NCBI RefSeq assembly: GCF_002283365.1
Contig: NZ_MQWD01000001.1
Span: forward strand, 559,694-623,693
Reading direction: 5' to 3'
DNA length: 64,000 bases
Origin: Rubrivirga marina
Lineage (GTDB): Bacteria > Bacteroidota > Rhodothermia > Rhodothermales > Rubricoccaceae
The notes under the pieces were generated by a model. That model made no database searches, was not told the DNA's origin, and worked only from the letters and a program-made list of their open reading frames with translations. Below, piece by piece: positions 1 to 64,000 of this stretch. Numbering within the stretch: position 1 is the stretch's first letter; the number at the start of each line of letters is the position of its first letter. A program made the translations under genes and the position numbers.

Positions 1-2
1 GC

Positions 3-563
3 CTCGACCAGGTCCGCGAGGCGCTCGACGCGCCCGACTTCGACCCGGTCGCAGTCGTGGACCGCCAGCGGGCCGCGCTCGACGCCGAGGCCGCCCGCCT
101 CGGGGCCCTCGCCGACCGTCTCGACGCCCTCGGGAGACTCCTCCACCAACGCGCCTCCACCGGTGCGCCCGTCGACCCCGACGCGTTCCTCACCCTCACC
201 CGGACCATGACCGATATCGAACGACACTACACGCCCGAGCAGCTGCAACACCTCGCCGACCGCAGCGAGGCCCTCGGCGAAGACACGATCCGCGCCGTCG
301 AGGCCGAATGGCCGCGCCTCTTCGAGGCGGTCGGCGCCGAGATGGATGCCGGAACTGACCCCGCCGACTCGCGCGTCCAGACGCTCGTGGATCGCTGGGA
401 CGAGCTCGTGGGGATGTTCACCGGCGGCGACCCCGGCATCCGGCAGTCCCTCGGGAATGCCGTCGAGGCCGACCGCGACGGGGCGTCGCAGATGATGGGC
501 CTCGACCCGGACCGCAAGCAGGCGCTCTTCGCCTACGCACAGAAGGCCCGCGACGCGCGCTAA
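3..563 (+). CDS. MerR-family regulator, TipAS-like C-terminal domain (5' end outside window)
   Basis: The open frame runs in from the window edge. Codons before the GTG at 57 already read as the usual linker (LDQVREALDAPDFDP), so the gene is truncated rather than starting at 57. The visible part is a helical domain with the TipAS look: a coiled linker rich in Leu/Arg, then HYTPEQLQHLADR, a stretch around EAEWPRLFEAV, and a C-terminal helix ending DRKQALFAYAQKARDAR. In the family, an N-terminal MerR winged helix binds the promoter and TipAS binds thiopeptides or other ligands. The DNA-binding half is not in the window. It faces the next gene convergently, and the two overlap by 146 bases at their 3' ends. 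Family call is good; the ligand cannot be inferred. Confidence 0.8.
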   Translation, partial: LDQVREALDAPDFDPVAVVDRQRAALDAEAARLGALADRLDALGRLLHQRASTGAPVDPDAFLTLTRTMTDIERHYTPEQLQHLADRSEALGEDTIRAVEAEWPRLFEAVGAEMDAGTDPADSRVQTLVDRWDELVGMFTGGDPGIRQSLGNAVEADRDGASQMMGLDPDRKQALFAYAQKARDAR

Positions 564-1071
564 CCGACCGGGGGAGGCTCGACAGGAACTCCCGGACCTC
601 CCGCCGCGACCGGAGCCGGACCACGCGGACGCCGGCCGCCGCGTCGAGCCGCCGCAGGATGCCCGGGCGACGCGTCGCCGGGTACCGCCAGATCCACCGG
701 ACGAATTCCCACGAGAGCCGCTCCGGACAACCCCCGGCCACGTCAGGCCGCGCCCGACCGGCATAGCGCAGCCGTCGCCGAACCACCCGCCCCAGGCACA
801 ACACCCGCGGGAGGTCGAGAAACACGACGGTGTCCGCCGCCTCGAGGCGACGCTCGAGCGTGCCGCCGTAGTTGCCATCGATCACCCACGCGTCGGCCGT
901 GACGAGACGCTCGACGGTCGGCACCCACTCGCGGAGTGGCGTCGCCTCCCACCCCGGCCGCCAGTACAGCCGGTCGAGGTGGGCCACGGGGAGCCCGAGG
1001 CGGGCGCCGAGCGCGCGGGCCAGCGTCGACTTGCCCGCGCCTCCCGACCCGATGACGAGCACGCGGCGCAT
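418..1071 (-). CDS. P-loop kinase-like protein (FlaR / adenylate kinase-like)
   Basis: It begins with MRRVLVIGSGGAGKSTLARAL, a Walker A at residues 8-16, followed by the HLDRLYWRPGW signature of FlaR/AAA_17 'DNA topology modulation' proteins and the conserved IDGNYGGTLERRLEAADTVVFLDLPR stretch (about residues 65-90). These proteins are small nucleoside-kinase-fold enzymes whose real substrate is uncertain. The family normally ends near residue 170-180. Here the recognisable part stops around EVREFLSSLP and the frame continues some 45 low-complexity Arg/Pro/Gly residues antisense to the regulator at 3-563. The natural stop therefore seems to be missing or the tail is accidental. Only the core function should be trusted. 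Confidence 0.7.
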   Translation of the reverse strand: MRRVLVIGSGGAGKSTLARALGARLGLPVAHLDRLYWRPGWEATPLREWVPTVERLVTADAWVIDGNYGGTLERRLEAADTVVFLDLPRVLCLGRVVRRRLRYAGRARPDVAGGCPERLSWEFVRWIWRYPATRRPGILRRLDAAAGVRVVRLRSRREVREFLSSLPRSVSARRGPSVRRRRAPACGPGRGPSSATPRRGRPRRHSRGTAGCRGRRR

Positions 1072-1078
1072 CGGCCGG

Positions 1079-1750
1079 CTACGCGGCGCGGCGAAGCGCG
1101 TTGCGCTCGGTCGGGCGGCGTGCGTCCGCGATCGCGAGAAGCCGGTCGAACTGGGCCTCCGAAATCTCCGGCGGCGTCCGCGTGTTGGGGACCGTGCCGA
1201 AGAGCGCGAGCAGGTCGTCCTGGAGGATCGGCGGCGGGTCGACCAGGTCGAGCACGCGCGTCTCGCAGGCGAGGACCACGCCGCAGTCGGCGGCGCGCTC
1301 GACGCAGACGGCGTCCCAATCGCCGTCGTGGACCTTCCCGTGGTGGAGCGTGAGCGGGACCGGCAGCGGCGGGTTTCCGGCGACGACGAGGTTGCCGGGC
1401 GGACGCATTCTTCGGGCCGCGTACAACGCGGCGGCTTCGGCGTGCGTCTCGAACCGCTCGGCCACCTCCAGCACGGCTACGAGCCGCCAGTGGGCCGGCC
1501 GTCCCGGCACGCCACCCCACTTGCCCTTGGTCGTCGTGAATACGACCGTGTCGCCCACGTGGAGGCGCGGCACGAACCCGCGGCCGCGGCTGGACGACGT
1601 GAGCGCCGGGAGGGGGTGCTCGAAGTCGGGCTCGCGGCGGCTCATGCCGTTCGCGTACGGCGGCAGCGCGTAGGCCTCGACCGCACGGCGCCCGCCGAGC
1701 GTCTTGACGAGCGGCCAGTAGGAACACAGGTAGAAGCGTCCGTCGGTCAT
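1079..1750 (-). CDS. Conserved-looking hypothetical protein, possible PUA/EVE-like fold
   Basis: A 223-residue soluble protein with no signal peptide or membrane segment. Residues about 60-95 (VPRLHVGDTVVFTTTKGKWG followed by WRLVAVLEV) resemble the strand pattern of PUA/ASCH/EVE-type folds and of the 'nucleotide modification associated' Nmad proteins. That would suggest binding of a modified base or RNA, but this is only a fold-level impression. The middle carries a CCG-free, His/Asp-containing segment (HHGKVHDGDWDAVCVERAADCG). It lies 7 bases upstream of the kinase-like gene in the same direction, so the two may be co-transcribed. I do not recognise the family with certainty. Confidence 0.6.
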   Translation of the reverse strand: MTDGRFYLCSYWPLVKTLGGRRAVEAYALPPYANGMSRREPDFEHPLPALTSSSRGRGFVPRLHVGDTVVFTTTKGKWGGVPGRPAHWRLVAVLEVAERFETHAEAAALYAARRMRPPGNLVVAGNPPLPVPLTLHHGKVHDGDWDAVCVERAADCGVVLACETRVLDLVDPPPILQDDLLALFGTVPNTRTPPEISEAQFDRLLAIADARRPTERNALRRAA

Positions 1751-1852
1751 GGCCCAAGGATCGGGCCCCGCGTCGCCACCGTCGCGTCACTGCCCAGTCG
1801 ATGGCACCGTCGGGGGCGGCCGGCGTACTGGCCTGTCCCTGGCCCCCCTCCC

Positions 1853-2776
1853 ATGCTCGTCCTCTACAACTCGAACGCCGGCAGCGCTGCCGAGGCCGAC
1901 ATCGAGGCCCTCCGTTCGGTCCCGGGCGTCGACCTCGTGGACTGCGAGGACCCCGACGACACCATCGACGCGGCGGCCGAGGCGGCCCACTCCGGCATCG
2001 ACCTCGTGGTGGCCGCCGGCGGCGACGGGACGGTCCACCTCGTGGCGAACGGGCTCATGCGCGCCGGCCCGACCGCCGACACGCGCCCGGCGCTCGGCGT
2101 CCTCCCGCTCGGCACCGGCAACGACCTCGCCCGGACGCTCGCGCTCCCGCTCAAGGTCTCGCCCATCGAGGCGCTCGACGCGCTCCGCCACGCCGAGCGC
2201 CGCTGCCTCGACCTCATCCGCGTCTCGCACGACGGCGACGACGACCACACCGACTACGCCATCAACGTCTGCGCCGGCGGGTTCTCGGGGGCCGTCGACG
2301 AGGTCCTGACGTCGGAGCTGAAGGCGACGTGGGGGCCGCTGGCCTACCTCGTCGGGGCGGTCAAGGCCATGCCGGACCTCGACGCCTACGACACGCAGTT
2401 CGCCTGGGACGGCGGGCCGGCCGAGCGGATCGCGGCCTACAACGTGGTCGTGGCGAACGCGCGGACGGCCGGCGGCGGCAAGCCTGTCGCGCCCCGGGCC
2501 AACCCCGAAGACGGGCTCCTCGACGTCGTGGTGGTGCGGGCGCAGGCCGACATCGCCCGCCTCGCGGCCCGCGTCCTCGCCGGCGACTACCTCGACGACG
2601 AGGACATCGTGTTCAACCGGGTCTCCGAGCTCTACGTCGAATCGACGCCCGGCATGTGGTTCAACGTCGACGGCGAGCTCCGGACCAACGTGCCGGTCAC
2701 GTTCAAGGCCGTGCCCCAGGCGCTCCGCGTGTGCGTCGGGCCCAAGTATGTGAGAGACGTGGAGGTGCCGTCTTGA
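1853..2776 (+). CDS. Diacylglycerol kinase-like lipid kinase (DagK/YegS family)
   Basis: A 307-residue protein when started at the ATG at 1853; a longer frame exists but its N-terminal extension is low-complexity and overlaps the opposite gene. It shows the hallmark nucleotide-binding loop VVAAGGDGTVHLVANGL (about residues 57-73) and GVLPLGTGNDLARTLAL (about 84-100), then the beta-sandwich C-terminal domain ending around NVDGEL and VCVGPKYV. Members phosphorylate diacylglycerol, phosphatidylglycerol or sphingosine-type lipids at the inner membrane face using ATP and a divalent metal. It probably recycles diacylglycerol or makes a glycerolipid intermediate. It is transcribed divergently from the hypothetical gene at 1079-1750. 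Confidence 0.85.
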   Translation: MLVLYNSNAGSAAEADIEALRSVPGVDLVDCEDPDDTIDAAAEAAHSGIDLVVAAGGDGTVHLVANGLMRAGPTADTRPALGVLPLGTGNDLARTLALPLKVSPIEALDALRHAERRCLDLIRVSHDGDDDHTDYAINVCAGGFSGAVDEVLTSELKATWGPLAYLVGAVKAMPDLDAYDTQFAWDGGPAERIAAYNVVVANARTAGGGKPVAPRANPEDGLLDVVVVRAQADIARLAARVLAGDYLDDEDIVFNRVSELYVESTPGMWFNVDGELRTNVPVTFKAVPQALRVCVGPKYVRDVEVPS

Positions 2777-3000
2777 GGAGCGAGCGGAGCGGAAACCCAC
2801 GCACGCGGTAGGCTCACGCGTAACACGCCACGACGTCCCCTCCGGCTCCCACGCGCAGGCCATCGGCCCGCCGGTCGCGCCCGGGTGGATCGGCGCCCCG
2901 TGCGGCGTGGCCGTCGAGGCCGATCCGTTCGCCGCCGGGCGTGCCCATCGACACGCCGAGGCTGGGCGGGCCGGCCTCGGCATCGCCGCGGGGCGGCTCG

Positions 3001-3972
3001 CTACTTGCTGTCGACGGTGCTCCCGCGCTTGGCGATCTTGGCGACGTAGAACCCCTCGAACACGTCGTTCGGGAGCACGCGCCGCGTCAGCTCGAGGGCT
3101 TGCGGGAAGTCTCGGCCCTGCCACGACGTGAGCCCGGCCGTGACCTGCTCGGCCACCGGCCCGGACGTCGGGAGCCCCGCGTCGACGATCTCGATCTTGT
3201 CGCCGAACGTGTTCAGCATCTTGGCGACGACGGCCTCGTTCTCCTCGGGCGCGAAGGTGCACGTCGAGTAGAGGAGCGTGCCGCCCGGCTTGAGCGCCTG
3301 GATGCCGGCCCAGAGGAGCTTGACCTGCTTCGACCGCATCTCGCGGATCTTGCGCGGGCTCCAGTACTCCGTCGTCTCCGGCTCGTGCGTCCGGAAGCGG
3401 CCCTCCGTCGAGCACGGCGCGTCGACGAGGACGCGGTCGAACGACTCGGGCTCGCGGCGCCAGTAGACGGCCCCGTTGCCCATCCACGGGAGGACGTTGG
3501 TCGCGCCCTGGCGGTAGACGTTGGCCTTCAGCTTGTAGAACCGCGGCCGGGCCTTCTCGACGGCCGTGACCTCGCCCTCCTTGCCGACCATCATCGAGAG
3601 CTGGCCGGTCTTGGAGCCCGGCGCGGCGCAGAGGTCGAGCACGCGGTCGCCGACGCGCGGGGCGAGGGCGATCGGCGCGAGCTGCGACGAGACGTTCTGG
3701 ATGTAGATGTGGCCGTCGGCGTAGGGCCGGGAGGCCAGCAGCGCCGGGCGTCCGTCGGCCGGGACGACATACGCGCCGGGGACGCCCTCGACGGCCGCCA
3801 TCGGCACGTCCTCGTCCTCCAGCACGGAGAGCACTTCGTCCTCGTCCCGCAGCATCGTGTTGACGTGGAAGCCGGTCGCGGGCGGCTCTTCGAACGAGGC
3901 GAGGACGGCCTCGAACCGGCCTTCGGGGACGATCTCGCGGAGGCGGTCGACGAACGGATCGGGGAGCGGCAC
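3001..3972 (-). CDS. RsmB/RsmF-type RNA (cytosine-5) methyltransferase
   Basis: A 323-residue S-adenosylmethionine-dependent enzyme with GTG start. The NOL1/NOP2/Sun signature is complete: LDLCAAPGSKTGQLS (motif I, about residue 110), DAPCSTEGRFRTHEP with the PC cysteine that releases product (about 191-205), and LLYSTCTFAPEENEA containing the TC nucleophile cysteine (about 240-254). An N-terminal RNA-binding region of about 90 residues precedes the Rossmann fold. No C-terminal PUA domain is present, so it is shorter than E. coli RsmF. Expected product is an m5C in 16S rRNA or possibly a tRNA. Start codon and exact target are inferred. The 224 bases between it and the lipid kinase gene (2777-3000) hold nothing I can identify. 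Confidence 0.85.
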   Translation of the reverse strand: MPLPDPFVDRLREIVPEGRFEAVLASFEEPPATGFHVNTMLRDEDEVLSVLEDEDVPMAAVEGVPGAYVVPADGRPALLASRPYADGHIYIQNVSSQLAPIALAPRVGDRVLDLCAAPGSKTGQLSMMVGKEGEVTAVEKARPRFYKLKANVYRQGATNVLPWMGNGAVYWRREPESFDRVLVDAPCSTEGRFRTHEPETTEYWSPRKIREMRSKQVKLLWAGIQALKPGGTLLYSTCTFAPEENEAVVAKMLNTFGDKIEIVDAGLPTSGPVAEQVTAGLTSWQGRDFPQALELTRRVLPNDVFEGFYVAKIAKRGSTVDSK

Positions 3973-4112
3973 GAGCAGAGCGGGCGGATGGGAATCGTAG
4001 TCTCCCAGAATCGCCGCCCTTCGGGCCGGAAACCGGGAAAACGAGAAGGAGACGTCCGGCTCGTTCCGCTCGTTCAGGAGGACCGAGCGAGACCGCCGCG
4101 GGACCGGGCCCG

Positions 4113-4134
4113 CCCGCCTCGGCGCCGAGGCGGG
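4113..4134. repeat. 22-bp perfect palindrome
   Basis: In the 183-base gap between the methyltransferase and endonuclease V genes the sequence reads CCCGCCTCGGC followed directly by its own reverse complement, with no loop. A near copy with a four-base loop lies at 4854-4874, between endonuclease V and the channel gene. The arms contain the decamer CCCGCCTCGG that is over-represented throughout the window. It may be an intercistronic hairpin or a genome signature word. No U-run follows, so it is not a canonical terminator. Confidence 0.5.
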
Positions 4135-4155
4135 GACACTCGCGGGGACCTCGGG

Positions 4156-4833
4156 CTACAGCTCGCCGCGGTAGCTCAGGCGGTGGGCGAGGTGCGTCGG
4201 CTGCGGGAGCTTGTACTTGACCGCCAGCCGGAGCGCCAGCCGGCCGGCGTCGCGGAGCGTGACCCGGTGGCCGACCGACACGTAGACCGGCTTCACGCGC
4301 TCCCGCGTCCGCAGCGCCACGCCCACCGTCTCTCCCTTGTGGACGAGCGGCGCCCCGCTCCCCTTCGCCTCGCCCAGCTCGCCCTCGACGCGGCCGACCA
4401 GGATCGACTTCGCCACGCCGAGCGCGGGCGCGTCCAGCAACACGCCGAGGTGGCACGCCAGCCCGAACCGCCGCGGGTGCGCGCGGCCCTGCGCGTCGAG
4501 CATGTAGACGTCGGGCAGCGCGCGGAGCTGCTCCAGCGCCGGCAGGATCGCCGGGACCTCGCGGAAGCTCAGGAGCCCCGGCACGTACGGGAACGGCGTC
4601 GGGCCCTCCCAGATCGCCTGGTCCACGACGGCCTTCGCGCGGACGTCGTAGACCACGACGGCCGCCCGGACGCGGTCGTCGCGGACGCTCACGTCGAGCC
4701 CGGCGACCGTCCGCACGGCGTCGAAGTCGAGCGGTGCCTCGCGGACGAGCGGCGCCAGCTCGCGCTGGATCGCGACGGCTTCGGTCGGCGAGACGTCCCA
4801 GGCGTGGGCGTGGTGAAGGTCGAGAGTGGGCAC
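4156..4833 (-). CDS. nfi: Endonuclease V (deoxyinosine 3' endonuclease)
   Basis: 225 residues with GTG start, typical length for bacterial EndoV. The fold and catalytic carboxylates are visible: AGLDVSV with the first metal Asp (about residue 48), YVPGLLSFREVP with the catalytic Glu and the PYIP-like wedge (about 83-94), and DAQGRAHPRRFGLACHLG with the second Asp (about 112), then LGVAKS. The enzyme nicks DNA at the second phosphodiester 3' of deoxyinosine to start alternative excision repair of deaminated adenine. It sits between the RNA methyltransferase and a mechanosensitive channel, all on the minus strand but with 180 and 75 base gaps, so co-transcription is not certain. The DAQG form replaces the more common DG(Q/H)G, a small variation. 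Confidence 0.9.
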   Translation of the reverse strand: MPTLDLHHAHAWDVSPTEAVAIQRELAPLVREAPLDFDAVRTVAGLDVSVRDDRVRAAVVVYDVRAKAVVDQAIWEGPTPFPYVPGLLSFREVPAILPALEQLRALPDVYMLDAQGRAHPRRFGLACHLGVLLDAPALGVAKSILVGRVEGELGEAKGSGAPLVHKGETVGVALRTRERVKPVYVSVGHRVTLRDAGRLALRLAVKYKLPQPTHLAHRLSYRGEL

Positions 4834-4908
4834 GGCGATCGGGGCGAGAGCGTCCGCCTCGGCGTCGAGGCGGGCGGACTCGGAACGGGCGACGGCCGCT
4901 CGGGTGCC

Positions 4909-6816
4909 CTACTCGGCCTTGCCCCCGTCCGTGCCGCCCGTCAGGAACCGCGGGAGCTCGACGCCGGGGACCTCGGGGGGCGGATCGGGGTCGGGGGCCG
5001 CGTCGGCGCCGTCGGTGTCCGAGACGGGCGCGGTCGCGGCGAGGCGGCCGGCCACGTCGTGGAGCGCGTCGACGTCGGGGACCGTGGAGGGCCCCTCGCG
5101 GTACGCCCCGTAGGTCGGGCTGAGGATCTCGATCTCGGCCTCGGCGAACCGGTCCTGGATGTGCTGGTGCATGTCGCTGTACAGCCGCGCCATCCGCGTG
5201 ACCTCCTTCGTGTAGGCGTTGAGCTGGTAGGCCACGGAGAAGTCGCCGAGCCCGGTCTGGAGCACGAACGGCGGCGGCTCGGCCTCGATGCCCGGCGTGT
5301 CGCGGGCCGCCTGCGTGAGCAGCTGGTGGACCGTCGGCCACGGCACGTCGTAGCCGATCGTGACCTCCGTGTGGAGGATCACGCCGCTCCCGTCGCGCGC
5401 CATCGCCGAATAGTTGACGATGTGGTTCGAGAGAACGTTGGCGTTGGGGACGGAGATGTCCTCGTTCTTCGTCGTCCGGATCCGCGTGACGAGGAAGCTC
5501 TTCTCGACCACGTCGCCGAACGCCTCCCCGATCCGGACGCGGTCGCCGATCCGGAACGCCCGCGTGTACGTCAGCACGATCCCCGCGACCATGTTCGAGA
5601 TCGCCGTCGACGAGCCCAGCGAGATGAGGAGCCCAAAAAAGACCGTCAGGCCCTGGAAGCCGCGGTTGCTGGCGATCGGTGTGTACGGGTAGATGAGCAT
5701 GATGCCCATCACGATCAGGATGAACTTGACGATCTTCCGCGTCGGGTCGGCCAGCTCGGCGTGGAACCCCGTCAGTTCGGCCTCGCCGCTGGCGACGCGG
5801 GCGAAGAGGTAGTCCGAGATCTGGACCGTCCACCGGATCACGACGACGATCACGAGGATCGCGATGACGTTGTCGATCGACGAGACGAGGACGGCGCCGA
5901 GCTGTCGGAGCGGCGTGAGCGCGGCGTCGAGGAGCCCCTCGCCCCACTGCTGCGTCCACGCGAACTGGCTGAAGGCGAACGTCAGGAACGTGTAGACGAG
6001 GACGAGCGAGAGCGACAGGCGGAACAGCCCGACCAGCACGCGCCCGAACCGTGAGACCTGGTCCCGCCCGACGACCTCGAGCGTCCCGATCTTGAGCCCG
6101 CGGAGGTACTGCCGCCGCATCGCGGCCGTCCGCTGGTCGAGCCAGGCGAACAACCGGCTCAGCAGCCGGAGCGCGACGACGAGCACGGCGAGCGCGATGA
6201 GCGAATACGCGAGGCCCCAGAGGACACCCCGGAACGTGGCCTGCTCGCGGTACCGCGCGACGGCCTCGACGATCCGCTCGCGGTACTGCGTCGCAGCGAT
6301 TGGCCGGCGGAGCCCGAGGGCCTGGGCGTCGTCGTCGGTGACGGTCATCACGATGACGTCGCCGACCTGGAGCGTCGTGAGCGTGTTGCCGTCGACGATG
6401 CGGAGCGCCTCGGGGTCGATCTCGCGGCTCTGGGCGAGGTCGCCGAGGCGGGCCGAGAGCCGCGCGGCCCGCTCCTGCGGCCCGAAGTCGCCGAGGCCGC
6501 CGTAGATCTGGAAGAGCGTCCTCCCGAGGAGCGTCACGTCCACGCCGTCTCCCAGCGCGTCGGCGACGCTCGCGGTCGTGTCGGAAAGGGCGGCGACGGC
6601 GGCCGAGTCGAGTTCGGCGGCGGCGGAGTCGGAGAGCGTCTCGACGGCCGCCCCGCCGACCGTGTCGACCACGGCGGAGTCGGCGACCAGCGCCGAATCG
6701 GTGGCGAGCGAGTCGGCGGCCACGGCCGACGTGTCGGCCGACGTGTCGGCCGGCTGGGACGCAGCGACGGGCGCCGCGAGAAGCGCGATCAGGACGAGGC
6801 GGAGGACGAGCGGCAC
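4909..6816 (-). CDS. MscS-family mechanosensitive ion channel, large form
   Basis: 635 residues, GTG start. An N-terminal signal-like helix (residues 1-20) is followed by about 100 residues very rich in Ala, Ser, Asp and Val (repeated ADT/ADS words), probably extracytoplasmic. Next come a soluble segment (about 90-190), four or five hydrophobic helices (about 200-395), and the MscS core AISNMVAGIVLTYTRAFRIGDRVRIGEAFGDVVEKSFLVTRIRT (about 405-450) with the beta domain and cytoplasmic vestibule to residue about 570. The C-terminal tail is acidic and Pro-rich. These channels open under membrane tension to release solutes after hypo-osmotic shock. The Asp/Ser-rich N-terminal region is unusual for the family and suits a saline habitat, which is an inference. 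Confidence 0.88.
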   Translation of the reverse strand: MPLVLRLVLIALLAAPVAASQPADTSADTSAVAADSLATDSALVADSAVVDTVGGAAVETLSDSAAAELDSAAVAALSDTTASVADALGDGVDVTLLGRTLFQIYGGLGDFGPQERAARLSARLGDLAQSREIDPEALRIVDGNTLTTLQVGDVIVMTVTDDDAQALGLRRPIAATQYRERIVEAVARYREQATFRGVLWGLAYSLIALAVLVVALRLLSRLFAWLDQRTAAMRRQYLRGLKIGTLEVVGRDQVSRFGRVLVGLFRLSLSLVLVYTFLTFAFSQFAWTQQWGEGLLDAALTPLRQLGAVLVSSIDNVIAILVIVVVIRWTVQISDYLFARVASGEAELTGFHAELADPTRKIVKFILIVMGIMLIYPYTPIASNRGFQGLTVFFGLLISLGSSTAISNMVAGIVLTYTRAFRIGDRVRIGEAFGDVVEKSFLVTRIRTTKNEDISVPNANVLSNHIVNYSAMARDGSGVILHTEVTIGYDVPWPTVHQLLTQAARDTPGIEAEPPPFVLQTGLGDFSVAYQLNAYTKEVTRMARLYSDMHQHIQDRFAEAEIEILSPTYGAYREGPSTVPDVDALHDVAGRLAATAPVSDTDGADAAPDPDPPPEVPGVELPRFLTGGTDGGKAE

Positions 6817-6859
6817 GGCGGTGACGTGGGGCAGTCCCCTACGATACCGCCAACCGTGG

Positions 6860-7285
6860 TCAGCCCGTAGCGCACCACACGAGCCCGACCGGGACCCCGT
6901 CTGCGAGGTCGGCGCCGGCGGCCCGGAACGCCGCCGCGTCCGGCACCCCCTCCTCGACCCACGCGTTCTCGACGCCGTCGCAGGCGAGGGCGAGCATGAC
7001 GCGCTGAGCCGCCGTGAGCGACCGCTCGCGGAGGTGGTGCCGCTGTCCCGGCTCGCCGCTGTCGCGAACCGTCACGAGCACCCACGAACCCCGGCCCGCA
7101 CCCGCCGGGCGGAGCGCGTCGACCAGGAACCGAGTCTCGTCGCCGAGCGGGACGAACGAGCAGGGCGACGTCGCGTAGGCGCCGGAGACCGTCCCGGCGT
7201 CGTCGATGGCGCGGGCCACAGCGTCCGCCCCTCCACTGGGGCGGGGGGGCGACGCGAAAGGAGACTGGACGCTCAGGGCGAGCAT
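6860..7285 (-). CDS. Hypothetical protein, weakly nitroreductase-like
   Basis: 141 residues when started at the ATG complement of 7283-7285 (MLALSVQSPF); a longer frame to 7345 adds only low-complexity residues. The second half (SLTAAQRVMLALACDGVENAWVEE, then GADLADGVPVGLVWC) resembles the C-terminal part of small nitroreductase-fold proteins, where a helix precedes a Gly-rich turn and a terminal strand. The Arg/Ser FMN phosphate-binding motif of that family is not evident, so this is either a divergent non-flavin member or a different fold. It stands alone, 43 bases downstream of where the channel gene begins. Function unknown. Confidence 0.5.
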   Translation of the reverse strand: MLALSVQSPFASPPRPSGGADAVARAIDDAGTVSGAYATSPCSFVPLGDETRFLVDALRPAGAGRGSWVLVTVRDSGEPGQRHHLRERSLTAAQRVMLALACDGVENAWVEEGVPDAAAFRAAGADLADGVPVGLVWCATG

Positions 7286-7571
7286 AGGGCGGGGTCCGGG
7301 GGGTGCCGCCGAGGCTCCAAAGCATGTGCCAGCCCCACGCCTCATCCTCCGATGGGTCCCTCCGGCAGAGCGGGGGCGATGGCATAACGGGTTTCGGTGC
7401 TGGGTTTGTCACGGGAGCCCCCCCTCGCCGTGGCCAGTGAACGCCGACGGGGCTCGCTCGCTCGCTCGCCATGAGGTGGGCGAGGATGCCCGCCCCCGTT
7501 CCGGATTCGTAATCCGCCGCCCAGGTGTGCAGAACCTTCCGTTCGCCTTCACACGGTCCGCGCCCGCGCAC

Positions 7572-7604
7572 CTTGCTCGGCGTCGGCGACGCGCGGTATG
7601 TTGG
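7572..7604 (+). promoter_or_regulatory. Bacteroidota-type promoter of tRNA-Val
   Basis: CTTG at 7572-7575, a 21-base spacer and TATGTTGG at 7597-7604 match the Bacteroidota primary sigma pattern (TTTG, 19-21, TAnnTTTG) with one mismatch in each box. The tRNA begins 30 bases after the -7 box. The rest of the gap from 7286 to 7571 holds no gene, repeat or hairpin that I can support. Confidence 0.55.
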
Positions 7605-7634
7605 GCGCCCTCCCGACGGCCGCATGCCGTGCGA

Positions 7635-7708
7635 GGGCTCTTAGCTCAGTTGGTTAGAGCGCATCGTTGACATCGATGAGGTCACTGGTTCGAATCCAGT
7701 AGAGCCCA
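7635..7708 (+). tRNA. tRNA-Val(GAC)
   Basis: A 74-base cloverleaf: acceptor stem GGGCTCT pairing with AGAGCCC (7701-7707), D arm GCTC/GAGC, anticodon stem CATCG/CGATG with loop TTGACAT giving anticodon GAC at 7669-7671, and T arm with GGTTCGAATCC. The discriminator is A at 7708. The next bases are CCC, so the 3' CCA is not encoded and must be added. The GAC anticodon reads GUC/GUU valine codons. Confidence 0.95.
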
Positions 7709-7712
7709 CCCA

Positions 7713-7752
7713 CCCTCCCCGCAAGTCGTTGCGGCGAGGGCCTTTCGCTTTT
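7713..7752 (+). terminator. Intrinsic terminator-like hairpin after tRNA-Val
   Basis: CCCTCCCCGCAA (7713-7724) pairs with TTGCGGCGAGGG (7729-7740) around a GTCG loop with one C-C mismatch, and is followed by CCTTTCGCTTTT. Position directly behind the tRNA and the T-rich tail support a Rho-independent terminator. Confidence 0.65.
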
Positions 7753-7910
7753 CAGGGGTAACCACAACACAGGTACCACGGTCGCGAGGCCCGCCCCTCA
7801 TGACCTCGTCTGCTCACTCTGTGGTGGTGGCTTCGGAGCCCGCCCCATTCAGCGATCGCGACACCCCGCCTTCCCAAATCGCCGGGGGGACCGCGTATCA
7901 GAGTAGGGTT

Positions 7911-8138
7911 TCAGATCGGAGTCCCCCCCCGCCCTGGCCCGGAGTGCTCGATGACCGGAGTGACGACAGTCCTCACCTCGCTGCCCACCAGGACGAGCTT
8001 GGCCGTGCTCGCAATGTCCTCGGCTCCCAGCGGCTCGAGGGCCTCCTTTGGAAAGTCCTTGAGGTTGAACGTGAGGCCAATCTCGGCGCCCGCCGTGTAG
8101 TCGCGCCCCCGCTGGCGACCGTCGCCGGCGAGACGCCA
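7911..8138 (-). pseudogene. Unidentified coding remnant, in frame behind glpR
   Basis: Immediately after the TAA of the DeoR-type gene the same frame stays open for 76 codons to a TGA at 7911. Its middle has a convincing protein character (AGAEIGLTFNLKDFPKEAL, then LGAEDIASTAKLVLVGSE) with balanced amino-acid use, unlike the Arg/Gly-rich shadows around it. No ATG, GTG or TTG lies near its beginning, so it looks like the 3' part of a gene whose 5' part is lost, or a former extension. I do not recognise the family. The remaining bases 7753-7910 show nothing. Confidence 0.4.
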
Positions 8139-8912
8139 TTAGACGACGGTGACGGTGATGCCGGACTCCTCCATCTGGGAGACCATGCCGGCCGGGATCG
8201 CCTCGCTCGTGATCACCTGGTGGACCTGCTCGGTGCCGCACATCCGGCCGAAGCTGCGGAGTCCGAACTTCGAGGCGTCCGCCACGACGATGACCTGCTC
8301 GGCCGCCTCGATCATGCGCGTGTTGAGGTGCGCCTCCAACGCGCTCGACGTCGTCAGGCCATACTGCAGGTCGAACCCGTCGACCCCGAGGAACAGCTTG
8401 CGGCACGAGAACTGGCCGAGCACCATCTCCGCGATCGGGCCCGCCACCGAGGTCGAGGTGTGACGAACGACTCCGCCGAGCATGTGGACTTCGATGCCAG
8501 GGACGCCGGTCAGCTCTAGGGCCACGTTCATCGCGTTCGTGACGACGCTCAACCCTACCCGGTCCCTGAGCCGGCCGAGTTGGGCGGCCACCTGACGCAC
8601 GGTCGTCCCCGAGGCGAGGATGACGCGGTCGTGGTCGTCGATGAGCGCCGCTGCCGCCGCGCCGATCTTCCGCTTCTCCTCGGCGTGCTGCTCCGCCTTC
8701 TCCGCAACCGGCCGGTCCCGGACGATGAGGCTCCGCGTCGTCGCGCCCCCGTGCGTCCGCTGGAGGAGGTTCTGCTCTTCGAGGAAGCTCAGGTCACGCC
8801 GGACCGTCACGTCCGACACGTCGAGGACCTCACTGAGCCCGGACACCGTCACGAACCCCTGGTCTTTTAGCGTCTGAAGAATGTGGTTGTGCCGTTCAGC
8901 CGGGAGTTGCAT
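8139..8912 (-). CDS. glpR: DeoR-family regulator, GlpR-like
   Basis: 257 residues from the ATG complement of 8910-8912 (MQLPAERHNHILQTL), which fits the family start. An upstream frame to 8933 is possible. The DeoR winged helix is clear: FVTVSGLSEVLDVSDVTVRRDLSFLEEQNLLQRTHGGA (residues about 20-57), followed by the ribose-5-phosphate-isomerase-like sensor domain with ILASGTTV (about 100), VVTNAMNVALEL and KLFLGVDGFDLQYGLTTSS. Such regulators bind a sugar phosphate; GlpR binds glycerol-3-phosphate and de-represses glp genes. Its place as the last gene of a complete glp cluster, 90 bases beyond glpF, makes GlpR the natural identity. That identity rests on context more than on residues. Confidence 0.85.
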   Translation of the reverse strand: MQLPAERHNHILQTLKDQGFVTVSGLSEVLDVSDVTVRRDLSFLEEQNLLQRTHGGATTRSLIVRDRPVAEKAEQHAEEKRKIGAAAAALIDDHDRVILASGTTVRQVAAQLGRLRDRVGLSVVTNAMNVALELTGVPGIEVHMLGGVVRHTSTSVAGPIAEMVLGQFSCRKLFLGVDGFDLQYGLTTSSALEAHLNTRMIEAAEQVIVVADASKFGLRSFGRMCGTEQVHQVITSEAIPAGMVSQMEESGITVTVV

Positions 8913-9002
8913 GTTGCGGTATGATGTGACCACCTCGTACGGACCCCGCGGGTCCCGTAGGTACGTGTCTCGAAACGGGTTCCGCGCAGCGCCGTTCCGG
9001 CC

Positions 9003-9710
9003 CTAACCGAGCAGCAGGTACAGCAGGCCAGCCAGCCCACCGCCGATCAACGGGCCGAGAATCGGGACGGCGCTGTAGCCCCAGTCGCTCGGCCCCTTGC
9101 CCGGAATCGGGAGCAGGGCGTGCACGATCCGTGGCCCCAGGTCACGAGCCGGATTGATGGCGTAGCCTGTGGTCCCGCCGAGGGCGAGACCGATCACGAG
9201 TACGACGAGGGCGACCGGCAGCGCGTCGAGCGCGCCCAGGCCCACCTCGGGCGCCGCGAGGAACAGGACGGCGAAGACGAGAACGAACGTCCCGATGACC
9301 TCGGAGGCCAGGTTGTCGGGCACCGAACGGATGGCCGGACCGGTCGCGAAGACGGCCAGCTTGGCGCCGGGGTCGTCGGTCTCGGCGAAGTGGAGCCGGT
9401 AGTGGACCCACACGAGCGCCGCGCCGAGCATCGCCCCGAGGAGCTGCGCCAGGAGGTACATCGGCACCAGCGCCCACTCGAACTTGCCGGCCACCGCCAG
9501 CCCGACCGTCACGGCCGGGTTGAGGTGCGCCCCGCTGGCGGCGGCGACGGTGAACACGGCCACGAACACGGCCATCGCCCACCCGAGCGTGATGACGATC
9601 CAGCCGCTGGCCTCGCCCTTCGTGCCGCGGAGCACGACGTTGGCGACGACGCCGTCGCCCAGGAGGAGGAGCAGGGCCGTCCCGATGAGTTCGCCGAGGA
9701 AGGGGGTCAT
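9003..9710 (-). CDS. glpF: Glycerol uptake facilitator (aquaglyceroporin)
   Basis: 235 residues with six hydrophobic helices and two half-helices. The pore motifs are HLNPAVTVG (about residues 62-70) and INPARDLGPR (about 187-196). The Asp after NPAR is the classical marker of glycerol-conducting members as opposed to water-only aquaporins. It is an inner-membrane channel for passive glycerol entry. It lies 24 bases downstream of the glpT-like gene and 90 upstream of glpR in the same direction, so it is the permeation step for the kinase and dehydrogenase encoded earlier in the run. Confidence 0.93.
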   Translation of the reverse strand: MTPFLGELIGTALLLLLGDGVVANVVLRGTKGEASGWIVITLGWAMAVFVAVFTVAAASGAHLNPAVTVGLAVAGKFEWALVPMYLLAQLLGAMLGAALVWVHYRLHFAETDDPGAKLAVFATGPAIRSVPDNLASEVIGTFVLVFAVLFLAAPEVGLGALDALPVALVVLVIGLALGGTTGYAINPARDLGPRIVHALLPIPGKGPSDWGYSAVPILGPLIGGGLAGLLYLLLG

Positions 9711-9734
9711 GGCGCTGGGGGAGGGAGGGGAGGG

Positions 9735-11054
9735 TCAGCCGCGGGGGCGGAGCCGGACGGTGAAGGCGAGGAGGAGGATGCCGATGAGCGTCGCGCCCAA
9801 GATGGAGTACAGCGCGGCGTCCCACGAGTGGTACTCGGCGAGGTACCCGATCCCCTTGCCCTGGATCATCCGGCCGATGTAGCCGAAGAGCCCGACGAAC
9901 CCGGCCGCTGTGCCGACGGCCTTCTTCGAGGTGAAGTCGAGGGCGGCCACGCCGAGCAACATGACGGGCGGGTAGATGAAGAAGCCGATCACCGCCAGGA
10001 GCGCCATGTCGATCCACAGCGCGCCCTCCGGCACCAACATGATCCCGGCAAAGGCGAGGAAGACGGGGATCATGCACAGGAAGCTGACCAGCCCGCGCCG
10101 GCCGCCGAGGCGGTCGGACACCCAGCCCATCAGGATCGTGCTGGCGATCCCCGAGAACTCGAGGACGAAGATGCCGAACCCGCCGCCCTCGACGCTGGCC
10201 CCCTTCACCTCGGCGAGGTACGTCGGCCCCCAGTCGAGCATGCTGTAGCGGGCCACGTACACGAACAGGTTGGCGATGGCGACGAGCCAGATGAGCGGGT
10301 TCGTGAGGACGTAGTCGACGAACAGCTCGCGGAAACTGAGCTCCCGTTCGTGGTCTTCCTTCTCATCCGGCGGGAAGTCGTCCTTGTACTCCTCGATGGG
10401 CGGCAGGCCCTCCGACTGGGGCGTGTCGCGGAGCCGCCAGAACAGGTACACGGCGCCGACGAGCGCCAGCACGCCGGGCACAAAGAACGCGTACTGCCAG
10501 CCCCCAAACGTCGTGATGCTGTAGGCCGCGATCAGGCCGATGAGGCCGCCGCCGATGTTGTGGGCCACGTTCCACACGCCGAACACCGAGCCCCGCTCGC
10601 GCACGCTGTACCAGTGGCCGAGCGACCGGCCGCACGGCGGCCACCCCATCCCCTGCACGAACCCGTTGAGGGTCCACAGCAGGAGGTGGACCGAGTACGA
10701 GTCCACCCAACCGAAGGCGAAGTTGCAGACGGCGCTCAGCAAGAGCCCCGCCGGCATGAAGTAGCGCGGGTTGCTCCGGTCGGAGAGCGACCCCATCAGG
10801 AACTTGCCCAGGCCGTAGGCGATCGCCGTGACGGCGAAGATGTTGCCGATGTCGTCCTTCGAGTACAGCAGCGCCTCCCCCATCGTGTCCGCCGCCACCG
10901 CGAGGTTGTTGCGGACGAGGTAGAAGGTGGCGTACCCGATGAAGGTGGCCTCCAGGATCTGCCATCGCATCTTGGGATACTTCCGCTGGACCTCGTCCTC
11001 GGGGAGGCGAGGCGCGGGGGGCGCGGGGGCGAACAGCGTGCGGAGCGAGGGCAT
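9735..11054 (-). CDS. glpT: Glycerol-3-phosphate transporter (MFS antiporter, GlpT)
   Basis: 439 residues, twelve predicted membrane helices in two halves joined by an acidic cytoplasmic loop (about residues 222-250, rich in Asp/Glu/Lys). The GlpT/UhpT organophosphate:phosphate antiporter signature is present in [38 protein letters not shown] and the N-terminal [11 protein letters not shown]. Members exchange external glycerol-3-phosphate for cytoplasmic phosphate. The preceding gene encodes a glycerophosphodiesterase that would release its substrate in the periplasm. The gene is 18 bases downstream of that one. Confidence 0.92.
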
Positions 11055-11072
11055 GAGACGGGCGTGCGGGGG

Positions 11073-12725
11073 CTAGCGGCCGACGGCGGCGAGCGCGCGG
11101 TCCGGGTAGTCGGAGATGAGGCCGTCGACGCCGAGGTCGACGAGCGCGCGCATGGCGGCCTCGTCGTTGACCGTCCACGGGATGACCTGGACGCCCCGCC
11201 GGTGGGCCTCCGCCACGAGCGCCGCGTCGACGAGGCGCTGGTGCGGGCTGTAGATGTCCGGCGTGAAGCTGAGCCGGTCGAGGTTCGCCGCCAGCCCGTC
11301 GTCGTTGTCGACGAGGAGGGCCATCGTGACCGTCGGGTCGATGGCGTGCGTGGCCTCGAGGGCGCGCGGGTCGAACGACTGGACGGTCGTCCGGCCGAGC
11401 ACGCCGTGGCCCGCGAGCACGTCGTAGAGCGCGCGGGCGTAGGCCGGCGGGCGCGGCGTGAACACGCTGTCGCGGGCCGGGCTCGACTTGATCTCGATGT
11501 TGTAGCGGACCGGCCCGAGCGCGTCCGGGCGCGGGTGCGCCTCGGCCAGGTCGAGGACTTGGGACAGGAGCGGCTTGACGGTCGGCATCGCCTCCTGGTC
11601 GGGGAAGCGCGGGTTGCCCCGGCGGCCGCAGTCGAACTGCGCGATCTCGGCGTACGTCATGTGTCCGAGGCTGTAGGCGTCCTCCTCGTGCTCCGGGATC
11701 GCCGTGCCGTCCGGCCGCGAACAGATCTCGGCGTTGAACCACGGCTCGTGCGAGAGGAGCACCTGGCCGTCGGCCGAGACGGCCACGTCCATCTCCAGCG
11801 TCGTCACGCCGAGGTCGAGGGCGCGTTGCATCGCCGGGAGGCTGTTCTCGGGGAGCAGGCCCCGCGCGCCGCGGTGCCCCTGAACGTCGAGGCCGGGCGC
11901 CGGGCCGAGGAGGCCGGCCATGGCCGCCGCGAACCGGCCGCCGATGGCCCGGTAGCTCGGCGCGTCGTAGTGGACCCGGTCGACCAGCGACAGGTCATCG
12001 GTCGTGATCATCCGGACGTGCGGGAGGTCGACGCTGGCCTGCTGGGCCTGGACCGTCTCCCAGTTCACGTAGCGGTCGGGCGCCGTGTGCGGCCCGATCT
12101 GCGCGAACACGACGGGCAAGCGCGGCTGGCCGAGGTCGCGCCGGAGGTCGTGGACGTAGCGCGTAAAGTGGCGGGCCCAGGTGTCGGGGCGGAGCGGGAA
12201 TCCGTGGAGCGTCTCGCGGTCGTTCGTGTCGCTCTCGCCCTGGAAAAAGAGGACGCCGGCGACCCGGCCCATCGGCTCGGCGGCGCGGACGCGCTTGAGG
12301 CACGAGCCGTAGAGCGAGGCGTCGTCGACGCTGGTGTGCCACTCCTCGATGATGGTGGCGCCCTTGGCGCACGGGATCAGCCCGATGACGAGGCCCGGGT
12401 AGCGGGCCTTGAGCGAGTCGGCGAAGGCGCGCGACGGGCCGAAGCCGGCGGCCGCGTCCAGCGAGACGGCGTCGACCTGGCCCTCCGGCGAGTCGACCGG
12501 CTCGACGGCGGCCCGCCAGCGGCCGTCGTTGCCGAAGACGTAGACCGACGGGTCGATGGCCTGGGTCTCGGGCAGCGGCGCGCGGCCCGACATGTTCGAC
12601 TGGCCGGCGAGCACGAACAGCGCCAGCCGCCCGACGTGCGCCGAGTCGACGCCGACGGCGGGCTGGGCCGCGACGGGCGCGAGGCCGGCGGCGGCGAGGA
12701 GGAGGAGGAGACGGAGGCGGACCAT
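11073..12725 (-). CDS. Fused acetyl-esterase (SASA/SGNH-type) and glycerophosphodiester phosphodiesterase
   Basis: 550 residues with a Sec signal peptide (1-20, ending AQPA). Residues about 35-275 are a sialate-O-acetylesterase-type carbohydrate esterase: FVLAGQSNMSGRAPLPE holds the serine nucleophile, FFQGESDTND the oxyanion-hole Gln/Gly/Glu block, and VHYDAPSYRAIG the catalytic His. Residues about 278-550 are a complete GDPD barrel: QGHRGARGLLPENSLPA, LEMDVAVSADGQVLLSHEP, YNIEIKSS, VQSFD and a VIPWTVND end. The second half should hydrolyse glycerophosphodiesters to glycerol-3-phosphate and an alcohol. The first should remove O-acetyl or similar acyl groups. The fusion sits between glpD and glpT, so the product can be imported at once. 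The link between the two activities is inference. Confidence 0.88.
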   Translation of the reverse strand: MVRLRLLLLLAAAGLAPVAAQPAVGVDSAHVGRLALFVLAGQSNMSGRAPLPETQAIDPSVYVFGNDGRWRAAVEPVDSPEGQVDAVSLDAAAGFGPSRAFADSLKARYPGLVIGLIPCAKGATIIEEWHTSVDDASLYGSCLKRVRAAEPMGRVAGVLFFQGESDTNDRETLHGFPLRPDTWARHFTRYVHDLRRDLGQPRLPVVFAQIGPHTAPDRYVNWETVQAQQASVDLPHVRMITTDDLSLVDRVHYDAPSYRAIGGRFAAAMAGLLGPAPGLDVQGHRGARGLLPENSLPAMQRALDLGVTTLEMDVAVSADGQVLLSHEPWFNAEICSRPDGTAIPEHEEDAYSLGHMTYAEIAQFDCGRRGNPRFPDQEAMPTVKPLLSQVLDLAEAHPRPDALGPVRYNIEIKSSPARDSVFTPRPPAYARALYDVLAGHGVLGRTTVQSFDPRALEATHAIDPTVTMALLVDNDDGLAANLDRLSFTPDIYSPHQRLVDAALVAEAHRRGVQVIPWTVNDEAAMRALVDLGVDGLISDYPDRALAAVGR

Positions 12726-12730
12726 GGAGG

Positions 12731-14337
12731 TCAGGCAGCGATGGGTTCGGTGGTGGAGGGCACGTCACCGACGACATAGCCGCGGGCGATCTCGACGAAG
12801 GCCTCGACCTGGCCGGCCTCCCACTCTTTGTCATGGCCGAGCTCGGCGGCCAGGAGCGCCGCGACCTCCGGAGCGGCCTCGATGCTGGCGCGCGCGTCGA
12901 GCAGGAGCGCCCGTGTGCGGCGGGCCAGCACGTCGTCAACGGTCCGCGCCAGCTCGTGGCGGGCCGCCCACGTCACCATGGCCCGGCAGTAGGGGAGGCC
13001 GGGGTGGAGGGGCTCGACGCCGCCGGGCATCTCGTCCGCCAACTGCCGGAGCGCGGGCGCGTCGTCCCCGTAGACGGTGAGGGCGGGGTCAGTGGGCGGG
13101 CCGCTGAGCCAGCCGTGGAGCCGGCGGTGCATCGTGACCGCCGGCCGCCGCTCCAGCCCGGCCGTCTTGGCCGCGGCGTCGACGGCGTCCTCGCCCATCT
13201 TCCGATACGTCGTCCACTTGCCGCCGGCGATCGTCACGAGGCCGGAGTCCGAGACGGTCAGCCAGTGGTCGCGCGAGATCGAGGCGGTCCGCTTCCCGCC
13301 GCCCTCGCTGACGAGCGGGCGGAGGCCGGCGAACGTGCTGAGCACGTCGGCCTCGGTGGGCTGGCGGGTGAGGTAGCGGCCGGCGTGCTCGAGGAGGAAC
13401 GCGACCTCGTCGTCGAGCGGCACCGGCTCGAGGTCGATCCGATCGACCGGCGTGTCCGTCGTCCCCACGACCACGCGGCCGTGCCACGGGACGGCGAACA
13501 GGACGCGGCCGTCGTCGGTGTGCGGGAGCATCAGCGCCGAGTCGCCCGGCAGGAAGTCGCGGTCGAGCACGAGGTGGACCCCCTGGCTCGGCCGGATCAC
13601 CGGCGCGGCGGCCGGGTCGTCCATGCGTCGGACCCCGTCCGTGAACACGCCCGTCGCGTTGACCACGACGCGCGCGAGGACCTCGTGCGCGTCCCCCGTC
13701 TCCATGTCCTCCGCCACGACGCCCCGCACCTTCCCCTCCTGCTTCATCAGGCGCGTGACGCGCATGTAGTTGAGCGGCACCCCGCCGAGATCGGCCACGG
13801 TCTGCGCGAGGTTGACCGCGAGGCGGCTGTCGTCGAACTGGCCGTCGTGGTAGAGCACGCCGCCCCGGAGCCCGTCGGGGTTGACGGTCGGGAGGTGGGC
13901 CAGCGTCTCGGCCGCCGAGAGCAGGCGCGACCGGCCGAACCCGAGCTTGCCGGCCAGCCAGTCGTAGAGCTTCAGCCCGACCCCGTAGTAGGCCCGCTCC
14001 CAGCGCTTGTAGCACGGGACCACGAACGGCTGGTCGTGAACGAGGTGCGGGGCGTTGCGGATAAGGTGGCCGCGCTCGCGGAGCGCGTCGAGCACGAGCC
14101 GGACATCGCCCTGCTGGAGGTACCGCACGCCGCCGTGGACGAGCTTCGTCGACCGGCTCGAGGTGCCCTTCCCGAAGTCGCTCGCTTCGAGGAGCAGGGT
14201 CGAGTAGCCGCGCGCCGCGGCGTCGACGGCCGTCCCGAGGCCGGTGGCCCCGCCGCCGACGACGACGACGTCCCAGTAGCCGGGGGTCTCCCGGAGCCGG
14301 TCGAGGAGCGCGGGGCGTGTCGGGGGGTCGAGGGGCA

Positions 14338-14338
<1 letters not shown>
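12731..14338 (-). CDS. glpD: Aerobic glycerol-3-phosphate dehydrogenase (FAD)
   Basis: 535 residues from the ATG complement of 14336-14338, whose A is shared with the TGA of glpK (TGATG). A longer frame to 15715 only reads antisense through glpK and is rejected. Features: FAD dinucleotide fold VVVVGGGATGLGTAVDAA (about residues 26-43), GTSSRSTKLVHGGVRYL (about 62-78), the substrate region FAVPWHGRVVVGTTDTP, GLRPLV and IAGGKWTTYRKMGEDAVDAA, and a C-terminal helical cap with two-zinc-independent DUF-like tail. It oxidises glycerol-3-phosphate to dihydroxyacetone phosphate and feeds electrons to quinone at the membrane. Confidence 0.95.
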
Positions 14339-15837
<1,499 letters not shown>

Positions 15838-15847
15838 GGCCGGGGGC

Positions 15848-17350
15848 TTACCAGGCGGGGTCAGCGATGGGATAGAGCGGCCGGCCGGTGTGGGCCTTGT
15901 AGAGCATGACGGGCAGGCCGGGCGTCACCACGTCGTCGGGCACGGCCGCCGCCAGCGCCTCGGCGTCGACCGCCACGGGGTAGCGCTCGCGGAGCGCGGC
16001 GACGACGCGGGGGAGCGAGCCGCGGGCCTTCGCCCGACGGGCGTCGGCGCGGACTTCGGCTGCGAGGGCCTCCGAGCCCAGGCCGAGGCCGTCGTAGTAG
16101 GCCTCGTGGCGCTGGCGGTACGCGGCGACGTCGGCGTCGCTGACGGTCGTCGTGTCGGCGACGTAGTCCACCATGGCCTGGTAGACCCACTTGTCGCGCC
16201 AGCGCCGGAGGTCGGCCGCCACCTCGGGCATCTCGTCCCAGCCCTGCGCGCGGGCCTGCCGCGTGAACGCCTCGTCGCGCAGCGTCAGGCCAACGGCGTC
16301 GTAGAGGCTGCCCTGGAACGCGTCGCGGCTGTCGGTCGAGAGCGGGTATCGCCGCGACGGGTACCGGCGGAGGAGGTCGCCCGCCGTGAGCTCGCCGTCG
16401 ACCGTGGTCGCCACGACGTCGCCGAGGCGGGCGCGGACGGCGTCGGCCGCGGGGCTCGGGTCGGTGGCGAGGGCCGAGGCGAGCGAGAGCGGCGGCGCGG
16501 CGAGCGTGGGCACCCACTCCCAGAGCGCGTCGGTGAGGGCCCGGAAGGCGCCCCCCTTGAGGGTGAGGCCCACCGGCTCCATGCGGCCCGTGACGTACTC
16601 GCGGGCGAGCGCCTTGGCCCGCTGCTGCTCGAGCGTCTGCCGGGCGCGGGTGCGCGCCTCGGCGTCGAGGCCGACCGGCTCGCGCTGCACGTCGGCGACC
16701 TCCACCACGAGGTACTGCCCGCCGGCCGCGATCGGCGCCGACGGCGTGCCCACCGGCAGGTCGCGGATGGCGTCGAGGACCGGCGCCGGCAGCTCGGCCG
16801 GGCTCAGGAACGGCGTCACGAAGTCCTCGGGCTGGAGCTCGACGTCCGCACGGGCGGCCAGCTGGCGGGCGAGCGCGGCGTCGAAGCCCTCCGCCTCGGC
16901 CGTCGCGCGGACCGACCGGGCCTCGTCCAGCGTCCCCGCCGGGATGTAGCGGAGGCGGACGCGGACGGCGTCCTCCTGAAGCACCTGCTGAACTTCGGCG
17001 TCGCTCACCGACACCCGGCGGTTGACCTCCCGCTCGAACACCTGCTCCACGAGCAGCTCGTCTTCGAGGTCGGCGAGCTGACCCCGGACGGCGGCCGTCG
17101 TGTCGAGGCGGAGCCGGTAGCCCTCCTGCGCGAGGAGCGCCTCGGCGACCATGTGGTCGAGGTAGGCCCGGCGCGGGTCCGGCCCCCGTTTGAGATGCGG
17201 GAAGCCCAGTTCGAAGCTCCGCGCGAAGTCCGCCGCGAGGATCGCCTCCTCCCCCACCGTCGCCACGACAAGCGCGTCGGGCGACGGATCGGGTGCCCCA
17301 CACGCGGCGGCCCAGACCGTGGCGGCCAGCACCGCGAGCCGGGCACCCAT
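15848..17350 (-). CDS. SurA/PpiC-like periplasmic chaperone lipoprotein
   Basis: 500 residues from the ATG complement of 17348-17350. The signal [17 protein letters not shown] has a lipobox with Cys at about residue 17, so it is likely a lipoprotein. The N-terminal part ([21 protein letters not shown], then [18 protein letters not shown]) is a SurA_N-type substrate-binding helical domain. A weak rotamase-like segment follows (about residues 130-215, with [16 protein letters not shown] and [18 protein letters not shown] as in PpiC parvulin domains). The C-terminal helical half is of unclear type. Such proteins escort outer-membrane beta-barrels and surface proteins across the periplasm. Its place between the sorted-protein genes and glpK suits that role for the upstream products. 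Catalytic rotamase activity is uncertain. Confidence 0.7.
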
Positions 17351-17380
17351 CGGGAAGCGGGGCCTGCGGTCCGCCACCAC

Positions 17381-19348
17381 CTACCGGGCCCGGGTGATCG
17401 GCCGCGCCACGCGGCCCTCCTCGGTCTCCACCACCACGACGTAGACCCCCGCGGCGTGCGCCGTCGAGTCCCACACGACGTCGGTCGATCCGGCCGGAGC
17501 CGGGCCGTCGAACAGCGTGGCGACCTCGCGGCCCAGCACGTCCTGGACACGGAGCCGAACGGTCCCCGCGCGGGCGAGGTCAAGGGTCAGCGTGGTCCGC
17601 CCACGAAACGGGTTGGGCGCCGCGCCGAGGCGGACCCGCCCGCCCGCCGGTTCGTCGGCGCGTCGGGTCCCGAACGAAACGCCCAGGACGGCCTCCGATG
17701 GGAGGCTGTAGACGAAGGGGTAGAAGACCGGCCACGCGCTGCTGCTCCGCTGGTAGTAGTCGGCGCCGGACTCCGAGTTGGTCCAGAGCGTGCCGTCGGG
17801 GAAGAACGAGAGGTCCTCGATCCCGTACGGGACCGTGATCGTGCTGTCGATCTCGGGCTCGGACCACCGCTGGAGCGCCTCCCGCCGGACGCGGAGGATC
17901 TCGGCCTCGCCCCGGCTCTGGCTCCGGTTCCGCGAGAAGAAGACGTAGGTCTGCCCCTCCACGTCGAACAGGTCCACGCCCTGCACGCTTCGCGGGAGCG
18001 CGTAGATGGCCGGATCGCCCCCGCTCGGGCGGCCGTCGGCGCCCAGCGGGTAGCCGTAGAGGTACGGCGCCTCCGTGCCCGACGGGCGCCAATCGCCGAC
18101 CCACAACGTGTCGCGGAAGGCCGAGACGAACGAGGCCCGGCCGTACACCGAGATCGTCCCCGTCGGGTCCGCCGCGAGGTCGACGTAGGGCGACGCCTCC
18201 GGGTCGTACGGCGGCAGCGGGTACCGCTCCAGCGTGCTCGACGACGACACGTAGATCGCCCCGTCGACGTAGGCGATGCCACCGGCGTGGGAGAATTCGA
18301 GCTCGCCCATGAGCCGGAACGTCCGGCGGACGTGGCCCGTCTCGGCGTCCATCTCGACCACCATCGACCGCCGCTGGCCCGTGATCCCACTCCGGGTCAG
18401 GTGGTAGTACGAGAGGTAGACGAGCGACGCCTCGTCCGAGACGTGGGTGGCCGTCCCCTGCGGGACGAACTCGTCGTTGACGTACGGCACGTAGAACCGG
18501 TGGCGCACCGTGGACTGGTTGTCCCGGATCCGCTGGTCCATCGGCATCAGCCCCTCCGACAGCGGGTAGTCGTGGTAGTCCGGCAGCCCGAGGTAGGGAC
18601 CGCCGTCGAACGGGACCGACGAGGTGAGGTACGCCTCGTCGGCGACGTAGTCGCGGACCGTCGCGGCGAGGAGCTGGCCGCTCAGGCGGCCCGTCATCGT
18701 GTAGCTCTCCGGCGTCCCGGCCGCCTCGGTGCCAACGAAGAAGGGGCGGGAGATCGGGAAGGGCGACGGGATGGCCATCGCCTGCGACTGCGAGCCCGCT
18801 GCCACGCCATCGACGTACAGGCCGAGGGACAGCGTCTGGGTCCCGATGTCGAACCCGACCGTCGCGGCCACCCAGACCGGCGCCCCCGGAGCCACGTCCG
18901 CGGAGGCGTCGAGGCGGAGGGTCTGGCCGGCCGCGCGGACCTCGAAGAACGGCCGCGCGTCGTCGAGACCGAGCGTGAACGTGCCCTCGCCCGAGATCTG
19001 GTTCGAGACGAGGACGGTCCGGCCGGTGGTGGCGGTCAGGACCACCCACGCCTCCGCCGTCAGACGGGGGCCGAACGGCTGCGACAGGGTCTCGGCGACG
19101 TCGCTTCGGAGCGTCGAGCCCGGGGCTTCGAACTCGGCCGCCAGGGGGGCCTGGAGGCCCCAGCCCCCCGGCCCGCGGGCCGGGAGGTCGCGGGCCGCGA
19201 GGTACGGGCCCTCCTCGATCCCGCTGGCGACGACGTCCGTCGAGAGCGCCGCGCGCCCCGGCAGGTACCGGAACACGATGTCCGCCGCTCGCGAGCCCGG
19301 CGAGGCCAGGAGCACGGCGAGAGTGAGAAGCGCCAGGCGGACAGTCAT
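17381..19348 (-). CDS. Secreted protein with LamG-like and propeller-like regions and Por-type sorting domain
   Basis: 655 residues. Signal peptide 1-21. Residues about 60-225 have the concanavalin-like jelly-roll pattern (LTAEAWVVLTATTGRTVLVS, then FEVRAAGQTLRLDASADVAPG). Residues about 250-560 are repeated strand segments of the type seen in beta-propellers (MVVEMDAETGHVRRTFRL, GIAYVDGAIYVSSS, LSFFPDGTLWTN). The end (GAAPNPFRGRTTLTLDLARA to YVVVVETEEGRVARPITRAR) is a type IX secretion sorting-type domain with the PNPF motif. It is therefore expected on the cell surface or released. It sits in the triad-glp run, 77 bases from its upstream neighbour. No enzymatic motif is recognised. Confidence 0.75.
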   Translation of the reverse strand: MTVRLALLTLAVLLASPGSRAADIVFRYLPGRAALSTDVVASGIEEGPYLAARDLPARGPGGWGLQAPLAAEFEAPGSTLRSDVAETLSQPFGPRLTAEAWVVLTATTGRTVLVSNQISGEGTFTLGLDDARPFFEVRAAGQTLRLDASADVAPGAPVWVAATVGFDIGTQTLSLGLYVDGVAAGSQSQAMAIPSPFPISRPFFVGTEAAGTPESYTMTGRLSGQLLAATVRDYVADEAYLTSSVPFDGGPYLGLPDYHDYPLSEGLMPMDQRIRDNQSTVRHRFYVPYVNDEFVPQGTATHVSDEASLVYLSYYHLTRSGITGQRRSMVVEMDAETGHVRRTFRLMGELEFSHAGGIAYVDGAIYVSSSSTLERYPLPPYDPEASPYVDLAADPTGTISVYGRASFVSAFRDTLWVGDWRPSGTEAPYLYGYPLGADGRPSGGDPAIYALPRSVQGVDLFDVEGQTYVFFSRNRSQSRGEAEILRVRREALQRWSEPEIDSTITVPYGIEDLSFFPDGTLWTNSESGADYYQRSSSAWPVFYPFVYSLPSEAVLGVSFGTRRADEPAGGRVRLGAAPNPFRGRTTLTLDLARAGTVRLRVQDVLGREVATLFDGPAPAGSTDVVWDSTAHAAGVYVVVVETEEGRVARPITRAR

Positions 19349-19425
19349 CGATCGGTGGGAGAAGCGAAGACGCCGACGGCCGGCCGTCCCTGGCCGCCGG
19401 CGTCACGAGCGTCGGCCGCGAGGGC

Positions 19426-22404
19426 CTACCGCACGATCACCATCTGCTGGACGAGGCGCACGTCGCCCGTCTGCAGCACGTAGAAGTAGACGCCGCTGGC
19501 GAAGGCGCTGCCGTCGAGCCGGAGCGTGTGCGTGCCGGCCGGGACGTCGCCATCGACGAGGGTGGCGACACGCTGCCCGAGCACGTTGTACATGTGCATC
19601 TGGACGTCGGCCGTGTGCGGCGCGTTGAACCGGATCGTGGTCTCGCCCCCGAACGGGTTCGGGAAGTTCTGGTCGAGCGAGAACTCCGGCCCGTGCTCGC
19701 CGTCGTGCTCGACGTCCGTGATGAGCTCGATGTCGACCCACTGCGGCGCGGACTCGGGGTCCGGGTTCCCCTCGGCGTCGAACCCACCGAGCGTGCCGGT
19801 GAACCCGTTGCCGGTGGCGTCGGCCGCCACGGTGCCCGAGCCCTCGTCGAAGTGCCAGAGCGCGATCGTGAACGGGTCCGGCTCGAACGGCGCCGTCGGC
19901 AGCTCGAAGTCCGCCTGGTAACGGTCGACGGCCGAGAAGCGGACCTCGTCGATGGTCCCGCGGAAGCTCTCGTAGCGGCTGTTCCAGAGGTCCTCGTTGC
20001 CGCCGCCGATGGCGATCTGCTGGGTCCCGCCGGCGAGCGGCATCGTCGAGTCGACCTCGTCGACGAGCTTGCCGTCGAGGAACAGGCGCATCTTGCCCTC
20101 GGTCGTGTTCCACGTGGCGGCGAGGTGGTACCACCGCGGGTAGAACGTCTCGTTGAGGTCCTCGCTCGTGAACGTGCTCACGGTCTCGGTGCCGTCCTGC
20201 ATGAAGAAGTCGATCCGCCCCTCGCCGCGCGGGAAGCCGATGCCGAGGTCTCCGGCGTTGTTGCCGCTGAGGTTCTTCGTGAACAGGTAGGTCCAGTCCG
20301 GCGGGTGCGTGTTCGCGGTGAGCACGGAGTCGGGCTTGAACCACATCTCGATGGTGCCGCGGTTGAGCGTCGGCGGGAGGAGCGTGGCGGCGTCGCGGAT
20401 CTCGACGCGGTCGCGCTCGAAGGCCAGGAAGTGGAGGGCGTCGCCGGTGCCCCACGGGTGGGCGACGTCGACGAAGTCGCCGATCCGGCTGAGGCCGTTG
20501 GTCGTCTGGGCCGGCGAGTAGGGCAGTTCCGAGACGTCGGCGTGGACGGCGAAGGGGTCGAGGACGACCGTGTTGCCGTCGGCGTCGCGCGTGATGGAGC
20601 TGCCGGTCATGTGGGCCGAAGCGGCCGTGCTCTGGGGGAACTCCCAGGAGGCGCCGGTCGGCTCCGTGCCCGCCTCGAACCCGTAGGCGACGAAGGCGTC
20701 GTAGGCGTCGTCCGGCGAGCGGAGGACGGCGACGTCGCCCGAGGCGGCCAGCCCGTCCCCGAGCGTGCCCGAGGCGGCGAAGGCGCGGGTCATCGTCGCG
20801 TCGGCGTTGTAGCCCGGCACGTTCGAGACGTCGCCGCCGCCGAAGACGGCCACGAAGCTCAGCGGGGCCAGCGAGTAGCCGTCGGGGAACGTGAACGTCG
20901 TCCCGCTGGCGTCGCCGACGGAGAAGCCGGAGAGGTCGACCGGCATCACGTCGCTCGTGTTGACGAGCTCGATGAACTGGTCCTCCAGGGCGTCGACGGT
21001 GCCGTCGCCGTTGGCGTCGGTCGTGGCGTCGGCGAACACCTCGTTGATGACGACGGTGATCGGGGGCTGCGGCGGGGGCAGCATGGTGCCGCCGCCGATC
21101 GTCGTGCCCGGCGAGAACGCGGCGTCGCTCACCGTGAGGTGCTGGACGAAGGGGTCGGCGGTGTTCGTGTTGCCGTCCGGGAACCGCGTGACCGAGTTGT
21201 CCCCGCCCGCGTTGGCGACCGTGTTGATCTCGAACTCGAAGGTGGTCCCGGCGGGGTAGCTGCCCTCGGCCGGGCCGCCGGAGCCGGAGAGCGTCCCGTA
21301 GGCGAAGTACGTGTCGTTCGACCCGTCGTCGGAGAGCAGCAGGATGATGTCGCCGCCGTTGGCGAACCCGTTCCCGATCGTCCCGAGGTGGGTGCTGTCG
21401 GCGATGAAGGCGCGCGTCTGGAGCGGGTCGGCGTCGTAGCCCGGCACGTTCGAGACGTCGCCGCCGCCGAAGACCGTGACGATGGCGCGCGACGGGAGGA
21501 CGTAGCCCTGCGGGAACGTGAACGTCACGCTGTTCTCGTCGTCGCCGAGCGTCCAGCCCGAGAGGTCGACGGGGTCGTCGCTCACGTTCGCCAGCTCGAT
21601 GAACTCGTCGGCCGACGAGCTCCGCTCGCCGTCGCCGTTGGCGTCGCCCTCGATGACGTCGGGCGTCGAGGTGTCGTCCGTGGGCGGGTCGGCCAGGACC
21701 TCGTTGATGACGATGGTCGGCGGCGGGGAGACGCGGGTGGCCTGGAGGTCGCCGTCGAGCGTCGTGCCCGGCGAGAAGGGCGTCGTGCGGACGTCCGTGT
21801 GCTTGACCCACGGGTCGGCCGCGTAGACGTCGCCGTCCGGGCTCCGCGTCACCGCGACGTCCTCGGCCGCGGCGACGGCCACGTCGATGGCGTACTCGAA
21901 CGTGACGTCGGCGAGCTCGCCGCCCGTCGGGGCGCCCTCGCCGGCGCGCGAGCCGTAGCTCACGTAGGTGTCGGCGCTGCCGTCCGGCGACAGGAGCACG
22001 ATCGTCTCGCCGCCGTTGGCCAGCCCGTTCCCGACGCTGTCCCCCGGCGCGAACACGCGCGTCCGCGTCGGGTCGGCATCGTAGCCGGGCACGTTCGAGA
22101 CGTCGCCGCCGCCGAAGACCACCACGAACTCGAGCGGTGCCAGCTGGTAGCCGTCGGGGAACGTGAAGTTGACCCGCTCGTCGTCGCCGAGGCGCCAGCC
22201 CGTCAGGTCCAGCGTGTCCCGGCCGACGTTGAGGAGCTCGACGAACTCGTCGTCCTGCGCGGACCGCTCGCCGTCGCTGTTGGCGTCGCCGGTGGCCACG
22301 TCGGACCCGGGGTCGGCCAGGAACTCGTTGATGATGAGCGACTGGCTATGAGCGCTGGACGCACTCACGACCAGCGCGAGGAGGAGGAGGTACCACTTGT
22401 GCAT
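19426..22404 (-). CDS. Surface protein with three lamin-tail domains, LamG region and Por-type sorting domain
   Basis: 992 residues. Signal peptide 1-21. Three lamin-tail (LTD) domains start near residues 23, 230 and 449, each opening with IxINExxAD, continuing EFVELxN and LTGWRLGDD-like strands, and carrying the repeated loop VFGGGDVSNVPGYDADP. The DNA under these loops is also nearly repeated, at about 22090, 21435 and 20811. A LamG/concanavalin region occupies about 648-850 (GTIEMWFKPD, WYHLAATWNT). The C-terminus from about 905 (LDQNFPNPFGGETTIRF to QQMVIVR) is a canonical Por sorting domain. Bacterial LTD proteins are often found with surface nucleases or calcium-binding proteins. Here dxDGDG-like words (DANSDGERS, DANGDGTVD) suggest calcium sites. 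Binding target unknown. Confidence 0.85.
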   Translation of the reverse strand: MHKWYLLLLALVVSASSAHSQSLIINEFLADPGSDVATGDANSDGERSAQDDEFVELLNVGRDTLDLTGWRLGDDERVNFTFPDGYQLAPLEFVVVFGGGDVSNVPGYDADPTRTRVFAPGDSVGNGLANGGETIVLLSPDGSADTYVSYGSRAGEGAPTGGELADVTFEYAIDVAVAAAEDVAVTRSPDGDVYAADPWVKHTDVRTTPFSPGTTLDGDLQATRVSPPPTIVINEVLADPPTDDTSTPDVIEGDANGDGERSSSADEFIELANVSDDPVDLSGWTLGDDENSVTFTFPQGYVLPSRAIVTVFGGGDVSNVPGYDADPLQTRAFIADSTHLGTIGNGFANGGDIILLLSDDGSNDTYFAYGTLSGSGGPAEGSYPAGTTFEFEINTVANAGGDNSVTRFPDGNTNTADPFVQHLTVSDAAFSPGTTIGGGTMLPPPQPPITVVINEVFADATTDANGDGTVDALEDQFIELVNTSDVMPVDLSGFSVGDASGTTFTFPDGYSLAPLSFVAVFGGGDVSNVPGYNADATMTRAFAASGTLGDGLAASGDVAVLRSPDDAYDAFVAYGFEAGTEPTGASWEFPQSTAASAHMTGSSITRDADGNTVVLDPFAVHADVSELPYSPAQTTNGLSRIGDFVDVAHPWGTGDALHFLAFERDRVEIRDAATLLPPTLNRGTIEMWFKPDSVLTANTHPPDWTYLFTKNLSGNNAGDLGIGFPRGEGRIDFFMQDGTETVSTFTSEDLNETFYPRWYHLAATWNTTEGKMRLFLDGKLVDEVDSTMPLAGGTQQIAIGGGNEDLWNSRYESFRGTIDEVRFSAVDRYQADFELPTAPFEPDPFTIALWHFDEGSGTVAADATGNGFTGTLGGFDAEGNPDPESAPQWVDIELITDVEHDGEHGPEFSLDQNFPNPFGGETTIRFNAPHTADVQMHMYNVLGQRVATLVDGDVPAGTHTLRLDGSAFASGVYFYVLQTGDVRLVQQMVIVR

Positions 22405-22442
22405 GGCTCAGGGGTGTTCGCGAGAAGGGGACGAGTCGAGAG

Positions 22443-23507
22443 TCAGCGGCTGATGCTGACGGTAAAGCGGTGGGTATCGTTGAGGACGCCCCACTGGGCG
22501 TAGGCGTAGTCGGCCGAGAGGCGGATCCCGCCGACCACCCGCCGCTGGACGCCGGCCCCGAGGGAGAACCGGCCCGTGCGGTCCTCCTGGAACAGCGCCA
22601 GCGCGCCGCCCCGGAGCGAGAGCGTGTCCCAGAAGGTGTATTCGGCCCCGACGTTGACCGCCTCGCTGTTGTCGGAGGGGTGGAGCAGGTCGGTGGCCAG
22701 GACCACCTTGTGCATGTCGCCAAAGGACTGCTCGTAGCCCACGCCGAAGCGGAAGTAGAGCGGGAGGCTGTAGGCGTCGGTGTCGAGCCGGACGTTGAGC
22801 TGGTCGTTGCTCGCGTTGCCCGGGTCGTCGTCGTAGGGCCGGAGGAGGTCGCGGCCGTCGAGCTGGAGGTCGCCGCCGAAGTTGCTGATGCTCGCGGCGA
22901 GGTTGAGGCCGGGAAGCTTGGTCCGGTAGCGGATCCCCATGTCGACGGCAAACGACGAGGCGGTCTCGTTCCAGAGGCGCTCGTGGACGTACTTGCCCGT
23001 GAGCCCGGCCGAGAACCGGTCCGTGAGCGCGACGCCGTAGGTCAGGCCCAGCGCGAGGTCCGAGGCGCTGTAGAACTCGCCGGTGCCCTCGGGCTGCCCG
23101 ACCGTCCGCACCGGGCTCTCGTCGACCATCTGGAAGCTGAGGACGCTCAGGCCGACCGCCGAGCCGGCGGAGACCGGGAGGACGGCGGCCACGTAGTCGA
23201 GCTGCGTGTCCGCCAGCCAGTCGGTGTGGTCGAAGGCGACGTGGGCCGTCCCGCCCATCCGCGCCACCGCGGCGGGGTTCCAGAACAGGGCCGTGGCGTC
23301 GTCGGCGACGACGGTCCCGGCGTTGCCCATCGCCTGCACCCGCGCGCCGACGCCGATCTGGAGGAACGCGGCCGCGCTGGTGCCCGCGTTCGTCACGCCG
23401 TCGACGTAGCCGGGCGGCTCGTCCACTTCCTGGCCCGAGGCCGGCGCGGTCGCGAGGACCACCGCCAGGGCGCAGAGCGCCAGCCGTCGCAGGGGGGGGT
23501 GCGTCAT
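22443..23507 (-). CDS. PorV/PorQ-family outer-membrane protein (triad A)
   Basis: 354 residues with a signal peptide (1-25). The PorV/UPF0164 pattern is clear: AAFLQIGVGARVQAMGNAGTVVADDATALFWNPAAVARM (about residues 44-82), repeated amphipathic strands, ASDLALGLTYG and the final aromatic strand RFTVSISR. PorV family members are FadL-like barrels. The founding member shuttles type IX cargo to the attachment complex on the cell surface. It lies 7 bases downstream of the 1064-residue sorted protein and pairs with a paralogue at 43943-44995. A specific partnership with the adjacent cargo is inferred from two independent occurrences of the same gene order. Confidence 0.88.
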   Translation of the reverse strand: MTHPPLRRLALCALAVVLATAPASGQEVDEPPGYVDGVTNAGTSAAAFLQIGVGARVQAMGNAGTVVADDATALFWNPAAVARMGGTAHVAFDHTDWLADTQLDYVAAVLPVSAGSAVGLSVLSFQMVDESPVRTVGQPEGTGEFYSASDLALGLTYGVALTDRFSAGLTGKYVHERLWNETASSFAVDMGIRYRTKLPGLNLAASISNFGGDLQLDGRDLLRPYDDDPGNASNDQLNVRLDTDAYSLPLYFRFGVGYEQSFGDMHKVVLATDLLHPSDNSEAVNVGAEYTFWDTLSLRGGALALFQEDRTGRFSLGAGVQRRVVGGIRLSADYAYAQWGVLNDTHRFTVSISR

Positions 23508-23514
23508 GTCGAGC

Positions 23515-26500
23515 CTACTTGATGAGGGTGAACTTGCCGATGTGCTCCCCGATGCCCGGGGCCTCGACGTGGTAGATGTAGACCCCGAAGGAGACGCTCA
23601 GCCCGTCCTTCGAGACGAGGTCCCAGCTCTCGCTCCCGTCCTGGAGCATCGAGTCGTGCTCGAGCGTCTGCACGAGCACACCGGCCATGTTGTAGATGCG
23701 GATCGTGCACTGCGGCGGCAGGTTCACGAAGTCGATCCGCCGCTCGCCCCGGCCGGACGCGTTGAACAGCGGGCGCTCCCACGACGCGTTTGTCACGTAG
23801 GGGTCCGGGACGACGTAGATCCCCTCGAGGCCGGTGGTCGCCGCGGCCGCGTCGAACTGCGAGGCCGTCGTCGAGAACGTGACCTGGTCGAGCGACGAGA
23901 ACGGCTTCGTCACCGTGAGCCGGAAGACGTCGCCCGCCTCGGGGACCCGAACCGTCCCCCCGCCCGACGTGCCGAAGGTGAACTCCCACCCGAGGTCGTA
24001 CTGGAAGCCCTGCGGGTCGACCACCAGCGTCAGCACGTCGCCCGGGGTGATCCGCCCGTCGGCGGGCGGCACCTCCTCGAGGAAGAAGTCGTACCGGCGC
24101 CCGGTCGTCGTGCCGACGACCTCGAAGTCGACCGGCGTCCCCTCCTCGAACACGAACTGCGTGTACGTGGTGTCGACGCCCATCTCGCCGACCCGGATCT
24201 CGATGTCGTCGGGGATCGGGACGGCCCGGTTCGACTCGGGGAGCCCGACGTTCGCCGCGAGGGTCGCGTCGCCCTCGGTCCACTCCGCCGTGAGGGGGGC
24301 CGGCTCGGCCGGCGAGCTGACGTGGAAGACCATCCCGTCGATGAGCTGGCGCGCCAGGCTGAGGCTGTCGAACGGCGCCTCGTAGACCACGCGGCCCGAG
24401 GTGGTCTCCTCGATCCGGACCCCCTGCGTGAGCCGCGCCGAGGTGGTGTCCGAGAACGTGATCCGGTACCGGCTGCCGTCCGCGAGCTGGTCGGGGACGA
24501 CGACGTCGACCGCGACGCGGCCCGTCGACGGCCCGGCCTGCTCGATGTCGCCCTCGATGTCGCCCGCGACGTAGCCCGCGGCCGGCGCGTTGGGCACCAC
24601 CGACGCCGTGTTCGTGTCGAGGAAGACGACGTTCCCGATCAGGTCGGTCTGGATGATCTTCGAGCTCTCGCTGGGCGCGATCGGGACCAGCTGGTCGCGC
24701 TCCGAGATGCCGCGCTCGAAGAAGTCGTCGTCGTAGCCCGTGTCGTAGGACACGATGGCGTAGTAGTAGCGGCGGCCGTTGTCGAGCCCCTTGTCGACGT
24801 AGAAGTACTGGAGGCCGCTGTCGCTTCCCGTGTTGTAGACCGCCCCGGTCTCGCCGATCTGGATCGGGTGGGGCCCCTCGAGGCCGTCGGCCCGGTCGAA
24901 CTGCGCGATCGGCTCCCAGAGGATCGGGTTGCCGTAGGCGTCCGTGATCGTCTTGATGGAGTTGAACGACGGGTCCGTGGATCGGTAGACGAGGTAGCCC
25001 TCGAAGTCGCGGCCGTAGATCGGGTCGCGAGAGAGCTCCGCCGCGTCGTCCCACCGGAGCGTGACCTGGCCGTTGCCCGGGATCGCGGTCAGCTCGGGCT
25101 TGTTGGGCGGCTTGGCGAAGGAGTAGTCGGCGTCGTAGATCCGCTGCATCGTCCGCTTGTTGCGGATGATGTCGTCGTAGTCGCGGCCGAACACCGTCGC
25201 GATGGCGAACTTCCGCGTCTCGCCGATGGGCAGCGAGAAGTAGCCGGAGCCGTAGATGAAGGCCACGTTCGAGGGCGTCTCGCCGCCGAACCGGCCGGGC
25301 TCCATCTCGCTCCACGTCCGGGCGTCGTCGGAGACGTTGCCGGCCGGCCGGAGGAGGAAGCTCGTGAGCCCGATCTGGTCGGACTCGTTGTTGTCGGTCT
25401 GGCCGAAGTTGGGCTCGCCCTGGTCGGGCCGGCCGTTGTCCTCGGTGCCGTCGGAGTCGGGGCCGGGGTAGTTCTCGTCCTGCGGACCGACACCGTCCGA
25501 GCCGACGTCGTCGATCAGGAGCTCGTCGCCGTCGCGGACGGCGTTGCCGTTGGCGTCGGCGAAGGCGACCCAGTCGAGGTCCTCGTCGCCCGTCCACCAC
25601 TCGCCGGCGACGTAGGCCGGGAGCGACTCGAGCGGGCCCGAGGCGGCCTCGAAGGCCTCGAGGTCGTAGGTCGAGGTGACGTAGGATCGGATGGCGCTCT
25701 GGCCGGCGATCCAGGAGCCACGCTCGTTGTCCTGGGTCTCGTCCGTGATCCCGTTCTCGTCGTTGTCGACGTTGTCGAGCGGCTCGCCGGGGCTCTCGAG
25801 GAACGCGAACCCGAAGTAGCCGACGCCCGGGCGGCCCCGGTTGTCGAGCCCGTCGCGGTCCCACATGTAGGTGATGTCGTCCTCGCGCTGGAAGTCGGCG
25901 AGGTCGTCGACGGAGTCGCCCTCGCCGCCGATGGCGGGGTCGACGTACATCCCGAACACGACCTTGTCGAGATCCTTGTCGGAGACGTTCCGGATGTCGT
26001 AGCGGACGATGAGGATGTCCTCGGCCTGGACGTTGACCCACTGGTAGCCACGCACGGCGACCTCGAGGCCGAGGCCGCGGAGGTCGGTCGAGTCCTGGGC
26101 GCTCCCCGTGAACGGGTAGTACTCGTACTCGTCGTTGTTGCGGTCGTCCATGACGTAGTAGCTCTCCTGGTCGGCCCGCGTGTAGGCGCCGAACTCGCCG
26201 TTCCAGCGCCCGTCGCGCTCGCCCGCGTTCCCCGGGTAGTCGTGGGGCCAGCGGTCGGGCCACGTGTTGTCCATGTGGCTCATGGCGGGGTAGCCGAGGT
26301 TGTTCGCGGCCCCCGGGTTGAAGTAGCCGGCCAGCGGCTCCCAGCCGTAGGTGTGCGTCCCGTCCGGGCTGATGTCGAAGGACCCGGGGTTCGTGTAGTT
26401 CTCCGACACGATCCGCACCGTGCTCCCGGTCGCGTCGACGACCTCGGCCCCGGCCATCATCACGAACTCGAATCCGTACCACGTGCCGGACCCCTTGGGC

Positions 26501-26709
26501 CACTCCATCTTGGGCGGCTCGGTCCGCGAGCCGAGGTTGCCGAAGTTGGCGAACCGGGTGTAGACGAGGTTGCCGTCGTGGATCCCCGTGCGGCGGAACT
26601 CGCGGCCCGCCTCGGGGCGGCGCTGCGCGCTGGCGGGCAGGGCCGCCAGCAGGGAGCCGGCGCACACGCACAGGACGAGGCGGGACAGGAGACGGGAGGA
26701 CGTCGGCAT
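23515..26709 (-). CDS. Large sorted surface protein of triad A
   Basis: 1064 residues from the ATG complement of 26707-26709. Signal peptide about 1-29 (LPASAQ). The N-terminal third has the motif EWPKGSG and many aromatic/Asp-rich strands. Asp-rich loops of calcium-binding appearance occur around residues 370-440 (DDVGSDGVGPQDENYPGPD). Around residue 540 a fibronectin-type region begins (PNKPELTAIPGNGQVTLRW). The C-terminal 110 residues contain YVVPDPYVTNASW, RGERRIDFVNLPPQCTIRIY and end GVYIYHVEAPGIGEHIGKF plus six, a sorting-type domain. It is clearly homologous along its length to the protein at 45000-48281. No catalytic motif is recognised. It may be the surface-exposed binding partner of the adjacent TonB receptor. 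Confidence 0.82.
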   Translation of the reverse strand: MPTSSRLLSRLVLCVCAGSLLAALPASAQRRPEAGREFRRTGIHDGNLVYTRFANFGNLGSRTEPPKMEWPKGSGTWYGFEFVMMAGAEVVDATGSTVRIVSENYTNPGSFDISPDGTHTYGWEPLAGYFNPGAANNLGYPAMSHMDNTWPDRWPHDYPGNAGERDGRWNGEFGAYTRADQESYYVMDDRNNDEYEYYPFTGSAQDSTDLRGLGLEVAVRGYQWVNVQAEDILIVRYDIRNVSDKDLDKVVFGMYVDPAIGGEGDSVDDLADFQREDDITYMWDRDGLDNRGRPGVGYFGFAFLESPGEPLDNVDNDENGITDETQDNERGSWIAGQSAIRSYVTSTYDLEAFEAASGPLESLPAYVAGEWWTGDEDLDWVAFADANGNAVRDGDELLIDDVGSDGVGPQDENYPGPDSDGTEDNGRPDQGEPNFGQTDNNESDQIGLTSFLLRPAGNVSDDARTWSEMEPGRFGGETPSNVAFIYGSGYFSLPIGETRKFAIATVFGRDYDDIIRNKRTMQRIYDADYSFAKPPNKPELTAIPGNGQVTLRWDDAAELSRDPIYGRDFEGYLVYRSTDPSFNSIKTITDAYGNPILWEPIAQFDRADGLEGPHPIQIGETGAVYNTGSDSGLQYFYVDKGLDNGRRYYYAIVSYDTGYDDDFFERGISERDQLVPIAPSESSKIIQTDLIGNVVFLDTNTASVVPNAPAAGYVAGDIEGDIEQAGPSTGRVAVDVVVPDQLADGSRYRITFSDTTSARLTQGVRIEETTSGRVVYEAPFDSLSLARQLIDGMVFHVSSPAEPAPLTAEWTEGDATLAANVGLPESNRAVPIPDDIEIRVGEMGVDTTYTQFVFEEGTPVDFEVVGTTTGRRYDFFLEEVPPADGRITPGDVLTLVVDPQGFQYDLGWEFTFGTSGGGTVRVPEAGDVFRLTVTKPFSSLDQVTFSTTASQFDAAAATTGLEGIYVVPDPYVTNASWERPLFNASGRGERRIDFVNLPPQCTIRIYNMAGVLVQTLEHDSMLQDGSESWDLVSKDGLSVSFGVYIYHVEAPGIGEHIGKFTLIK

Positions 26710-26761
26710 CAACGGTGTCGGTGCGGACCCAGGGGGACCGTGCGGGTGGGGCTCGGGCCGA

Positions 26762-29488
26762 TCAGAAGGACAGGGTCATCCCCGCCACGACGCGGCGGGG
26801 GGCCTGGAAGAAGTCCGGGCGGCGGTCGATCTCGTCGACCGAGAAGTTGGGGTTCTGGAGCAGGACCTCCGTCTCGCCCAGCGTCCGGTACGGGTGGAAG
26901 GGGTTGCCCGTGCTGCTGTAGACCGACTGCGCGTTGAGCCGGTCGAGCAGGTTGTAGCCCCGCGCGAAGAACCGGACGCCCTGGCCGGCGATCTGGACCG
27001 TCTTGGCGAAGTTGAGGTCGAGCGTGAACGTGACCGGCTCGCGCTCGCTGTTCTGGAACTGGCGGCTGAGCTGGCTGCCCGGGTTCGAGGGCGTGTACGG
27101 CTGGCCCGTGTGGAAGCGGCCGATGAGGCTGAGCGTCCAGTCGCGCGGGTCGCCCAGGATGACGGTCCCGTTGAGCGAGTGGCGCTGGTCCCAGTCGAGC
27201 GGGAGCACCTGCTTCTCGGGCTCGATCGGCGGCTGCGTCTGGTTGTTGAAGAAGACGGAGTTCGGGTCCGAGGCGTTGCCGCGCGCGACCTGGTACGTGT
27301 AGTCGACGGTGAACCCGAAGCGGTCTTGGAACTGGCGGATCAGCGAGAGCGTGACGCCCTTGGTGTTGCCGTAGTCGCGGTTCACGTAGCGCGCGTAGAC
27401 CTTCGTGTCGCGCGTCGTGATGATCTCCTGGCCGAGGAGGTTGCGGATGTCCTTGTAGTAGACCGTGAGCTCGACCTTCCAGTCGGCCGTGACGCCCTGC
27501 TGGAGCCCGATCTCATAGGCGACGGTCCGCTCGGGCTTGAGGTTGGCGTTGCCCATGATGGTCTCGAGATCGCCGAGTTCGACCTCGAACTCCGAGTTGT
27601 CGAAGATGTACGAGAAGCGGGGGACCTGGAAAAAGTGGCCGTACGAGACGTGGAGGACGCCGCTGTCGGAGACCGGGAACGCGAGCCCGAGCCGCGGGCT
27701 GAGCTGGGCGCTCGTCTCGGCCGGTACGGTCTCGGTGTCGAGGCGGATGCCGTCGTCGGGGTCCGTCGTGGCCTCGAGGTCGGCCGGGACGTCGGCGTTC
27801 GGGTTCCAGTAGTCGAAACGAATCCCGGCGTTGAGGACGATCTCGTCGATCTCGAGCTTGTCCTGGAGGTAGGCCGCGAGCGAGAAGGGCCGCTGCGTGT
27901 AGGCGTTGTTCAGGGCCGTGTTGACGTCCGGCACGCGGAGCTCGGGGTCCTCGTAGACCGGCCCGTCCGAGACGGTCTGCCGCTCGTCCAGGCTCACGCG
28001 GTGGAACTGGGCCTCGACGCCGGTCTGGATCAGGTTCGTCCGGTTCACCTGGCTCGTGAAGTCGACCTTGCCCAGCATCGTCGCCTGCGACGAGCGGGAG
28101 TACCCGTTGCTCGTCCCGCCGAAGGCGAAGCCGTTCGCGGAGTAGGGCGACCCCTGGAAGAGCGCGTCGAGCGGGTTGTCGGAGAGGTAGCTCGACCGGA
28201 CGTTCGTCTGGTACGACGCCCCCACCCGGTAGAACGTGGTCGGCGAGAGGACGTGCGTGCCCGAGAGGATGTGGTTGACGCCGGACTCGTAGATGGTCGG
28301 CTGGCCGTCCGGGGCGTAGCGCCGGCTGTCCTGGTAGCTCCGCCGCTCCTCGTCGGTCACGAACACCGAGTAGCCCAGCTGGAACCCGTTGAACGGCTGG
28401 AGCGAGAGGTTGCCGTGGAGCGAGAGCTTCGTGCTCGGGTTCATCGGCACGAACGCGCCGTCGCCCGTCATCAGCGAGTCCGGGATGGCGATGCCGATGA
28501 GGTTCTCGGAGTCGCTCGCGTTCTGCTGCGCCGCCTGGATGTACCGCTGGATCGGGACGGTGTCCTCGACTCGGACACGACGCTGGCCGTAGAGCCAGCC
28601 GTCCGTCGAGTAATACCGGCCGCTGACGAGGAACGAGCTCGACGGGAGGAAGCGGAGCGGGCCGTTTAGGTTGAGCTCGGCGTTGACCTGATCCACGCTC
28701 GGCTGGCCGACCCCCATGTACAGGTCGTCGCGCCCGGTCGCGTAGCTCCCCAAGAATCCCGAAGCGCTTCCGGAATACGAGCTAAGGTTGCCCGCCCGGG
28801 TCACCACGTTGATCACCCCAGACTGAGCCTGCCCGTACTCCGCGTTGAAGGTGCCCGAGATGACCTGGAGCTCCTGGATCCAGCTGTTCTCGATCTCGAC
28901 TTTGCTCCCGCCGCGGAACTGGTCCGAGACCGGGATGCCGTCGACGAGGTACGCCACCTCGCCCGCGCGGCCGCCTCGGAGGTGGAGCCGCCCTCCGGCG
29001 TCGTACGCGACGCCGGCCTGTAGCTGGAGCAGGTCTCCGACCTCCTGGACCGGCAGGCTCTCGATCTGCTCGGCGTTGACGTACGAGGCCGACGTGGTCC
29101 GGTCCGTCTCAATCAGGTCCCGTCGGGCCTGGACGATCACCTCCTCGCCCTCGTAGACCTCCTCTTCGAGCTCGAAGTCCAGGGTCGTCGTCCGGTCGGA
29201 CTCGACGAGCACGCCCTCGACCCGCACGGTCTTGTACCCGACCATCGACGCCACGACCGTGTACGTCCCCGGCCGGACGTTCAGGATCGTGTAGACCCCG
29301 TCCATGTCGGCCGACGCCCCCATGGTCGTGTCCTCGAGGCGGACGGTCGCGGCTGGGAAGGCCTCACCGGTCGCGGCGTCCGTGATCCGTCCGGTGATCT
29401 TGCCGGGAGCGAGCGACTCGAGCGGAGTCGCGCTCGCGACGGACGGAAGCGCGACCCACAGGGCGCAGAGGATAAACAGGGGCCTCAT
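26762..29488 (-). CDS. TonB-dependent receptor (triad A)
   Basis: 908 residues. Signal peptide 1-20. A carboxypeptidase-regulatory-like domain follows (about 30-112: KITGRITDAATGEAFPAATV, GVYTILNVRPGTYTVVASMVGY), then the plug (EVGDLLQLQAGV, LHLRGGRAGEVAYLVDGIPV, ISGTFNAEYGQAQSGVINVV; about 130-230) and a long barrel with GLQQG, VYYKDIRNLLG and a terminal Phe (MTLSF). Such receptors import ligands over the outer membrane using TonB energy. No SusD-type gene follows; instead a sorted giant protein and a PorV homologue do. It is the first gene of the minus-strand run to glpR, so a glycerol-containing ligand is a reasonable but unproven guess. Confidence 0.92.
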   Translation of the reverse strand: MRPLFILCALWVALPSVASATPLESLAPGKITGRITDAATGEAFPAATVRLEDTTMGASADMDGVYTILNVRPGTYTVVASMVGYKTVRVEGVLVESDRTTTLDFELEEEVYEGEEVIVQARRDLIETDRTTSASYVNAEQIESLPVQEVGDLLQLQAGVAYDAGGRLHLRGGRAGEVAYLVDGIPVSDQFRGGSKVEIENSWIQELQVISGTFNAEYGQAQSGVINVVTRAGNLSSYSGSASGFLGSYATGRDDLYMGVGQPSVDQVNAELNLNGPLRFLPSSSFLVSGRYYSTDGWLYGQRRVRVEDTVPIQRYIQAAQQNASDSENLIGIAIPDSLMTGDGAFVPMNPSTKLSLHGNLSLQPFNGFQLGYSVFVTDEERRSYQDSRRYAPDGQPTIYESGVNHILSGTHVLSPTTFYRVGASYQTNVRSSYLSDNPLDALFQGSPYSANGFAFGGTSNGYSRSSQATMLGKVDFTSQVNRTNLIQTGVEAQFHRVSLDERQTVSDGPVYEDPELRVPDVNTALNNAYTQRPFSLAAYLQDKLEIDEIVLNAGIRFDYWNPNADVPADLEATTDPDDGIRLDTETVPAETSAQLSPRLGLAFPVSDSGVLHVSYGHFFQVPRFSYIFDNSEFEVELGDLETIMGNANLKPERTVAYEIGLQQGVTADWKVELTVYYKDIRNLLGQEIITTRDTKVYARYVNRDYGNTKGVTLSLIRQFQDRFGFTVDYTYQVARGNASDPNSVFFNNQTQPPIEPEKQVLPLDWDQRHSLNGTVILGDPRDWTLSLIGRFHTGQPYTPSNPGSQLSRQFQNSEREPVTFTLDLNFAKTVQIAGQGVRFFARGYNLLDRLNAQSVYSSTGNPFHPYRTLGETEVLLQNPNFSVDEIDRRPDFFQAPRRVVAGMTLSF

Positions 29489-29701
29489 GTGCGATCAGGG
29501 AGACAGCCCCGTCCCGAGAAGTCGCATCCCCTCCGAGAGAAACGGTGCGAGCTTAGAGGGGGCGTAGAGAGGGCGATAGGCTGGCCGCCAGGCAGGAAGT
29601 GATCACAAGCATACGTCAAACAGTCACGCTCGGTCAAGAACGATCACGATTCGATCATCTGGCTGCCGCCCTGGTACGCCTCCCCGCCTTGGCTCACGCC
29701 T
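29489..29701. promoter_or_regulatory. Divergent intergenic region with GTGATCAC palindrome
   Basis: This 213-base stretch separates the TonB receptor (minus) from the TRAP permease remnant (plus), so both promoters should be here. Its middle is noticeably AT-richer than the surroundings. It carries GTGATCAC at 29599-29606 and two further GATCA words (around 29643 and 29655), which could be regulator sites. No clear -33/-7 pair could be fixed. Confidence 0.3.
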
Positions 29702-30478
29702 TTGGCAGACCACATAACGCCGCCCTCTGTTCTCGCCTCCGCGAAGCGGATCCGGACGGGCCGAGCGGCGAGGCCTTCGTCCGCCGTCCTCGTGGGTGGG
29801 TTCGTACCGCTCCTGGTGCTCGGCGTCCGCGTCGCGTTCGCGATCGGGCTGGCGACCGTCGCCACGATGATGCTCTCGATCGGGCCGACCGTCGCGCTCA
29901 CGACAGTCGCTCAGCGGATGGCGACGGGGCTCGACAGCTTCACACTGCTCGCGATCCCGTGCCTCATCCTGGCCGGCCACCCCATGAACCGCAGCGGCAT
30001 CGCCTGCCGGCTGATCGACCTCGCGAGGTCCTTCCTCGGCCCGCTGCCGGGCGGCCTCGCCTTCGTCAACGTGCTCGCCTCGATGCTCTTCGGGGCCATC
30101 TCGGGGAGCGCCGTCGCCGCCAGCGCCATCGGCGCGACCGTCGGCCCGCGGATGGTGGACGAGGCCTACGACCGCGACTTCGCCGCCGCCGTCAACATCA
30201 CGGCGGCGACGACGGGGCTCGTGATTCCGCCGTCGAACGTGCTCATCGTGTACTCCCTCGCGGGCGGTGGGGCCTCCATCGCCGCGCTGTTCCTGGCCGG
30301 CTACCTCCCGGGCCTCCTGACGGGCTTCCTGCCGACGGGGACGTGGTCGCCCGTCGGGGAGGTCGAGCGCGTGGTGCGCCCGCTCCTCCCCCCGTTCGTA
30401 GCCATGCTGATCGCGCTGGCCCTCGTCGCCGCCTTCCCGGGGCTGTCGCTCTGGCTCCCCTCCCTCTTCGGCTACTAG
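29702..30478 (+). pseudogene. TRAP transporter large permease (DctM-like), internally deleted
   Basis: The frame matches the intact DctM at 61095-62390 from about GGFVPLLVLGVRV through TTVAQRMATGLDSFTLLAIP, MLFGAISGSAVAAS and VIPPSNVLIVYSLAGG to AGYLPGLL. It then jumps to VERVVRPLLPPFVAML and ends with the same SLWLPSLFGY terminus. About 200 residues of the middle are missing (intact residues roughly 187-392), yet the frame is kept across the junction near 30340. The first 30 or so codons have no counterpart. Half the transmembrane scaffold is lost, so the product cannot be a working permease. No DctP or DctQ gene accompanies it. It directly precedes two uronate genes. Confidence 0.85.
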
Positions 30479-30482
30479 CGCT

Positions 30483-31328
30483 TTGATTCCCTCCGACACC
30501 GAGTCCCAGACCGACTCCTCGACCGACTTCCGCCTCGACGGCCACGTCGTCGTCGTCACCGGCGGCTACGGCGTCCTCGGCTCCGCCATGGCGCGGGGGC
30601 TGATGGACGCCGGCGCCTCCGTCGCCCTCCTCGGCCGGAGCCCCGACAAGGCCGAGGCCGCCGCCGACGCGCTCGACGGGGGCGAGCGGGCCCTCGGCGT
30701 CGCCGCCGACGTCCTCGACGCCGATGGGCTCGCCGACGCCCGCGAGGCCGTCCTCGACCGGTTCGGCCGCCTCGACGCGCTCGTGAACGCGGCCGGCGGG
30801 AACGTCTCCGGCGCGACGCTCCAGCCCGGCGAGAGCCCGTTCGGCCTCGACCCCGCCGCGTGGCGCGCCGTCGTCGACCTCAACCTCCACGGGACAATCC
30901 TCCCGACCCAGGTCTTCGGCCCGGCTCTCGCCGACGCCGAGGCGGGCGCGGTCGTCAACGTCTCGTCGATGGCGGCGTCGCGCGTGATCTCGCGCGTGGC
31001 CGGCTACTCCGTCGCCAAGGCCGGCGTCGACCACTTCACACGGTGGATGGCCGTCGAGTTGGCGAAGCAGACCGAGGGCCGCGTCCGTGTCAACGCCGTC
31101 GCGCCGGGGTTCTTCGTGGCGGAGCAGAACCGCGACCTCCTCCTCAACGGCGACGGCTCGCTGACGGAGCGGGGGTCCGACATCGTCGCGCACACGCCCG
31201 TCGGCCGGTTCGGCGAGCCCGCCGAGGTCGCGGGGCCCGTCGTCTTCCTGTGCTCGCCCGCCGCCCGGTTCGTGACCGGCGTCGTCCTCCCCGTCGACGG
31301 GGGGTTCTCGGCCTACGCGGGGTTCTAG
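30483..31328 (+). CDS. SDR-family D-mannonate oxidoreductase
   Basis: 281 residues; the best available start is a TTG at 30483, four bases after the permease remnant. Classical short-chain dehydrogenase features: FRLDGHVVVVTGGYGVLGSA with the glycine-rich NAD site (about residues 17-35), ALVNAAGGN (about 100), the catalytic Ser/Tyr/Lys in VVNVSSMAAS, AGYSVAKAGVDHF and the VNAVAPGFF segment. The GGN variant after NAA and the FVAEQNRDLL loop are typical of SDR mannonate (fructuronate) reductases that sit next to uxuA. It would interconvert D-fructuronate and D-mannonate with NAD(P)H. The gene partner 2 bases downstream is uxuA, which supports this. Confidence 0.82.
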   Translation: MIPSDTESQTDSSTDFRLDGHVVVVTGGYGVLGSAMARGLMDAGASVALLGRSPDKAEAAADALDGGERALGVAADVLDADGLADAREAVLDRFGRLDALVNAAGGNVSGATLQPGESPFGLDPAAWRAVVDLNLHGTILPTQVFGPALADAEAGAVVNVSSMAASRVISRVAGYSVAKAGVDHFTRWMAVELAKQTEGRVRVNAVAPGFFVAEQNRDLLLNGDGSLTERGSDIVAHTPVGRFGEPAEVAGPVVFLCSPAARFVTGVVLPVDGGFSAYAGF

Positions 31329-31330
31329 CG

Positions 31331-32452
31331 ATGGTCCTCTCCTTCCGCTGGTACGGCCCGTCCGACCCCGTCACGCTCGGCGACGTCCGCCAGATCCCGG
31401 GCGTCCGCGGCGTCGTCAGCGCGCTCCACGACGTCCCGCCGGGCGAGGCGTGGGCGCCCGACGCCGTCCAGACGCTCCGCCAGCGCGTCGAGGACGCCGG
31501 CCTCGCGCTGAGCTGCATCGAGTCGATCCCGGTGCCGGAGGGGATCAAGCTGGGGACCGACGACCGCGAGCGCCTCGTCGACGACTGGTGCCGGTCCGTC
31601 GAGGCCGTCGGCGCGGCGTTCCGTGACGGAGCGCGCGTCCCGGTCGTGTGCTACAACTTCATGCCCGTGTTCGACTGGACGCGGACGAGTCTGGGCCGCC
31701 CGCTCGCAGACGGATCCGAGGCGCTCGCGTACGTCGAGGGCGAGCTCTCGGCCGTCGAGGAAGCGCTCGCGAGCGGCGGGCTCCCCGGCTGGATGGACGC
31801 GCACGGCCCGGACGACCTCCGCCGGCTGTTCGCGGCCTACGCCGAAGTCGACACCGAGCGGATGTGGGACCACCTCGGGTGGTTCCTGGAGCGGGCCGTG
31901 CCCGTCGCCGAGGCGGCCGGCGTGAGGCTCGCGATCCACCCCGACGACCCGCCGTGGCCGCTGTTCGGCCTCCCGCGCGTCGTGACGAGCGCCGAGGCGC
32001 TCGGCCGCGTGTGCGACCTCGTCGACTCGCCGGCGAACGGGGTCACGTTCTGCACGGGCTCGCTCGGGGCCGACCCGGCCCAGGTCCGCGGGCTCCCGGA
32101 CGCGGCGGCCCGGCTGGCGGAGCGGGGGCGGCTCCACTTCGCCCACCTCCGCAACGTGGCCCACCTCGGGGACCCGGCCGACCAGGCCACCGAGGCGGAG
32201 GGACCCGGCCGCGACTTTACCGAGACGGCCCACCCGCCCCGCCGCTGGGCGGCCGAGGGCGGCGACGTCGACCTCGGCGCCGTGGTCCGCGCGCTCGTGG
32301 ACGCCGGGTTCGACGGACCGCTCCGGCCCGACCACGGGCGCCAGATCTGGTCCGAGCGAGACAACGACGCCGTCCGGCCCGGGTACGGGCTGTTCGACCG
32401 GGCCCTAGGCGCGGCCTACCTCCTCGGCCTCTGGGAGGCCCACGCCCGATGA
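31331..32452 (+). CDS. uxuA: Mannonate dehydratase
   Basis: 373 residues from the ATG at 31331, two bases behind the SDR stop. The UxuA TIM barrel is recognisable: FRWYGPSDPVTLGDVRQIPG at the start, CIESIPVPEGIK, VVCYNFMPVFDWTR, LAIHPDDPPWPLFGLPRVV, NGVTFCTGSLGA, HFAHLRNV and the end DGPLRPDHGRQIW. The metal-binding His and Cys residues in these motifs are present. It dehydrates D-mannonate to 2-keto-3-deoxy-D-gluconate in glucuronate catabolism and needs Fe2+ or Mn2+. The N-terminal MVLSFRWYG suits the family start. Confidence 0.93.
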   Translation: MVLSFRWYGPSDPVTLGDVRQIPGVRGVVSALHDVPPGEAWAPDAVQTLRQRVEDAGLALSCIESIPVPEGIKLGTDDRERLVDDWCRSVEAVGAAFRDGARVPVVCYNFMPVFDWTRTSLGRPLADGSEALAYVEGELSAVEEALASGGLPGWMDAHGPDDLRRLFAAYAEVDTERMWDHLGWFLERAVPVAEAAGVRLAIHPDDPPWPLFGLPRVVTSAEALGRVCDLVDSPANGVTFCTGSLGADPAQVRGLPDAAARLAERGRLHFAHLRNVAHLGDPADQATEAEGPGRDFTETAHPPRRWAAEGGDVDLGAVVRALVDAGFDGPLRPDHGRQIWSERDNDAVRPGYGLFDRALGAAYLLGLWEAHAR

Positions 32453-32520
32453 CCGACGCCATCCCCCCGCGCCGGCGTGGTCCGCAGGATCGAGCGGGAC
32501 CGGCTCGAGACCCCAGGTCC

Positions 32521-32536
32521 CCCTAGGCACCGGTCC

Positions 32537-32542
<6 letters not shown>
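32521..32542. terminator. Inverted repeat between convergent uxuA and GH13 genes
   Basis: CCCTAGG (32521-32527) can pair with CCTAGGG (32536-32542) around an eight-base loop. It lies exactly where the plus-strand uxuA unit and the minus-strand GH13 unit meet and overlaps the GH13 stop codon. No T-run is present on either side, so it may slow polymerase rather than be a full intrinsic terminator. The other bases between 32453 and 32520 show nothing. Confidence 0.3.
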
Positions 32543-34138
<1,596 letters not shown>

Positions 34139-34142
34139 GGCC

Positions 34143-37100
34143 TCACCGCACGACGAGGACGCGCCGGGAGGCCGACCGCTCGCCCATCGTCGCGCGGATG
34201 ACGTAGACGCCGGCCGCGCTCCGGCGCGCGCCGTCCCACACGATCTCGACGTCCCCGGCCGCGAGCGGCCCGTCGTGCACCGTCGCTACGGCGCGGCCGA
34301 GCGCGTCGTACACGACGACGCGGACGGCGCCCGCCTCGGGGACCGCAAGCCGCACGGTCGTCCGCGTCGCAGTCGGGTTGGGGCGCGGAGTACCGAGGGA
34401 GAATGTGCCGGACGCCCCCCCGCCCTCCCCCGCGGTCTCCCCCCGACTGAGGGCCTCCACCTCGGTATCCGTGAGGGCCCGGTTGTACACGCGGACGTCG
34501 TCGAGCACGCCCGCGAAGTTGTAGTCGGCCTGGCCGGGGAGCATCTGCCCGAGGAGGAGCGGGACGCCCGCCGACGGCATCCGCCCCGTGTGCGGCGCCG
34601 TCGCGACCCGCTCGCCGTCGACGTAGAGCGTCATCGCGGCCCCGTCGTAGGTGGCGGCGAGGTGGACGAACGCCTCTGGGACCACGGCGCTCGGTGCGTC
34701 GAGGTCGACGACGCCGACCTTGGTCTTGACGGTCCAGCGAGGCCGTCCCTCCGGCGTGAGCGAGAGCTTCCAGCGGTTCTGCCAGCTCCCGTGCGAGACG
34801 ATGAACCGCTCGCGGTCCGGTCCGTCGTCGGGCCGCGCCCAGACGCTGACGGTCACGGCCTCGGCCATGTCGAGCGTCGGGTGGTCCGGCACGCGGACCG
34901 CGTCGTCGAGGCCGTCGAACCGGAGGGCCGTGTTGGGGGCGCCGGTGCGACCGGGGGCCGCCACGGGGCCGAGGACTTCACCGTCGTTCTCGAACGGGCT
35001 CGCGTCGTCGGCGCTGGCGTCGAGCGCGAGGTCGAGGACGAGGCGGCCGACGGTCACGGACGTCTCTCCCGAGGCGGACGCCCCGCTCGGGTCAGCCGCC
35101 GTGCACGTGATCCGGAAACGACCTGCGGCGCCGGGCGCGTGGTACGTCACCTCGGCCCCGTCGCCCTCGATCGAACCGGCCTCTGCCTCCCACGCGTACG
35201 TCAGCGCATCGCCGTCGGGGTCGCTGGCGGCGCACGCGAGCGTCGTCGATCCGTCGACGTCCGCGACGCCGGGCGACGCCGTCACGGTCACGTTCTGGGG
35301 CGCCTGGTTCGCCAGCACGCGGAGCGTGACGCTCGCCGCCGCCGTCTGCCCTGCGCCATCGGTCACGGTGCACGCCACGGGCACGTCGCCGACAGCGGCA
35401 CCGGTCCACGTCGCGCGGGTGCCGTCCGAAACGAGCGTCCCCGCCTCGGCGGACCAGGCGACGGACACGGCGCCCTCGGCGTCGCCGCCGGTGCACCAGA
35501 GCGCCGTCGCCTGCCCCACCGAGAGCGTCGTGTCGGCCGCGACGAGCGCCCGGACGCGCGGCGGCCGGTCGGCCGGCACGTCCGCCCGGTGGTCCACGAC
35601 GATGCCGTTGACGAGGAGGCGCCCGCCCTCCCGCGTTTCCGTTCCGTTCGCGGCCGGGAAGACGAGGACGCGCGCCTCGTCGGCCGGGACCGTCACCGAG
35701 GCGGACTGGGTGACGCCGCGGGCGAGGAAGGCGTCGGCGGCCGCGTCGTACACGTCGTACGTGCCGAACGGGAGCGGGACCGTGATCGTCGCGTCCTCGG
35801 CGGTCGGGTTGTAGACCAGATACGAGGCGTAGGACGGGGCCGCGTAGAAGTCGGTCGCGCGGAGGTCGAGGCGGAGGACCCCCGGCACCTCGGTCGAGTC
35901 GACGAGGGCCCCGAGGTACCCGACGCTCGACGAGCCGTAGAGCCCGAGGTTCGTCGGCGCCCAGCCGTTCCGCATCGCGTCGCCGGTCGCGTAGGGACTC
36001 GTGGTCCCGACGCGCTCGCGGAGCCCCTCGTAGGCCACGACGCCGAGCGGGTCGTTGGCCGCGATCCACGCCTCGTTGTCCTGGTTCTCGTCGGGGAGGA
36101 ACGGGCCGTAGAACAGGCGCGAGGCGCTCGCGAGGTTCACCATCCACCGGCCGACGGCGTGGGCGAATCGGTCGTCGTAGCGCACGAGCGGGACGAGCGC
36201 CGCGGCCTGCTGGAAGCCGTTGAGCGCGAACGCGTAGTTCTCGTACCGCGCCTCGCCGACGAGCCCGCTCACCGAGCGCCCGCCCCACGTCCCGACGACC
36301 GTCCCCCAGTTGCGGAGCGGGCCGACCTCGAAGCTCCACCGGACCAGCTTCTCGACGTCGTAGCTCGTGCCCAGCTCGGCGTTCATACGGGCTGCGGCGA
36401 GAGCGCCGTAGGGCAGCTGGAGCTCGTACGACGGGTTCTGGGTCCGCCGGTCGAGGTCGTCGAGCGCCAGCTCGGCCCCGATCCGGTAGCGCTCGTCGCC
36501 CGTCTCGCGGTGGGCGTGGTAGAGGATCCAGGCGATGGCCCCGGCCGCCTCGGGCTCGTGGACGCCGGACGTGAGCGGCTGGAGCGTCGTGAGTGAGATG
36601 GCGCGGGCGTTGAACGAGGGAACCGCCCACGGCGTCGCGCTCCCGCCGAGGGCCTCGACCGCGTCGAGCCACTGCTCGGCGACGGACACGAACTGGGCGT
36701 CCGAGCCGCCGAACCCGGGGTAGAGATCGCGGAGTTGGTAGAAGAAGACGTTCGGCATCGTGTCGTACCACCAGTCCTGGCCGCTCCGCGCGGCCGGCGT
36801 GTTGAGGTAGACCCCTTCTCCCGACGCGCGGCCGAAGAACTCCTCGGCGCGGAGCACCCAGTCGGTCCCGAACTGGCTTCGCTTGCTGGCCCCGTTGAGC
36901 GTCGCGCCGACGAGGGCTGGGAGGACGTTGATCGCCTCGCCCGGTACCTCGTTGCCGCCCCCCACGTACGTCTCGATCCCGAAGGCCCCGTGCGCCGGGT
37001 AATTGACGGTCCCGTCGTAGAGCCCGACGAACGGCGCGTAGGTCCCGGGCCGCGAGGCGTCGAACACGAGCGAGTCGTAGGCCGTCGCTACGCGGCCCCA

Positions 37101-37220
37101 GTCGCGGAGGTGGTAGTCCGCCGGCACCGCTGGCATCTGCTCGACGCGGTCGATCACCACCTGCTGAGCGATGGCCGGTCCGGCGAGCGCCGCCAGGGCG
37201 AGGGCGAGGAGGTGGCGCAT
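34143..37220 (-). CDS. Secreted (alpha/alpha)6-like protein with LamG and Por-type sorting domain
   Basis: 1025 residues from the ATG complement of 37218-37220; the longer frame to 37355 is antisense overlap. Signal peptide 1-18. Residues about 20-470 are helical hairpins with Trp/Tyr-rich motifs (RSGQDWWYDTMPNVFFYQL, GAIAWILYHAHRETGDERY, YGALAAARMNAELGT), as in six-hairpin glycosidases and lyases. Two Ig-like repeats (about 560-720: ALVAADTTLSVGQATALWC and NVTVTASPGVADVDGSTTLAC), a LamG domain (about 725-930: RFDGLDDAVRVPDHPTLDM, VSVWARPDDG) and a sorting domain (LGTPRPNPTATRTTVRL to the end) follow. It is probably a surface polysaccharide-active enzyme. The catalytic residues and family could not be fixed. 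Confidence 0.78.
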   Translation of the reverse strand: MRHLLALALAALAGPAIAQQVVIDRVEQMPAVPADYHLRDWGRVATAYDSLVFDASRPGTYAPFVGLYDGTVNYPAHGAFGIETYVGGGNEVPGEAINVLPALVGATLNGASKRSQFGTDWVLRAEEFFGRASGEGVYLNTPAARSGQDWWYDTMPNVFFYQLRDLYPGFGGSDAQFVSVAEQWLDAVEALGGSATPWAVPSFNARAISLTTLQPLTSGVHEPEAAGAIAWILYHAHRETGDERYRIGAELALDDLDRRTQNPSYELQLPYGALAAARMNAELGTSYDVEKLVRWSFEVGPLRNWGTVVGTWGGRSVSGLVGEARYENYAFALNGFQQAAALVPLVRYDDRFAHAVGRWMVNLASASRLFYGPFLPDENQDNEAWIAANDPLGVVAYEGLRERVGTTSPYATGDAMRNGWAPTNLGLYGSSSVGYLGALVDSTEVPGVLRLDLRATDFYAAPSYASYLVYNPTAEDATITVPLPFGTYDVYDAAADAFLARGVTQSASVTVPADEARVLVFPAANGTETREGGRLLVNGIVVDHRADVPADRPPRVRALVAADTTLSVGQATALWCTGGDAEGAVSVAWSAEAGTLVSDGTRATWTGAAVGDVPVACTVTDGAGQTAAASVTLRVLANQAPQNVTVTASPGVADVDGSTTLACAASDPDGDALTYAWEAEAGSIEGDGAEVTYHAPGAAGRFRITCTAADPSGASASGETSVTVGRLVLDLALDASADDASPFENDGEVLGPVAAPGRTGAPNTALRFDGLDDAVRVPDHPTLDMAEAVTVSVWARPDDGPDRERFIVSHGSWQNRWKLSLTPEGRPRWTVKTKVGVVDLDAPSAVVPEAFVHLAATYDGAAMTLYVDGERVATAPHTGRMPSAGVPLLLGQMLPGQADYNFAGVLDDVRVYNRALTDTEVEALSRGETAGEGGGASGTFSLGTPRPNPTATRTTVRLAVPEAGAVRVVVYDALGRAVATVHDGPLAAGDVEIVWDGARRSAAGVYVIRATMGERSASRRVLVVR

Positions 37221-37222
37221 CG

Positions 37223-39409
37223 TTAGGCGTGCGCCTCGGCCCGCTGGCGGAGCGTGTCGACGAGGGCGCCGAGGCGGAGGCGGGCGCCGAAGATCCGGCT
37301 GTCGGCTCCGGCGTACGGCACCACGAGGTCGCCGCCGACGACGTAGTTGGCGCACGAGAACACGACGTCGTCGACCCCGAGGTCGGCGTCGCCGACGCGC
37401 TCGGCGTCGCCCTCGGGGAGCAGGAGCGGCTCGATCCGGGCGAGGACGGGGTCAGGCTCGGCGGGCGCGACGAGGGCCGCCGAGAGGTTGTAGAGGCGCC
37501 GGCCGTCGAACGAGAAGTGCCCCTGGTGGTAGACCGCCAGGAACTCGCCGTCGCCGAGCGCCACAGGCGGCCCGGCCGCGCCGACCCACGAGGTCGCCTG
37601 GTCGGCGAACCGGTACGACGAGAGGACCGCGCCGCGCGACCGCCAGGGGCCGTCGGGGTGGTCCGCCTCGGCGAGGTGCATCGTCATGGGGCGGTCCCCC
37701 TGCATCGGCCGGTGCCACAGGTACCAGCTCCCGCCGACGGGCTCGGGAAAGAGCGCCCCGTTCTTGTCGTCCGTCGCGTTCACGGCCTGCCCCAGGCCCG
37801 ATCCGGGGTCGCCCTCGATCGGCCCGTGGAGGTCCCACGTCACGAAGTCCCGCGTCGTCGCGAGGCAGAGCTGGACGCGACCGGCCATCGACGGGTCAGG
37901 GAGGTCGGCGCTGGTGTAGCCGGTGTAGTGGAGGTAGTACGTGTCGCCGACGCGGGTGCAGCGGGCGTCCTCCACGCCGAGGTCGTGGAACGGCGCCTCG
38001 GGCGCGATCACGGGCTCGGCCCAGCGGCGGACGAGCCGGAGGTCGGGCGTGAGCACGGCGAGCCCGAGGGCGGAGGCGACGTGCGCGCCGTAGGCCGTCT
38101 CTCGGGGGTACGCCGAGCCCTGGGCACGGTAGAGCATCACACACGCACCGCCCGCCTCGCGGAGCGTCGCGCGGTCGGCCTCCCCCAGCGCCCACGTCTC
38201 CATGAGCGCCTCTAGCTCGTCCGCGTCGTCGACGAGGACAGCGGCCGGGTTGAGGACGACGCGGGACTCCCAGGCGTGCTCGGCGACGGGCTCGAGGACG
38301 GGGCGGCCACCGTGGAGCCGCTCGACCGGCACGGCCGACGCCCCCCCAAGGTCACGAGGCTCGTCGACGTGCCCACGGAAGTCGAGGTGGACGCGCGCGA
38401 CGTGACCGTGCCCGCGCTCTTCGTGGAGGAGGGCAAGGACGTCCGCCAGCGGGGCCGTGGCCTCGCCGATGGCCGTGTCGGCGGCGCCGTAGTAGAGCCG
38501 GAGCTGGCCGTCTTCGACGACGGCGCCTTGCGGGAACACGACGTTCGGCACGTCGCCCTCGATCTCGTAGTCGTAGGTCGGCTCAAGGACGGGCCGGCGT
38601 GTCCGGGCGATCACCTGGCGCGGGTCGTCGAGGTCGAGGAGCGCGAGGCCGGCCCGGTAGACGTGGTCCGCGTCGGCGCCGTGGTAGACCACGAGCCAGC
38701 CCCCGGGCGTCTCGATGGGCGGCGGGCCGACGCCGATCTTCTTCTCCTCCCAGCGCTCCCGCGGCCGCATCACCACGTGGTCGTCGAGGCGGGCGAGGTG
38801 GGCCTCCCAAAAGGCCGCGCCGGGCTGGCGGAGTTGCTCCTCGTCCTCGAAGAAGACGACCTGCATGTCCGGCACGATCCGGTGGAACATGGCGATCCGC
38901 CCGCCGACCCGGCCGGGGAAGAGCGCCGCGTCCTTGTCGCGGACCGCCGGCCCGATCCGCCCGTGGACCTCGACCGTCTCCCAGTCGGTCGTCGAGGCCA
39001 GGCCGATCCCGACGCCGGCGTCGGCGCAGTGGGCGGGCTCGGCGAGGACGGTGTACGTGATGTAGAACCGGTCGCCGAGGCGCGTGATGCGGGCGTCCTC
39101 GACGCCGTAGCGGTCGACGTTCGAGCCCGGCGTGAGGAACGGCTCGGCGTCGAGGCGGAACGAGCCGTCGGGCTGGCGGGTCGCGAGGCCGAGGCGCGAG
39201 ACGTAGTTGTCGTAGAGAAAGTCCGCCTCGGTCCGGTCCGGCGAGTCGACGGCGACGCGCGTGTAGCCGGCGGGGACGCCGCGCGCGAGCAGGCGGAGCG
39301 TGCCGTCGTCGCTGAGCGCCGCGCCGGGGTTGAACACGGCGCCGCTGGCCCAAGAGACGTCGGGCGAAGGCGCGAGGATGGGCGCTGGGCGGCGTGCGAA
39401 GAGATCCAT
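37223..39409 (-). CDS. Tandem GH130-type glycoside phosphorylase/hydrolase
   Basis: 728 residues, about twice the usual GH130 length, with no signal peptide. Two five-bladed propeller domains can be seen. The first, residues about 1-330, contains FNPGAALSDDGTLRLLARG, YGVEDARITRLGDRFYITYT, VRDKDAALFPGRVGGRIAMFHR and NVVFPQGAVVEDGQLRLYYGAADTAIG. The second, about 365-725, contains LNPAAVLVDD, HDLGVEDARCTRVGDTYYLHYTGY and DKNGALFPEPVGGSWYLWHR. Both have the GVEDAR motif carrying the family Asp proton donor (usually GxEDPR). GH130 enzymes phosphorolyse or hydrolyse beta-mannosides. A cytoplasmic location beside a sugar ABC importer suits disaccharide phosphorolysis. Whether both halves are active is open. 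Confidence 0.85.
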   Translation of the reverse strand: MDLFARRPAPILAPSPDVSWASGAVFNPGAALSDDGTLRLLARGVPAGYTRVAVDSPDRTEADFLYDNYVSRLGLATRQPDGSFRLDAEPFLTPGSNVDRYGVEDARITRLGDRFYITYTVLAEPAHCADAGVGIGLASTTDWETVEVHGRIGPAVRDKDAALFPGRVGGRIAMFHRIVPDMQVVFFEDEEQLRQPGAAFWEAHLARLDDHVVMRPRERWEEKKIGVGPPPIETPGGWLVVYHGADADHVYRAGLALLDLDDPRQVIARTRRPVLEPTYDYEIEGDVPNVVFPQGAVVEDGQLRLYYGAADTAIGEATAPLADVLALLHEERGHGHVARVHLDFRGHVDEPRDLGGASAVPVERLHGGRPVLEPVAEHAWESRVVLNPAAVLVDDADELEALMETWALGEADRATLREAGGACVMLYRAQGSAYPRETAYGAHVASALGLAVLTPDLRLVRRWAEPVIAPEAPFHDLGVEDARCTRVGDTYYLHYTGYTSADLPDPSMAGRVQLCLATTRDFVTWDLHGPIEGDPGSGLGQAVNATDDKNGALFPEPVGGSWYLWHRPMQGDRPMTMHLAEADHPDGPWRSRGAVLSSYRFADQATSWVGAAGPPVALGDGEFLAVYHQGHFSFDGRRLYNLSAALVAPAEPDPVLARIEPLLLPEGDAERVGDADLGVDDVVFSCANYVVGGDLVVPYAGADSRIFGARLRLGALVDTLRQRAEAHA

Positions 39410-39416
39410 TCGAGGG

Positions 39417-40868
39417 TCAGGGGGAAGGCGCGGCCGAGGCCAGGAAGCGATCGGCCTCGGGGCCGGTGAAGACGTGGGACGCGCCGGCCTCGGGGTCGAG
39501 GACGACGACGGCCAGGGCCGGGCCGGAGAAGGTCCGGGCGCGGACGGTCCGCCCGTCCCATCGGAGCGTGCGCGGCGGCTCGGGCGCGGCCCAGGCCCAG
39601 GCCGCGGCCTCGGGATGGGCCGCGACCTCGAGGAGCGCGAACTGCGCCTCGATCGTGCTCTCGGCGCCGGCGTTCGGGTTGGTCCGGTCGGGCGCCAAGA
39701 TGCCGTCGTAGCCGCGGCCCGTGGCCGGGTCGGCCATCGTAACGCCGGCCGGGTTGGCGCCGTGGAACCACGAGGCGGCCAGCCCGGCCATCACGGCGTA
39801 GCGTTCGTCGCCCGTCGCCTCGAAGAGGCGGACGAGCCCGACGGCGGCCGGGCGGACGTCGTAGGCGATCTGCTCGAAGGTCTGAGCGTCGCCCGTCGCG
39901 TAGTCGAGGTTGTGGAGCCAGCCCTCCACGAGGAGCCGGGCGTAGAGGCTCTGCGCCTCGGCCTCGGCGCTCGCCAGCGCCTCCGGGCCGGCGAGCCCGA
40001 GGCGGGCCGCCTCGGCGAGCGCCTGGGTCTGGCTGTTGCCCCAACCGTGCCAGCCGCCCGTCCACGACGCGTGGCCGCCGTAGGGGAACGTGCCGAGGTC
40101 GCCGAAGCGGAGCGGCGACAGGCCCTCGGCGAAGCGGCGGACGCGCCGGGCGCCGTCGTCGGTCGGCTCCGCCTCTTGGAGGGCGACGAGGCCGAGGAGC
40201 AGCTCGCTCGTGGCGTCGGCGGCGGTGCCGGCGATCAACCACTGGGGGAACGGGCGGCCGTTCTCGTCGGCGACCGCCGGGTAGCGGGCGAGGAGCCGGT
40301 CGAGGTGGGGCTCGACGCGGCGGACAGCCGCGGCGGCGGCGGCGGCCTCGGCCGGGTCCGCCTCGGCGAGCACGCGGGCGCCCTCGCCGAGCGCCCAGAC
40401 CGCGCGGGCGGTCCACCACGAGACGCTGTCGGCCACGCTGTTGGCGTGCTCCGTGTTGATCCGGAGGTCGCGGTCCCAGACGAAGTTGTAGAACAGCCCG
40501 CTCTCGGCCTGCAGGTGGCGGACGAACCGGAGCAGCTTTGCGGCCTGCCGGCGCGAGCGCTCGTCGCCCGTCCGCTCGTAGTGCCGGAGGTAGACGACGG
40601 CCGCGCGGGCCGCGTCGTCCACGCAGGCGATCCCCTCGTCGTCGTCGCCGACGAACCGCCAGTCGGGCGCCTCGGCGTAGATGTGGACCAAGCGGAGCGT
40701 GTCGCCCTCGTGGACGACGTCCTCGCCCAGGAAGTCGAGGTGGTCGAGGTTGAAGCCGACGGCGGCGAGGGGAGCGTCCGACCGAGCCGACGGCGGTCCC
40801 GAGGCGGGCGGGGCCGAGGCGCAGGCGGAGACGCTGAGGAGTGCGAGGAGGCAGAGGAGTTGGCGCAT
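39417..40868 (-). CDS. Lipoprotein with (alpha/alpha)6-barrel glycosidase-like domain
   Basis: 483 residues from the ATG complement of 40866-40868. The signal MRQLLCLLALLSVSAC has a lipobox with Cys at 16, followed by a Ser/Pro/Ala linker. The body is alternating helical hairpins (GIACVDDAARAAVVYLRHYERTGDE, SGLFYNFVWDRDLRINTEHANS, SVSWWTARAVWALGEGARVL, GGWHGWGNSQTQALAEAARLG, YDGILAPDRTNPNAGAESTIEAQFAL), typical of six-hairpin glycosidases. The same TNPNAGAESTIEAQFAL-type signature occurs in uncharacterised proteins found beside GH130 genes. It lies 2 bases after malG-like and 7 bases before the GH130 gene. It is probably anchored in the periplasm and acts on oligosaccharides. Substrate unknown. 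Confidence 0.75.
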   Translation of the reverse strand: MRQLLCLLALLSVSACASAPPASGPPSARSDAPLAAVGFNLDHLDFLGEDVVHEGDTLRLVHIYAEAPDWRFVGDDDEGIACVDDAARAAVVYLRHYERTGDERSRRQAAKLLRFVRHLQAESGLFYNFVWDRDLRINTEHANSVADSVSWWTARAVWALGEGARVLAEADPAEAAAAAAAVRRVEPHLDRLLARYPAVADENGRPFPQWLIAGTAADATSELLLGLVALQEAEPTDDGARRVRRFAEGLSPLRFGDLGTFPYGGHASWTGGWHGWGNSQTQALAEAARLGLAGPEALASAEAEAQSLYARLLVEGWLHNLDYATGDAQTFEQIAYDVRPAAVGLVRLFEATGDERYAVMAGLAASWFHGANPAGVTMADPATGRGYDGILAPDRTNPNAGAESTIEAQFALLEVAAHPEAAAWAWAAPEPPRTLRWDGRTVRARTFSGPALAVVVLDPEAGASHVFTGPEADRFLASAAPSP

Positions 40869-40870
40869 GG

Positions 40871-41692
40871 TCAGCCCTTGAGGCCGGTGGTGGCGAGGCT
40901 CTCGACGAACCGCCGCTGGAAGGCGGCATACGCCAGGAGGACGGGGAGCGCGAGGAGGAGCGCCGCCGCGAGCTGCGGCCCGAGCCGGCTCTCGGCCCCG
41001 CCGCCGACGGCGAACAGCGTCACCATCTGCGGCATCGTCATCATGGCCTCGTCGCGGACGACGAGGAGCGGCCACAGGACTTCGTTCCAGCTCCCGATAA
41101 AGACGATGATGCCGGCCGTCACGAGCGCGGGCACCGACAGCGGCCAGACGATCCGGAACAGGATCCGGAACTCGCCGGCCCCGTCGATCCGGGCCGCGTC
41201 GATCAAGCCCTGGGGGAGCGACAGGAAGTGCTGGCGGAGGATGAGCACGGCCGTCGCGTTCATCATGAAGGGGACGACGAGCCCGGCGTACGAGTCGGTC
41301 CACCCGAACCCGACGACGAGCGTGTAGAGCGGGATGAGGAGGACGAGGAACGGGACCATCATCGTGAACAGGATGAGCGCGAACGCCGCTTCTCGCCCGC
41401 GCCACGAGAGCCGCGAGAGGGCGTAGGCCGTGACCGACCCGAAGAACAGGGCGAGCGTCGTCACGAGGCCCGTCACGAGGACGCTGTTCCAGAAGGCCCG
41501 GCCCAGCGGGATCGTCTCGAACACGAGCCGGTAGCTCTCGGCCGTCCACCTCGAGGGGAGCGGGTTGAGCGCCGCGATCTCGGCCTCGGGCTTGAGCGTC
41601 GCCAGCGCCATCCACACGAACGGGTAGGCGAAGACGACGGCGCCCACGACGAGCGCCGCCTGCGCGAGGAGGCGGGGGAGGCGGCCGCGCAT
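40871..41692 (-). CDS. Sugar ABC transporter permease (MalG-type)
   Basis: 273 residues from the ATG complement of 41690-41692, which shares its A with the stop of the previous permease (TGATG). Six hydrophobic helices. The EAA loop LIDAARIDGAGEFRILFRIVWPLSVPAL (about residues 175-202) that docks the ATPase is conserved, and PLPSRWTAESYRLVF near residue 45 is typical of CUT1 MalG proteins. It forms the channel with the partner permease. No ATPase gene is in the window, so a shared ATPase encoded elsewhere must be assumed. Confidence 0.92.
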   Translation of the reverse strand: MRGRLPRLLAQAALVVGAVVFAYPFVWMALATLKPEAEIAALNPLPSRWTAESYRLVFETIPLGRAFWNSVLVTGLVTTLALFFGSVTAYALSRLSWRGREAAFALILFTMMVPFLVLLIPLYTLVVGFGWTDSYAGLVVPFMMNATAVLILRQHFLSLPQGLIDAARIDGAGEFRILFRIVWPLSVPALVTAGIIVFIGSWNEVLWPLLVVRDEAMMTMPQMVTLFAVGGGAESRLGPQLAAALLLALPVLLAYAAFQRRFVESLATTGLKG

Positions 41693-42636
41693 CACGTAGC
41701 CTCGGCCTCGACCACGCGGCGCTGCACGAGCACCACGACCAGGATGAGCAGGGCGAATGCGAGCCCGAGCGTGGCCGCGTAGCCCATGTGGTTGAACGTG
41801 AACGCCTGGTTGTAGATGTAGAGGAGCCCCGAGAGCGTGCTGTTGAGCGGCCCGCCGCCCGTCAGCACGTACGGCTCGACGAACAGCGAGAACCCGCCGA
41901 TCGTCGACAGCACGACGACCGTGACCATGTGCGGGTTGAGCATCGGGAGCGTCACCCACCGCCACGTCTGCCAGCGCGTCGCGCCCTCGACCTCGGCCGC
42001 CTCGTAGAGCGGCGCCGGGATGTTCTGAAGCCCGGCCAGGAACAGGAGCACGTATAGCCCGACGTTCTTCCAGGTCGCCACGAGCGCGATCGCGGGCATG
42101 GCCCACGCCGGCGACACGAGCCACGGCACCCGCTCGCCGCCGAGCGCCACGAGCACCTTATTCACGTAGCCGCTGTCGAACGCGAACAGCTGCGCGAACA
42201 GGATCGTCACCACGACGCCGGAGACGACGACCGGCAGGAAGTAGATCGCCCGGAAGAAGCCCTGCCCCGGCAGCTTCTTGTTGAGGAGCTCCGCGAAGAA
42301 CAGCGCGACGACGATCTGGAGCGGGATGTGGATGATTAGGAACAGCCCCGTGTTCAGCATCGCCCGCGCGAACAGGTCGTCGGCGACGAGACGGCCGAGG
42401 TTGCCCAGGCCGACCCACTCCATCGGCGTCACGAGGTCCCACCGGTGGAACACGAGGACGATCGCGAAGACGAGCGGGTAGCCGAAGAAGACGGCGAGGT
42501 GGAGGAAGTACGGCGCCGCGAGGAGCGGCCCGCGCCAGTCCCGCGGCGCCCGCCTCGGCGTGGCGACCGAGGCGGGCAGGGCCTCGGCGTAGGCGACGCG
42601 CTCGACCGAGTCGATGGTAGGGAGCTCGGCCGCCAT
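41692..42636 (-). CDS. Sugar ABC transporter permease (MalF-type)
   Basis: 314 residues when started at MAAELP, ATG complement of 42634-42636, overlapping the TGA of the binding-protein gene by one base. A start 12 bases upstream is possible. CUT1 MalF features: LAAPYFLHLAVFFGYPLVFAI in helix 1, LNTGLFLIIHIPLQIVVALFFAELL, and the EAA loop PAPLYEAAEVEGATRWQTWRWVTLPML (about residues 205-231). The N-terminal coding region contains a CCCGCCTCGG...CCGAGGCGGG inverted repeat at 42549-42574. Forms the inner-membrane channel with the MalG-type protein. Confidence 0.92.
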   Translation of the reverse strand: MAAELPTIDSVERVAYAEALPASVATPRRAPRDWRGPLLAAPYFLHLAVFFGYPLVFAIVLVFHRWDLVTPMEWVGLGNLGRLVADDLFARAMLNTGLFLIIHIPLQIVVALFFAELLNKKLPGQGFFRAIYFLPVVVSGVVVTILFAQLFAFDSGYVNKVLVALGGERVPWLVSPAWAMPAIALVATWKNVGLYVLLFLAGLQNIPAPLYEAAEVEGATRWQTWRWVTLPMLNPHMVTVVVLSTIGGFSLFVEPYVLTGGGPLNSTLSGLLYIYNQAFTFNHMGYAATLGLAFALLILVVVLVQRRVVEAEAT

Positions 42637-43943
42637 CAGTGGGCCCACTCCTGGATGACCCGGATCCGCTCGTCCGCGCTGGCCACGGCCTCGGCCGGCG
42701 TCTCGACCCCGTAGATCGCCCGCTCATAGCTCTGGGCGACGGCGTCGAGGACCTCGGTGAGCGACGGGACCGCGTCAACGCCGCGCGTGTGGGGCGCCTG
42801 CTCGGCGAACCGGCGCATGAACGGGTTGGCCTCGAAAAAGTCCGCCAGGGCGGGGTCGTCTAGGAGGCCGGCGCGGATCGGGATCTGACGCGTCGTCTCG
42901 ATCAGGAGGCGGTCAGCCTCGGGCGAGACGAGGTACCGGGCGAATGCCCACGCCGCCTCGGGGTGCTGCGTGGACGAGAACACGGCGATGTTCTTGTAGT
43001 CGCCGTAGGTCACGGGCTCGCCGTCGAAGCCGTCGGGGACGGGGACCGGGGCGAAGTCGAACCGGAGGTCCGGGGCGTTCTCGACGAGCCACGCGGCCGT
43101 CCACGGGCCGGTGAACTCGGACGCGATCCGGCGCTGGGCGAACGCGTTGCCCTGCAGCGTCGAGAGCGGGAGGTGGCCCCGCTGGTAGAGCGTCTGGAAA
43201 AAGCCGTAGACCTCGCGGAGCGCGTCCTCGTCGATGGCGAGGTCGCCGTCGACGTCGAAGAACGTCTGCCCGCCGGACGCCGCGAGGTAGAGCGGGTAGA
43301 CGTCGAAGTAGCGCTGCCACCAGATCGGGCGGATGTCGCGGGCGCTCATCCAGCGGTCCGTCTGCCCGTCGCCGTCCGTGTCGCCCGTGACGCGCTCGGC
43401 CGCGGCGAGGTACTCCGAGTAGGTCCGCGGCGGGCGCGTCACGCCGGCCCCCTCGAACAGGTCGACGTTGTAGATCATCAGGATCGGGTTCGTCTTCCAG
43501 GGGAGCTGATAGACGTGGCCGTCGGCGCTGACGAACCGGTCGGCCAGTTCGGACGGCGTCCGGGCGGCCATGAGGCTGTCGAAGCCCGGCATCTCGTCGA
43601 GCGCGAGCACGCCGCCGGCGCGGATAAAGTCGTTCAGGACGCCCGGCCAGATGTTCGAGCAGAGGTCGGGCGTGGTCCCGGCCACGACGGCCGCGAGCAA
43701 CACTTCTTCGCTCGACTGGCCCGCCGGGATCGGCTGGGCCTCGACCTGGATGTCGGGATGCTCCGCGTTCCAGCGCTCCACCAGCACCTCTGCCCACGCG
43801 CGCTCCTGGGGGTTCTGGCTCGTCCAGTAGGTCAGGACGATCGGTCCGCCCGCCTCGGGGCTCGTCTCGGGGGTGCCGTCGTCGCACGCCGCGAACGCCC
43901 CCGAGGCGGCGGCGACCAGGAGCAGGAGCGCGACGCGGCGCAT
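42636..43943 (-). CDS. Sugar ABC transporter substrate-binding lipoprotein
   Basis: 435 residues. Signal and lipobox MRRVALLLLVAAASGAFAAC (Cys at 20) then an acidic linker. The type-1 extracellular solute-binding fold shows in IVLTYWTSQNPQERAWAEVLVERWN, VLLAAVVAGTTPDLCSNIW, YQLPWKTNPILMIYNVDLFEGAGV and SEFTGPWTAAWLVENAP. These proteins capture oligosaccharides in the periplasm for the CUT1 permeases that follow. Its ATG shares one base with the stop of the PorV-like gene and its TGA shares one base with the MalF start. Outer-membrane and inner-membrane steps are thus encoded in one translationally coupled chain. Specificity cannot be read from sequence. Confidence 0.93.
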   Translation of the reverse strand: MRRVALLLLVAAASGAFAACDDGTPETSPEAGGPIVLTYWTSQNPQERAWAEVLVERWNAEHPDIQVEAQPIPAGQSSEEVLLAAVVAGTTPDLCSNIWPGVLNDFIRAGGVLALDEMPGFDSLMAARTPSELADRFVSADGHVYQLPWKTNPILMIYNVDLFEGAGVTRPPRTYSEYLAAAERVTGDTDGDGQTDRWMSARDIRPIWWQRYFDVYPLYLAASGGQTFFDVDGDLAIDEDALREVYGFFQTLYQRGHLPLSTLQGNAFAQRRIASEFTGPWTAAWLVENAPDLRFDFAPVPVPDGFDGEPVTYGDYKNIAVFSSTQHPEAAWAFARYLVSPEADRLLIETTRQIPIRAGLLDDPALADFFEANPFMRRFAEQAPHTRGVDAVPSLTEVLDAVAQSYERAIYGVETPAEAVASADERIRVIQEWAH

Positions 43944-44995
43944 CAGAACGTGACGCTGAGGCCGACGGTGTGGACGCGACCCAGCCGCCCGCCGTCGCGG
44001 AAGGCGTAGTCCAGCTTTGCCATGCCATCCGGGTACGGGAGCGGCTGGCGGACGCCGAGGCCGAGGGCGAGGCCGCCCTCACGCTCCGGCAGGAACAGAC
44101 CCTGGAACCCGCCACGGAAGAAGACCCGCTCGCGGAAGCCGTACTCGGCGCCGACGTTCAGGCTCTCGTAGTTCGACGACGGGTGGAGCGCGTCGACGGA
44201 CACGCTGAGCTGGTTCATCCGCGACGCGAGCGGCCGCGAGACGACGCCGATCTTGAAGTCGAGCGGGAGGCTCCACGTGTCGAGCGCGTAGTCGGCCGGG
44301 ATCTGGCCGTTCGTCCCGTCCTGGCTCGGGTCGGGGTCGACGAACGTGCGGAGGTCGCGGCCGTCGAGCTGGAGGTCGGAGCCGAAGTTGGAGATCGCGG
44401 CGCCGATGGTGAGCCCGCCGAAAAAGTCGGTCTGGAACCGCGTCCCGATGTCCACGGCGACGGCGCTGGCCGTCGAGTGCCACACGCGCTGCTGGATGTA
44501 CTTCGCCGTCCCGCCGATCGAGAACCGGTCCGAGATCTGGCGGCCGTAGCTCAGCCCGACCGCGAGGTCGGCCGCGTCGAACGTCTCGCCGGTCCCCTGC
44601 TGGTTGAGCTCCGTACGGACCGTCATCTCCGGCACGCCGAGCATCGTCACCGACGCCCCCACGACGCCGCCCGCGAGCGGCACCGCCACGCCGACGTAGT
44701 CGTGACTCACGTCGCCGAGCCACTCGCTGTGGGCCGAGACGAACTCACCGGCGCGCATCTGCGCGAGCCCGGCCGGGTTCCAGTAGAGCGCCGTCGCGTC
44801 GTCGGCCGAGGCCGTGAACGCACCGCCGAGGGCCATGGCCCGGGGCCCGACGCCGATCTGGAGGAACGGCGCGGCCGTCGTGCCGGCCCGCGACACGCTC
44901 TGGGCGCCCGCCTCGGGGAGCCCGCCGCCGAGGCCGAGGAGGACGAGCGCGAGACCGACCCGCGCCCTGCGAACGAGGGGCTGTGTGGCTGGCAT
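43943..44995 (-). CDS. PorV/PorQ-family outer-membrane protein (triad B)
   Basis: 350 residues with a signal peptide (1-31, ending EAGAQS). Near-identical layout to the triad A member: APFLQIGVGPRAMALGGAFTASADDATALYWNPAGLAQM (about residues 42-80), a short amphipathic strand series, AADLAVGLSYGRQ, NFGSDLQLDGRDL and the terminal strand VHTVGLSVTF. It follows the 1093-residue sorted protein by 4 bases and overlaps the ABC binding-protein gene by one. PorV-type barrels bind type IX cargo. An alternative is a FadL-like uptake channel handing the ligand to the binding protein, and the gene order here would also fit that. Confidence 0.88.
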   Translation of the reverse strand: MPATQPLVRRARVGLALVLLGLGGGLPEAGAQSVSRAGTTAAPFLQIGVGPRAMALGGAFTASADDATALYWNPAGLAQMRAGEFVSAHSEWLGDVSHDYVGVAVPLAGGVVGASVTMLGVPEMTVRTELNQQGTGETFDAADLAVGLSYGRQISDRFSIGGTAKYIQQRVWHSTASAVAVDIGTRFQTDFFGGLTIGAAISNFGSDLQLDGRDLRTFVDPDPSQDGTNGQIPADYALDTWSLPLDFKIGVVSRPLASRMNQLSVSVDALHPSSNYESLNVGAEYGFRERVFFRGGFQGLFLPEREGGLALGLGVRQPLPYPDGMAKLDYAFRDGGRLGRVHTVGLSVTF

Positions 44996-44999
44996 GGCG

Positions 45000-47900
45000 C
45001 TACTTGATGAGGGCGAACCGCCCGACGGACTCGCCCACGCCCGGCGCGTCGACGTGGAAGAGGTAGACCCCGTAGGCGACGTCCATCCCGTCGCGCGAGG
45101 TCAGGTCCCACGGCTCCTGCCCGTCGTCGACGGCGGCGCTGTGGGTGAGGGTCTGGACCAGATCGCCGGTGATCGTGTAGATCCGGATGGTGCACTCCGG
45201 CGGCAGGTTCATGAAGTAGATCCGCCGCTCGCCGCGCCCCACGAGGTACGGGTTCGACGGCTCGAACCGGCTCGTCGCGACGTACGGGTTGGGCACGACG
45301 TACACGTCGTCGAGCGCGTCGGCGGCCGCAGCCTCGTCGAAGGCTGGCGGCGTGAACGCGAACGCCACGCGGTCGCCGGTCGCGAACGGCTTGACGGTGT
45401 CGAAGCGGAGGACGGCGCCGGGCTGCGGCGGGACCGGCACCACGCCCGGCTCGGCGACGGGGTCGGGCGGGCGGATCCGGACCGCCCAGCCGGCCCGCCA
45501 GCGACCGCCCTGCTGCGCGGGCTCGGCGCCCGGCGTCTCGCCGTCGACCAGGATGATGAGGTCCCCGTGGTCGTACTGCCCGTTGCGGAGCGAGTCGACG
45601 TCTTCGACGAGGATCACGTCCTGCTGGCGGTCGAGCGTCCGGTTCCAGACCTGGAACGGGAGCGGGAACGCCTGCTGGCCGAACGCGAGGATGAGGCTCG
45701 TCTGCGGCGTCTGCCCGGCCTCGGCAAACCGGACCTCGAAGTCGTACGGGAAGGGGACGTAGCGAGCCGGCGTCACGACGGCCGAGACCGTCCCTGGCTC
45801 GACGATCGTGCGATAGGTCCCGCCATCGCCCTGCACGTACCGGACCGTCGAGTCGGGCACGACGATCTCGCCGGGCGCCTCGACCGCGAGGGCGAACCCG
45901 TCGGTGAGGGGCAGCTCGTTGAGGCCAGGCCGGATGGTCCCGCTCTCCCGCATCTCGCCGCTGGCGGTGTCGACCAGCTCGTAGGTCGGATTCAGGTCGG
46001 TGTCCCACACCGAGGGGTTCGTGAACCGGACCTCGTAGCGCGGCGCGTCCCGGAGCGCCGACGGCGAGACGATCGTGAGATCGACCGCCCCGGTCCCCCG
46101 CATGTCGGCGTCGTAGGAGGCGACCTCCGGCGGGACGTAGCCGGCCGCCGGCGCGCGCGGCGTCGCGACCGCCGTGTTGATGTCGGTGACGACGTTCCCC
46201 GCGATGTCGTTGTTGATGACGGCCGTCGTGATCGACGGCGAGAGCCCGTCGACGCTGCCGTCGGGCGTCGAGGGGAAGGACCCGTCGTCGTTCCGGTTCA
46301 CGAGGCCTCGGTCGTAGGCCACGAGCGCGTAGTAGTACGTCTGCCCGTTGACCACGTCGCGGTCGACGTACGAGTGCCGCAACCCGGAGTCGTTGCCGAG
46401 GTTGAACTGGACGCCGTTGACCGGGACGGGGTGGAGTCCGCGGAGCCCGTTGGGCAGGTCGAACTGGGCGAGGGGCCGCTGGTAGACCGGGTTGCCGTAG
46501 GCGTCGGTGACCAAGAGCCGCTCGCGGAAGTTGGGCTCGGTGCTCTTGTAGAGCATGTAGCCCTCGAAGTCGTACTCGCGGAGGAACGGGTCGTAGCTCC
46601 GCTCCGAGCGGGAGTCCCACGAGAGCGTGACCTGCCCGTCGCCCGAGACGGCCGTGAGCGTCGGCTTGTCGGGCGGCCGTGCGAACCGGTAGTTCGCGTT
46701 GTAGATCTGCTGGACCGTCTGCTTCTTCCGTGCGAGGGCCGAGTTCTCGACGTCGCGCGGGTCGGCGAAGTCCTTGTCGGCGAAGAGGAGGGCCATCGAG
46801 AACCGCTCGGTCTGGCCGGCCGCGAGGGGGAACGGGCCGCTGGCGAAGAACATCCCGAGGTTGCGCCCCCCCTCCAGGATCACGTCGACGGGCGGGAGCG
46901 CCTCGCGGAAGACCCGGTAGTTCTCGGCGTCGTCCGTCAGCTCGTAGCGGTGGACGTCGAAGACGGAGAAGCCCGTGAGCCCGATCTGGTCCGACTCGTC
47001 CTTGTCGAGCGCGTCGAAGTTGGGCTCGCCCGCCGTCGGCCGCCCGTCGCCCTCGCCGACGTCGCGGCCGGGGTAGTTGTCGGCCTCGGGCCCGAGCCCG
47101 TCGGCGCCCACGTCGTCGAGGAGCGGCTCGCCCTCGGACCACTGGCCGTCCTCGTTGAGGTCGAGGAACTGCTCCCAGTTCATGTTCTCGTCGCCCGTCC
47201 ACCAGCGGCCGTTCCGGTAGGCCACGGTCTCCTCGACCGGGCCGTAGAAGCGCTCGAAATCGTCGACGTTGTAGCGGGCCTCGACGGCGGCGCGGATGGC
47301 CTCCGCCCCCTCGACGAGGTCGCCCGGCCCGCTCTCGCGCGTCTCGTCGGTGATCCCGTCCTCGTCGTTGTCGGTCCCGTCGGTCGAGTTGCCGGGCGAC
47401 TCCAGGAACGCGTAGCCGGCCGTCCCGACCGGGCTCCACTGGCCCGGCGAGCCGATCCCGTCGGCGTCGTAGGCGAAGGCGAGGTCGAGGCGCGTGTTGT
47501 AGGCGCCCTCGTCGTCGCCCGAGTCGTCGGTCCCGCCGACGCCCCAGTCGATGTACTGCGCGAACACGACGTCGTCGTAGTCGACGCCGCACTCGTTCGT
47601 GATCTCGTAGACCCAGAAGATGACGTCCTGGGCGAGCGGGTGATTCCACTGGAACCCGCGGACGGCGACCTCCAGACCCAGCCCGCCTCGGGTGTCGCCC
47701 GGACACGGGAAGAAGCGGTGCGGCTCCTGGGTGTACTCCCGGTCCGGCGCGTCGTCGAACACGAAGTAGGTCTCGACGTCGGCGTTGCGCACCCCGCGGC
47801 CGAAGAACCCGTTCCACTGGCCGGCCCAGTCGATCGGTCGGTCGGGCCACTCACCGGGCCACGTCCGCTCGTCGTCGCTGCGGGCCGGGCTGGCCTGGTA

Positions 47901-48281
47901 CGGGTTCGAGTAGCCGGGGACGGGCGCCCAGCCCCACGGCACGCGCGTCGTCGGGTCGCGGTCGATGAACTCGCGGTAGTTCGTGCTCATCGGCGTGATC
48001 CGGTTGCCCTGCGCATCGGTCGTGGCGGCCGAGACGATGAACGCGATGCCGTCGACGTAGCTGTGGCCCGAGCCCTTGGGCCACTCGCCGGACGGCTGGT
48101 CGGGGTAGCGCGAGATCTCGCCGTAGTTGGAGTAGAGCGTCCGGACGCGGTTGCCGTCGAGGACGCCCCACTGCGTGAGTTGGGGGTTCCCGTCGTTGGG
48201 GTCGGGCTCGCGCTGCGCCGAGGCGGGCACACTCGCGGCGAGGGCGAGCAGGAGGAGCGCCCCGTAGCCCAAGCTTGTCAT
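45000..48281 (-). CDS. Large sorted surface protein of triad B
   Basis: 1093 residues from the ATG complement of 48279-48281, which gives a proper signal peptide (MTSLGYGALLLLALAASVPASAQ). The frame continues upstream to 48839 but only through the dispersed repeat and antisense of the receptor. The first two codons lie inside the repeat element. Like its triad A paralogue it has EWPKGSG, an Asp-rich region (LLDDVGADGLGPEADNYPG), a fibronectin-like segment (PDKPTLTAVSGDGQVTLSW), a YVVPNPYVATSRF block, RGERRIYFMNLPPECTIRIY and an end of GVYLFHVDAPGVGESVGRF plus four. No catalytic site is recognised. Probably surface exposed and associated with the receptor or PorV. Confidence 0.82.
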   Translation of the reverse strand: MTSLGYGALLLLALAASVPASAQREPDPNDGNPQLTQWGVLDGNRVRTLYSNYGEISRYPDQPSGEWPKGSGHSYVDGIAFIVSAATTDAQGNRITPMSTNYREFIDRDPTTRVPWGWAPVPGYSNPYQASPARSDDERTWPGEWPDRPIDWAGQWNGFFGRGVRNADVETYFVFDDAPDREYTQEPHRFFPCPGDTRGGLGLEVAVRGFQWNHPLAQDVIFWVYEITNECGVDYDDVVFAQYIDWGVGGTDDSGDDEGAYNTRLDLAFAYDADGIGSPGQWSPVGTAGYAFLESPGNSTDGTDNDEDGITDETRESGPGDLVEGAEAIRAAVEARYNVDDFERFYGPVEETVAYRNGRWWTGDENMNWEQFLDLNEDGQWSEGEPLLDDVGADGLGPEADNYPGRDVGEGDGRPTAGEPNFDALDKDESDQIGLTGFSVFDVHRYELTDDAENYRVFREALPPVDVILEGGRNLGMFFASGPFPLAAGQTERFSMALLFADKDFADPRDVENSALARKKQTVQQIYNANYRFARPPDKPTLTAVSGDGQVTLSWDSRSERSYDPFLREYDFEGYMLYKSTEPNFRERLLVTDAYGNPVYQRPLAQFDLPNGLRGLHPVPVNGVQFNLGNDSGLRHSYVDRDVVNGQTYYYALVAYDRGLVNRNDDGSFPSTPDGSVDGLSPSITTAVINNDIAGNVVTDINTAVATPRAPAAGYVPPEVASYDADMRGTGAVDLTIVSPSALRDAPRYEVRFTNPSVWDTDLNPTYELVDTASGEMRESGTIRPGLNELPLTDGFALAVEAPGEIVVPDSTVRYVQGDGGTYRTIVEPGTVSAVVTPARYVPFPYDFEVRFAEAGQTPQTSLILAFGQQAFPLPFQVWNRTLDRQQDVILVEDVDSLRNGQYDHGDLIILVDGETPGAEPAQQGGRWRAGWAVRIRPPDPVAEPGVVPVPPQPGAVLRFDTVKPFATGDRVAFAFTPPAFDEAAAADALDDVYVVPNPYVATSRFEPSNPYLVGRGERRIYFMNLPPECTIRIYTITGDLVQTLTHSAAVDDGQEPWDLTSRDGMDVAYGVYLFHVDAPGVGESVGRFALIK

Positions 48282-48387
48282 CCTGAGCGAACGCGAAGGA
48301 TCTCGACGCCCAGGAGTGTGCCCGATGAGCCGGGGGCGACGAGCCCAAACGGTTGCGTTGAGATCCTTCACTGCGTTCAGGATGACA
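48276..48387. repeat. Dispersed inverted-repeat (MITE/REP-like) element
   Basis: Left arm 48276-48307 and right arm 48357-48387 are near-perfect reverse complements that begin TGTCATCCTGA and reach GGATCTC. This is the widespread bacterial repeat whose translation appears in databases as HPVILSEAKDL-type peptides. A 49-base centre separates the arms. It fills most of the gap between the receptor and the large protein, forms a strong hairpin in the transcript, and its outer left end supplies the ATG and second codon of the large protein. I found no second copy in the window. Confidence 0.85.
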
Positions 48388-48418
48388 GGGTGGGGGGAGG
48401 GAATCATGCCGATCGTGC

Positions 48419-51085
48419 CTAGAGGTCGAGGCTGACGCCGACCTGGACGAGGCGGGGGGCGACGTAGAAGTCCGGGCGCCGGAGGAACTCGTCCTTCGAG
48501 TTCAGGCCGAGCGCGGCGCCGCTGTAGTAGCGGAGGTTCGGCGTGGGCAGGCCCGTGTCGGTGTAGACGTTGGTCACGTTCCGGGCGTCGAGCAGGTTGT
48601 AGACCCGGAGGAACAGGCCGGGCTCGAGGCCGCCGAGGCGGACCACGCGCGTGGCGAACAGGTCGACGGTCGCCACCCCGGGCCGGCGGGCCGAGTTCTC
48701 GACGCCCGTCCGCTGGTCGGCCTGCGTCGGCGTGTAGGGGAGCCCGGAGCCGAGCTGGGCCACGAGGCTGACGAGGCCGAACGACCGGTCGGCCTGGCCG
48801 ACGGCGGCGCGGACGTTGAGCTGGTGGCGGCGGTCCCACTCGACCGGGACGAGCTGCTTGACGGGCTCGTTGCCGGCCTGCTCGGCGAGGAGCCGGTCGC
48901 GCGGGTCGGAGGCGTTGGCCTCGGCGATCTGGTACGTGTAGTCGACGTTGAGCCCGAACCCGTCGAGCGGGCGGCGCTCGAACGAGACCGTCACGCCGCG
49001 GACGTTGCCGTAGTCGCGGTTCACGTAGCGGCCGTAGCGCGAGAGCTGGAAGTCCTCGCCGACGCCGGCCGCGATCGTCTCGATCCGCGTGCCGAGGAGG
49101 TTCCGGATGTCCTTGTAGTAGACCGTGAGGTCGAGCCCGACCGTGTTCGAGAACCCCTGCTGGAGCCCGACCTCGTAGGCTACGGTCTGCTGCGGCTCAA
49201 GGTCGGCGTAGCCGAACGGGCGGCCCAGGCCGAGCTCCGGGTCGAAGATGTAGTCCGGGTTCGTGAACAGGAAATCGAAGGGCGGCATCTGGAAAAAGTG
49301 CCCGTAGGCCACGTGGACCACGCCCGCCTCGGAGATCGGGTAGGCCAGCCCGAGGCGGGGCGAGAGCTGCCACTTCGCCTCCGTCGCCCGCCGCTCCGAC
49401 GTCCGCGGCTGCGTAAAGTCCGAGGGCACCTCGGTCCGCGCGTCGAAGTAGTCGAGGCGGACGCCCGCGTTGACCACGAGATAGTCGAACTCCATCTTGT
49501 CCTGGACATAGACCGAGGCCTCGATGGGCTGCTGGTCGTAGCTCACGTGCGCCGGCGTCCCGGCCGGCGGGATGTCCGGCTCGAACCCCGTCGACGCGTT
49601 GTTGAGCACGTCGAACCGGTCGAGCGCGAGGTCGTGGAGCTTGACCTCCGCCCCGCCCTTCACGAGGTGCCGCCGCGTGACCTGGCTCGTGACGTCGAAC
49701 CGGCCGACCGACGTCCGCGTCTCGCGGGCGAACTGGGTCGGGCGCGCGCCGCCGAGGTAGAAGCTGAAGTTGGGGCTGAGCTCGCGGAGCGCCGTGTCCC
49801 GCGGGTAGCGCGAATCGAGCGGGTCCTCGTAGACGTATTCGTCGACGGCGTTCTGGAACGTGGCCGCCTTCAGGTCGAGAAAGGTGCTCCCCGAGAACAG
49901 GAGCGTGTAGGTCCCGATGATCGAGGCCGAGCGGCCGTGGACCGTGGTCTGCCCGTCGGGGTTGTAGCGGAAGAGGTGGTCGTAGTTCTGGCCGCGGTCG
50001 GTCTGGAGGAGCCCGTTGAGCGCGAGCCGGCCGCCGAAGACCTGGCCGGTCAGCTTGAGCTGGGCCGTCTCCTGCTCGCCCCAGTTGAGCGAGGCGAGCG
50101 TGCTGTCGCCGAGGGCCGGCACGTAGACCGTCCGCCCGTCGACCTCGACGGGGACGCGCTGGTCGGTCTCGGCGTAGACCGGCTGGACCACGCGCCGACC
50201 GTAGAGGTAGCCGTCGTTGCGGACGACGCGGCCGGACGCGAAGAACGTGAGCCGCGACCCGAAGCCGGGGACCGGGCCGCTCAGCGACCCGTTGGCCTCG
50301 ACGTTGCCGGTCGCCGAGACCGATTCGGGCCGCTCGAACAGGTCGCTGGCGCCCGTCGCGTAGCCGCCGCCGTAGGCGGTCAGGCTCACGGCGTAGTCCT
50401 CGCCGCCGTCCTTCGTCACGATGTTGACCACGCCCGACTGGGCCTGGCCGTACTCGGCGTTGAACGTGCCCGAGATGACCTCGACCTCCTGGATCGCCTC
50501 GTTCTCGACCTGGAACGCGAACGACTGGTCGTACACGTCGTTGACCGGCACGCCGTCGACGAGGTAGGCCACCTCGCCGGTCCGCCCGCCTCGGAAGTGC
50601 CCCTCGACCACGCCCGCCTGGAGGTTGACGACGTCGGAGAACGACTGGACCGGGAGCGCCTCGAGCTCCTCGGACGAGATCGACGCGGCCGACGACGTCA
50701 GGTCGCGCTGGACGATCGGCCGCTCGGCACGCACGATGACCTCCTCGGTCTGGGTCGTCTCCTCCGCCAGCTCCACGTCGAGGTCGGTCGTCCGGTTGAT
50801 CTGGACGCGGACGCCCTCGACCACGCGCGTCCCGTACCCGATGGCGGAGACGCGGACGCTGTACGTCCCCGGCCGGATGCCGATGACCGAGTAGTAGCCG
50901 TCGACGTCGGTCGAGGCCCCGCGGTCGGTGTCGACCACGAGGACGCTGGCGCCGATGACGGCGCCGCCGGACTGGGCGTCGACGACGCGGCCGGCCACCT
51001 TGCCGGTCTGCGCGGAGACCGCGCCGGCCAGGAGCACGGAGAGGGCGAGCATGGGCAGGGCCCACGCACGGAGAGGCGATCGCAT
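48419..51085 (-). CDS. TonB-dependent receptor (triad B)
   Basis: 888 residues from the ATG complement of 51083-51085 (MRSPLRAWALPML), giving a signal peptide ending VSAQ; a frame to 51121 adds 12 unlikely residues. Regulatory-like domain (KVAGRVVDAQSGGAVIGASV, GYYSVIGIRPGTYSVRVSAIGYG), plug (ELEALPVQSFSDVVNLQAGV, GHFRGGRTGEVAYLVDGVPV, ISGTFNAEYGQAQSGVVNIV) and barrel with GLQQGFSNTVGLDLTVYYKDI, matching triad A motif for motif. It differs in lacking the LHLRGG 'DAGGR' insertion before the second plug motif. The likely ligand is the oligosaccharide used by the downstream ABC importer and glycoside enzymes. No SusD homologue is present. Confidence 0.92.
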   Translation of the reverse strand: MRSPLRAWALPMLALSVLLAGAVSAQTGKVAGRVVDAQSGGAVIGASVLVVDTDRGASTDVDGYYSVIGIRPGTYSVRVSAIGYGTRVVEGVRVQINRTTDLDVELAEETTQTEEVIVRAERPIVQRDLTSSAASISSEELEALPVQSFSDVVNLQAGVVEGHFRGGRTGEVAYLVDGVPVNDVYDQSFAFQVENEAIQEVEVISGTFNAEYGQAQSGVVNIVTKDGGEDYAVSLTAYGGGYATGASDLFERPESVSATGNVEANGSLSGPVPGFGSRLTFFASGRVVRNDGYLYGRRVVQPVYAETDQRVPVEVDGRTVYVPALGDSTLASLNWGEQETAQLKLTGQVFGGRLALNGLLQTDRGQNYDHLFRYNPDGQTTVHGRSASIIGTYTLLFSGSTFLDLKAATFQNAVDEYVYEDPLDSRYPRDTALRELSPNFSFYLGGARPTQFARETRTSVGRFDVTSQVTRRHLVKGGAEVKLHDLALDRFDVLNNASTGFEPDIPPAGTPAHVSYDQQPIEASVYVQDKMEFDYLVVNAGVRLDYFDARTEVPSDFTQPRTSERRATEAKWQLSPRLGLAYPISEAGVVHVAYGHFFQMPPFDFLFTNPDYIFDPELGLGRPFGYADLEPQQTVAYEVGLQQGFSNTVGLDLTVYYKDIRNLLGTRIETIAAGVGEDFQLSRYGRYVNRDYGNVRGVTVSFERRPLDGFGLNVDYTYQIAEANASDPRDRLLAEQAGNEPVKQLVPVEWDRRHQLNVRAAVGQADRSFGLVSLVAQLGSGLPYTPTQADQRTGVENSARRPGVATVDLFATRVVRLGGLEPGLFLRVYNLLDARNVTNVYTDTGLPTPNLRYYSGAALGLNSKDEFLRRPDFYVAPRLVQVGVSLDL

Positions 51086-51152
51086 GACGGGTCGGGCGGG
51101 TGCGTCCGGGGCAGCCACCACTGGCCACCCCGGACGGATCGACGAGGGAGCG

Positions 51153-53750
51153 CTACCGGACGACGGTGATCGTGAGGGCCTCCGAGTGCGAAGGCGTCCG
51201 CAGCACGAGGAGGTAGGTCCCGCTCGTCAGGTCGCGGCCGTCGAGCGCGAGGGCGTGCTCCTGGGCCGCCATCGGCTGGCGGTCGGCGAGGACAGCGACG
51301 CGGCGGCCGACCATGTCGTAGACCTCGAGCGTGACCTCGGCCGCCTCGGGCAGGGCGAACCGGACGGTCGTGCCGGCCCCGAACGGGTTCGGCGCGTTCG
51401 GGCGGAGCCAGCGGTCCTGCGCGCCCGCGACCGGGCGGTCCGGGCCGCCCTCGCCGGCGGTCGCGAAGAGCGCACCGCTCCCGATGTTCGTGATCGAGAC
51501 GTCGTCCCAGTAGGTCGAGCCGGTGAACGCGTGCCAGTACCGGAGCCGGAGCTCCATGCCCACCGCGTCCTCCCGCGGGTAGACCACGAAGGCGTAGTTC
51601 GTCCAGTCGTTGTCCGCCGTCTGCGGGTAGAGCGGGATGACGTTGGGGTTGTACTCCCCGTTGAGCCGGATGTCGAGGCCCCCGAGCTCGTTGTACCCGG
51701 CCGCGCCGGACTCGAGGCTCGAGTACCACAGCGCCGTCAGCCCGACGTTGTTGTCGCCCTGGCCGATCGTCGACGGGTCCGCATTGCCTTCCGTCTTCAG
51801 CCAGTACGAGATGAGGACCGGCTCGCCCGGCGTCACCGGCACGCGCTCGGAGATGGCGACCGCCTCGGGGGCCTCGGCCGTGTTCTGCTCGATGAGCAGG
51901 CTCGACTCGCCCGTGTGGGCCTCGGCCGTGGTCCGGCTCAGGAAGAATGGCTGGGTCTCGGGCCACCCCTCCACGCCGGTCCCGGCGTCGGGGCTGTAGA
52001 AGTACCAGCCGCCGGGCACGTCGACCGTCGCGTTGAAGATGTCGCCGGGCCAGACGCCCTCGGTCCCCGTCCGGACGAAGAAGTCGTCGACGTACACCGT
52101 CCCCGTCGCGCTCGCGCCCTTGCGGAGCACGATCGTCGCGCTCGTCGCGTCGGCGGGGAACGTGATGGCGCCGAGGTCCGCCGTCGAGACGCGCGTCCAG
52201 CCGCCCGTCGAGGCGGCGTCCTGCGGGAGGTCGAGGACGATGTCTTGGCCGAGGAGGTCGTTGCCGGCCGCGTCGCGGAACGAGTAGACGAGCTGGAACT
52301 TCGCGTCGTCGGAGGCCGGGGCCGTGTTCACGCCGTCGGCCCACACGAACGCGCCGAACTCGAGGTCGGCGTTCGCCGGGAAGGCCGGGACCCAGTTCCG
52401 GATCGCCTCATCCATGGTCCACGACGACTCGCCCGACCCGGACAGCTTCAGGCTGTAGCTCGGCGAGCGCGACTGCTCCGCCGACCACGCCGCCCCGCTG
52501 CCCGAGGCGGACCAGTACGACGGCACGTCGCCCTCGAAGCCCATCTCCGAGACGAGGTTGGGCAGCTCCGCGGCGACGTCCGGCGCGTCGCCGATGAACA
52601 CGTCGTCCCAGTAGGTCGTGCCCGTGAAGCTGTGCCAGTACCGGAGCCGGAGCTCCATCCCGACGGCGTCCTCGCGGGGGTAGACCACGAAGGCGTACTG
52701 CGTCCACCCATTGTCGGCTTGCTGGGGCAGGAGCGGGATGACGTTGGGGTTGTACTCCCCGTTGAGCCGGATGTCGAGGCCCCCGAGCTCGTTGTACCCG
52801 GCCGCGCCGGACTCGAGGCTCGAGTACCACAGCGCCGTCATACCGACATTGTTGTCGCCCTGCCCGATCGTCGCCGGGTCCGCGTTGCCTTCCGTCTTCA
52901 GCCAGTAGGACACGAGGACGGGCACGCCGGGCGTCACCGGCACGCGCTCGGAGATGGCGACCGCCTCGCTCGCCGTGGGGTCGAGTTGCTCGATCCGGAG
53001 GCTGTGGCCGCCGGTGTGGGCGTCCGCGTCCGTGACCGTGACGTCGAAGGCCTGGGTGTCGGGCCAGTCGCCGCCGCGCGGGAAGTTGTCCCAGTAGTAG
53101 TACCAGCCGCCCGAGACGTCGACGTTGGCGTTGAAGATGTCGCCGGGCCAGACGCCCTCGGTCCCCGTCCGGACGAAGAAGTCGTCGACGTACACCGTCC
53201 CCGTCGCGCTCGCGCCCTTGCGAACCGTGATCGTCGCGCTCGCCGCGGCGGCGGGAAACGTGATGGCGCCGAGATCGGACGTCGAAACCTCGACCCAGCC
53301 GCCCGTCGAGGCGGCGTCCTGCGGGAGGTCGAGGACGATGTCTTGGCCGAGGAGGTCGTTGCCGGCCGCGTCGCGGAACGAGTAGACGAGCTGGAACTTC
53401 GCGTCGTCGGAGGCCGGGGCCGTGTTCACGCCGTCGGCCCACACGAACGCGCCGAACTCGAGGTCGGCGTTCGCCGGGAAGGCCGGGACCCAGTTCCGGA
53501 TCGCCTCATCCATGGTCCACGAGGCAGCGCCGGAGCCGGAGAGCTTGAGGCTGTAGCCCGCGGTCCGCGCCTGCTCGGCACTCCAGGTGGCCCCGGCGCC
53601 GGACGGCTGGAAGTAGGACGGAGCGGCGGCCTCGAAGCCGCCATCGCTGAGCTTGTTCTGTGCCGCGAGGCGGGCGGTCTGGGCCTGGGCCGAGGGGAGG
53701 CTCCACGCCAGAAGGGCGAGGGCAGCCGCGGGGAGTAGCAGTCGATGCAT
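51153..53750 (-). CDS. Secreted protein with duplicated CBM-like modules and Por-type sorting domain
   Basis: 865 residues from the ATG complement of 53748-53750; the frame further upstream is antisense to the LacI gene. Signal peptide 1-23 (LPSAQAQ). Two units of 366 residues follow, each holding two carbohydrate-binding-like jelly rolls. The first begins near GGFEAAAPSYFQPSG and contains SYSLKLSGSG-type and FGAFVWADGVNTAPASDDAKF strands. The second contains GGWYYYWDNFPRG, SLRIEQLDPTASEAVAISE and ELRLRYWHSFTGTTYWDDVFI. The last 80 residues (RWLRPNAPNPFGAGTTVRF to LTITVVR) are a sorting domain. It is likely a surface glycan-binding protein that lies first after the LacI gene, with a LacI-type operator in front. 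No catalytic residues are seen. Confidence 0.8.
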   Translation of the reverse strand: MHRLLLPAAALALLAWSLPSAQAQTARLAAQNKLSDGGFEAAAPSYFQPSGAGATWSAEQARTAGYSLKLSGSGAASWTMDEAIRNWVPAFPANADLEFGAFVWADGVNTAPASDDAKFQLVYSFRDAAGNDLLGQDIVLDLPQDAASTGGWVEVSTSDLGAITFPAAAASATITVRKGASATGTVYVDDFFVRTGTEGVWPGDIFNANVDVSGGWYYYWDNFPRGGDWPDTQAFDVTVTDADAHTGGHSLRIEQLDPTASEAVAISERVPVTPGVPVLVSYWLKTEGNADPATIGQGDNNVGMTALWYSSLESGAAGYNELGGLDIRLNGEYNPNVIPLLPQQADNGWTQYAFVVYPREDAVGMELRLRYWHSFTGTTYWDDVFIGDAPDVAAELPNLVSEMGFEGDVPSYWSASGSGAAWSAEQSRSPSYSLKLSGSGESSWTMDEAIRNWVPAFPANADLEFGAFVWADGVNTAPASDDAKFQLVYSFRDAAGNDLLGQDIVLDLPQDAASTGGWTRVSTADLGAITFPADATSATIVLRKGASATGTVYVDDFFVRTGTEGVWPGDIFNATVDVPGGWYFYSPDAGTGVEGWPETQPFFLSRTTAEAHTGESSLLIEQNTAEAPEAVAISERVPVTPGEPVLISYWLKTEGNADPSTIGQGDNNVGLTALWYSSLESGAAGYNELGGLDIRLNGEYNPNVIPLYPQTADNDWTNYAFVVYPREDAVGMELRLRYWHAFTGSTYWDDVSITNIGSGALFATAGEGGPDRPVAGAQDRWLRPNAPNPFGAGTTVRFALPEAAEVTLEVYDMVGRRVAVLADRQPMAAQEHALALDGRDLTSGTYLLVLRTPSHSEALTITVVR
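51480..53654. repeat. Tandem duplication, 1098-bp unit
   Basis: Long stretches recur with an offset of exactly 1098 bases (366 codons): for example around 52391 and 53489, 52015 and 53113, and 51640 and 52738. The DNA is nearly identical over several hundred bases in the 52050-52430 / 53150-53530 pair, so the duplication or its homogenisation is recent. It lies inside the gene at 51153-53750. Confidence 0.85.
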
Positions 53751-53766
53751 GGGAGTGGGGAGGATG

Positions 53767-53778
53767 GGAAGCGCTTCC
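53767..53778. promoter_or_regulatory. LacI-type operator GGAAGCGCTTCC
   Basis: A perfect 12-bp palindrome with the central CG of LacI/CcpA-type operators, between the LacI gene stop and the start of the sorted CBM-like protein. It shares the GAAGCGCTTC core with the pair at 54841-54868. Likely bound by the regulator encoded at 53815-54831. Confidence 0.6.
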
Positions 53779-53814
53779 AAGAGCGGACGCGCCGAGAACA
53801 TGCGAGCGGTCCCG

Positions 53815-54831
53815 CTAGGAGGACTCGCGGACGACGAGCTGAGTCGGAATGAGCGTGGCGTCGGGAATCGAGGCGTCGGCCGTCTCCACGCCCTCGGCCA
53901 ACACGCCGAGGGCCGCTTCGCCCAGCCGCTCCTTGTGGACGTGGACGGTGGTGAGGGGCGGGAAGGCGAGCGCTGCGCCCTCAACGTCGTCGAAGCCGAC
54001 GACGGCGAGGTCTTCGGGCACGCGGAGTCCCCGGTCCCGGGCGGCGTCCAGGAGACCGAGGGCGAGGGCATCGTTGGCGCAGAACACGGCCGTCGGCCGG
54101 TCGGCGGGGTCGCGGTCGAGAAGCGCACTGCCGGCCCGGGCGCCCGTCGCGCGATCGGAGGGGCCGTCGTCCGTGACGAGGAGCCCATCCGGGATGGGAC
54201 GGCCGGCGTCCCGCATCGCTTCGGCGAACGCGTCGCGGCGAGCGTTGGGGCTGGGGTGCGTGGGGTCGGCCCCGAGGAAGGCCACCCGTTGGTGGCCGCG
54301 CTCGACGACGTGCGCGGCCACGGCGAAGGCCCCGCCCCGGTTGTCGATCGAGACCTGCGGGGCGTCGTCCCACGCGAAGTCCGCGAGCACGTGGGGGATC
54401 GCTCGGTCGCGGAGCTGCTCGATGAGGGCCCCATCGACGCCGCCGGCGACGACGACGCCGTCGACGGAGTGCTCGGTGAGAAAGCGCGGGGCGTGCTCGC
54501 CGGGAACGTACGGGTCGGGCACGGTCGAGAGCAGGACGTAGAGCCCGCGCCGCCGCGCCTCGAACTCGGCGCCGAGGAAGACGCGGGTGTAGAACGGCTC
54601 GCTCTGGCGGAAGTGGTCCTCCCGGAGGACGAACCCCACGTTGCCGGTCCGCCGCGCCGCCAGCCCCCGCGCGCTGCGCGACGGCGCGTAGCCGAGGCGG
54701 TCGGCCGCGGCCTGGACGCGCTGGCGGGTCGCCTCGGCGACGGGCCCCTTCCCGTTCATGACGAGGGAGACCGTCGAGATCGACACGTGGGACGCCTCGG
54801 CGACGTCGGAGATGGTGGGGCGAGCGGCCAT
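53815..54831 (-). CDS. LacI-family transcriptional regulator (locus B)
   Basis: 338 residues. N-terminal helix-turn-helix PTISDVAEASHVSISTVSLVMNG (residues 5-27) and hinge helix GYAPSRSARGLAARRTGNVG (about 47-66) are typical, followed by the periplasmic-binding-like sensor domain (VDGVVVAGGVD, RGHQRVAFLGADPTHPSPNARRDAF, FCANDALALGLL, AVVGFDDVEGA). The class binds palindromes with a central CG and is usually released by a sugar. Two such palindromes stand directly upstream (autoregulation) and one downstream before the next gene, so it most likely controls locus B and the divergent glycosidase-like gene at 55045. The effector is unknown. Confidence 0.9.
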   Translation of the reverse strand: MAARPTISDVAEASHVSISTVSLVMNGKGPVAEATRQRVQAAADRLGYAPSRSARGLAARRTGNVGFVLREDHFRQSEPFYTRVFLGAEFEARRRGLYVLLSTVPDPYVPGEHAPRFLTEHSVDGVVVAGGVDGALIEQLRDRAIPHVLADFAWDDAPQVSIDNRGGAFAVAAHVVERGHQRVAFLGADPTHPSPNARRDAFAEAMRDAGRPIPDGLLVTDDGPSDRATGARAGSALLDRDPADRPTAVFCANDALALGLLDAARDRGLRVPEDLAVVGFDDVEGAALAFPPLTTVHVHKERLGEAALGVLAEGVETADASIPDATLIPTQLVVRESS

Positions 54832-54840
54832 GGGGGCGAG

Positions 54841-54868
54841 TCGAAGCGCTTTGATCGAAGCGCTTCGA
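54841..54868. promoter_or_regulatory. Two abutting LacI operators
   Basis: TCGAAGCGCTTTGA (54841-54854) is followed without a gap by the perfect palindrome TCGAAGCGCTTCGA (54855-54868). They lie between the LacI start codon and its promoter, 14-bp repeats centred 14 bp apart, so two dimers would sit about 1.3 helical turns from each other. Position suggests autorepression and control of the divergent gene. Confidence 0.7.
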
Positions 54869-54897
54869 GGATAGTGATTACCTTCGCCTTGCGCAAG
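54866..54897 (-). promoter_or_regulatory. Promoter of the LacI gene of locus B
   Basis: On the minus strand CTTG (54897-54894), a 20-base spacer and TATCCTCG (54873-54866) fit the Bacteroidota pattern TTTG-N19..21-TAnnTTTG loosely. The -7 box touches the first operator, so bound repressor would block it. No equally good plus-strand promoter was found. TACCTTCG at 54879-54886 is a weak -7 candidate for the gene at 55045. Confidence 0.4.
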
Positions 54898-55044
54898 GGC
54901 CTGAGTGCGTGACCGGCCGCATTCGGCATGATGGAAGCCCTACCGGCCCGGAGCGCCTCCCGGCCTTTCTCTGTCCGCCTCGATGGCGAGCTCGACCGGC
55001 GGCGTCGTCTTCGCGCAGACGGTCCCCCCTTTCCCCTGTCCGCC

Positions 55045-57528
55045 ATGCCTGGTGCCCCCTGGTCGCCCCGTTCCACCGGTCTCGTTGCGAGCTGCTTCCT
55101 GGGGCTGCTCTTCTGGTGGGGACCCGCGACTCACGCGCAGACGCTCCAGGCCGACTCGCTCGCGGTGGCGTTCGGCCTGGGCCGTGGGCAGGTCGAGGTG
55201 GGCGGGGTCTACGCGGGCGCCGAGTTCCACGACAGCCGGCCGGTCCCGGCCCGGATCAGCTTCTACGCGCCAGTCGCCAACAGCCTCGACCTGAGCACCG
55301 ACTACTGGACCCGCGGCGACTCCCGACCGCTGACGCTCGTCGTCCGCGTCGACGGCCGGGCGGACTCGCTGGGGGCGACGCCCTGGGCCTACCGCTGGAC
55401 GCCGTACGCCGTCACGTTCCACGAGCGGACGGCGGACTACGACAGCCGGCTGGCCTACCGGTTCGCCGACGACCTGCCCGGCGTGGTGATGCAGCTGATG
55501 CTGGTGAACCGCACCGGCCGCCGCGCCTCGTTCGAGGTCGATGCCCGCCTCACGACGACGCTCCGGACCTCGCACACTTACGCGACGCGAGCCCCCCACC
55601 GGACCGCGTTCGTGGACGACGGCGCGACCTTCCTCGCCTCGTTCGACGCCGCCGACACGGACTCCGTGGCCCTGTTCGTCGCTAACGTGGGGGCAACCCC
55701 GGACGCGACGGGCCGGCCGGCCGATGCGACGGCGGCGTTCACGTACGCGGCCTACCTCGCGCCGGGCGACTCACTCGTCGTCACCCAGATCATCGGGACG
55801 AGCCGTCAGCGGGAGAGCGCCGCGGTGCGGCGGCGGGCCGTGGCGACGTGGGCGGATGCAGTGGAGGCCACCGAGGACGGCATCCGGCGGTACGTCCGGG
55901 ATCAGGGTCGCTTCGACGGGCTGGACCCGGCGCTCCGCGAAACCGACCGGCTGGCCCGCGCCCTCCTCCGCGCCGACCGCCACCACCTCGATGGGCAGGT
56001 GGTGCCGATGCCGAGCCCGGCGGAGTACAACTTCTTCTTTACCCACGACCTCCTGCTGACCGACCTCGGGGCGGTCCACTTCGACCCCGCCCGCGTCCGC
56101 GACGACCTCCGGTACGTCCAGTCGCTCGTCCGCGCCGACTCGGTGCTGCCGCACGCACGCTACTGGAAGGACAGCACGTACGTCGTCGAGTCCGCCAACG
56201 CCGACAACTGGAACCACCTCTGGGCGGTGATCCTGTCGGCGTCGTACCTCAAGCACAGCGGCGATACGGAGACCGTCGACGCGCTCTACCCGACGCTCCA
56301 GAAGAGCCTGGCGCTGATGCTCGGCAACGAGCGCGACGGGCTGATGGTCGCCGAGCGGCCGGACTGGTGGGACATCGGCCACGTGCCCGGTCCGCGCGCC
56401 TACCTGACGGCGCTCACGATCCGCGCGCTCGACGCCTACGCGTACCTCACCCTCGAGCTGGGCCGGGCCGACGCGGCACTCGCCGACCACGCTCGGCGGG
56501 CCGCCCAGATGCGTCGCGCGCTCGTGGACGACCTCTGGGACGACGAGGCGGGCTACCTCCTCAACGGCCTGGACGCGACGCGCACGGACCGTCACTACTA
56601 CACCGGCTCTCTGGTGGCGGCGTGGTTCGACCTGCTCGACCCCGACCGCCGCGACACGCTCCTCGACACGGCCCGCCGCGAGCTGCTGGACGAGCACGTC
56701 GGCATGCGCAACGCGATGCCGATGGACTACCACCTCCTGACCGACGTCTATCGGTTCCAGGAAGGCGAGGTCGGGACACCCGGGCGGTACATGAACGGAG
56801 GCGTCTGGCCGCAGGGGAACGCGTGGTACGCCCTCGGCCTGATCGCCGCCGGGCGGGTGGACGAGGCGCGCGACGCGCTCACGCGCTACCTCAGCGTCGC
56901 TGGGGTGGAGGACAGCCCGAACGGCCAGCCCGCCTTCTACGAGTACCGCAACGCCGACTCGACCTCGGCCGCCTACGGGGCCGTCGACAAGCCGACGTTC
57001 CTATGGGCGGGAGGCTGGTTCCTCCACGTGCTGTACCACCTCGCCGGGGTGCGCGAGACGCCTTGGACCGTGTCTTTCAGTCCCCTCCTGCCGGAGGGGT
57101 TCGAGGCGGTCGCCTACGACCTCGCGGTGGAGGGCGGGACGGCCCGGGTGTCGTGGTCGGGCACCGGGACGGCGTTCCGACGAATCGTGGTGAACGGCGC
57201 CGAGACGGCGTCGGCGGTGCTGACCGGTCCGGCCTCGCGCATCGAGTTGGTCCGCGGCGTGCCCGAGGCGCCGTACCTCGCCTCGGCGACGGCCCTGGTG
57301 GACGACGTGTCGCGCTCGGCCGACGGGCTGGTCGTTCAGATCCGCGGAGTCGTAGGGCAGGAGGTCGCGCTGGAAATCGTCTCGCCGAGGGCTCTCTCGA
57401 CGGTGCGCGTGGACGGGCGCGCGGTGCCTCCGGCGTCCGTCACGACGACGACGATGGGCGAGACGACGACAGTCCGGCTGGCCTGGACACTGGAGCGGGC
57501 CGAGGCGACGGTTACGATCACGCCCTGA
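55045..57528 (+). CDS. Secreted (alpha/alpha)6-barrel glycosidase-like protein
   Basis: 827 residues from the ATG at 55045, which gives a usable signal peptide ending THAQ; an ATG at 54928 would add 39 Arg-rich residues that do not look like protein. An N-terminal beta-sandwich (about 30-280) precedes a helical-hairpin catalytic-type domain (about 290-690) with EYNFFFTHDLLLTDLGA, ANADNWNHLWAVILSASYLKH, DWWDIGHVPGPRAYLTALTI and GGVWPQGNAWYALGLIAAGR, then a small beta domain. The layout resembles glycogen-debranching/GH94/GH133-type enzymes. Acidic residues in FFTHD and PDWWDIG are candidate catalytic groups. It is divergent from the LacI gene across shared operators. Substrate unknown. Confidence 0.75.
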   Translation: MPGAPWSPRSTGLVASCFLGLLFWWGPATHAQTLQADSLAVAFGLGRGQVEVGGVYAGAEFHDSRPVPARISFYAPVANSLDLSTDYWTRGDSRPLTLVVRVDGRADSLGATPWAYRWTPYAVTFHERTADYDSRLAYRFADDLPGVVMQLMLVNRTGRRASFEVDARLTTTLRTSHTYATRAPHRTAFVDDGATFLASFDAADTDSVALFVANVGATPDATGRPADATAAFTYAAYLAPGDSLVVTQIIGTSRQRESAAVRRRAVATWADAVEATEDGIRRYVRDQGRFDGLDPALRETDRLARALLRADRHHLDGQVVPMPSPAEYNFFFTHDLLLTDLGAVHFDPARVRDDLRYVQSLVRADSVLPHARYWKDSTYVVESANADNWNHLWAVILSASYLKHSGDTETVDALYPTLQKSLALMLGNERDGLMVAERPDWWDIGHVPGPRAYLTALTIRALDAYAYLTLELGRADAALADHARRAAQMRRALVDDLWDDEAGYLLNGLDATRTDRHYYTGSLVAAWFDLLDPDRRDTLLDTARRELLDEHVGMRNAMPMDYHLLTDVYRFQEGEVGTPGRYMNGGVWPQGNAWYALGLIAAGRVDEARDALTRYLSVAGVEDSPNGQPAFYEYRNADSTSAAYGAVDKPTFLWAGGWFLHVLYHLAGVRETPWTVSFSPLLPEGFEAVAYDLAVEGGTARVSWSGTGTAFRRIVVNGAETASAVLTGPASRIELVRGVPEAPYLASATALVDDVSRSADGLVVQIRGVVGQEVALEIVSPRALSTVRVDGRAVPPASVTTTTMGETTTVRLAWTLERAEATVTITP

Positions 57529-57824
57529 CCCGTCGTGGAGTCCGGATTGGCCGGTGCGAAGCTCAGGCCGCCCGCCTCGGTGCTGGGGCAGGGCGAGCCG
57601 GCCCAGAGGTACCAATCGCGCCCGTCGAAGGGGTCCTCTCGAAGCGGGAGCGGGAAGGCGCGCGGGGCGTCGACCGCCGCCTGGATCGTCGTGTGGTCGC
57701 CGGCCCCGTCCCGGGCGACGAGGCCGTAGGCCGAGAGGCCGGGTTGGGCGGCCCCACCGGAAGCGACGACCGCCAGCGCGATGAGGACGCCGCGAGCGAG
57801 GGCCCGACTCGGAAGCGCTTGCAT
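57529..57824 (-). pseudogene. Pectinesterase remnant
   Basis: A frame starting at the ATG complement of 57822-57824 encodes a signal peptide (MQALPSRALARGVLIALAV to GGAAQ) and then YGLVARDGAGDHTTIQAAVDA, the hallmark beginning of pectinesterases (VAxDGSGDfxTIQxAvxA). Immediately after, the sequence changes to PRAFPLPLREDPFDGRDWYL and unrelated residues and runs antisense into the neighbouring gene. The 300-residue beta-helix is absent. It is a decayed N-terminal stub, most likely left by a deletion. It fits the pectin-derived galacturonate pathway encoded next door. Confidence 0.65.
57811..57822. promoter_or_regulatory. GAAGCGCTT-type LacI operator at the uxaA promoter
   Basis: GGAAGCGCTTGC shares the AAGCGCTT core with the operators of the locus B LacI gene. 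It overlaps the -33 CTTG of the uxaA promoter and also codons 2-4 of the pectinesterase remnant. Could place uxaA partly under the locus B regulator. Confidence 0.45.
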
Positions 57825-57851
57825 TCGACGAGGCGGGGCGTACTATCTTGG
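57818..57851 (+). promoter_or_regulatory. uxaA promoter
   Basis: CTTG (57818-57821), a 22-base spacer and TATCTTGG (57844-57851) match the Bacteroidota primary promoter pattern. The uxaB promoter uses the same CTATCTTG word. The start codon lies 21 bases beyond the -7 box, so the leader must be very short. Confidence 0.55.
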
Positions 57852-57854
57852 CAA

Positions 57855-57868
57855 CGTAACCGGTAAAG
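57855..57868. promoter_or_regulatory. CCGGTAAAG-type LacI operator before uxaA
   Basis: CGTAACCGGTAAAG matches 12 of 14 positions of the perfect palindrome at 63526-63539 and lies in the same place, just past the -7 box and directly before the start codon. Bound repressor would block initiation. The likely ligand protein is the LacI regulator at 62462-63475. Confidence 0.65.
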
Positions 57869-57872
57869 TGCA

Positions 57873-59372
57873 ATGGCCGCCCCCCGCGCCCTCCAAGTCC
57901 ACCCCGACGACAACGTGGCCGTCGCCGTCGAGCCCCTCGCGGCGGGGACGACCGTATCCGTCGGCACCGTCGAGGTCACGCTCCGCGACGACGTCCCGAA
58001 GGGGCACAAGGTCGCCCTCCGCGACCTCGCCCCCGGCGCGCCCGTGGTCAAGTACGGGGCCCGACTCGGCGACACCACCGAGGCGGTCGCGGCCGGCGCG
58101 TGGGTCCACTCCCACAACCTGAGGACGGCACTCGGCGACCTCCACGAGTACGCCTACGAGCCGACAGACCGCCCTGCGCCGGACGTCCCCGACGCGGCGC
58201 CGACGTTCCTCGGCTACCGCCGGCCCGACGGCCGCGTTGGGACGCGGAACGAGATCTGGGTCATCAACACGGTCGCCTGCGTCAACCGTGCGGCCGAGCG
58301 AATCGCGCGGACGGCGAACGCCCGCTTCGAGGGCCGCGTCGACGGCGTCCACTCGTTCCAGCACCCGTACGGCTGCAGCCAGCTCGGCGACGACCTGGAC
58401 TACACGCAGCGCGTGCTCGCTGGCCTCATCCGCCACCCGAACGCGGGCGGCGTGCTCGTCATCGGCCTCGGGTGCGAGAACAACCGCCTCGACGCGCTCC
58501 TCGAACAGGCCGGCGACGTGGACCGCTCGCGCATCCGCTATTTCACATCGCAACTCGTCGGCGACGAGGTCGAGGAGGGGCTGGAGATGGTGGAGGAGTT
58601 GGTCGGCATCGTCGAGACCGACGAGCGGACCGCGTGCCCGGTCTCCGACCTCGTGCTCGGCGTCAAGTGCGGGGGGTCGGACGCGTTCTCGGGCATCACG
58701 GCGAACCCGCTCGTCGGCCGCGTCTCGGACCGGCTGACGGCGCTCGGCGGGACGGTCCTCCAGACCGAGGTGCCCGAGATGTTCGGGGCCGAGCAGCAGA
58801 TCATGAACCGGGCGGCGACCCGCGAGGTGTTCGAGCAGACGGTCGACCTCATCAACCGGTTCAAGCAGTACTTCATCGACCATGACCAGCCGATCTACGA
58901 GAACCCCTCGCCGGGCAACAAGGACGGCGGGCTGACGACGCTCGAGGAGAAGTCGCTCGGGGCCACGCAGAAGGGCGGGACGGCGACGGTCACGGCCGTC
59001 CTCGACTACGGCGAGCCGACGGTCGAGGCCGGCCTTAACCTTATCTACGCGCCCGGCAACGACGGCGTCTCGGTCACGGCCGAGGTCGTGGCCGGCGCGA
59101 CGGTCGTCGTGTTCACGACGGGCCGCGGCACGCCGCTCGGCTTCCCCGTCCCCACGCTCAAGGTCTCGACCAACTCCGACATCGCCGCGCGCAAGCCGCA
59201 CTGGATCGACTTCGATGCCGGACGGCTCCTGGACGGCTCCGCCTCGATGGACCAGCTCACCGACGACCTCTTCGACACGATCCGCCAGACGGCCAGTGGC
59301 GAGCGCCGCGCGCGCAACGAGGAGAACGACTACCGCGAGATCGCCATCTGGAAGGACGGCGTGACGCTCTAG
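57873..59372 (+). CDS. uxaA: Altronate dehydratase
   Basis: 499 residues, typical full-length UxaA. An N-terminal SAF domain (about residues 1-90: DNVAVAVEPLAAGTTVSVG, WVHSHNLRT) is joined to the large catalytic domain with GRVGTRNEIWVINTVACVNR, HPYGCSQLGDD, VIGLGCENNRLDAL, GVKCGGSDAFSGITANP and a C-terminal HWIDFDAGRLLDG. The Cys residues in YGCSQ, LGCEN and KCGGSD are those expected for the iron site. It converts D-altronate to 2-keto-3-deoxy-gluconate, step three of galacturonate breakdown. It is first in the plus-strand uronate unit and 3 bases before dctP. Confidence 0.95.
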   Translation: MAAPRALQVHPDDNVAVAVEPLAAGTTVSVGTVEVTLRDDVPKGHKVALRDLAPGAPVVKYGARLGDTTEAVAAGAWVHSHNLRTALGDLHEYAYEPTDRPAPDVPDAAPTFLGYRRPDGRVGTRNEIWVINTVACVNRAAERIARTANARFEGRVDGVHSFQHPYGCSQLGDDLDYTQRVLAGLIRHPNAGGVLVIGLGCENNRLDALLEQAGDVDRSRIRYFTSQLVGDEVEEGLEMVEELVGIVETDERTACPVSDLVLGVKCGGSDAFSGITANPLVGRVSDRLTALGGTVLQTEVPEMFGAEQQIMNRAATREVFEQTVDLINRFKQYFIDHDQPIYENPSPGNKDGGLTTLEEKSLGATQKGGTATVTAVLDYGEPTVEAGLNLIYAPGNDGVSVTAEVVAGATVVVFTTGRGTPLGFPVPTLKVSTNSDIAARKPHWIDFDAGRLLDGSASMDQLTDDLFDTIRQTASGERRARNEENDYREIAIWKDGVTL

Positions 59373-59375
59373 CCC

Positions 59376-60419
59376 ATGACGCGACCCCGACTCCGGCTCG
59401 CCTCCGTTTGGAAGCGCTTCTCGCTCGTGCTAGCCGTCGCGCTGGCCGGCTGTGCGGAGGAGAGCGACGTCCGGGTCATCCGCCTCGGCCACGCGCTCGA
59501 CACGGAGCACCCGGTCCACCTCGGGATGGAGGCCATGGCCGCCACCCTCGACTCGCTCTCGAGCGGGACCATGCGGATCGACATCTACCCGAGCCAGCAG
59601 CTCGGGTCGGAGCGCGTGATGCTGGAGCTGCTCCAGATCGGCTCGCTCGGCATGACCAAGGTGTCGTCGAGCGTGCTGGAGAACTTCGCGCCCGAGTTCC
59701 GGGTGCTCAGCCTCCCGTTCGTCTTCCGCGACGACGCCCACCGGTTCGCCGTCCTGGAGGGGGCCGTCGGAGACGAGCTCCTGGAGGCGCCCGAGCCGTA
59801 CCGGCTCCGCGGCCTCGCCTTCTACGACGCCGGCAGCCGGAGCTTCTACACGGTCGACACGCCGGTGCTCGAGCCGTCGGACCTGATGGGCCAGAAGATC
59901 CGGGTGCAGGAGAGCGCGACAGCGATGGACATGGTCCGGTCCCTGGGCGGGAGCCCGACGCCGATCTCGTGGGGCGAGCTCTACACGTCGCTCCAGCAGG
60001 GCGTCGTGGACGGGGCCGAGAACAACCCGCCGAGCTTCTACCTGTCGCGCCACTACGAGGTCGCGCGGTACTACGTGCTCAACGAGCACACGGCCGTGCC
60101 CGACGTCCTCGTCGTCGGGACGACGCTGTGGGACCGGCTCTCGCCGCAGGAGCGCGGGTGGCTCCAAGAAGCCTCTGACGCCTCGGCCGAGGTCCAGAAG
60201 CGGCTGTGGCGCGAGGCGACCGAGGAGGCCCTCGAAGCCGTCGAGGCGGAGGGGGTCGAGGTCGTCACGGACGTCGACAAGGCGCCGTTCGCCGCGGCCG
60301 TGCAGGGCATGATGACGCAGTACGCGCAGGACCCCCAGATCGCCCGGCTCCTCGACGCCATCCGCACCACGCAGGCGCCCGCCGCCGCCGACTCGACCCG
60401 CACCGCCGCCGATGCGTAG
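59376..60419 (+). CDS. TRAP transporter substrate-binding lipoprotein (DctP)
   Basis: 347 residues. Signal and lipobox end LAVALAGC (Cys about 26). DctP-family features: VIRLGHALDTEHPVHLGMEAMA (about residues 34-55), MRIDIYPSQQLGSERVMLELLQIGSLGM, LSLPFVFRD, GQKIRVQESATAMDMVRSLGGSPTPI with the carboxylate-binding Arg, and QQGVVDGAENNPPSFY. TRAP binding proteins capture organic acids. The flanking uxaA, LacI and uxaB genes point to galacturonate or another hexuronate. The coding start contains GGAAGCGCTTCT (59410-59421). Overlaps dctQ by 8 bases. Confidence 0.93.
   Translation: MTRPRLRLASVWKRFSLVLAVALAGCAEESDVRVIRLGHALDTEHPVHLGMEAMAATLDSLSSGTMRIDIYPSQQLGSERVMLELLQIGSLGMTKVSSSVLENFAPEFRVLSLPFVFRDDAHRFAVLEGAVGDELLEAPEPYRLRGLAFYDAGSRSFYTVDTPVLEPSDLMGQKIRVQESATAMDMVRSLGGSPTPISWGELYTSLQQGVVDGAENNPPSFYLSRHYEVARYYVLNEHTAVPDVLVVGTTLWDRLSPQERGWLQEASDASAEVQKRLWREATEEALEAVEAEGVEVVTDVDKAPFAAAVQGMMTQYAQDPQIARLLDAIRTTQAPAAADSTRTAADA
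59410..59421. promoter_or_regulatory. GAAGCGCTTC palindrome inside the start of dctP
   Basis: GGAAGCGCTTCT within codons 12-15 of dctP shares the core of the locus B LacI operators. It could be a roadblock site for the transporter genes. It could also be a chance codon run (Trp-Lys-Arg-Phe). Confidence 0.3.
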
Positions 60420-61095
60420 CGACCCGACCGTCCTCCCGCCCGCGTCGCGGGATCACCCGCTGTACCGCGTGAAGTCGGCCGTCGACTGGGCGCTGGGGTG
60501 GTTCCTGGTGATCCTGATGGGCGTGGCCGTGGTCAACGTGCTGTGGCAGGTGTTCACGCGGTTCGTCCTCTCGGACCCGAGCGCGTTCACGGACGAGCTC
60601 GCGCGCTATCTCCTGGTGTGGGTCGGCCTGTTCGGCGCGGCCTACGCGAGCGGGAAGCGGGCCCACCTCGCCATCGACCTGCTGCGGACGCGGCTGACGG
60701 GGCGGGCCGTCCACTGGCACGGGATCTTCGTCGGCGCGGTCGTGGGGCTGTTCGCGCTGGGGGTGATGGTGGTGGGCGGCGTCCGGCTCGTGTCGCTGTC
60801 GTTCCTGCTCGGGCAGACGTCGGCGGCGCTGGGGCTCCCGCTCGGGGTCGTGTACCTCGCGCTGCCCGCCAGCGGCGCGCTCATCGTGTTCTACTTCACC
60901 GTGTTCATCGTCGAGCGGGTCCGCCGGCTCCGCGGTCTCCCGCCGACGCTCCCGGTCCTCCTCGAGACGACGGCCGAGGCCTACGTCGAGACCGCCGACA
61001 CGGCCCGGGTGTCGCCGGACGAGCCCGACCTCACCCACCCCGGCGGCCCGCCGCCGCCCGCGCCCGCCGACGGCGGGCCCAGCCCCCCCCGCTGA
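60412..61095 (+). CDS. TRAP transporter small permease (DctQ)
   Basis: 227 residues with four hydrophobic helices (about 20-45, 60-80, 100-125, 140-165) and the DctQ signature VVNVLWQVFTRFVLSDPSAFTDELARYLLVWVGLFGAAYA followed by RAHLAIDLL. The C-terminal 50 residues are a cytoplasmic Pro/Asp-rich tail longer than usual. The gene starts 8 bases before the end of dctP and its TGA shares a base with the dctM ATG, so all three subunits should be made in step. The small permease bridges binding protein and large permease. Confidence 0.92.
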   Translation: MRSDPTVLPPASRDHPLYRVKSAVDWALGWFLVILMGVAVVNVLWQVFTRFVLSDPSAFTDELARYLLVWVGLFGAAYASGKRAHLAIDLLRTRLTGRAVHWHGIFVGAVVGLFALGVMVVGGVRLVSLSFLLGQTSAALGLPLGVVYLALPASGALIVFYFTVFIVERVRRLRGLPPTLPVLLETTAEAYVETADTARVSPDEPDLTHPGGPPPPAPADGGPSPPR

Positions 61096-62390
61096 TGGAA
61101 TGGCTCGACGTCGCCGTCCTCGGCGGCACCTTCGCCACCCTGCTCCTGCTCGGCGTCCCGGTCGCGTACTGCATCGGGATCGCGTCGGCCGCGGCCCTGA
61201 CCCTGAGCGTGCTCCCGGGCCCGGCCGTGACGACGGTGGCGCAGCAGATGGCGACGGGGCTCGACAGCTTCACGCTCCTGGCGATCCCGTTCTTCGTGCT
61301 CGCCGGCCAACTCATGAACCGCGGCGGCATCGCGCGGCGGCTCATCGCGCTCGCGCAGGGCATGATCGGGCGGCTGCCGGGCGGGCTGGCGCACGTCAAC
61401 GTCTTGGCGGCCATGCTCTTCGGGGCGATCTCCGGGAGCGCCGTGGCCGCCGCGACCGCCGTCGGCGGGACGATGGGGCCGGTCATGAAGCGCGAGGGGT
61501 ACGACCCCGACTACGCCGCGGCCGTCAACATCACGTCGTCGACGACGGGGCTCATCATCCCGCCGTCGAACATCCTCATCATCTACTCGCTCGCCTCGGG
61601 CGGCGTGTCGATCGCGTCGCTGTTCCTGGCCGGCTACATCCCCGGCATCGTGGTGGGCGCGCTGATCATGCTCGTGGCGGGCGTCATCGCGGTCCGGCGC
61701 GGCTACCCCCGCTCCGACCGGACCGGCCTCGGCGAACTCGCGCGGCTGTTCGTCGACGCGATCCCGAGCCTGTTCCTGCTCGTCGTCGTGATGGGCGGGA
61801 TCGTGGGGGGCATCTTCACCGCCACCGAGGCGGCCGCGGTCGCCGTGCTCTACGCCCTGATCCTGGCCTTCGTCTACCGCGAGCTCAAGGTCTCCGACCT
61901 CCCGAAGGTGCTGCTGGACTCGGCCTCGACGACGGCCGTCGTCATGCTTCTCATCGCGACGAGCCTCGCGATGTCGTGGGTCATGGCCTACACGAACATC
62001 CCGCAGACGGTCACGGCGTCGCTGCTGGCCCTCACCGACAGCCCGGTCGCGATCCTGCTCCTGATCAACCTCGTGCTGCTGGTCGTCGGGACGTTCATGG
62101 ACATGACGCCGGCCGTCCTGATCTTCACGCCCATCTTCCTCCCGATCGCCATCGACCTCGGGATCGACCCGGTCCACTTCGGGATCATCATGGTCCTGAA
62201 CCTCTGCATCGGGCTGTGCACGCCGCCCGTGGGGACGATCCTGTTCGTCGGCGTCGGCGTGGCGGGGACGACCATCGAACGGGTCATCCGGCCGCTCCTG
62301 CCCATGTTCCTGGCGATGGTGATCGCGCTCGTCCTCATCACGTTCGTGCCGGCGCTGAGCCTCTGGCTCCCCCGCCTCTTCGGGTACTAG
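61095..62390 (+). CDS. TRAP transporter large permease (DctM)
   Basis: 431 residues from the ATG at 61095 (TGATG with dctQ); about a dozen hydrophobic segments. Signature regions: PVAYCIGIASAAALTLSVLPG, QQMATGLDSFTLLAIPFFVLAGQLMNRGGIARRL, LFGAISGSAVAAATAVGGTMGP, TTGLIIPPSNILIIYS and PPVGTILFVGVGVAG. It carries out Na+-coupled transport of the acid delivered by DctP. It is the intact counterpart of the deleted copy at 29702-30478, sharing long identical words such as MATGLDSFTLLAIP and the LWLP..FGY end. Confidence 0.94.
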   Translation: MEWLDVAVLGGTFATLLLLGVPVAYCIGIASAAALTLSVLPGPAVTTVAQQMATGLDSFTLLAIPFFVLAGQLMNRGGIARRLIALAQGMIGRLPGGLAHVNVLAAMLFGAISGSAVAAATAVGGTMGPVMKREGYDPDYAAAVNITSSTTGLIIPPSNILIIYSLASGGVSIASLFLAGYIPGIVVGALIMLVAGVIAVRRGYPRSDRTGLGELARLFVDAIPSLFLLVVVMGGIVGGIFTATEAAAVAVLYALILAFVYRELKVSDLPKVLLDSASTTAVVMLLIATSLAMSWVMAYTNIPQTVTASLLALTDSPVAILLLINLVLLVVGTFMDMTPAVLIFTPIFLPIAIDLGIDPVHFGIIMVLNLCIGLCTPPVGTILFVGVGVAGTTIERVIRPLLPMFLAMVIALVLITFVPALSLWLPRLFGY

Positions 62391-62461
62391 ACGCCCCTCC
62401 GCCCCGGAGGCGCCAGGGCACGCGCCCGTACCTTCTCATTCTCCCCCGGCCGCGAGGCCCA

Positions 62462-63475
62462 ATGCCACAAAAAGTCCGCCTCATCGACATCGCCGACCGC
62501 CTCGGGCTGACCAAGGTGAGCGTGTCGAAGGCGCTCCGCGACCACGGCGACATCTCGGAGGAGACGCGCGAACTGGTCAAGCGGACGGCCGCGGAGATGG
62601 GCTACACCCCGAACCTCCTCGCCCGGTCGCTCTCGTCGCAGCGCTCGCACACGCTCGGGGTCGTCGTCCCGAAGATCGCCCACACGTTCTTCTCGTCGGT
62701 CATCGAGGCGGTCCAGGAGGAGGCGACGGCGCGGGGCTACGGGATCGTCCTGGCGGTGTCGAGCGAGCGGGCCGGCCTCGAGCGCCAGCACATCGAGCGG
62801 CTCCTGTCGATGCGCGTCGACGGGCTCCTGGTGTCGGTGTCGAAGGAGGCGCCGGACCTCGAGATCTACGACCGCGTCCGCCAGATGGGTGTCCCGCTCG
62901 TGTTCTTCGACCGCCAGATCGAGGGGCTCGGGTTCGGGAGCGTGACCGTCGACGACCGGGCGGGGGCGCGGCGGGCCGTCGAGCACCTCATCGGGCTGGG
63001 CCACGACGAGATCGTCCACGTGGCCGGGACGCCGGAGGTCGCCATCGGGCGCGACCGGCGGGCCGGCTACGAGGACGCGCTCCGGGCCCACGAGCTGCCC
63101 GTCCGCGAGGCCCTCATCGTGAGCGGCGGGTTCGACGAGCGGTTCGGCGCGCGGGCGATGCGCGAGTTGTTGGATCGCGGGGACCCGCCGTCGGCCATCT
63201 TCACGGTGACGCAGCCCGTCGGCCTCGGGGTCTACGGCGTACTCGCCGAGGCGGGCCTGGCGAGCGACGTCACGCTCGCCTCGTTCGGCGACGACGCCAG
63301 CAGCGTCCACCTCCGGATCGCCGACGCCATCGTCCGTCAGCCGACGGGTGAGATCGGGCGGCGGGCGCTCGGCCTGCTCCTCGACCAAGTCGAGGGGGGC
63401 GGCCTCCTCGCCATCGGGGCCGAGCCTCACGAGGTCCTGGAGGTCGACCTCATCACGAGCACGACCCCGGCGTAG
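62462..63475 (+). CDS. LacI-family regulator of the uronate genes
   Basis: 337 residues. Helix-turn-helix VRLIDIADRLGLTKVSVSKALRD (about 5-27) and hinge GYTPNLLARSLSSQRSHTLGVV (about 47-68), then a sensor domain with FFSSVIEAVQEEATARGYGIVLA, DGLLVSVSKEA, VPLVFFDRQ and LIGLGHDEIVHVAG. The recognition helix (TKVSVSKALRD) differs from the locus B LacI (SISTVSLVMNG), which agrees with a different operator. It lies between dctM and uxaB. The CTTTACCGGTAAAG palindromes in front of uxaB and uxaA are the obvious targets. The inducer is likely a uronate or its keto-deoxy product, inferred from context. Confidence 0.9.
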   Translation: MPQKVRLIDIADRLGLTKVSVSKALRDHGDISEETRELVKRTAAEMGYTPNLLARSLSSQRSHTLGVVVPKIAHTFFSSVIEAVQEEATARGYGIVLAVSSERAGLERQHIERLLSMRVDGLLVSVSKEAPDLEIYDRVRQMGVPLVFFDRQIEGLGFGSVTVDDRAGARRAVEHLIGLGHDEIVHVAGTPEVAIGRDRRAGYEDALRAHELPVREALIVSGGFDERFGARAMRELLDRGDPPSAIFTVTQPVGLGVYGVLAEAGLASDVTLASFGDDASSVHLRIADAIVRQPTGEIGRRALGLLLDQVEGGGLLAIGAEPHEVLEVDLITSTTPA

Positions 63476-63494
63476 GGCCTTCAGGACGTTCCCG

Positions 63495-63525
63495 GTTGCG
63501 CTTCCGGCGAGAGTCCCTATCTTGA
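63495..63525 (+). promoter_or_regulatory. uxaB promoter
   Basis: GTTG (63495-63498), a 19-base spacer and TATCTTGA (63518-63525) fit the Bacteroidota pattern and repeat the CTATCTTG word of the uxaA promoter. The leader would be under 20 bases. Confidence 0.55.
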
Positions 63526-63539
63526 CTTTACCGGTAAAG
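63526..63539. promoter_or_regulatory. Perfect LacI operator CTTTACCGGTAAAG before uxaB
   Basis: A 14-bp perfect palindrome with central CCGG, three bases before the uxaB start codon and directly after its -7 box. The related site before uxaA has the same arrangement. It is the best candidate target of the regulator encoded immediately upstream. Confidence 0.75.
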
Positions 63540-63542
63540 CCC

Positions 63543-64000
63543 ATGGAGATCGACGCCCTGCCCCGCCTCGACGCCTCGCTCGCCGAGGCTGAGCCCGCCC
63601 GTCCCGAGCGCGTGCTCCAGTTCGGCACGGGCGCCTTCCTCCGCGGCTTCGCCGACCCGTTCGTGGCCGAGGCCAACGCGTCCGGCGCCTTCGACGGGCG
63701 CGTGGTGATGGTGGGCTCGACGGGCAGCGGCCGGGCCGCGGCGCTCGGCGCCCAGGACGGCCTCTACACGCTCTGCGTCCGCGGCCTCCGCGACGGCGAG
63801 CCGGTCGACGAGACGCACCTCGTCACGTCGGTCTCGCGCGCCCTCGCGGCCTCCGCCGACTGGGACGCCGTCCTCGCCCTCGCCCGCTCGCCGGAGCTCC
63901 GGCTGGTCGTCTCCAACACGACCGAGATCGGCATCACCGACGACCCGGACGACCGACCGGATCTCGACCCGCCGCGGTCATTCCCAGGCAAACTGGCCGC
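63543..64000 (+). CDS. uxaB: Tagaturonate reductase / altronate oxidoreductase (3' end outside window)
   Basis: The ATG at 63543 opens a frame with no stop before the window edge; 152 codons are visible. VLQFGTGAFLRGFADPFV (about residues 23-40) is the N-terminal NAD-binding motif of the mannitol-dehydrogenase/UxaB family, followed by VVMVGSTGSGRAAAL, LYTLCVRGLRDG and LRLVVSNTTEIGI (about 120-132), the latter typical of UxaB, with FPGKLAA continuing the domain. It reduces D-tagaturonate to D-altronate, the substrate of UxaA. It has its own promoter and operator behind the LacI gene. Confidence 0.9.
   Translation, partial: MEIDALPRLDASLAEAEPARPERVLQFGTGAFLRGFADPFVAEANASGAFDGRVVMVGSTGSGRAAALGAQDGLYTLCVRGLRDGEPVDETHLVTSVSRALAASADWDAVLALARSPELRLVVSNTTEIGITDDPDDRPDLDPPRSFPGKLA

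Follow-up and report, generated by a model that had tools for sequence, protein, structure and literature searches.

An apparently singular fusion of a SASA-type esterase and a GlpQ-type glycerophosphodiesterase in the glp operon of Rubrivirga marina

In Escherichia coli, the periplasmic enzyme GlpQ, a secreted glycerophosphodiesterase (GDPD), makes glycerol-3-phosphate, and its gene adjoins glpT (PMC5438359). In esterases of the SASA family, the QGES motif is block III, which orients the Gln of the GQSNM motif into the oxyanion hole (PMC9487903); the criteria used here for the catalytic triad and the inverted oxyanion hole (a Gln before the Ser and a QGE block III) were taken from the same paper. 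This GlpQ is without an esterase domain, and the SASA/CE6 proteins of known structure that are most like the one described here, At4g34215 (2APJ) and 1ZMB from Clostridium acetobutylicum, are not joined to a GDPD.

Within the 64,000-nucleotide stretch of the Rubrivirga marina genome analysed here (the window), the two families meet in one gene (Table 1). The reading frame begins with ATG, encodes 550 amino acids without an internal stop, and remains open for just 13 codons 5' of the ATG. Its product gives two nearly full-length Pfam matches, one to SASA (PF03629; E 5.4e-51; 173.8 bits versus a cut-off of 24.8; profile positions 3-225 of 226) and the other to GDPD (PF03009; E 1.3e-31; 111 bits versus a cut-off of 23.6; profile positions 1-243 of 244), and GDPD_2 (PF13653) also matches (E 1.3e-8). 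The gene order is glpK-glpD-fusion-glpT-glpF-deoR, with the glpD stop only 5 bp before the ATG of the fusion and the end of the fusion 18 bp before glpT. Thus, the esterase-GDPD fusion within a glp operon that the first-pass annotation had described is borne out by a single intact open frame, two complete domains, and glp neighbours. It is a genuine, apparently singular architecture; both of its enzyme families and the operon itself are well known. At window positions 15848-19348, 5' of glpK, lie a PPIase-like gene and a gene for an exported LamG/FlgD-Ig protein. The former is kept beside glpK or glpD in three relatives (L171, L172, and L179) and the latter in L179, and both may belong to the glp locus, judging from this gene order.

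Table 1. Features of the glp locus and of the fusion protein (window coordinates)
Feature	Position	Strand	Basis
DeoR-family regulator (GlpR-like)	8139..8933	-	family match
glpF-like MIP channel	9003..9710	-	MIP/GlpF family match
glpT-like organophosphate antiporter	9735..11054	-	glpT models match best, below equivalog cut-offs
SASA-GDPD fusion protein, 550 aa	11073..12725	-	ORF and Pfam domains
GDPD TIM-barrel domain, residues 284-542	11100..11876	-	Pfam, alignment, model
Short inter-domain linker, residues 271-278 (AGLLGPAP)	11892..11915	-	Pfam bounds; low-pLDDT segment 272-277
SASA / CE6-like SGNH acetylesterase domain, residues 35-270	11916..12623	-	Pfam, alignment, structure model
Sec/SPI-type signal peptide, residues 1-21 (MVRLRLLLLLAAAGLAPVAAQ), no lipobox Cys; cleavage point approximate	12663..12725	-	read by eye from sequence
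glpD glycerol-3-phosphate dehydrogenase, start inferred	12731..14338	-	Pfam; NCBIfam below cut-off
glpK glycerol kinase	14338..15837	-	above its NCBIfam cut-off
PPIase-like gene, syntenic 5' of glpK or glpD in relatives	15848..17380	-	

The fusion has been seen in one genome only, as would be expected if assembly or sequencing had joined two separate genes. Such an error, raised earlier as what might undo the finding, is nevertheless extremely improbable: the gene lies within a 4.71-Mb contig and not at its edge, two complete domains meet in frame, GC and GC3 are continuous across the junction, and the flanking synteny is conserved in relatives.

SASA-GDPD is a real new domain architecture, found in one genome only. 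Among the matches listed, there was no second fusion in 244 class-level genomes, in 289 genomes of the Polyangium class, in 321 genomes of a gammaproteobacterial class, in 395 genomes of the phylum searched with the esterase half, or in plasmids or phages. A fusion resembling that of Rubrivirga marina would rank near the top of such matches; the searches were not centred on Planctomycetes or other SASA-rich phyla, could miss fusions that are weak or of inverted order, and may have used sets from which the nearest records of the same organism are absent. Viral contigs gave no match to the fusion, and viral SASA loci had no adjacent GDPD. Furthermore, a scan of 84,980 species, restricted to close relatives by the peptide patterns used, gave no second fusion, and nothing relevant was found when the literature was searched for a GDPD fused to SASA or SGNH. 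Several candidates were rejected: longer open frames at five loci (L063, L125, L128, L062, and L064) were read through and contain no SASA motif, and in Spirilliplanes yamanashiensis (L083:5719-7947) a single open frame contains a tandem of two GDPD domains. The search for SASA+GDPD architectures that the first-pass annotation had proposed has been run, and it leaves a real fusion of which no other example was found.

The GDPD half has all of the expected catalytic residues (H-R, E-x-D, H, and E-x-K), and H284, R285, E311, D313, H326, E411, K413, and W517 are invariant in an alignment of 35 GDPD sequences. Its nearest solved relative is 3CH0 (E 9e-62), much closer than E. coli GlpQ itself, to which the sequence match is weak (1YDY, E 1.5e-4). 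The likeness to GlpQ lies in the same type of catalytic residues and in a GDPD, here predicted to be exported, that is encoded with a GlpT-type transporter. Modelling placed this half at pLDDT 89-98 in ten-residue blocks. In a model of the full-length protein (pTM 0.58), the SASA half was poor because the alignment held no SASA rows, and domain orientation was therefore left uninterpreted; a mixed alignment of SASA-only and GDPD-only sequences was misaligned and was not used, and the halves were modelled separately. Homology and synteny support the prediction that the GDPD half cleaves glycerophosphodiesters as a GlpQ-type enzyme. By analogy with GlpQ in E. coli, it very probably feeds glycerol-3-phosphate to the adjacent GlpT-like transporter. 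The same two lines of evidence favour this predicted hand-over, which had been suggested earlier, with a transporter that falls below the glpT equivalog cut-off of TIGR00712 (467.5 versus 632.55 bits) and passes the cut-off of TIGR00881, the organophosphate-transporter model (409.8 versus 407.75 bits). Given the shortfall against the equivalog, another organophosphate could be its substrate.

The esterase half is equally complete. The triad residues S43 (12597-12599), D249 (11979-11981), and H252 (11970-11972) are invariant in all 12 aligned SASA sequences, as are the oxyanion residue Q42 of GQSNM and Q162-G163-E164 of block III. Thus, the first-pass annotation was correct in finding both sets of catalytic motifs intact; its assignment of the acid to the Asp of 'HYD' fails, since that residue, D254, is not conserved (D, G, or S among homologues) and the triad Asp is D249 of a D-R-V-H motif, three residues ahead of the catalytic His. 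Nor is QGES an element of the triad. A model of the SASA domain (pLDDT 90.4) has as its closest PDB folds 2APJ (Z 30.9; rmsd 1.9 over 222 residues) and 1ZMB (Z 29.0), the latter a Clostridium acetylxylan-esterase relative. With these two proteins it shares the fold, the S-D-H triad, and an inverted oxyanion hole formed by the Gln of GQSNM and QGE; it differs in having a Phe before QGE. The acetylesterases CE20, NanS, and SIAE come next (Z 19-22), and other SGNH enzymes score about 16 or less. This fold favours acetyl-carbohydrate-type substrates over fatty acyl esters, and the domain most probably acts as an O-acetylesterase. The Rubrivirga marina genome encodes further SASA and GDPD proteins, so the fusion gene is perhaps dispensable for either function.

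Comparison with relatives from the same order suggests how the fusion arose. Two of these (L171 and L172) have the order PPIase-glpK-glpD-gdpd-glpF-glpT and a third (L179) LamG-like-PPIase-glpD-gdpd, with a stand-alone gdpd in each; written in full, the window has LamG-PPIase-glpK-glpD-[SASA-gdpd]-glpT-glpF-deoR. The GDPDs in the same operon slot of order relatives (L010, L012, L014, L089, and others) are about 53-58% identical to that of the fusion, with the same upstream PPIase in those operons that were checked; they differ in bearing a short lipoprotein leader rather than a SASA domain, and their operons have glpF-glpT rather than glpT-glpF. Where the operon enzyme stands alone, a lipobox or SPI-like leader runs straight into the conserved motif D(L/V)QGHRG at which the GDPD starts; the fusion has, in place of this leader, a SASA domain that brings a signal peptide of its own. 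To the eye, the N-terminal sequence MVRLRLLLLLAAAGLAPVAAQ resembles a Sec signal peptide and lacks a lipobox. The predicted export of the protein, as proposed from the outset, agrees both with this reading and with the leaders on the GDPDs of relatives. A tree of 81 GDPDs places the fusion as sister to a clade whose members are glp-linked wherever their context is known, with support of 98/92 and 98/82 on two nested branches. These sequence comparisons are most simply read as an ancestral operon that already included the GDPD, with the esterase added in this lineage. Given the stand-alone gdpd of relatives and the placement in the tree, a GlpQ-type enzyme would have exchanged its lipoprotein leader for an esterase domain with its own signal peptide.

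The nearest SASA relatives among the matches listed are stand-alone Polyangium proteins (L057, L058, and L060), 54-55% identical over residues 17-273, which have an N-terminal hydrophobic segment and no GDPD match within the flanks examined; the best SASA matches inside the phylum are 30-40% identical. A paralogue in the same genome was considered as the source and rejected, since the other SASA matches there have split domains and reach no more than about 32% identity, over only a portion of the domain. Horizontal transfer of the whole operon is likewise not favoured, given that PPIase-glpK-glpD-gdpd synteny is common to the order relatives, although every other member of the family that was searched lacks glpT, which would leave some room for such a transfer. 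The sister clade takes in the GDPDs of two gammaproteobacterial MAGs with gdpd-glpT pairs (L021:5881-8177 and L022:5848-8189), whose position, nested among those of the window's order, suggests either horizontal transfer or foreign contigs in the bins. In two genomes of the window's own family (L098:7901-10301 and L101), a GDPD lies beside a convergent glpD; the L098 enzyme falls in another clade and shows no clear signal peptide. A Hymenobacter plasmid (L159:1-6807) carries a related GDPD (53% identity) whose neighbours are SusC/SusD and a calcineurin-like phosphoesterase, a setting that hints at the import of a phospho-glycan or lipid head group.

Taken together, these results make it reasonably probable that an exported GlpQ-type glycerophosphodiesterase has here acquired an N-terminal SASA/CE6 acetylesterase domain. 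From what is known of the families, the GDPD half would convert glycerophosphodiesters to glycerol-3-phosphate and an alcohol outside the cytoplasmic membrane; the GlpT-like transporter would import the glycerol-3-phosphate for oxidation by GlpD, and GlpF and GlpK would handle free glycerol. The SASA half would strip O-acetyl (short acyl) groups by means of S43-H252-D249, with Q42 placed by QGE in an inverted oxyanion hole. As a guess, the tether may be kept since both activities are of use on one pool of partly acetylated material that bears glycerol; with one genome only, there is no conservation argument for selection on the fusion.

What the esterase contributes can be read in several ways. 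The short linker, the two complete active sites, the predicted common export, the glp operon, and the carbohydrate-acetylesterase fold would all suit an enzyme with a single target for its two halves. The target would be an O-acetylated glycerophosphodiester or glycerophosphoglycan, and de-acetylation would expose the phosphodiester that the GDPD then cuts. However, the syntenic relatives have the GDPD with no esterase to partner it, the glp-linked GDPDs examined have no SASA match in the surrounding 5 kb or so, and no such substrate has been identified in the lineage. We regard this reading as somewhat unlikely, and the only pointer to it is the fusion itself. A still more specific form, in which one exported enzyme would de-acetylate and cut an O-acetylated glycerophospho-polymer and send glycerol-3-phosphate to GlpT, is doubtful. 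The single O-acylated glycerophosphodiester that the first-pass annotation had envisaged for both halves is not supported, given the partnerless GDPDs of relatives and a fusion confined to one genome.

The esterase might instead be an accidental passenger, which provided a signal peptide and a start once the lipoprotein leader had been lost and which acts, if at all, on unrelated acetyl-esters. Its single occurrence, its position exactly where the export leader stood, and a GDPD clade that works alone elsewhere make this about as probable as the shared-substrate reading, and so again somewhat unlikely; a full set of catalytic residues and a codon bias common to both halves argue against it, as the esterase is not visibly decayed. 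Scavenging of phospholipids, with the SGNH half as a lysophospholipase that removes acyl chains and the GDPD cutting the resulting glycerophosphodiester, would be a logical route into glycerol-3-phosphate, and SGNH-like folds do include lysophospholipases (8A26, E 1.1e-3). Yet both sequence and fold are SASA/CE6, well ahead of the lipase-type SGNH folds, and the solved relatives are mostly carbohydrate acetylesterases, which leaves this route very unlikely.

The fusion is informative as a clean domain gain in a conserved operon, in which the state before (a lipoprotein GDPD) and the state after (an esterase-GDPD) can be compared gene for gene; its biochemical interest is modest. If an O-acetylated glycerophospho-polymer is indeed attacked, the fusion would be a sign of an acetylated glycerophosphodiester, a nutrient or a polymer of the cell surface, that has yet to be described, and if the two activities share a substrate, that substrate would name an acetylated glycerophosphodiester scavenged by bacteria. 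If they do not, the fusion would show how an enzyme domain can be taken up for no other role than to stand in for an export leader.
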